DNA of 23,925 bases from a virus: positions 1-23,925 of the IMG/VR virus record IMGVR_UViG_3300031857_001381. One strand, given 5' to 3'. Every line of letters starts with the position of its first letter. The first letter of the stretch is position 1. Position numbers and translations under genes: made by a program. Under the pieces are notes generated by a model. The model was not told where the DNA came from, did not search any database, and saw only the letters and a program-made list of their open reading frames with translations. Positions 1 to 23,925 of the stretch are shown in pieces.

Positions 1-2
1 AC

Positions 3-1823
3 CTGGTGGACACCAACCCCGGGCCGGTGATGATCGTGCAGCCCACGATCGACATGGCCAAGCGCTACAGCCGCCAGCGCCTGGCGCCCATGATCGAGGA
101 GAGCCCCGCGCTGCGCCGCAAGGTGCGCGAGAACCGCAGCCGCGACGACGCCAACACCACGCTGCTCAAGGAATTTGCCGGCGGCTTCATGGCCGTGGCC
201 GGCGCCAACAGCGCTGCGGGCCTGCGCTCCATGCCCGTGCGCGACCTGTTCCTGGACGAGATCGACGGCTACCCGCTGGACGTGGACGGCGAGGGCGACC
301 CCATCAAGCTGGCCGAAGCCCGGCAGTCCACCTTCGCCAGGCGCAAGCGCCTGCTCACCAGCACGCCCACCACCAAAGACTTCAGCCGCATCGAGGCCCG
401 CTTCCTGGCCAGCGACCGCTGCCGCTACCACGTGCCGTGCCCGCACTGCCAGGAGCTGCAGCCGCTGGACTGGGGCACCGACAAGCCCCACGGCATCAAG
501 TGGGACCGCGACACCGAAGGCCGCGCCCTGCCCGACACCGTGCGCTACGTCTGCCGCGCCTGCGGCGCCGAGATCCGCGAGCACCACAAGCCCGGCATGC
601 TGGCCGGTGGCCGCTGGGTGGCCGCCAACCCCGGCGCCGTGGCCGGGCGCGTGCGCGGCTTTCAGCTTTCCAGCCTCTACAGCCCGCTCGGCTGGCTGAG
701 CTGGGCCACGCTGGTGGCCGAGTGGGAGACGGCCATCACCGCCGCCCGCACCGGCGACATGAGCCTGCTGCGCGTGTTCATCAACACCCGCCTGGCCGAA
801 ACCTTCGAGGAGCAGGGCGACCGCGCCGACGAGCACGCCCTGCGCAAGCGCGCCGCCGACATCCCGCTGCGCCAGGTCACCTGGGGCCACTACGTGATGA
901 CGGCCGGCGTGGACACCCAGGGCGACCGCCTGGAGGCCTACGCCTGGGCCTGGGGCCGCGGCCTGGAGCGCCAACTGGTGGACCGCGCCGTGTTCTACGG
1001 CGACCCGAGCCTGGCCGAGAGCGAGCCCGGCAGCCCCTGGGCCCGCCTGACCGAGTGGCGCCGCACGCCCATGCTGCACGTCAGCGGCAAGCCCGTGCCC
1101 ATGCTGGCCGTGATGATCGACTCCGGCGGCCACCACACCCACGCGGTGTACGCCTACGCCCGCGCCCACCAGCACGCGCACGTTTACGCCGTCAAGGGCA
1201 TGAGCCAGGCCGGCAAGAACATCCTGGGCAAGCCCACCGACCAGGACGTCAACTGGCGCGGCAGCAAGATCAAGGGCGGCGTCAAGCTGTGGCCGATCGG
1301 CACCGACACCGCCAAGGCCGAAATCTACGGCCGCCTGCGCACCGAGCAGCCCGGCCCGGGCTACGTGCACCTGAGCCGCCACCTGCCGCCCGAGGTCTTC
1401 GAGCAGCTCACCAGTGAGCGCCTGGTGACGAAGTACCTCAAGGGCCGGCCGCGCCTGGAGTGGGTCAAGCCCGCCGGCCGGCGCAACGAAGCGCTCGACT
1501 GCGCCGTCTACGCCCTGGCCGGCGCGCACTTCGTCGGCATCGACCGCTGGCGCGAGGGGGATTGGCAGAAGTGGCAGGCCCGGGTGGAAGAGCGCGGGCT
1601 GTTTGATGAGCCGGCGCCTCGGGCTCTAGCTCCGGCAATAGCGGCGCCAGCTCCGGCAGTAGCGGCTCCAGCTCCGGTAGCAGCGCAGGGCGCCGATTCC
1701 GCACCAGCTCAGTCACCAGCCCGCACACCAGCTGCCGAGCAAGCCCCGCCCGCGCCCAGGCCGCCACCACCGCTGCCGCCGCCCGCCCCCCGCAGCCGCT
1801 ACGCCATCAACTACCGCCGCTGA
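3..1823 (+). CDS. Phage terminase large subunit, GpA family (5' truncated)
   Basis: Packaging motor ATPase and nuclease that cuts concatemeric phage DNA and pumps it into the prohead. The reading frame is open to the window edge and has no credible start (a GTG at 6 is only an internal codon), so the N-terminus with the Walker A motif lies outside. Visible are the Walker B-like LFLDEIDGY (near nt 247-273), the coupling-type LLTSTPTTKDFSRIE, and a zinc-finger-like pair CPHC and CRAC (about nt 440-570) typical of GpA terminases. The segment AGVDTQGDRLEAYAW begins the nuclease domain. The C-terminal 75 residues are Ala/Pro-rich and low in complexity, ending in RYAINYRR. It is followed 4 nt later by the Mor-like gene. 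Family assignment is confident from motifs and from its place ahead of the portal. Confidence 0.93.
   Translation: MVDTNPGPVMIVQPTIDMAKRYSRQRLAPMIEESPALRRKVRENRSRDDANTTLLKEFAGGFMAVAGANSAAGLRSMPVRDLFLDEIDGYPLDVDGEGDPIKLAEARQSTFARRKRLLTSTPTTKDFSRIEARFLASDRCRYHVPCPHCQELQPLDWGTDKPHGIKWDRDTEGRALPDTVRYVCRACGAEIREHHKPGMLAGGRWVAANPGAVAGRVRGFQLSSLYSPLGWLSWATLVAEWETAITAARTGDMSLLRVFINTRLAETFEEQGDRADEHALRKRAADIPLRQVTWGHYVMTAGVDTQGDRLEAYAWAWGRGLERQLVDRAVFYGDPSLAESEPGSPWARLTEWRRTPMLHVSGKPVPMLAVMIDSGGHHTHAVYAYARAHQHAHVYAVKGMSQAGKNILGKPTDQDVNWRGSKIKGGVKLWPIGTDTAKAEIYGRLRTEQPGPGYVHLSRHLPPEVFEQLTSERLVTKYLKGRPRLEWVKPAGRRNEALDCAVYALAGAHFVGIDRWREGDWQKWQARVEERGLFDEPAPRALAPAIAAPAPAVAAPAPVAAQGADSAPAQSPARTPAAEQAPPAPRPPPPLPPPAPRSRYAINYRR
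1628..1690 (+). repeat. Three tandem 21-bp units in the terminase tail
   Basis: Three head-to-tail 21-bp units, each starting agctccgg, encode an Ala/Pro-rich run in the C-terminal tail of the terminase. Units 1 and 2 differ at few positions and unit 3 is degenerate. The period is a multiple of three, so copy-number change would keep the frame. Confidence 0.75.
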
Positions 1824-1827
1824 GCCC

Positions 1828-2235
1828 ATGCCCAAGCCCGCCAAGCCCAAGCCCGTCACGGCCAGCCCGCCGGCGGCCCCAGCCCACACCCCGCCGCCCA
1901 TGCCCTGGGACGGTGCGGCCGACGACATCGTGGCCGACATCCTGCGCCGCGTGGCTGCGCTCACCCCCGGCTTCAGCGCCGCGCTGGCCCTGCAGATCGA
2001 CCGCGACGTGCGCGAGATGTGGGGGCGCGATCGCTGCTACATCGCCCGCCGGGCCGGCGAGGGCACCAGCAGCCGCAACGCCGCCATCCGGCGCGACCAC
2101 CGCAACGGCGAGCGCATCGGCCTGCTGTGCCGCCGCTACGGCCTGACCCGCCAGCGCATCCACCAGATCCTGGCGCAGCCGGGCGAGGAAGAAGACGACC
2201 AGGTCGACGTCAAGCGCCGTGCCTTACCGGCTTGA
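1828..2235 (+). CDS. Mor-like helix-turn-helix protein
   Basis: A 135-residue protein with a Pro-rich N-terminal 25 residues and a compact helical domain. The C-terminal part GERIGLLCRRYGLTRQRIHQ (about residues 98-117) looks like the helix-turn-helix of the Mor/C transcription activator family of Mu-like phages. The preceding segment around LQIDRDVREMWGRDRCYIARR also fits the Mor domain. In Mu, Mor activates middle transcription. Here the gene sits between terminase and connector genes, so a late-gene regulator or a DNA-binding packaging accessory are both possible. The ATG follows the terminase stop by 4 nt. Its 3' end (KRRALPA, stop) lies inside an imperfect palindrome that recurs at 8935. 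The fold is moderately sure and the role is inferred. Confidence 0.7.
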   Translation: MPKPAKPKPVTASPPAAPAHTPPPMPWDGAADDIVADILRRVAALTPGFSAALALQIDRDVREMWGRDRCYIARRAGEGTSSRNAAIRRDHRNGERIGLLCRRYGLTRQRIHQILAQPGEEEDDQVDVKRRALPA

Positions 2236-2239
2236 CACC
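2209..2239 (+). repeat. Imperfect palindrome, copy 1
   Basis: A 31-bp element with 7-bp inverted arms (gtcaagc and gcttgac) around a conserved centre gtgccttac. It spans the last codons of the Mor-like gene, and the stop codon TGA lies in the right arm. It matches 26 of 31 positions of the copy at 8935-8965, and four of the five differences are symmetric across the palindrome. It lies about 60 bp before the connector gene. Function is unknown. Confidence 0.6.
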
Positions 2240-2298
2240 ACCGGGCCCATATTCGGCGCCAACCGCGCCCGCTCACCAGCCCAAAGGCGCCACACCGC

Positions 2299-2850
2299 AT
2301 GGCCGACATTCCCACCATTGAGCCCACCACCGCCAACGCCGGCGACACCTGGCGCTGGTCCCGCACCCTGGCCGACTACCCCGCCAGCGCGGGCTGGGCG
2401 CTGAGCTACACGCTCATCAACGGCACGGCCAAGATCACCATCAACGCCAGCGCCTTGGGCGATGACCACGCCGTCACCGTCAGCGCAGCCACCAGCGCCG
2501 GCTATACCGCCGGCAGCTACGACTGGCGCGCTCGGGTCAGCAGGGCCGGCGAGATCTACACCGTGGGCGAGGGCCGCATCACGGTGCGCAACGCCTTTGG
2601 CGGCGCCACCTTCGACGCCCGCACCCACGCCCGCAAAACGCTGGAGGCCATCGAGGCCGTCATCGAGGGCCGGGCCAGCAGCGCCACGCTGGAGTACAGC
2701 ATCGCCGGCCGCACGCTGAAGCACGTCCCCATGGCGGACCTGCTCAGCCTGCGCGACAAATACCGCGCCGAAGTCGCCCGCGAGGACGCCGCCGCCGCCG
2801 TGGCCGCCGGGCTGCCCGACAAGCGCCGCGTCTTCGTGAGGTTCGGATGA
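2299..2850 (+). CDS. gpW-like head-tail connector candidate with N-terminal beta domain
   Basis: A 183-residue protein. Residues about 1-100 are Thr/Ala-rich and beta-predicted (an immunoglobulin-like guess). Residues about 105-183 form a short charged helical domain with a YSIAGRTLKHVPMADLLSLR segment, which resembles the gpW-type pattern of helix, GR turn, then a helix with LxxLR. In lambda, gpW sits between terminase and portal genes and plugs the portal for tail attachment, which fits this position exactly. The ATG at 2847 of the portal overlaps its stop (ATGA), implying translational coupling. At more than twice the length of lambda gpW (68 residues), it would be a gpW domain with an added N-terminal module. 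Homology is not certain. Confidence 0.55.
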   Translation: MADIPTIEPTTANAGDTWRWSRTLADYPASAGWALSYTLINGTAKITINASALGDDHAVTVSAATSAGYTAGSYDWRARVSRAGEIYTVGEGRITVRNAFGGATFDARTHARKTLEAIEAVIEGRASSATLEYSIAGRTLKHVPMADLLSLRDKYRAEVAREDAAAAVAAGLPDKRRVFVRFG

Positions 2851-4739
2851 ACATCTTCACCAACACCCGCCAGTGGCTGGCCCAGCGCATCGCGCCGGCC
2901 GCCCGCGTGCAGAAACGCCGCTTCGAGGCCGCCCGCCTGGACCGCCTCACCGCCGACTGGCAGGCCACCACCGTCAGCATCAACCAAGAGCTGCGCGGCG
3001 ACCTGGACCGCCTGCGCGCCCGCTGCCGCCAGCTGGTCAACAACAACGACTACGCGCGCAAGTTCCGGCTGATGTGCCAGAGCAACATCGTCGGCCCGGG
3101 CGGCATCCGCCTGCAGGCCCGCGTGCAAGACGGCCCCGGCCAGCCCGACCGCCTGGCCAACCAGGCCATCGAGGCCGCCTGGGGTGAATGGTCAGCCGCG
3201 TGCGACGTCACCGGCCGCCAAAGCCTGCGCGACCTGTGCGAAACCCTGGTCGGCCAGCTGCCGAGTGACGGCGAGTTTCTGGTGCGCATCGTGCGCGGCC
3301 CGCAGGCCGGCAACCGCTTCGGCTTTGCCCTGCAGGCCATCGATGTGGACCGCATCGACACCACCCACACCATGGCGCGCGCGGGCAACCAGAACGCCGT
3401 GGTCATGGGCGTGGAGATCGACCAGTTCCACCGCCCGCAGGCCGTGTGGATCTTCGAGGCGCACCCCAACGACGGCGCCGCCAGCAGCCGCCAGCGCATC
3501 CGCCTGCCCATAGGCGAGGTGCTGCACGTGCTGAAGGTGGAGCGCCCCGAGCAAGCCCGCGGCGCCCCGTGGATGGCCCCGGGCGTGCTGAGCCTGCACC
3601 ACCTGGGCAAGTTCAGCCTGGCCGCGCTGCTGGCCGCCGAGAACGGTGCCAACCACTTCGGGTTTTTCCAGACGCCTGACGGCCAGAGCCCCATCGGCGC
3701 GGTGGACGACGAAGGCGACAACATCACCGTCACCCAGCCCGGCACCTATGACGTGCTGCCCCCAGGCGTCACCTTCACGGCGCATGAAAGCCGCTACCCC
3801 GACCAGGCCATCGGCCCCTTCGTCAAGCACCACCTGCAGCGCATCGCCTCGGGCTGGGGCGTGGCCTACCACTCACTGGCCAATGACCTGGAGAACGTCA
3901 ACTACTCCAGCATCCGCAGCGGCACGCTGGAAGAGCGCGACCGCTGGGCCTCTGAGCAAGAGTGGTTCATCGCCAGCTTCTTGGAGCCCGTCTTCCGCGC
4001 CTGGCTGCAGTACAGCCTGATGGCCGGCAGCATCACCATGCCCAACGGCAGCCGCCTGCCCGCGGCCAAGGCCGACAAGTTCAGCGCCCACGTCTGGCAG
4101 GCCCGCCGCTGGGATTGGGTGGACCCCAAGAGCGACACCGAGGCCAACATCCTCAAGGTCAAGGCCGGGCTGATGAGCCCGCAAGACCTGAGCGCGGCCA
4201 TGGGCTACGACTTCGAGGACACCCTGGCCGCCATCCGCGACGCCCAGGCCCTGGCGGCCGAGTTCGGCGTGCGCCTGACCGCCTACGACGCCACGCCAGG
4301 CGCCGGTGCCCCCGCCAACATCGCGCAAGACACTGCCCCGGCTGACCAAGCCGGCACCGCCCGCTCGCCCGAGCCCTCGCCCATGGCCCTGGTCATGGAC
4401 GCCATGGCCCGCGCGCTGGAGGCCAGCCACCACCGCGAGCCCCAGCGCATTGACCTGCGCCTGGAGCAACCCGCCAGCCAGGTCACGGTCAACGCCCCCA
4501 TCACCATCCGCCAGGCCGACGTGCAGCTGGAGGCGCACATCGAGACGCCCGAGCCGCAGGTGCACATCGAGGCCGTCATGCCCGAGGCCCGCGCCGAGGC
4601 CCCGCCCGTCACCGTCATCAACCAGGTGCAGCCGGCCGACGTCACCGTCCACAACACCCACCCCGCCCGCGCCATCCAGACCGTCGAGCGCGATGCCAAC
4701 GACGAGATCGTGCGCACGGTCACCACCTACGAAACCTGA
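2847..4739 (+). CDS. Phage portal protein, lambda gpB family
   Basis: A 630-residue protein forming the dodecameric portal through which DNA enters and leaves the head. The N-terminal region has the lambda-type features ARCRQLVNNNDYARKF and SNIVGPGGIRLQA (about residues 60-90). Later come the conserved VERPEQARGAPWMAP and the NDLENVNYSSIRSG motif (about residues 347-360) shared by pfam05136 portals. The core ends near residue 500. Beyond it about 130 residues of alternating beta-like, Val/Pro-rich sequence end in TVERDANDEIVRTVTTYE, making the protein about 100 residues longer than lambda gpB. The start overlaps the previous stop as ATGA. Family call is confident; the role of the extension is unknown. 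Confidence 0.92.
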   Translation: MNIFTNTRQWLAQRIAPAARVQKRRFEAARLDRLTADWQATTVSINQELRGDLDRLRARCRQLVNNNDYARKFRLMCQSNIVGPGGIRLQARVQDGPGQPDRLANQAIEAAWGEWSAACDVTGRQSLRDLCETLVGQLPSDGEFLVRIVRGPQAGNRFGFALQAIDVDRIDTTHTMARAGNQNAVVMGVEIDQFHRPQAVWIFEAHPNDGAASSRQRIRLPIGEVLHVLKVERPEQARGAPWMAPGVLSLHHLGKFSLAALLAAENGANHFGFFQTPDGQSPIGAVDDEGDNITVTQPGTYDVLPPGVTFTAHESRYPDQAIGPFVKHHLQRIASGWGVAYHSLANDLENVNYSSIRSGTLEERDRWASEQEWFIASFLEPVFRAWLQYSLMAGSITMPNGSRLPAAKADKFSAHVWQARRWDWVDPKSDTEANILKVKAGLMSPQDLSAAMGYDFEDTLAAIRDAQALAAEFGVRLTAYDATPGAGAPANIAQDTAPADQAGTARSPEPSPMALVMDAMARALEASHHREPQRIDLRLEQPASQVTVNAPITIRQADVQLEAHIETPEPQVHIEAVMPEARAEAPPVTVINQVQPADVTVHNTHPARAIQTVERDANDEIVRTVTTYET

Positions 4740-4753
4740 AAGGACCATGAGCC

Positions 4754-5155
4754 ATGGCCAATGCCCTGTACCCCAAGTGGAAGGAAGCCATCATCCAGGC
4801 TTCTGCCAATTCAGCCCTGACTGGCACGGTCAAGGCCGCGCTGGTTGACACCGGCACTTACACCTACAGCGCCGCGCACGAATTCCTGACCAGCCTGTCG
4901 GGCGTGGTCGGCACGGCGCAGACCATCGGTGCGACCAAGACCTACACCAACGGCGTCTTTGACGGCGGCGATGTGACCTTCAGCGCGGTGACGGGCAACA
5001 ACGCAGAGGCCCTGGTGATCTACATCGACACCGGCACCGCCGGCACCTCGCGCCTGGTGGGCTACATCGACACCGGCGTCACCGGCCTGCCGGTCACCCC
5101 CAACGGCGGCGACATTACCGTCACGTGGAACGCCAGCGGCATCTTTGCGCTGTAA
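4754..5155 (+). CDS. Uncharacterised phage structural protein
   Basis: A 133-residue, Thr/Gly/Ala-rich, beta-predicted protein beginning MANALYPKWKEAIIQASAN. It contains two similar segments, IYIDTGTAGTSRLVG and GYIDTGVTGLPV, and no cysteines or membrane segments. This composition is typical of virion surface or decoration proteins, but I do not recognise a named family. It lies 14 nt after the portal; an ATG at 4747 is out of frame, so 4754 is the start. It is the first gene of a five-gene block (to 8695) of similar beta-rich proteins, likely co-transcribed and virion-associated by position. Confidence 0.7.
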   Translation: MANALYPKWKEAIIQASANSALTGTVKAALVDTGTYTYSAAHEFLTSLSGVVGTAQTIGATKTYTNGVFDGGDVTFSAVTGNNAEALVIYIDTGTAGTSRLVGYIDTGVTGLPVTPNGGDITVTWNASGIFAL

Positions 5156-5158
5156 GCC

Positions 5159-5779
5159 ATGACGATCACAACTCGCACGGGCAAGGGCTCGGAGCTGAGT
5201 TACGCCGATCTGGACGGCAACTTCTCCGACCTTGACACCCGCACTGCGCTCGGCTGGCGTGACAACGTCATCGAGATGACGGTGCGCTCGGGCCCGACCG
5301 AGCCGCAGATGACGCTGTTTCGCAACGGCATCTACATGCTGGCCTTTCCGGTCGAGGGTCTGCGCGAGGTGTTCGGCAACTTCCACATCGACCACGACTA
5401 CGCGCTGGGCACGGCGCTGTATCCGCACATCCACTGGGCCACCGACGGCGCTCTGGTGGGCACCGTGCGCTGGGGCATCGAGTGGACGGTGGCCAAGGGT
5501 CACCAGCAGATGGCGTTTGGCCCCACGACCACGGTCTACGTGGAGCAAACCACCACCGGCACGCCGTACATGCACTACATCGCGGAGACCAGTCTGGCCA
5601 ACGCGATCCCGGGCACCGGCATCGAGCCCGACACTTTTATCCTGATGCGGGTGTTCCGCGACGTGGACCACGTCAACGACACCTACGCCGACCAGGTGTT
5701 CGGCCTGGCGCTGGATCTGCACTACCAGGCCGACCGGGCCACCACGCCCAACAAGGCGCCCAACTTCTACGGGGTCTGA
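5159..5779 (+). CDS. Uncharacterised phage structural protein
   Basis: A 206-residue protein starting MTITTRTGKGSELSYADLDG. The early segment SYADLDGNFSDL is a pattern common at the N-termini of phage fibre or appendage proteins. The rest is beta-rich with aromatic residues (FGNFHIDHDYALG, PHIHWATDGALVG). No enzymatic motif is seen. Its start follows the preceding stop by 3 nt and its stop precedes the next ATG by 3 nt, so it is in a tight operon with its neighbours. A virion protein is the most likely role, inferred from position and composition. Confidence 0.72.
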   Translation: MTITTRTGKGSELSYADLDGNFSDLDTRTALGWRDNVIEMTVRSGPTEPQMTLFRNGIYMLAFPVEGLREVFGNFHIDHDYALGTALYPHIHWATDGALVGTVRWGIEWTVAKGHQQMAFGPTTTVYVEQTTTGTPYMHYIAETSLANAIPGTGIEPDTFILMRVFRDVDHVNDTYADQVFGLALDLHYQADRATTPNKAPNFYGV

Positions 5780-5782
5780 GCC

Positions 5783-6622
5783 ATGCTGTTCGTCCCTGGC
5801 AACTCGTGGAACTTCGTGCTGAGCAACGTCAGCGCAACACGACCGGCGGCTGGCTGGGGCACGGTGGTCACGCCCGGCACTGCCCCGACCAAGGGAGCCT
5901 GGGCGCAGGTGCTCACCGCAGCCAACAAGAATGCCGAGACGTTCGGCATACTGGTCCACATCAACAACGGCTCAACAGCGGCCACCACGCGCAACTACCA
6001 CGTCGATGTGGGCATCGACGCGGCTGGCGGCACCGCCTACACCGTGGTGATCCCTGACCTGCTGGGCGGGCATTCCGCACCGGCCACCGTGGGCGGCATC
6101 TTCTACTACTTCCCGCTCTACATCCCGGCAGGCGCATCGGTGGCGGTGCGTGCCTCCGGCAACGTGGCCACCACGTTCAACGTCGGGGTGACGGTGTTCG
6201 GCAAGCCGCGCCGGCCTGACTCGGTGATGGCGGGCCAGAAGGTGGTGGCCTTTGGCGCCACCGCAGCCTCCGCGACCGGCACCACGGTGACGCCCGGCAC
6301 TACCGCCGAGGGCGCCTATGTGCAGCTCGGCACCGCCACTACGCTGCCGCTGTGGTGGTGGCAAGCCGGCCTGACCTGCGTGGACACAACGATGAGCGCC
6401 AACGCGCACACCATCGACATCGCCACGGGCGACGCCACCAACAAGGACATCGTGCTGCAGGATGTGCTTTCGATCTGGACAGCGTCAGAGCAAATCACCA
6501 CGCTGCCGGCCGTCTATCCAGGTTTTGATCGCACGGCCACGGGATCGCTGGTCTACGGCCGCGTGCAGTGCTCTGGCACCGCTGACTCGGCGCTTTCGAT
6601 GATGGCCTACGGGCTGGGGTGA
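5783..6622 (+). CDS. Uncharacterised beta-rich phage structural protein
   Basis: A 279-residue protein, Thr/Ala/Gly/Val-rich with almost no charge clusters. It has an internal duplication: the phrase VTPGTAPTKGAWAQVL near residue 30 is echoed by VTPGTTAEGAYVQLG near residue 168, suggesting two related beta-sandwich domains. It contains WWWQAGLTCVDTTMSANAH in the second half. No catalytic motif is visible. It is packed between similar genes with 3-nt gaps. I infer a head or neck decoration protein but recognise no named family. Confidence 0.7.
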   Translation: MLFVPGNSWNFVLSNVSATRPAAGWGTVVTPGTAPTKGAWAQVLTAANKNAETFGILVHINNGSTAATTRNYHVDVGIDAAGGTAYTVVIPDLLGGHSAPATVGGIFYYFPLYIPAGASVAVRASGNVATTFNVGVTVFGKPRRPDSVMAGQKVVAFGATAASATGTTVTPGTTAEGAYVQLGTATTLPLWWWQAGLTCVDTTMSANAHTIDIATGDATNKDIVLQDVLSIWTASEQITTLPAVYPGFDRTATGSLVYGRVQCSGTADSALSMMAYGLG

Positions 6623-6625
6623 CAC

Positions 6626-6973
6626 ATGGCAATCTCTGAAGCATTCACCGGCACCGCAACCATCTCGACCGCCGAGTATTCGCTGGTCACCAACTCCACC
6701 ACGCTGGCCTCCGACACGACAGACGGCGTCTATCAGGTCTTCATTGACTTTGCCAACCTGACCGCGACCGAGGAGTACATGGTCATGGTCAAGGAAAAGG
6801 TGACCAGCGCGGGCACGCAACGCGTGGTGTTCAGCGCCACGGTGGCGGGCGTGCAGGGCTCGCCGGCCTGGGTTTCACCGTCGCTGATTCTGCTGCACGG
6901 CTGGGACGTCAGCATGGACAAGCTCGCTGGCACCGATCGCTCCATCTCCTGGTCCATCCGCAAGGTGGCTTGA
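6626..6973 (+). CDS. Small uncharacterised phage structural protein
   Basis: A 115-residue beta-predicted protein (starts MAISEAFTGTATISTAEYSL, ends SWSIRKVA). It has no Cys, no membrane segment and no recognised motif. The ATG follows the previous stop by 3 nt, and the stop overlaps the next start as ATGA at 6971-6975, indicating translational coupling. Similar composition to the two upstream proteins suggests the same virion substructure. Confidence 0.68.
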   Translation: MAISEAFTGTATISTAEYSLVTNSTTLASDTTDGVYQVFIDFANLTATEEYMVMVKEKVTSAGTQRVVFSATVAGVQGSPAWVSPSLILLHGWDVSMDKLAGTDRSISWSIRKVA

Positions 6974-7143
6974 TGACCTACGAGTTTCTCAAAGCGTACC
7001 TATCGCTGGTCACCAGCCACGCCGAGGCGCTGGACATCGAGATCTGGTCACTCGCACTGTCGGGCGACCTGTACACCATGGTGACCGCCCAGCCCTTCCC
7101 GCCAGAGCAACTGGAGCACCTCGGCCTGACCGAGGTGGCGTGA
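6973..7143 (+). CDS. Small protein of 56 residues, function unknown
   Basis: A short gene (MTYEFLKAYLSLVTSHAEAL to EHLGLTEVA). The start codon overlaps the stop of the upstream gene as ATGA, and its own stop is followed 1 nt later by the next gene's ATG at 7145. This leaves no spare sequence and strongly supports real translation. It is acidic and predicted mainly helical, in contrast to the beta-rich neighbours, so it may be a small chaperone or scaffold-like partner for them (inference). Confidence 0.68.
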   Translation: MTYEFLKAYLSLVTSHAEALDIEIWSLALSGDLYTMVTAQPFPPEQLEHLGLTEVA

Positions 7144-7144
7144 C

Positions 7145-8695
7145 ATGAGCTGGGGTTTCACCCCACTGCTGCCGGCAGCGGCAGACCTGCAGTCCGCCGC
7201 CGGGCCTGCCGCGCAGACGCTCACGCCCGCGCTGTTCACCAACGGCCAGAGTTTCTTCGCTTCCACCGTCACCCCCGGCGCTGTCACGCTGACCCCTGGG
7301 CTGTACTCCAACGACCAGACGTTCTACGCGCCCACGGTGTCCCTGGCGGGCGGTGCCACACAGACGCTGACGGCCAGCCGCTACGACAACGCGGAGACGT
7401 TCTTTGCTGCGTCCGTGGTGCCCGGCGCGGTGGCGCTGTCGCCCGTCAGGTACGACAACGCACAGACCTTCTACGGCCCAACCGTCACGCGTGGCGCCGT
7501 CACCCTCAGCGCCACGCGCTACGACAACGCCCAGAGCTTCTTCGCGCCCACGCTGACCACGGGCGCGGTCACGCTCACGGCGTCCAGGTTCGACAACGCA
7601 CAGACGTTCTACGCCCCCACGGTCGGGCGCGGCGCGGTCACCCTGTCCGCCGCCAGGTACGACAACGCGCAGGCCTTCTACGCTCCCAGTGTGGCGCCTG
7701 GTGCGGTCACCTTGGCGGCGCCGCTGCTGACCAACGTCAACGCCTTCATCACGGCCACAGTCACCCCTGGCGCCATCACGCTGGCCGCGCCGCTGGTGGC
7801 CAACGCCAGCACGCTGTATGCACCCACCGTGGCTCCAGGTGTGGCCACGCTGGCGCCGGCCCGCCTGGACAACGCCTCGGCGTATTACAGCCCCACGGTC
7901 ACCTCCGGCGGCACAACGCTGCTGCCGGCGCTGTACAGCAACACATCCACGTTCTACGGCGCCACCCTCAGCCCTGGCGCCGTCACGATCAGCTTTCCCA
8001 ACTACGTGGCCGTGGGCTATGTCGCCCCGGGCTACGTGTCCTTTCCGGCCTTCAACGTCAACGCCTTTCCGGCGGCCACCGTCACGCCAGGTGTGGTCAC
8101 GCTGGCTCCAGCGCGCGTTGACAACGCCAGCACGTTCTACGCGGCCGCGCTCATCCAGCAGCAGGTGGTGGCCCCACCCCGGCTGGACAACGCCGCCAGC
8201 TTCTACGCCGCCACCGTGGCCACCACGGGTGTCACGCTGGCGCCTGAGCGGCTTGACAACGCCAGCACCTTCTTCGCCCCCACGGTCACCCCCGGCCCGG
8301 TCACCCTGCAGCCGCCGCTGGCCGTCAATGCGGCGCAGTTCCTCGCGCCCACCGTAGAGCTGCAAACCCGCACCATCACCCGCGCCCAGGCGCAGCTGCT
8401 GCGCCGCATTCACGCGCTGCACGGCCTGGCCGCCGCGCCGCTGGTGGTGGGCCCCACCTCGCGCAGCGCGGGCGACATTGCGCAGACCATCAGCCAGGCC
8501 GGCACCACCGTCACCATCGCCACCAGCGCGGCCGATGACGTCTACGTGGCCGACGTGGGCCAGATGATCGAGGAGCTGGCCGCCCTGCACGGCCTGACCG
8601 CCGCGCTGACCGTCACGCCCACCAGCCGCACCGTCGGCGCCCTGGCGCAGACGCTGGCCTCGGTGGCAGGCGTCACCACCGTCACCCGGCAATGA
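7145..8695 (+). CDS. Repeat-rich phage structural protein (about 16 x 23 residues)
   Basis: A 516-residue protein. Residues about 29-412 are tandem units of about 23 residues with the consensus RYDNAQTFYAPTVTPGAVTL; 16 to 17 can be counted, one of them (near nt 7995-8045) degenerate. Each unit alternates an aromatic strand (TFYAPTV) and a small-residue strand (GAVTL), as expected for a beta-solenoid or elongated beta-fibre. The last 100 residues are different: two related helical segments, RIHALHGLAAAPLVV and ELAALHGLTAALTV, each followed by PTSR and IAQT/LAQT. These look like an attachment or assembly domain. The stop overlaps the next ATG. No known family name is recalled with confidence. 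A head- or neck-attached fibre is inferred from position between portal and capsid genes. Confidence 0.75.
   Translation: MSWGFTPLLPAAADLQSAAGPAAQTLTPALFTNGQSFFASTVTPGAVTLTPGLYSNDQTFYAPTVSLAGGATQTLTASRYDNAETFFAASVVPGAVALSPVRYDNAQTFYGPTVTRGAVTLSATRYDNAQSFFAPTLTTGAVTLTASRFDNAQTFYAPTVGRGAVTLSAARYDNAQAFYAPSVAPGAVTLAAPLLTNVNAFITATVTPGAITLAAPLVANASTLYAPTVAPGVATLAPARLDNASAYYSPTVTSGGTTLLPALYSNTSTFYGATLSPGAVTISFPNYVAVGYVAPGYVSFPAFNVNAFPAATVTPGVVTLAPARVDNASTFYAAALIQQQVVAPPRLDNAASFYAATVATTGVTLAPERLDNASTFFAPTVTPGPVTLQPPLAVNAAQFLAPTVELQTRTITRAQAQLLRRIHALHGLAAAPLVVGPTSRSAGDIAQTISQAGTTVTIATSAADDVYVADVGQMIEELAALHGLTAALTVTPTSRTVGALAQTLASVAGVTTVTRQ
7229..8380 (+). repeat. Tandem 69-bp-period coding repeats
   Basis: About 16 diverged in-frame units of roughly 69 bp. 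The best-conserved core is gacaacgc followed by an aromatic codon pair and a cccac(c/g)gt segment. Units are too diverged, contiguous and coding to be a CRISPR array. They appear to have arisen by repeated internal duplication followed by drift, with the units around 7440-7700 the most alike. Confidence 0.8.
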
Positions 8696-8910
8696 GCCTG
8701 GACCCTCGCGCCATCGCCCTGCAGGGCATCGGCTTCGCACCGCTGGCCGTGGCCGCGCTCGGCCTGGTGGGCATCGAGGCCCCGCCCGTGGTGCAACCCG
8801 CAGGCGGGGCCTTCAGCAACCGCCCCTGGCGCGACATCCCCTTCCTGCCCGTGCGCCCACGCCGGCCGCGCAAAAAGCGCCAGGAGGAGCTGCTGTTTCT
8901 CGGCCACTGA
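8692..8910 (+). CDS. Small basic-tailed phage protein, function unknown
   Basis: A 72-residue protein. Residues 1-35 are hydrophobic (ALQGIGFAPLAVAALGLVGI), possibly one membrane-associating helix. The C-terminal third is strongly basic (VRPRRPRKKRQEELLFLG). The start overlaps the previous stop as ATGA, supporting coupled translation with the repeat protein. It could be a small structural or accessory protein; I recognise no family. Confidence 0.6.
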   Translation: MSLDPRAIALQGIGFAPLAVAALGLVGIEAPPVVQPAGGAFSNRPWRDIPFLPVRPRRPRKKRQEELLFLGH

Positions 8911-8934
8911 GGCCCCCGCGCCAAATTGAGCACT

Positions 8935-8965
8935 GTCAAGCCGCGTGCCTTACGCGCTTGACATC
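8935..8965 (+). repeat. Imperfect palindrome, copy 2
   Basis: A 31-bp element with arms gtcaagc and gcttgac plus an inner gcg/cgc pairing, around the same gtgccttac centre as the copy at 2209-2239. It lies in the 76-bp gap between the 72-residue protein and the protease-capsid gene. Though intergenic, it reads in the same phase as copy 1 (ending ALRA then TGA). It may act as a regulatory or RNA-processing hairpin, or be a relic of duplication. Confidence 0.6.
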
Positions 8966-8986
8966 TGGCGCCGCACAGTGCGCCAC

Positions 8987-10837
8987 ATGAGCAAGCTCCC
9001 CCCCTCTCTCCAGCGCGCCCTGCCCAAGGGCCGCACCGAGCGCGCCCTGCAGGTGGAGCGCGCCGCCATCAACGAAGAGGCCCGCACCGCCAGCCTGGCC
9101 TTCGCCAGCGAGACGCCCTATGAGCGCTACTGGGGCGTGGAGATTTTGGACATCACGCCCCAGGCCATGCGCCAGTCGCGCCTGCGCACCGGAGCCAATC
9201 TGCTCGTTGACCACGACTCCCGGGACGTGGTTGGCGTCATCGAGTCCGTTGAAGTGGGTGCGGACAGGGTTGCCCGTGCCACCGTGCGCTTTGGGAAGAG
9301 CGCACGCGCGGAAGAAGTGTGGCAAGACGTCCGCGACGGCATCCGCCGCAACGTGAGCGTCGGCTACATGATCCACAAGGCGCAACTGGTTGAAGAGCGG
9401 GACGGTGTGGAAACCTTCCGCGTCACCGACTGGGAGCCCTTCGAGGTGTCGCTGGTATCCGTGCCAGCCGACCCCACCGTCGGCGTCGGCCGCAGCCTGG
9501 AGTCCTCCCTGGACGCGGGCCCCGATGCAGACCCCACGGCCACCGCACCTGCGGCAGCCGCACCCACCCTCACCACCCCCTCGAAGGAGCACATCGTGTC
9601 TGATGTCACCGTTGACGCGCGCAACCACGCCGCAGAGATTTCCAAGATCGCCAAGGGCCTGCCTGGCGGCGCCGAGATGGCCATGGACGCCATCCAGCGC
9701 GGCCTGACCACCGAGCAGTTCCAGGCCGAAGCCCTGGCCAAGCTGGCCACCGCCCCCGTGCGCACCGCTGACGTGGGCATGAGCCGCTCTGAGGTCAAGC
9801 GCTACAGCCTCATCCGCGCCCTGCACGCCCTGGCCAACCCGGCCGACGCGGCAGCTCAGCGCGCCGCCGCCTTCGAGCGCGAGTGCTCTGACGCTGTGAG
9901 CAGCAAGCTCGGCAAGAGCGCCCGCGGCTTCTTCCTGCCGCACGACGTGCAAAAGCGCGACCTGGTGGTAGGCACGGCATCGGCCGGCGGCAACCTGGTG
10001 GCCACCGACCTGCTGGCTGGCGACTTCATCAGCCTGCTGCGCAACGCGATGGTCATCATGGGCATGGGCACCCGCATGCTGACGGGCCTGAACGGCAACA
10101 TTGCCATCCCGCGCCACAGCGGCGCCGCCACCGCCTACTGGGTGGCCGAGTCTGGCGCACCGACCGAAAGCCAGCAGGCCTTCGACCAGGTGACGATGAG
10201 CCCCAAGACCGTGGGCGCTTACACCGACATCAGCCGCAAGCTGCTGCTGCAGTCCAGCCTGGACGTGGAAGCCCTGGTGCAGCAAGACCTGGCCACCGTG
10301 CTGGGCCTGGCCATCCAGCAGGCTGCCATCAACGGCACGGGCGCCAGCAACCAGCCCAGCGGCCTGCTGACGCTCATCACCCCGAGCGTGGCTGGCGGCA
10401 CCGACGGTCTGGCACCCACCTGGGCGCACATGGTCGAGCTGGAGACGGACGTCTCCGTGGCCAACGCCGACGTGGGCACGCTGAGCTACCTGACCAACGC
10501 CAAGGTGCGCGGCAAGCTCAAGGGCACCCCCAAGGTGTCGGGCCAGAACGGCTTCATCTGGGAAGGTGGCGACACGCCGGTCAACGGCTACCGCGCCGCA
10601 GTCACCAACGGTGTGCCGTCCAACCTCACCAAGGGCACGGGCACCAACCTGTCGGCGGTCATCTTCGGCAACTTTGCCGATCTGCTGATCGGCATGTGGG
10701 GCACGCTGGACCTGATGGTGGACCCGTACAGCAACTCCACCAGCGGCACCGTGCGCGTGGTGGCCCTGCAGGACGTGGACGTGGCCGTGCGCCACGCCGA
10801 GTCCTTCGCCACCATGGTGGACGCCATCACGGCCTGA
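8987..10837 (+). CDS. Prohead protease fused to HK97-type major capsid protein
   Basis: A 616-residue fusion. Residues about 1-170 are an HK97 (U35) prohead protease: the candidate catalytic His is in LLVDHDS (His76), the Ser in RNVSVGYM (Ser124), followed by the typical WEPFEVSLVSVPADP. An Ala/Pro/Thr linker (about 180-200) leads to a helical delta-domain-like scaffold region, then the HK97 capsid fold. The capsid part shows GGNLVATDLLAGDFISLLRN, IAIPRHSGAATAYWVAESG and VTMSPKTVGAYTDISRKLL. The protease normally removes the delta domain during maturation. ATG 8987 gives a normal protease N-terminus; a GTG at 8945 would add 14 unlike residues overlapping the palindrome. An internal GTG start at 9596 could yield a separate capsid protein. 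Confidence 0.92.
   Translation: MSKLPPSLQRALPKGRTERALQVERAAINEEARTASLAFASETPYERYWGVEILDITPQAMRQSRLRTGANLLVDHDSRDVVGVIESVEVGADRVARATVRFGKSARAEEVWQDVRDGIRRNVSVGYMIHKAQLVEERDGVETFRVTDWEPFEVSLVSVPADPTVGVGRSLESSLDAGPDADPTATAPAAAAPTLTTPSKEHIVSDVTVDARNHAAEISKIAKGLPGGAEMAMDAIQRGLTTEQFQAEALAKLATAPVRTADVGMSRSEVKRYSLIRALHALANPADAAAQRAAAFERECSDAVSSKLGKSARGFFLPHDVQKRDLVVGTASAGGNLVATDLLAGDFISLLRNAMVIMGMGTRMLTGLNGNIAIPRHSGAATAYWVAESGAPTESQQAFDQVTMSPKTVGAYTDISRKLLLQSSLDVEALVQQDLATVLGLAIQQAAINGTGASNQPSGLLTLITPSVAGGTDGLAPTWAHMVELETDVSVANADVGTLSYLTNAKVRGKLKGTPKVSGQNGFIWEGGDTPVNGYRAAVTNGVPSNLTKGTGTNLSAVIFGNFADLLIGMWGTLDLMVDPYSNSTSGTVRVVALQDVDVAVRHAESFATMVDAITA
9584..9598 (+). promoter_or_regulatory. Internal ribosome-binding site and GTG start for capsid-only product
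   Basis: AAGGAG at 9584-9589, a 6-nt spacer and an in-frame GTG at 9596-9598 lie precisely at the protease-capsid junction, after the Ala/Pro linker. Initiation here would give a 413-residue protein, a usual length for an HK97 capsid protein with its scaffold domain. It is one of the best Shine-Dalgarno matches in the window, which argues against chance, although the site is also coding (Lys-Glu). Confidence 0.65.
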
Positions 10838-10856
10838 TCGTAGGGCGAGGCCAAAC

Positions 10857-11159
10857 GTGTTCACCGAAGACCTGAGCCCGTTCTTCAACACCGCAGGCTT
10901 TGCCATCGGGGCCACCCTCGATGGCGCTGCGGTGCAGGGGATCTTCGACGCAGGTTTTGACGACGCACCGCTGGCCGGCTTCGGCACGGCCGGCACCTCG
11001 CCCACCTTCATGCTGCCCTCAGCCAGCGTGCCCGCTGCGCCCGAGGGCAAGGCCTTCATCGTCTCCACCGGCTCCGCGGCGGGCAACTACCGCGTGGGCA
11101 ACGCCAAGCACGACGGCACGGGCGTTTGCACGCTCGAGCTGCTGCTGAACCGCACCTGA
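10857..11159 (+). CDS. Head-tail joining protein candidate (lambda gpFII-like)
   Basis: A 100-residue protein starting at GTG, with an AGGGCGAGG purine run upstream (about 10842-10850). It begins MFTEDLSPFFNTAGFAIGAT and contains FDAGFDDAPLAGFGTAGTSP, a pattern seen in small gpFII-type head-tail attachment proteins that join the filled head to the tail. Its place directly between the capsid and tail tube genes matches lambda order. It is beta-rich with a C-terminal strand CTLELLLNRT. The assignment rests on pattern and position, and no tail terminator gene is evident beside it. Confidence 0.65.
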   Translation: MFTEDLSPFFNTAGFAIGATLDGAAVQGIFDAGFDDAPLAGFGTAGTSPTFMLPSASVPAAPEGKAFIVSTGSAAGNYRVGNAKHDGTGVCTLELLLNRT

Positions 11160-11187
11160 CATCTCACTTCCAGTTTAGGAGTCCACC

Positions 11188-11649
11188 ATGACCGTACGTT
11201 CATCTGCCGGCACCACCATTTCCTTGTCTGCCGGCATCCCCGCCACGTTCAACACCGCCGGTTACACCGCGCTGACCTGGACGGCCATCGGCGAAGTCAC
11301 CGACCTCGGCGAGTTTGGCCGCGAGTTCAACCTGATCACGCACAACCCCATCGGCTCGCGTGGCACCGTCAAGCTCAAGGGCTCGTTTAACGAGGGCTCG
11401 ATCACGATGCAGATGGGCCTGGACACCGATGACGCCGGCCAGATCCTGGCCAAGGCGGCCAGCCTGTCGGACAACGACTACAGCTTCAAGATCATCACGC
11501 AAAACGGCGACGACTATTACTTTCAGGCGAAGGTCATGTCGTTCAAGGTCAACGTCGGGTCTGTGGACTCGGTGACCTCGGCCACCATCATGCTGGAGCT
11601 GACCACCAACAGCGCCGGCGTGGGCATCATCGAAGACCTGGCCGCCTGA
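11188..11649 (+). CDS. Major tail tube protein
   Basis: A 153-residue protein preceded by a clear AGGAG eight nt before the ATG, consistent with high expression. Features of long-tailed phage tube proteins include ALTWTAIGEVTDLGEFG, KLKGSFNEGSITMQMG and DNDYSFKIITQNGDDYYF, followed by VMSFKVNVGSVDSVTSATI and a C-terminal strand. It would polymerise as hexameric rings around the tape measure. The following chaperone pair and tape measure confirm the tail module order. Confidence 0.87.
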   Translation: MTVRSSAGTTISLSAGIPATFNTAGYTALTWTAIGEVTDLGEFGREFNLITHNPIGSRGTVKLKGSFNEGSITMQMGLDTDDAGQILAKAASLSDNDYSFKIITQNGDDYYFQAKVMSFKVNVGSVDSVTSATIMLELTTNSAGVGIIEDLAA

Positions 11650-11693
11650 TCGGCGCCTGGCTGAACTCGACGAGACACCTTGAGCACCGACTC

Positions 11694-11728
11694 GGCGGGC
11701 GTCTCCTCTTTGCGGGGGAGCGTCCGCC
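11694..11728 (+). promoter_or_regulatory. Stem-loop between tail tube and chaperone genes
   Basis: Arms 11694-11706 and 11716-11728 can pair over 13 positions (about ten Watson-Crick pairs, wobbles and one mismatch) around a 9-nt loop tctttgcgg. There is no T-run after it, so it is not a classic intrinsic terminator. It lies in the 126-bp untranslated gap, the longest inside the tail operon. It could stabilise the tube mRNA or reduce read-through into the low-abundance chaperone genes (inference). Confidence 0.45.
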
Positions 11729-11775
11729 GGGCACGGGCACACCCCGCAACCCCCGCAAAGACACCCACACCCACC

Positions 11776-12177
11776 ATGTTTGAGATCACCTCCCTCGCCG
11801 CCAAGGACACGTTCACGCACCCCTTGGTCAACGCCAACGACGAGCCGCTGCTGGACGCCGCTGGCGAGCCGTTGTCCGTCACCGTCTACGGCCCCGGCAG
11901 CAAGCCCTACCAGAAGGCCAACGCCGAGCGCACCCAGCGCATGATGAAGCGCCTGCAGCGCAAGGGCAAGCTGGAGATGAGCGCCGAAGAGCAGGCGCGC
12001 GAAAACGCCGCCTTCCTGGCCGCCTGCACCGTCAGCTTCAACGGCTGGAGCTACAAGGGCGACGCCACCGCCTTCGAGGCCGCCTACGCGGACCCGTCCA
12101 TCGGCTTCATCGCTGACCAGGTGAGCAAGGCCATCGGTGACTGGGCAAATTTTTCGCAGACCTCGCAGAGCAGCTGA
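11776..12177 (+). CDS. Tail assembly chaperone, gpG-like
   Basis: A 133-residue protein (MFEITSLAAKDTFTHPLVNA start). It has a short beta N-terminal part (about 40 residues) and then charged helices (RTQRMMKRLQRKGKLEMS, EEQARENAAFLAACTV) with a conserved-looking WSYKG segment. Position, size and the programmed frameshift near its 3' end identify it as the upstream partner of a gpG/gpGT pair that coats the tape measure during tail assembly. The ATG at 11776 is chosen over an in-frame GTG at 11680, which would add 32 Pro/Ala/Arg-rich residues covering the stem-loop. In frame 0 it ends WANFSQTSQSS. Confidence 0.82.
   Translation: MFEITSLAAKDTFTHPLVNANDEPLLDAAGEPLSVTVYGPGSKPYQKANAERTQRMMKRLQRKGKLEMSAEEQARENAAFLAACTVSFNGWSYKGDATAFEAAYADPSIGFIADQVSKAIGDWANFSQTSQSS
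12147..12153 (+). other. Slippery heptamer A-AAT-TTT for -1 frameshifting
   Basis: The heptamer reads GC A AAT TTT in the frame of the gpG-like gene, which fits the X-XXY-YYZ rule (AAA, TTT, T). It lies 22 nt before the frame-0 stop codon. After a -1 slip the ribosome continues from 12153 as FADLAEQLSLYVRQLAYLQ into an open frame ending at 12644. Location at the end of the chaperone gene just ahead of the tape measure is the standard site for this event in long-tailed phages. Confidence 0.85.
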
Positions 12178-12644
12178 GCCTTTACGTCCGCCAGCTGGCC
12201 TACCTGCAGACCGCCCCCGAGCCCAAGCGAAAACCCAAGAACCCGCCCGCAGACCACCAACGCTCGCCCACCAGAATGCAACGCCACCACAGCCAAGGAA
12301 CGCAGCCCCCGCTGCCCGAGCCTGGGCTGGCGCGGCATCTGGTGGACTACCTGCTGCAGGTGGGACCCACCGGGTACGGCGCCATGGGCCCGGTGCCCCT
12401 GAGCCACAGCGAGATTGCCGCCTGGCAAGCCAACACCGGCGTGGATCTCACCGCCTGGGAGGCCACCACGCTGCGCACGCTCAGCATCGACTGGATCACC
12501 AGCTCGCAGGCCGCACAGGCTGAGGATTGCCCCGCGCCTTGGGTGGACGTGCACCAGGTCGAGCGCGACCGCGTGGCAGACGCGGTGCGCAACATCTTCG
12601 GCGGCCGCGCCCGCCAGCAACGCCAGCCGCAAGGAGCGCACTGA
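12153..12644 (+). CDS. Tail assembly chaperone, gpT-like part expressed by -1 frameshift
   Basis: The -1 frame region encodes about 163 residues that are probably made only as a C-terminal extension of the gpG-like protein (join 11776..12153 with 12153..12644, total 289 residues). It starts FADLAEQLSLYVRQLAYLQ, passes through a Pro/His-rich linker and enters a helical domain with LPEPGLARHLVDYLLQVG and TTLRTLSIDWITSSQ. The GT fusion recruits the tube protein to the tape measure and is absent from mature tails. An ATG at 12276 lies inside the linker and has no evident ribosome-binding site. The stop overlaps the tape measure ATG at 12644. Confidence 0.8.
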   Translation, partial: FADLAEQLSLYVRQLAYLQTAPEPKRKPKNPPADHQRSPTRMQRHHSQGTQPPLPEPGLARHLVDYLLQVGPTGYGAMGPVPLSHSEIAAWQANTGVDLTAWEATTLRTLSIDWITSSQAAQAEDCPAPWVDVHQVERDRVADAVRNIFGGRARQQRQPQGAH

Positions 12645-15600
12645 TGCAGGCCGGCGCGCTCAACATCAAGCTGATGGCGGACATCGTGGATGTCCAGCGC
12701 AAGATGGCGCAGATGCAGCAGCTGGCGCAAGCCACGTCCAACGGCATGGCATCGGCCTTCAGCGGGCTGGGCGCCAAGATTGGAGCCGCGCTCAGCGTGG
12801 GGGCCATCGCCGCGTTTGTGAAGCAAACGGTCGACGCCATCGACGCCATGAACGACCTGGCAGATGCCACGGGCGCCAGCATCGAGGAAATCAGCAAGCT
12901 CGACCAAGTGGCGCGGCGCAATGGCCAGTCGCTCGACCAGGTGGGCGGCATGCTGGTGAAGTTCAACGCTGCGCTGAAAGAGGCGGACGGCAAAAACGGC
13001 GCCAGCATCGCCCTGCAGGCCATCGGCCTGGAGGCCGCCAAGCTGCGCCAGACAGACCCCGCCGAGGCCCTGCGTCAGACGGCGGTGGCCTTGGCCGGCT
13101 TTGCCGACGACGGCAACAAGGCCCGCATCGTGCAGGAGCTGTTTGGCAAAAGCGTGCGAGATGCCGCCCCATTCCTGAAAGACCTGGCCGAGGCCGGCCA
13201 GCTCAACGCCAGCGTCACCACGCAGCAGGCGGCTGAGGCAGAGAAGTTCAACAAGCAGCTCTTTGCTCTGCAGGAGGCGGCCGGCACTGCCGGGCGGTCC
13301 ATTGTCTCGGACCTGCTGCCGCCCATGACGGAGCTGCTGGACAAGTTCAACCGCTTCCGCATGAATGGCGGCGTGCTTTCCGGCTTCTTTGACCTGCTGG
13401 TTTCGCAGTTCAAGGACGCGCGCGTGCAGGCCACGCTGGAGGAGATCGAGCGGCTGGAAGAGCGCTTGCGCAACCCCAAAGTGACCGGCTTCAACCGAAG
13501 CAGTCTGCAGCAGGAACTTCGGCAAGCTACCCAGCAGCTCAAAGACCTGCAGGGGGAGGCGCTCAAGGCCCGCACCGCGCTGGACCAGGCGCTGGGTAGA
13601 TCGAACGCCGGCGCTGGCCGCGGGGACGACATCAATCCACCGTTTGCGCGTCGAGCGCCGTCAGTGGCTGACATCAACGCCTTGACCCAGGCCCAAACCC
13701 GCCAGGACGAGCAAGCCAAGGCCGCAGCCAAGGCGCGCGAGGCCGAGGCCGATCGGCAATCACGTGCCCACCTGGCCTGGCTCAAGCGCGTGGACGAGGC
13801 CGAAGAGGCGGCAGAAAAGGCCGCCCAGGCTGAACTCAAGCGCATGGCGGACTTGCAGCAGGCCGAGCTGGAGCTGGCCGCCTCGCGCCAGCTGCGCCAG
13901 GTGGCCGCCTACGAGGCCGAAGAGCAGGCGATCGACGCGCGGCTGAAGTCTGCCGGCGACATGCTGCAGGCGATCGAGCGCGAGACGCAGGCGCTCAGCA
14001 TGTCCAACACCGAGCGCGAGGTGTCCAACGCGCTGCTGGAGCTGGAGCGCCTGGGCCTGGAGAAGGGCACTTACGCCTACGAGGAATACGCCCGCAAGAT
14101 CCGCGAGGCCATCGTCAACCGGGAAAACGTGCGCGCCAGCATCGAGCAGACGCAGCAGATTCAGCGCGAGTGGGAGCGTGTTTCAGACCAGATCGGCCAA
14201 AGCCTCACCGACGCCCTGATGCGGGGCGGCAAAAGCGCCTGGGAGTACATCAAGGGCCTGTTCCGCAGCATGGTGCTGCGGCCGATCATCCAGGCGGTGG
14301 TCAATCCGGTGGTGGGGGCCGCGCAGGCTGCCGTCGGGTCTGCTCTGGGCCTGTCCGCAGGGTCTGCGGCTGCAGGATCCGCTTTCGGAAATGCAGCAGG
14401 CGCGGCCATTGGGTCGGCCATCTTTGGCTCCAGCGCAGCCTACGGCGCGGCCATCGGCACCACAAGTGTGGCGGCAGGCTCCCAAGCAGCCATGCTGGCA
14501 GCGCAGACGGGCAGCTTTGGTGCAGCGGGTTTGACGGCCACCAGCAGCGCTGCCGCAGGCGCCGGCTCCGGCTTCATGGCCACGGCAGCTGCTGCAGGCC
14601 CTTACGTGCTCGCAGCCCTGGCCGTGCTCAACGCCGCGGGCGTCTTCCGCAGCAAGAAGATCGTCGGCGGCGGCCTCACTGGCACCCTGGGCGAAGGCGA
14701 CATCGAAAGCTACGACCTGCAGCGCCGCGGCGGCACGCTGTTCAGTGGGCCGGACTACAGCATGGTCAATCAGCGCGTCAGCGCCGAGAGCCAGGCCATT
14801 CAGACCGCTTACGAGGCGCTGCGCACCAACGCCGTCAACATGGCTGAAGCCCTGGGCCTGAGCAGCGATGCGGTCAAGACCTTCACCACGCAGCTCGGCA
14901 CCGACGTGCTGCACAACGACCTGGCCGCCCGCGGCATCAAGCTCGATGGCCTGACGCCCGAGGAGGCCGCGCAGAAGGTGCAGGCCGCCCTCAGTCAGGC
15001 CAATGAGGACTTGGCCGCCTTTGTGCTGGGTGCCAGCCGCACGGTCACCGAGACCATCACCACCAGCGTGGAAGACTGGGAAGAAAGCGAAAACGGCCGC
15101 TGGATGCGCGGCTACATCGACCAGGTCAGCCAAGTCACCCGCACCATCGAGGCCACCGGGCCCAGCTTTGCCCGCACGGGCGAGACCGCCGTGCAGACCC
15201 TCACGCGCCTGGCCAGCAGCATCAGCACCATCAACCCCGTGCTGGAGCTGCTGGGCCTGCAACTGTTTGACACCAGCCTGGCCGGCGCAGACCTGGCCAG
15301 CACCATGGCCGACGCCTTTGGCGGCCTGGAGAACTTCACCCAGGTCACGGCGCAGTACTACCAGGAGTTTTTCAGCGAAGCCGAGCGCACCGCGCACGTC
15401 ACCGGCCAACTGACCGAGGCGCTGGGCGGCATGGGCATGACCCTGCCCACCACGCGCGACGCCTTCCGCGACCTGGTGGAAGCCCAAGACCTGACCACCG
15501 AGGCCGGCCGCAAGAACTTTGCCACGCTGATGCAGCTCAGCGGCACCTTTGCTGCCATCACGCCCGTGCTAGAGGAGGTGGCCGAAGCCGGCGAAACCGT

Positions 15601-17791
15601 CACCGAGACCCTGCGCAGCGCCGCCGACATCCTCAACGAGCGCCAAGGCCTCGAGCGCCAACTGCTGCAACTGCAAGGCGACACCAACGCACTGCGCGCC
15701 CTGGACCGCGCCGCGCTGGACGCCAGCAACCGCGCCCTGTTCGACCAGATCACGGCGCTGCAGGACAGCCAAGCGGCTGCCGCTGCTGCTGCAGACGCCG
15801 AGCGCGCCCTGGCGGCAGAGCGCGACCGCATCGCCCAAGAGCGCGCCGGCCTCGAGCGCCAACTGCTGCAACTGCAAGGCGACACCAACGCACTGCGCGC
15901 TCTGGACCGCGCCGCGCTGGACGCCAGCAACCGCGCCCTGTTCGACCAGATCACGGCGCTGCAAGACAGCCAAGCGGCTGCCGCCGCCGCAGCTCAGGCC
16001 CAGCGCGACTACACCGCCGCGGTAGAGGCCGCGCAAGCCGCAGTGGAGCGCGCTCGCAGCGCCGTGGCCAGCGCAGAGTCTGGCGTGGCTGCGGTGCGTG
16101 AGCAGGCCACCAGCGCCTACATCTCGGCGCAGGACCGCGTGGCCGCCGCCAACGCGCGCATTGCAGACCTCAACGCAGGCATTGCCAACGCGGCCCGCGA
16201 CGCCGCCCTGCGCGTGCAAGAGCTGGGCACCAGCCTGCAGGAGTTTGTGCGCGGTCAGTTCGCCACGCCTTCGCAGAACTTCGGCACGCTGCTGCGCCGC
16301 GCCCTGGGCGGCGACTCCGAAGCCATGCAGGGCCTGCCCGAGGCGGCTCGCGCCGCCATTGACGTGGCGCGCGCATCGGCCCGTACCACGGCCCAAGCCG
16401 GTATTGAGCGCGCCCGCATCCTCTCCAGCGTGGCCGAGGTGGCCGCCGTGGCCGCCGCGACCGCCGTGCCTGCAGGCGCCGCAGCCGCAGACCCCATGCT
16501 GCAGGCCACGCAAGAGCTGGCTGCCGCTCAGGCTGAGCTGGCCAGCGCCCTGGGAGTGGCCAACCAACTCGGCGCGCCGCTCACGCGCGAGGTGCAAGAC
16601 CTGGTAGCCAAGTTCACCGCCGCGCAAGAGGCGCTCACGCTGGCCACCGCCGACCTGGCCGATGCAGAAAAAGCGCTGGCCGACATCGTGGCCAACACCG
16701 CCGGCACCGTGACGGCTGTGAACAGCGCGACCACCGCCATCGGCACGCTCAAAACCGCCTTCGACACGGCCAAGAACACGCTGGACGTCCAACTGAAGGC
16801 CGTGGCCGACAGCAACCTGCCAGACGACATCAAGACGCTGATTGCCGACAAGGGCAAGACCTACCAAGTGACCATTGGCGCAGTGATGGCCAGCACCTTG
16901 ACGGATGCGCAAAAGACGCTGCTGCTGGAGGCCTCAACCACCGGCATGCGCGCCGTCACCTTGGGTGCAGCATTTGGAACGGCTCTCACGGCCGAGCAAC
17001 GCCAAGCCTTGATGGTGGCCGATGAGACCATCCTAAGAACAATTCAGGCCGCGGTCACTGCGGGCACCTTGACAGACGAACAGCGGCTGCTGCTCACCAT
17101 GCAAAAGGGCACGGTTGACCGCACCGTCAACGCCTTGGTGAACAGCGCCAGCCTCACCACTGAACAGCGTGCATTTCTCAACCTGGTCACCGGCGCCACC
17201 GCCACGGGCGCCACCGTCACCATCAGCGGCGCCGTTACCTTCGACCCGGGCAACGCGCTGCAGAGCATCTTCAACAACATCAGCAAGAGCAACGCGCTGC
17301 TGGCCAAGATGGCGCTGGCCCAGCTGGGCCCCACGGCTACCGCGCAGCAAAAGGCCACCACTTACGGTGCGTTCCGCGAGCTGTACACCGACGAGCAAAC
17401 GCGAGCCATCGTGGAGACGGCATACGGCAGACAGACCAACGCCGACTGGGCCGCGCTCAAGTCGCTCGCCGGCTTTGCCGACGGCGGCGTCTTCACCAAC
17501 GGCATCGTGAGCCAGCCCACCCTGTTTAACATGGCACAAATGGGCGAGGCCGGGCCCGAGGCCATCATGCCGCTCAGCCGTGGCGCAGACGGCAGCTTAG
17601 GCGTCAACCTCTGGGGCAGCGGCGCCCGCCGCGACGAAGCGTTGGTGGCTGAGATCCGCGCGCTGCGCCAGGAGATGACCGAGCTGCACGCCGCAGCCCG
17701 CAGCACTGCCGTGGCTACCAACAAGACGGCGCGCATCCTGGATCGCGTCACCCCCGACGGCAACAGCCTGCAAACGGTGGCCGCTGCATGA
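12644..17791 (+). CDS. Tail tape measure protein
   Basis: A 1715-residue protein starting MQAGALNIKLMADIVDVQRK, with AAGGAG upstream and the ATG overlapping the preceding stop. An in-frame ATG at 12527 lies within the frameshifted chaperone region and is rejected. Residues 1-550 are largely coiled-coil helices. Residues about 540-670 are an Ala/Gly-rich hydrophobic stretch able to insert in membrane. Residues about 1000-1115 hold a 67-residue duplicated unit. Residues about 1385-1520 hold imperfect LTxEQRxLL repeats. The C-terminus has FADGGVFTNGIV and MGEAGPEAIMPLSRG, a hallmark of lambda gpH-type tape measures. It sets tail length; at about 0.15 nm per residue a tail near 250 nm is inferred. 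Confidence 0.93.
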   Translation: MQAGALNIKLMADIVDVQRKMAQMQQLAQATSNGMASAFSGLGAKIGAALSVGAIAAFVKQTVDAIDAMNDLADATGASIEEISKLDQVARRNGQSLDQVGGMLVKFNAALKEADGKNGASIALQAIGLEAAKLRQTDPAEALRQTAVALAGFADDGNKARIVQELFGKSVRDAAPFLKDLAEAGQLNASVTTQQAAEAEKFNKQLFALQEAAGTAGRSIVSDLLPPMTELLDKFNRFRMNGGVLSGFFDLLVSQFKDARVQATLEEIERLEERLRNPKVTGFNRSSLQQELRQATQQLKDLQGEALKARTALDQALGRSNAGAGRGDDINPPFARRAPSVADINALTQAQTRQDEQAKAAAKAREAEADRQSRAHLAWLKRVDEAEEAAEKAAQAELKRMADLQQAELELAASRQLRQVAAYEAEEQAIDARLKSAGDMLQAIERETQALSMSNTEREVSNALLELERLGLEKGTYAYEEYARKIREAIVNRENVRASIEQTQQIQREWERVSDQIGQSLTDALMRGGKSAWEYIKGLFRSMVLRPIIQAVVNPVVGAAQAAVGSALGLSAGSAAAGSAFGNAAGAAIGSAIFGSSAAYGAAIGTTSVAAGSQAAMLAAQTGSFGAAGLTATSSAAAGAGSGFMATAAAAGPYVLAALAVLNAAGVFRSKKIVGGGLTGTLGEGDIESYDLQRRGGTLFSGPDYSMVNQRVSAESQAIQTAYEALRTNAVNMAEALGLSSDAVKTFTTQLGTDVLHNDLAARGIKLDGLTPEEAAQKVQAALSQANEDLAAFVLGASRTVTETITTSVEDWEESENGRWMRGYIDQVSQVTRTIEATGPSFARTGETAVQTLTRLASSISTINPVLELLGLQLFDTSLAGADLASTMADAFGGLENFTQVTAQYYQEFFSEAERTAHVTGQLTEALGGMGMTLPTTRDAFRDLVEAQDLTTEAGRKNFATLMQLSGTFAAITPVLEEVAEAGETVTETLRSAADILNERQGLERQLLQLQGDTNALRALDRAALDASNRALFDQITALQDSQAAAAAAADAERALAAERDRIAQERAGLERQLLQLQGDTNALRALDRAALDASNRALFDQITALQDSQAAAAAAAQAQRDYTAAVEAAQAAVERARSAVASAESGVAAVREQATSAYISAQDRVAAANARIADLNAGIANAARDAALRVQELGTSLQEFVRGQFATPSQNFGTLLRRALGGDSEAMQGLPEAARAAIDVARASARTTAQAGIERARILSSVAEVAAVAAATAVPAGAAAADPMLQATQELAAAQAELASALGVANQLGAPLTREVQDLVAKFTAAQEALTLATADLADAEKALADIVANTAGTVTAVNSATTAIGTLKTAFDTAKNTLDVQLKAVADSNLPDDIKTLIADKGKTYQVTIGAVMASTLTDAQKTLLLEASTTGMRAVTLGAAFGTALTAEQRQALMVADETILRTIQAAVTAGTLTDEQRLLLTMQKGTVDRTVNALVNSASLTTEQRAFLNLVTGATATGATVTISGAVTFDPGNALQSIFNNISKSNALLAKMALAQLGPTATAQQKATTYGAFRELYTDEQTRAIVETAYGRQTNADWAALKSLAGFADGGVFTNGIVSQPTLFNMAQMGEAGPEAIMPLSRGADGSLGVNLWGSGARRDEALVAEIRALRQEMTELHAAARSTAVATNKTARILDRVTPDGNSLQTVAAA
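15647..15783 (+). repeat. 137-bp direct repeat, copy 1, in tape measure gene
   Basis: Matches 15848-15984 with two differences in 137 bp, at an offset of exactly 201 bp (67 codons). It encodes LERQLLQLQGDTNALRALDR and the following DASNRALFDQITALQDSQ. Near identity at the nucleotide level implies a recent in-frame duplication or ongoing recombination. Confidence 0.9.
15848..15984 (+). repeat. 137-bp direct repeat, copy 2, in tape measure gene
   Basis: Second copy of the tape measure duplication. It differs from copy 1 by two silent transitions (gcc to gct in the first third, cag to caa near the end). Copies are separated by 64 bp of Ala/Glu/Arg-rich helix, so the whole unit is 67 residues. 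Confidence 0.9.
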
Positions 17792-18678
17792 AAGTCATCG
17801 CCCCCACCACCTTTGTGGCCGCCACCCACCTGGTGAGCAGCACCGCGACAGAGGCGGTAAGCGCCTACAACGCCGGCACCACCTACGCCAAAGACGCCTT
17901 CGTCGACTACGGCACGCACATCTACCAGAGCCTGGTCAACAGCAACACCGGCAACACGCCGAGCACTTCGCCCACCTTCTGGGTGCTGGTGGGCCCGGAC
18001 AACACGCACGCGATGTTTGATGACCAGATCAGCACCGCCACCACCAGCGCCAGTCCGCTGACGGTGGTGCTGGCCACTGGGCTTGCCAACTCGCTGGCCC
18101 TGTTCGGCCTGGTGGGCAGTCAGGTCACCGTCAACATCACCGACGGCGCTGCGGGCCCCAACGTCTACAGCCGCACCACCAGCCTGGACGGCACGTTCAT
18201 CTTTGACTGGTACATGTATTTCTTCGAGCCGTATGTGCAGATCGAAGAGCTGGTGCTCACCGACCTGCCGCCCTACACGGCCGCGCGCCTGACCGTCAGC
18301 CTCACCGGCCCCAGCACCGTGCAGATCGGTCAACTGGTGTTTGGCACGCAGTACGAGCTGGGTGACGCCGAATACGGCGCCAGCGTGGGCATCATCGACT
18401 ACAGCCGCAAGGACACCGACGAGTTCGGCACCACCACGTTTGTGGAGCGCGCCTTCAGCAAACGCATGACCGCCAGGTTGATGCTGGACACCGTGCAGAT
18501 CAGCCGCGTGCAGCAGGTGCTGGCCCGCGTGCGTGCCAAGCCCAGCGTATGGGTGGGTGTGCCGGGTGACAGCACCTTCAACCCGCTGACCGTGTACGGC
18601 TACTACCGCGACTTTTCTGTCGATGTGGCTTACCCGACCAAGAGCTACTGCAGCCTGGAGATCGAGGGCCTGGTGTGA
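17788..18678 (+). CDS. Minor tail protein with chitin-binding-like module
   Basis: A 296-residue protein coupled to the tape measure gene by an ATGA overlap. Residues about 27-72 have the carbohydrate-binding CBM5/12-like pattern: YNAGTTYAKDAFVDYG, then IYQSLVNSNTGNTPS and FWVLVG, with the expected aromatic positions. The rest is beta-rich with DWYMYFFEPYVQIEELVL and a C-terminal segment KRMTARLMLDTVQISRVQQV. Position right after the tape measure suggests a distal-tail or tail-tip subunit, and the module may bind a surface glycan. The module is a pattern match by eye; the distal-tail role is inferred. Confidence 0.68.
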   Translation: MKVIAPTTFVAATHLVSSTATEAVSAYNAGTTYAKDAFVDYGTHIYQSLVNSNTGNTPSTSPTFWVLVGPDNTHAMFDDQISTATTSASPLTVVLATGLANSLALFGLVGSQVTVNITDGAAGPNVYSRTTSLDGTFIFDWYMYFFEPYVQIEELVLTDLPPYTAARLTVSLTGPSTVQIGQLVFGTQYELGDAEYGASVGIIDYSRKDTDEFGTTTFVERAFSKRMTARLMLDTVQISRVQQVLARVRAKPSVWVGVPGDSTFNPLTVYGYYRDFSVDVAYPTKSYCSLEIEGLV

Positions 18679-18716
18679 CACCAGGCGCGTCATCACCCAA
18701 CCCTTGAGCCACCACC

Positions 18717-19184
18717 ATGCCCACCAACCCCACCCCTATCACCGCGCTGCCCACCGCGCCCAGCCGCGCGGACCCGGCCAACTTTGCCACCCGCGCGGAT
18801 GCTTTCCTCGGCCAGCTTGGCACCTTCGGCACGCAGACCAATGCGGTGGGCTCAACCACCTACACCAACGCCGTGGAGGCCGCTGCCAGCGCCAATGCGG
18901 CCCAGGCTGACCGCATCTTGGCGCAAAGCGCCGCCGCTACCGTCACGGCGCAGAGCCCAGCGGCCAACGCCGCCGCCGCCGCCGCCAGTGCCGCCGCAGC
19001 AGCCGTGAGTGCTGGCCAGGCGCAGGCCGTCAGCCCTGATTCGCCCGTGCGCCTGAACACCCGGCAGATCACCGCCAACCTCACCATCGGCGGCGGCTAC
19101 AACGCCATGAGCGCCGGGCCCATCGCCATCGCCGACGGCATCACCGTCACCGTCCAAGACTTCGCCACCTGGAGCATCCAATGA
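18717..19184 (+). CDS. Ala-rich tail fibre-like protein
   Basis: A 155-residue protein. The N-terminal ITALPTAPSRADPANFATRA is a pattern common at the start of phage tail fibres that dock to the tail. Residues about 55-100 are an Ala-rich heptad-like stretch suited to a trimeric coiled coil. The C-terminus has NLTIGGGYNAMSAGPIAIAD and VTVQDFATWSIQ, a short beta cap. Its stop overlaps the ATG of the DGR variable protein (ATGA at 19181), so the two are translated together. It may be the stalk on which the variable tip is mounted (inference). Confidence 0.65.
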   Translation: MPTNPTPITALPTAPSRADPANFATRADAFLGQLGTFGTQTNAVGSTTYTNAVEAAASANAAQADRILAQSAAATVTAQSPAANAAAAAASAAAAAVSAGQAQAVSPDSPVRLNTRQITANLTIGGGYNAMSAGPIAIADGITVTVQDFATWSIQ

Positions 19185-20527
19185 GCACGCTTGTCACCCG
19201 CACCATCCAGACCCCTGACGCCTCGCCCGTCAGCTTCCCCAACGGCATCCGCATCGGCACGTCCGGCGGCGCCGGCCTGGTCAACCACATTGGCGTGGCC
19301 GGCCAGCAGGGGTTCGGCGTGGGCATCGCGCCCGAGGTGCCGGCAGGCTTTGCCAAGCTGTACGGCACCGAAGATCCGGCCTCCGAGAACTACGGTAACT
19401 ACCAGTACAGCGACGGCTCGGTGATGGTCTACGTGCCGGCGTTTTACTACCGCTACGGCACCGGCAGCAACGGCGGCGCCATCAACGTTGTGGACGTCAA
19501 GCCCTTCAGCCACTGGGCCAGTGTGGCCGATGCCAATGCGGCGGGCTACGCGCTGCACCGCGCCTTCTACAACGGCGGCAGCATCCGCCAGGGCGTTTTC
19601 GTCGACAAGTACAAGGCGAGCAACAACGGCGGCACGGCGTCCTCCTTGAAGAACGGCATTGCGCTCAGCAGCGCGCAGCGCGGCTCCTTGAGCACCGCCA
19701 CCTTCGCCAGCCTCACGGGCGCACCCAGCAACAACCTGGCCGGCGCCATTGCCGCGGCCAAGACGCGCGGCAGCCGCTTCTTCTGCAACACGCGCTTCAT
19801 CCGCGGCGCGCTGGCCTTGCTGGCCAATGCCCACGGCTCGGCCGCCACGGGCACCACCTATTGCGCCTGGTACAGCGCGGGCAGCACCAACTTCCCCAAG
19901 GGCTGCAACAACAACGCCAACGGCGACGCGAATGACGGCGCCATCGCGTTTGTGGACGACGGCAACGGCACGTACAACTGCGGGCGCACCGGCAGCGCCA
20001 ACTTCATGGCGCGCACCACGCACAACGGCCAGATGTGCGGTGTGGCCGACTTGAACGGCATCGTGTGGGAAACCGAGCTGGGCTTCACCAGCAACGGCAC
20101 CAGTTTCTTCATGCTCAACACCAGCGTGGACGTGGCCACCATCACCGGCGGCACCACCCTGGCCACCGACGCCTGGGGCGCCACCGGCCTGGCCGCCATG
20201 TACACCAACATCGGCGCCACGTATGAAAGCCTGACCAACAGCGCCAGCAACAAGACCTACGGCAACGCGGCGCAGGTGCTGAGTGCATCCACCAGCGGCA
20301 CCGCCTGGGGCTTTGCAGGCCTGGGCATTCCGCTGTCTGGCGGCGTGGGCGGCAGTAACCAGTTCGGCAACGACTACCTGTACGACGCGCGCCCGAATGA
20401 GCTCTGTGTGATGTCTGGCGGCGACTGGAACTTCGGCAGCAGTGCCGGGGTCTGGGCGCTGTCCCTGGGCAACGTCCGCGGCGTCTCGAGCGTCAGCATC
20501 GGGTTCCGCGCCGCCTCTTACCTGTAA
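19181..20527 (+). CDS. DGR variable protein (C-type lectin-like tail protein)
   Basis: A 448-residue protein, presumed receptor-binding tip of the tail. The N-terminal 100 residues (MSTLVTRTIQTPDASPVSFP) are probably a tail-docking region. Later parts have the composition of C-type-lectin/formylglycine-generating-enzyme-like folds: YVPAFYYRYGTGSN, HRAFYNGGSIRQGVFVDKY, CGVADLNGIVWETELG. The C-terminus reads ELCVMSGGDWNFGSSAGVWA to IGFRAASYL, and the WxxG, GVWAL and GFR elements are typical DGR target signatures. Residues 408 to 446 are encoded by the VR. Compared with the template, residues 415, 418, 421, 428, 430, 432, 435, 437, 438, 439 and 445 are changed through adenine substitutions. The ATG overlaps the previous stop, with TGGAG upstream. 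Confidence 0.92.
   Translation: MSTLVTRTIQTPDASPVSFPNGIRIGTSGGAGLVNHIGVAGQQGFGVGIAPEVPAGFAKLYGTEDPASENYGNYQYSDGSVMVYVPAFYYRYGTGSNGGAINVVDVKPFSHWASVADANAAGYALHRAFYNGGSIRQGVFVDKYKASNNGGTASSLKNGIALSSAQRGSLSTATFASLTGAPSNNLAGAIAAAKTRGSRFFCNTRFIRGALALLANAHGSAATGTTYCAWYSAGSTNFPKGCNNNANGDANDGAIAFVDDGNGTYNCGRTGSANFMARTTHNGQMCGVADLNGIVWETELGFTSNGTSFFMLNTSVDVATITGGTTLATDAWGATGLAAMYTNIGATYESLTNSASNKTYGNAAQVLSASTSGTAWGFAGLGIPLSGGVGGSNQFGNDYLYDARPNELCVMSGGDWNFGSSAGVWALSLGNVRGVSSVSIGFRAASYL
20401..20519 (+). repeat. DGR variable repeat (VR)
   Basis: A 119-bp segment ending 8 bp before the end of the variable-protein gene. It aligns without gaps to 21061-21179. Sixteen positions differ: 15 lie opposite template adenines (7 to G, 6 to T, 2 to C) and one opposite a template T (20413 G versus 21073 T). 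The invariant 3' block atcgggttccgcgcc is the likely initiation-of-homology region. Confidence 0.96.
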
Positions 20528-20532
20528 CTCTG

Positions 20533-20559
20533 AGGCCCTGAGCGGTAGCGACTGGGCCT
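20533..20559 (+). repeat. Inverted repeat downstream of VR
   Basis: A 6-bp perfect inverted repeat, aggccc (20533-20538) and gggcct (20554-20559), with a 15-nt loop, lies 13 bp after the VR end between the variable-protein stop and avd. DGR targets often carry a hairpin or cruciform just past the VR that aids retrohoming. This one has a shorter stem and larger loop than the classic form, so the equivalence is uncertain. Confidence 0.35.
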
Positions 20560-20571
20560 GCTTCCAACACC

Positions 20572-21057
20572 ATGAGCCACCCCACGTGCAGCATCCATGC
20601 CCAGGCCGGCTTGCACCGCAAGCTGGTGCTGTTCGGCACGCAGCTGGAGCTGTACCTGGCGCACTTTCCTTCGCATCACAAGTTTGTGATGGCGCAGCAA
20701 CTGCGCCAGGCTTACGTGGACGTTTACAACTTGGTCACCGAGGCGCAAAAGCGCTTTCACAAGCGCACCACGCTCACTCAGCTGGACGTGCGCCACGAGC
20801 AGCTGCGCATGCTGCTGCTCTTGGCGCATGAGCTGGGGTTGTTCAACTTCTCCAGGGGCAAGCAAGACGCCGAACACCCGGGCGACCACCGGGCGCTGGT
20901 GATGCTGCGCCTGGTGGACGAGCTCGGCCGCATGATCGGCGGCTGGCTCCAAAAAGAATCGGCCCCGGGCGGTGACGCTCAGGGCCCGCTGCCTGCGCCC
21001 GGCGCAGCAGCGCATGAATCCGGTGAGCGAGAGCTTGCCGGTGCGGTAGGGGCTTGA
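20572..21057 (+). CDS. avd: DGR accessory variability determinant (Avd)
   Basis: A 161-residue basic, helical protein. Residues about 10-125 give a four-helix pattern typical of bAvd: HRKLVLFGTQLELYLAHFPS, then KFVMAQQLRQAYVDVYNLV, LDVRHEQLRMLLLLAHELGL and DHRALVMLRLVDELGRMIGG. In BPP-1, Avd forms a pentamer that binds the RT and template RNA and is required for mutagenic reverse transcription. The last 35 residues are low-complexity Pro/Ala/Gly/Glu, making the protein longer than BPP-1 Avd (about 128 residues). The stop codon ends 3 bp before the TR begins. Identity is clear from sequence character and position. Confidence 0.88.
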   Translation: MSHPTCSIHAQAGLHRKLVLFGTQLELYLAHFPSHHKFVMAQQLRQAYVDVYNLVTEAQKRFHKRTTLTQLDVRHEQLRMLLLLAHELGLFNFSRGKQDAEHPGDHRALVMLRLVDELGRMIGGWLQKESAPGGDAQGPLPAPGAAAHESGERELAGAVGA

Positions 21058-21060
21058 CAT

Positions 21061-21179
21061 GCTCTGTGTGATTTCTGGCGGCAACTGGAACAACGGCAGC
21101 AATGCCGGGGTCTGGGCGCTGAACCTGAACAACGACCGCGGCAACTCGAACGACAACATCGGGTTCCGCGCCGACTCTT
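21061..21179 (+). ncRNA. DGR template repeat (TR) and template RNA core
   Basis: A 119-bp template for the VR, lying between avd and the RT gene. It contains 26 adenines, 18 of them in nine AAC codons when read in the VR frame, the usual DGR design. All adenine-bearing codons end in C or T, so no adenine mutation can create a stop codon. A chance open frame runs across it, but the segment is non-coding in function. The template RNA probably extends into avd and toward the RT gene. Confidence 0.95.
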
Positions 21180-21348
21180 CGCCTGGCCTGCCTCATGCGG
21201 CAACAGCCGACTGGCAAAGAGGGAGCCCCCGTCGCGGCTGGTGCCGAAATCTGCCGCTGCAGCGCCCTTCAGTAGCCCGCACGCCGGCCCATGTTGGCCG
21301 CAGGGCGACCACTGGCGCCGCAGCACCTACACCTGGCCAGGGCACCGC
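21180..21348 (+). ncRNA. Spacer between TR and RT, probable 3' part of the template RNA
   Basis: A 169-bp stretch with no supported gene. In the BPP-1 DGR the RNA downstream of the TR folds and binds the RT-Avd complex to prime cDNA synthesis, and the same role is inferred here. The RT frame is open upstream to an ATG at 21241, but those 36 codons do not resemble an RT N-terminus. AGGG at 21339-21342 is the likely ribosome-binding site for the RT. Confidence 0.5.
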
Positions 21349-22353
21349 ATGAAGCGCCACGGCAACCTGCTGCCCCTGTACGCCACCGAGCCCGCGCTCA
21401 TGGCCGCCTACCGCCGCGCCCGCGAGCAAAAACGCAACAGCCGGGGCTGCTTCCTGTTCGAGCGCAACCTGGGCCACAACCTGGCCAGCCTGCTGGACGA
21501 GCTGCGCACCGGCACCTACCAGCCGCAGCCGCTCAATCGCTTCTGGGTCAACGACGGCCGCAAGCCGCGCTTGATCGAGGCGCCGTCCTTCCGTGACCTG
21601 GTGGCGCAGCACGCCGTCTACGCCGTGGTGGGCCCGATCTTTGAGCGCCGCTACATCGCCACCAGCTTTGCCTGCCGCAACGGCCTGGGCACGCACGCCG
21701 CAGCCGATTGGCTGCAAGCCGCCATGCGCCGCGCACCGCGCACCGCCTGGACGCTGCACGTCGATGTGCGCAAGTTCTTCTACAGCGTGGACCGCACCAC
21801 GCTGGCCGCCATCGTGCAGCGCTTCATCAAGTGCCCCGCCACCCTGCGCCTGCTGGCCCTGTTTGCCCAGCGCCCTGAGCCGGTGGGCATCCCCATCGGC
21901 AACCTGATGAGCCAGACCTTTGCCAACCTGTACCTGCACACGCTGGACGACTTTGCCAAGCGCACGCTCAAGGCGGCCGACTATGGCCGCTACATGGACG
22001 ACGCCGTGATGATCGCCCCCAGCCGGGCCGCAGGCGCACAGTGGCTGGAGGCCATCCGCCACCACCTCAGCCTGCTGGGCCTGGCCATCAGCCACCACAG
22101 CCTGCAGCCCCTGCGCCGTGGCCTCAACTGGGTGGGCTACCGCACCTGGGCGCGCGCCCGCTTCGTGCGCCCGCACCTTATTTCAGCCATCCGCGCCGAT
22201 GCCCGCACCGGCCGCCTGCAATGCCTTGTCTCTCGCCTGGGCCACGCGCGCCGCACCAGCTCGCACCGGCCCCTCATCACCCACCTGTTGGAGCACCACC
22301 ATGCCCTCGCTGCACGCCTACCGCAAGCTCATCACCTCCCTCAACACGTTTGA
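21349..22353 (+). CDS. DGR reverse transcriptase
   Basis: A 334-residue RNA-dependent DNA polymerase that copies the TR RNA with adenine-directed errors. ATG 21349 gives MKRHGNLLPLYATEPALMAA, the usual DGR-RT N-terminus. Motifs in order are RKPRLIEAPSFRDLVAQHAV (RT1-2), DVRKFFYSVD (motif A, Asp139), GIPIGNLMSQTFANLYLHTL with the DGR-type SQ at 188-189, YGRYMDD (motif C, Asp217 and Asp218), LGLAIS (motif D) and LNWVGYR (motif E). No endonuclease, maturase or protease domain is present, as expected for DGR enzymes. All catalytic residues are intact. Its 3' end overlaps the next gene by 53 bp. Confidence 0.96.
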   Translation: MKRHGNLLPLYATEPALMAAYRRAREQKRNSRGCFLFERNLGHNLASLLDELRTGTYQPQPLNRFWVNDGRKPRLIEAPSFRDLVAQHAVYAVVGPIFERRYIATSFACRNGLGTHAAADWLQAAMRRAPRTAWTLHVDVRKFFYSVDRTTLAAIVQRFIKCPATLRLLALFAQRPEPVGIPIGNLMSQTFANLYLHTLDDFAKRTLKAADYGRYMDDAVMIAPSRAAGAQWLEAIRHHLSLLGLAISHHSLQPLRRGLNWVGYRTWARARFVRPHLISAIRADARTGRLQCLVSRLGHARRTSSHRPLITHLLEHHHALAARLPQAHHLPQHV

Positions 22354-22726
22354 GATCCGCCTGCCTGAATCCGCCCCCGGCCAACGCCAGGGCCAGGAAA
22401 TCGCCACGTTGGCCGACGGCCGCACCATCGTCTGCCTGGACGACGGCGCCACGCTGCCAGCCGACCAGCCCGCGCAGATCGCCGCCAGCATCGAGGCCCT
22501 GCCCAGCCCGCTGCCCGTAGACCTGCGCGCCGAGATCCTGGCCGCCAGCCCGCACGTGCGCGTCATCAACCAGCGCGTGGTCGAGAAGATCCGCGCCCAG
22601 TACAGCATGGACGACGAGATCAAGATGCTGCGTATCGCCCCCAGTGCAGAAACCGTGGCCTGGAACGACCACGTGGAAGCCTGCCGCGCCTGGGGCAGGG
22701 CTGAAAAGGCCAAGCTGGGGTTGTGA
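22301..22726 (+). CDS. Small phage protein of unknown function, overlapping RT
   Basis: A 141-residue protein starting MPSLHAYRKLITSLNTFEIR with GGAG upstream; an upstream in-frame ATG at 22118 would place 61 implausible residues over RT coding sequence. The N-terminal half is beta-like (EIATLADGRTIVCLDDGATL) and the C-terminal half helical (VINQRVVEKIRAQYSMDDEI, then WNDHVEACRAWGRAEKAKLG). The ending resembles small proteins found at the end of phage tail modules, possibly tail-fibre assembly helpers; I cannot name the family. It starts inside the RT gene, so it shares its transcript. Confidence 0.7.
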   Translation: MPSLHAYRKLITSLNTFEIRLPESAPGQRQGQEIATLADGRTIVCLDDGATLPADQPAQIAASIEALPSPLPVDLRAEILAASPHVRVINQRVVEKIRAQYSMDDEIKMLRIAPSAETVAWNDHVEACRAWGRAEKAKLGL

Positions 22727-22785
22727 GCCTGGCCACCCACTGACCCGCCGCACCCGCCCGACGCCGTGAAGAAAGCGCCGCCCCC

Positions 22786-23139
22786 ATGACCGACTACACC
22801 GGCCCCGAGCGCCGCCAGGCCGCCCTGACCGAAGACCGCGTGCAACTGATGATCCAGACGGCCGTCACGGGCGCCATGACGGCCCATGAGCACAAGGTCA
22901 TCGCGCACATGGACGTCCAGTTCGCCGCCCTGCGGCAAACCTTCGCCAGTGCGTTCCCCGAGGGCGACCCGCACGGCCACCGAATCGCGCACGAGAAGGC
23001 CATCCGCAACGCCGGCTGGTGGGAGCGCATCAAGGGCGAAGCCGCCAGCAAGCTGCTCACCGCCACGCTCTGGGCCGGCCTGCTCTTCATCGGAGCCGCC
23101 ATCTGGGAGCACTTCAAAAGCGAAGTGCGGAAGGGCTGA
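22786..23139 (+). CDS. Single-pass membrane protein, lysis-region candidate
   Basis: A 117-residue protein. The N-terminus MTDYTGPERRQ is a motif common in small phage membrane proteins of high-GC proteobacteria. A soluble helical region (residues about 15-80) precedes one membrane segment TATLWAGLLFIGAAIWEHF (about 91-109) and a short basic tail. It lies 4 nt before the endolysin gene, so a role in lysis (holin-like or accessory) is plausible by position, but a single C-terminal membrane anchor is not diagnostic. Confidence 0.65.
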   Translation: MTDYTGPERRQAALTEDRVQLMIQTAVTGAMTAHEHKVIAHMDVQFAALRQTFASAFPEGDPHGHRIAHEKAIRNAGWWERIKGEAASKLLTATLWAGLLFIGAAIWEHFKSEVRKG

Positions 23140-23143
23140 GGCA

Positions 23144-23620
23144 ATGAACTTCGACACCGCCTTTGCGCTGCTGCTTGGCCATGAGGGCGACTTCTCTGAC
23201 CACCCGGATGACCCCGGAGGCAAGACCCGCTTCGGCATCACCGAAGCCGTAGCCCGCCAGGCCGGCTACACCGGCAGCATGCGCGAGCTGCCCGTCGACC
23301 TGGCCAAACGCATCTACCTCGACCGCTACTGGAAGCCCGTGCGCGCCGATGATCTGCCGCCAGGCATCCGCTACGTGATGTTCGACGGCGCCGTCAACAG
23401 CGGCCCCGCCCAGGCCACGCTCTGGCTCCAGCGAGCACTCGGCGTGCAGGCCGACGGCATCATCGGCCCCAAGACCCTGGCCGCTGCATACGCCCACCCG
23501 CACGAAACCCTGCGCCTGAGCATCCTGGCCCAGCGCCTGCGCTTCATGACCGGCCTGACCAACTGGCCCGCCTTCAGCCGAGGCTGGGCGCGGCGCATTG
23601 CTGACCTGATGGATGCCTGA
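23144..23620 (+). CDS. Endolysin, glycosyl hydrolase family 108
   Basis: A 158-residue peptidoglycan hydrolase that breaks the cell wall at the end of infection. The N-terminal LLLGHEGDFSDHPDDPGGKT with Glu14 followed by RFGIT is the family 108 active-site signature. YLDRYWKPVRADDLPPGIRY and FDGAVNSGPAQATLWLQRAL follow, then a peptidoglycan-binding-3-like part VQADGIIGPKTLAAA. No signal peptide is seen, so release should depend on a holin, and a holin gene follows 4 nt later. ATG 23144 is chosen because an upstream in-frame ATG overlaps the membrane protein gene. Confidence 0.92.
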   Translation: MNFDTAFALLLGHEGDFSDHPDDPGGKTRFGITEAVARQAGYTGSMRELPVDLAKRIYLDRYWKPVRADDLPPGIRYVMFDGAVNSGPAQATLWLQRALGVQADGIIGPKTLAAAYAHPHETLRLSILAQRLRFMTGLTNWPAFSRGWARRIADLMDA

Positions 23621-23624
23621 CCCC

Positions 23625-23925
23625 ATGAACCCGCTCATCCTCGGCCCCGTGCTCGACCTCGGCAAGTCCATCCTGGAGCGCTTTATCCCAGACCCCGAGA
23701 AAAAGCGCGAGGCCGAGATGGAGCTGCTGCGCATGGCCGCCGAGGGTGAACTCAAGCAGGTAATCGCCCAGCTCGAAATCAACGCCCGTGAGGCCCAACA
23801 CCCCAGCATCTTCGTCGCTGGCTGGCGGCCCGCCTTTGGCTGGTGCGGTGCTGCGGGCTTCGTCTACGCCACCATCCTCCAGCCCCTGCTGTCCTGGTGG
23901 GCCGGCATCCGCGGCTGGGGCCCCC
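23625..23925 (+). CDS. Holin, 3TM family (3' truncated)
   Basis: At least 100 residues, open at the window end. The N-terminus LILGPVLDLGKSILERFIPD precedes a helical amphipathic stretch (PEKKREAEMELLRMAAEGEL), then NAREAQHPSIFVAGWRPAFG leads into hydrophobic segments (WCGAAGFVYATILQPLLSWW). The order matches 3TM holins (pfam11351), which have an NP/D-type amphipathic start, a long charged helix and the SIFVAGWRPxxGW motif. It would permeabilise the inner membrane so that the adjacent endolysin can reach the cell wall. Confidence 0.88.
   Translation, partial: MNPLILGPVLDLGKSILERFIPDPEKKREAEMELLRMAAEGELKQVIAQLEINAREAQHPSIFVAGWRPAFGWCGAAGFVYATILQPLLSWWAGIRGWGP

Follow-up and report, generated by a model that had tools for sequence, protein, structure and literature searches.

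A complete diversity-generating retroelement of the BPP-1 type and its predicted C-type lectin tail protein in an environmental phage

The DNA studied here, referred to as the window, is the whole 23,925-nt stretch of IMG/VR record IMGVR_UViG_3300031857_001381, a phage fragment, and it raises the question of whether the reverse transcriptase (RT) cassette that it carries is a working diversity-generating retroelement (DGR), and if so what this element would diversify. Based on the anatomy of the cassette, the kinship of its RT, natural variation confined to adenines in the presence of a constant TR, covariation in the spacer, the hairpin and the predicted fold of the target, we hold it to be nearly certain that this is a complete, functional DGR of the BPP-1 type, belonging to a tailed phage, probably of Burkholderiales, and diversifying a tail protein. 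DGRs are, as an initial annotation of this DNA had stated, an established system, which has been widely surveyed in uncultivated phages (PMC8144416), and the cassette is a further example of that system rather than a new kind of system.

The left part of the window encodes the terminase, head-tail joining, portal, major head and major tail proteins and the tape measure protein, followed by tail-module genes, the DGR, an ORF to which no function is assigned, a small ORF and an endolysin. The initial annotation had placed the target as the last tail gene; this holds as far as recognisable genes are concerned, but the ORF at 22301-22726 follows the RT gene and has no family match in Pfam, NCBIfam or PHROGs. 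No similarity was found between this ORF and bbp4 of BPP-1, although both overlap the RT gene in a similar manner. A DNA search of annotated phages with the whole window returned short and weak matches only. Among GTDB genomes, the closest RTs (61-65%) are found in Rhodoferax and Burkholderiales MAGs, two of which also encode terminase relatives with 45-46% identity; from these sequence relationships, a Burkholderiales host appears likely.

The target gene (19181-20527, + strand) encodes a variable protein of 448 aa with a match to a PHROG tail protein family. Its AlphaFold2 model, built from 109 diverse relatives, reached a pLDDT of 92.9, while a prediction with 19 close sequences (pLDDT 31) was rejected. 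The model superimposes on the Thermus aquaticus protein TaqVP (5vf4) with a Z score of 33 and an rmsd of 3.2 Å over 304 residues, and more distantly on Mtd (Z 12), TvpA (Z 12) and formylglycine-generating enzymes (FGE; Z ~11), and because of these matches the target is predicted to be an FGE-type C-type lectin (C-lectin) variable protein having its VR at the C-terminus. Relatives of the target are encoded on approximately 380 IMG/VR contigs, and among the best 80 of these, most have avd and an RT downstream, provided that the contig extends that far. Gene position and fold suggest that the target likely sets phage adsorption. It could instead be another exposed virion protein without a receptor-binding role, whose diversification serves, for example, surface or particle binding; this we consider improbable, as the gene follows those for the tape measure and the tail and comes shortly before the lysis genes, like mtd in BPP-1, and it is predicted to share the fold of DGR variable proteins.

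Variable protein gene, avd, TR and RT follow each other in the BPP-1 order and in the same orientation, as initially annotated; all four are intact on the + strand, with all ORFs of the DGR open. The accessory variability determinant gene avd (20572-21057, + strand, 161 aa) was recognised by the Pfam family bAvd (47.4 bits, cut-off 40) and by PHROG 3206 (Avd); its NCBIfam Avd score of 56 bits is under the cut-off of 80, and in pairwise comparison it resembles BPP-1 Avd very weakly. The RT gene (21349-22353, + strand, 334 aa) retains the YMDD and IGNLMSQ motifs, in agreement with the initial annotation, and its catalytic motifs are thus kept. From sequence conservation, its start is most likely the ATG at 21349 and not the GTG at 21241, since the former is kept in 29 loci and the latter lies inside the spacer RNA. 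The best PDB match of the RT is the BPP-1 enzyme bRT (8ub7, 177 bits, versus 52 bits for group II RTs), and it shares 36% identity with BPP-1 Brt over 329 columns. In phylogenetic trees with an outgroup of two group II RTs and a single retron-like RT, which scored below its cut-off and sits on a long branch, the window RT groups with those of BPP-1, Bise, VP58.5 and other DGRs, apart from the group II and retron-like enzymes, with a support for the DGR clade of 98/96 to 100/100. PHROG 1423 was rejected as a test for DGR RTs, since group II RTs also match it.

The VR (20401-20519, + strand) is a stretch of 119 nt in the 3'-terminal part of the target gene, and the TR (21061-21179, + strand), also of 119 nt, contains 26 adenines. 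Over the 119 aligned nucleotides the two repeats show 16 mismatches, of which 15 are at TR adenines (hypergeometric p 2.7e-11), bearing out the earlier claim that they differ almost only at template adenines; the lone exception is a T-to-G difference at 20413, close to the 5' edge of the VR. The TR adenines fall exclusively at codon positions 1 (13) and 2 (13) of the VR reading frame, and mostly within AAC codons, in which changes at these two positions give no stop codon. A search of the window that tolerated mismatches at A yielded no further VRs. The IMH-like 3' end of the VR (20499-20519, + strand) is GC-rich and conserved among close relatives, and is distinguished from the putative IMH* at the TR end by a single fixed A/C difference in 25 loci: the last TR adenine (A 21174, within GAC) corresponds to C at VR position 20514 in 25/25 loci. 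The best reading, from the sequences compared, is that IMH and IMH* differ at this site and that the C is no product of mutation, since random changes would not have become fixed, and 14 adenine positions are therefore left as candidate mutagenic events.

Whether such events took place recently was addressed through natural relatives. An RT search provided 25 IMG/VR loci with 59-100% RT identity, 24 of which have a VR, and these 24 were compared together with the window. Over the resulting 25 loci, 375 of the 381 VR-TR differences are at TR adenines, so that the confinement of variation to these positions extends to natural relatives. The closest pairs are illustrative. Loci L007 and L009 differ at 1/1220 positions of the target gene outside the VR, 11/486 in avd and 0/1005 in the RT gene, but at 14 of the 26 VR adenine sites, with 0/93 differences at other VR sites and none in the TR; L004 and L005 (2/761 in the target outside the VR, 0 in avd, 3/1005 in the RT gene) likewise differ at 17/26 VR adenine sites, but at 0/93 of the remaining VR positions and nowhere in the TR. 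Throughout the pairs of the L004-L010 group, 11-19 of the 26 VR adenine sites differ, and the TR adenines show zero differences in every pairwise comparison of nine close loci. Among close loci the VR is thus variable while the TR is constant, a pattern of unidirectional transfer, and non-adenine VR positions mostly match the TR of their own clade (as at TR position 65, which is C or T). The adenine-confined variation among nearly identical genomes from other metagenomes agrees with the initial annotation's claim of recent mutagenic retrohoming and with the VR pattern that it had proposed as a check. Neither of the outcomes that it had named as refuting, an RT grouping with retrons or group II introns and an invariant VR with substitutions at all bases, was observed.

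The possibility that the element has decayed, its parts being intact in outline but its VR not rewritten lately and its VR-TR differences old, is slight. In its favour, the VR of the window is identical to that of L002, the one record that is 100% identical, so that the activity of this exact contig has to be deduced from its relatives; furthermore, a related contig (L117/L131) has kept its VR but lost avd, the TR and the greater part of the RT gene, and DGR loss therefore does occur. Against decay stand the open ORFs and the retained catalytic motifs, together with the divergence at 11-19 VR adenine sites of relatives that have 0-3 differences in the RT gene. It is hardly credible that the VR variation stems, in place of retrohoming, from ordinary recombination or from point mutations favoured by positive selection: recombination does occur in these phages, since the relatedness of L007, L008 and L009 differs by gene (44-45 differences in the target, 0 in the RT), but neither process would confine changes to the adenine positions of a repeat 660 nt away, and none of the 93 non-adenine VR sites differs among L004-L010.

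Retrohoming being the preferred reading, the spectrum of changes in the VR can be compared with that of the reconstituted BPP-1 system. Away from the edges, 58% of the TR adenines are changed in the VR, 31% to G, 16% to T and 11% to C. A-to-C changes are more common before C (41/134 changed sites) than before A (14/144; p 2e-5); codon position and selection are confounders of this context effect. When the BPP-1 system is reconstituted, misincorporation of dC is dominant, and dG misincorporation in certain contexts is attributed to the re-use of a neighbouring template C (PMC12875486). The order A-to-G, A-to-T, A-to-C observed in natural sequences, together with the context effect, appears in line with this work as far as direction is concerned.

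Between TR and RT lies a structured spacer RNA (21181-21324, + strand), which varies less than the RT gene (5/172 versus 115/1005 differences between the window and L004). In the consensus fold of 18 aligned loci, 95.5% of the cells are paired and 17 of the 37 pairs show compensatory changes; none of 500 shuffles gave covariation as high, and slid versions were at most 52% paired. A search of Rfam gave nothing above the gathering scores. In BPP-1, the spacer is described as recruiting the RT-Avd complex and as containing an internal adenine that primes cDNA synthesis (PMC12875486). By analogy, the spacer RNA of the window is considered the counterpart of the BPP-1 spacer, the function being known from BPP-1 only.

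Phage DGRs usually carry, 3' of the VR, a hairpin/cruciform with a GRNA loop and a GC-rich stem of 7-10 bp, which is not strictly needed for homing (Guo et al., PMC3240598). The hairpin found in the window (20533-20559, + strand), AGGCCC-TGA-GC-GGTA-GC-GAC-TGGGCCT, fits this description in its GGTA loop and in its position. Its stem is composed of two inner base pairs, a tandem step in which A is opposite G and G opposite A adjoining these inner pairs, and outer arms (AGGCCC/GGGCCT) with at most 6 bp, in place of 7-10 continuous pairs. The motif GC-GNNA-GC is located 18-29 nt 3' of the VR in 25/25 VR loci. In L011-L017, the hairpin positions of the G.A step hold C-G and G-C, and because they exchange with Watson-Crick pairs the G.A steps are interpreted, from sequence, as probable non-canonical pairs. 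Among 131 distinct 3' stretches from the target family, the G.A form occurs in 66, the outer arms being weak in 13 of these, and the Watson-Crick form in 21, compared with approximately 0.1% and 0.3% of shuffles, respectively; the inner pairs change together (GT-GATA-AC) with the GA steps retained. Control DGRs (BPP-1, Bise, Ideonella, VP58.5 and others) have paired stems and GRNA loops at nearly the same place. When folded as single-stranded DNA, the wider hairpin region is no more stable than its shuffles (z 0.48), and the 41-nt core has a z score of -1.70.

As the G.A form is present in about half of the target family, including actively diversifying phages, the hairpins of DGRs may come in two interchangeable forms, Watson-Crick or tandem G.A (GA-NN-GNNA-NN-GA), with the shape being what is read and the continuous pairing near the loop that is needed in BPP-1 not being a general requirement; we would give this proposal even chances. 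No report of a tandem G.A hairpin in DGRs was found in searches of mostly open-access literature, and we regard this form as a modest new point. The exact motif TGAGCGNNAGCGAYTRGG was also considered as a general DGR marker and rejected: it occurs in 80 stretches of the collection, and when these were searched by tblastn with the RTs of the window and of BPP-1, 23 gave a match, in each case to a relative of the window RT (at least 62% identity), and the other stretches are without such an RT.

Taken together with work on BPP-1, these elements, of which the spacer RNA, the hairpin and the fold of the target had been absent from the initial annotation, suggest the following cycle. The region comprising avd, TR and spacer would be transcribed, and the spacer RNA would recruit the RT-Avd complex, after which the RT would copy the TR with misincorporation opposite template adenines. 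Guided by the IMH and by the hairpin downstream, the cDNA would then take the place of the VR in the target gene's 3' end. The TR would be left unchanged, so that the cycle could be repeated. The expected outcome is variation on the exposed binding surface of the C-type lectin tail protein, most likely at a receptor-binding tip. RNA priming, cDNA transfer and hairpin function are presumed for the window DGR by analogy with BPP-1.

The cassette resembles that of BPP-1 (mtd-avd-TR-brt; NC_005357) in gene order, orientation and position before the lysis genes, in having the VR at the 3' end of the target and the TR right after avd, followed by the spacer and an RT with the 36% identity given above, and in its hairpin with a GRNA loop 3' of the VR. 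In contrast to BPP-1, its target for the most part resembles TaqVP rather than Mtd along its length (Z 33 versus 12), its Avd is barely alignable pairwise, and its stem is broken by the tandem G.A step where BPP-1 has an 8 bp Watson-Crick stem. With the DGR of the Thermus aquaticus prophage (TaqVP, 5VF4; PMC6328139) it shares the predicted fold of the target, the C-terminal VR and the avd-TR organisation, but identity in the structural alignment is only ~23%, and host and habitat are different. Pseudomonas phage Bise (OR683401) has the closest RT among annotated phages (43% identity), and its TR and VR were found to differ mostly at adenines; however, no sequence relative of the window target was found in Bise, and its hairpin stem is Watson-Crick paired. 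The window DGR is of the same class as those in the survey of uncultivated phages by Roux et al. 2021, which reports tail-protein targets and widespread viral DGR activity (PMC8144416).

The covarying spacer and both forms of the hairpin provide sequence-defined, testable variants of cis-elements that have been studied mainly in BPP-1. For environmental phages, the window DGR offers good evidence of targeted hypermutation in nature, and since nearly identical genomes differ almost only at VR adenine sites, the turnover of what are likely receptor-binding alleles may be traced in metagenomes.

The reverse transcriptase (RT) gene of the window is followed by an ORF (22301-22726) that overlaps its end by 53 nt and has no family match. 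A similar overlap is seen in the Bordetella phage BPP-1, where the ORF bbp4 overlaps the RT gene brt, but bbp4 is unrelated to the ORF of the window. L034 (2382-5781), a record of a 709-kb Ideonella dechloratans plasmid, carries two avd-RT pairs in tandem, adjoining an integrase gene and located downstream of a single target with a variable repeat (VR).

Some more distant relatives of the tail-module target protein, L020 and its relatives L280-L359, contain an insert (about profile positions 302-375) that is absent from the window. This insert shows similarity to 26dk_M, a structural protein of a phage, as well as to a domain found in ubiquitin E1 enzymes. Four other target relatives (L167, L169, L170 and L188) possess VR-like C-termini, and no avd, template repeat (TR) or RT was detected in the 1.6-3 kb covered downstream of these targets; their retroelement may be located elsewhere, be too diverged, or have been lost.

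In the close relative L117 (4900-5680; the contig is also represented by L131), the VR and its hairpin are kept, while most of avd, the whole TR and most of the RT are missing, and the start of avd is fused directly to the 3' end of the RT gene. This arrangement represents either a natural loss of the cassette with the VR left behind, or an assembly error.

Among the related loci L007, L008 and L009, the target of L007 is nearly identical to that of L009, yet their avd differ at 11 positions, whereas L008 and L009 have identical avd and RT and differ at 45 target positions. This mosaic relatedness of target, avd and RT points to recombination within the module.
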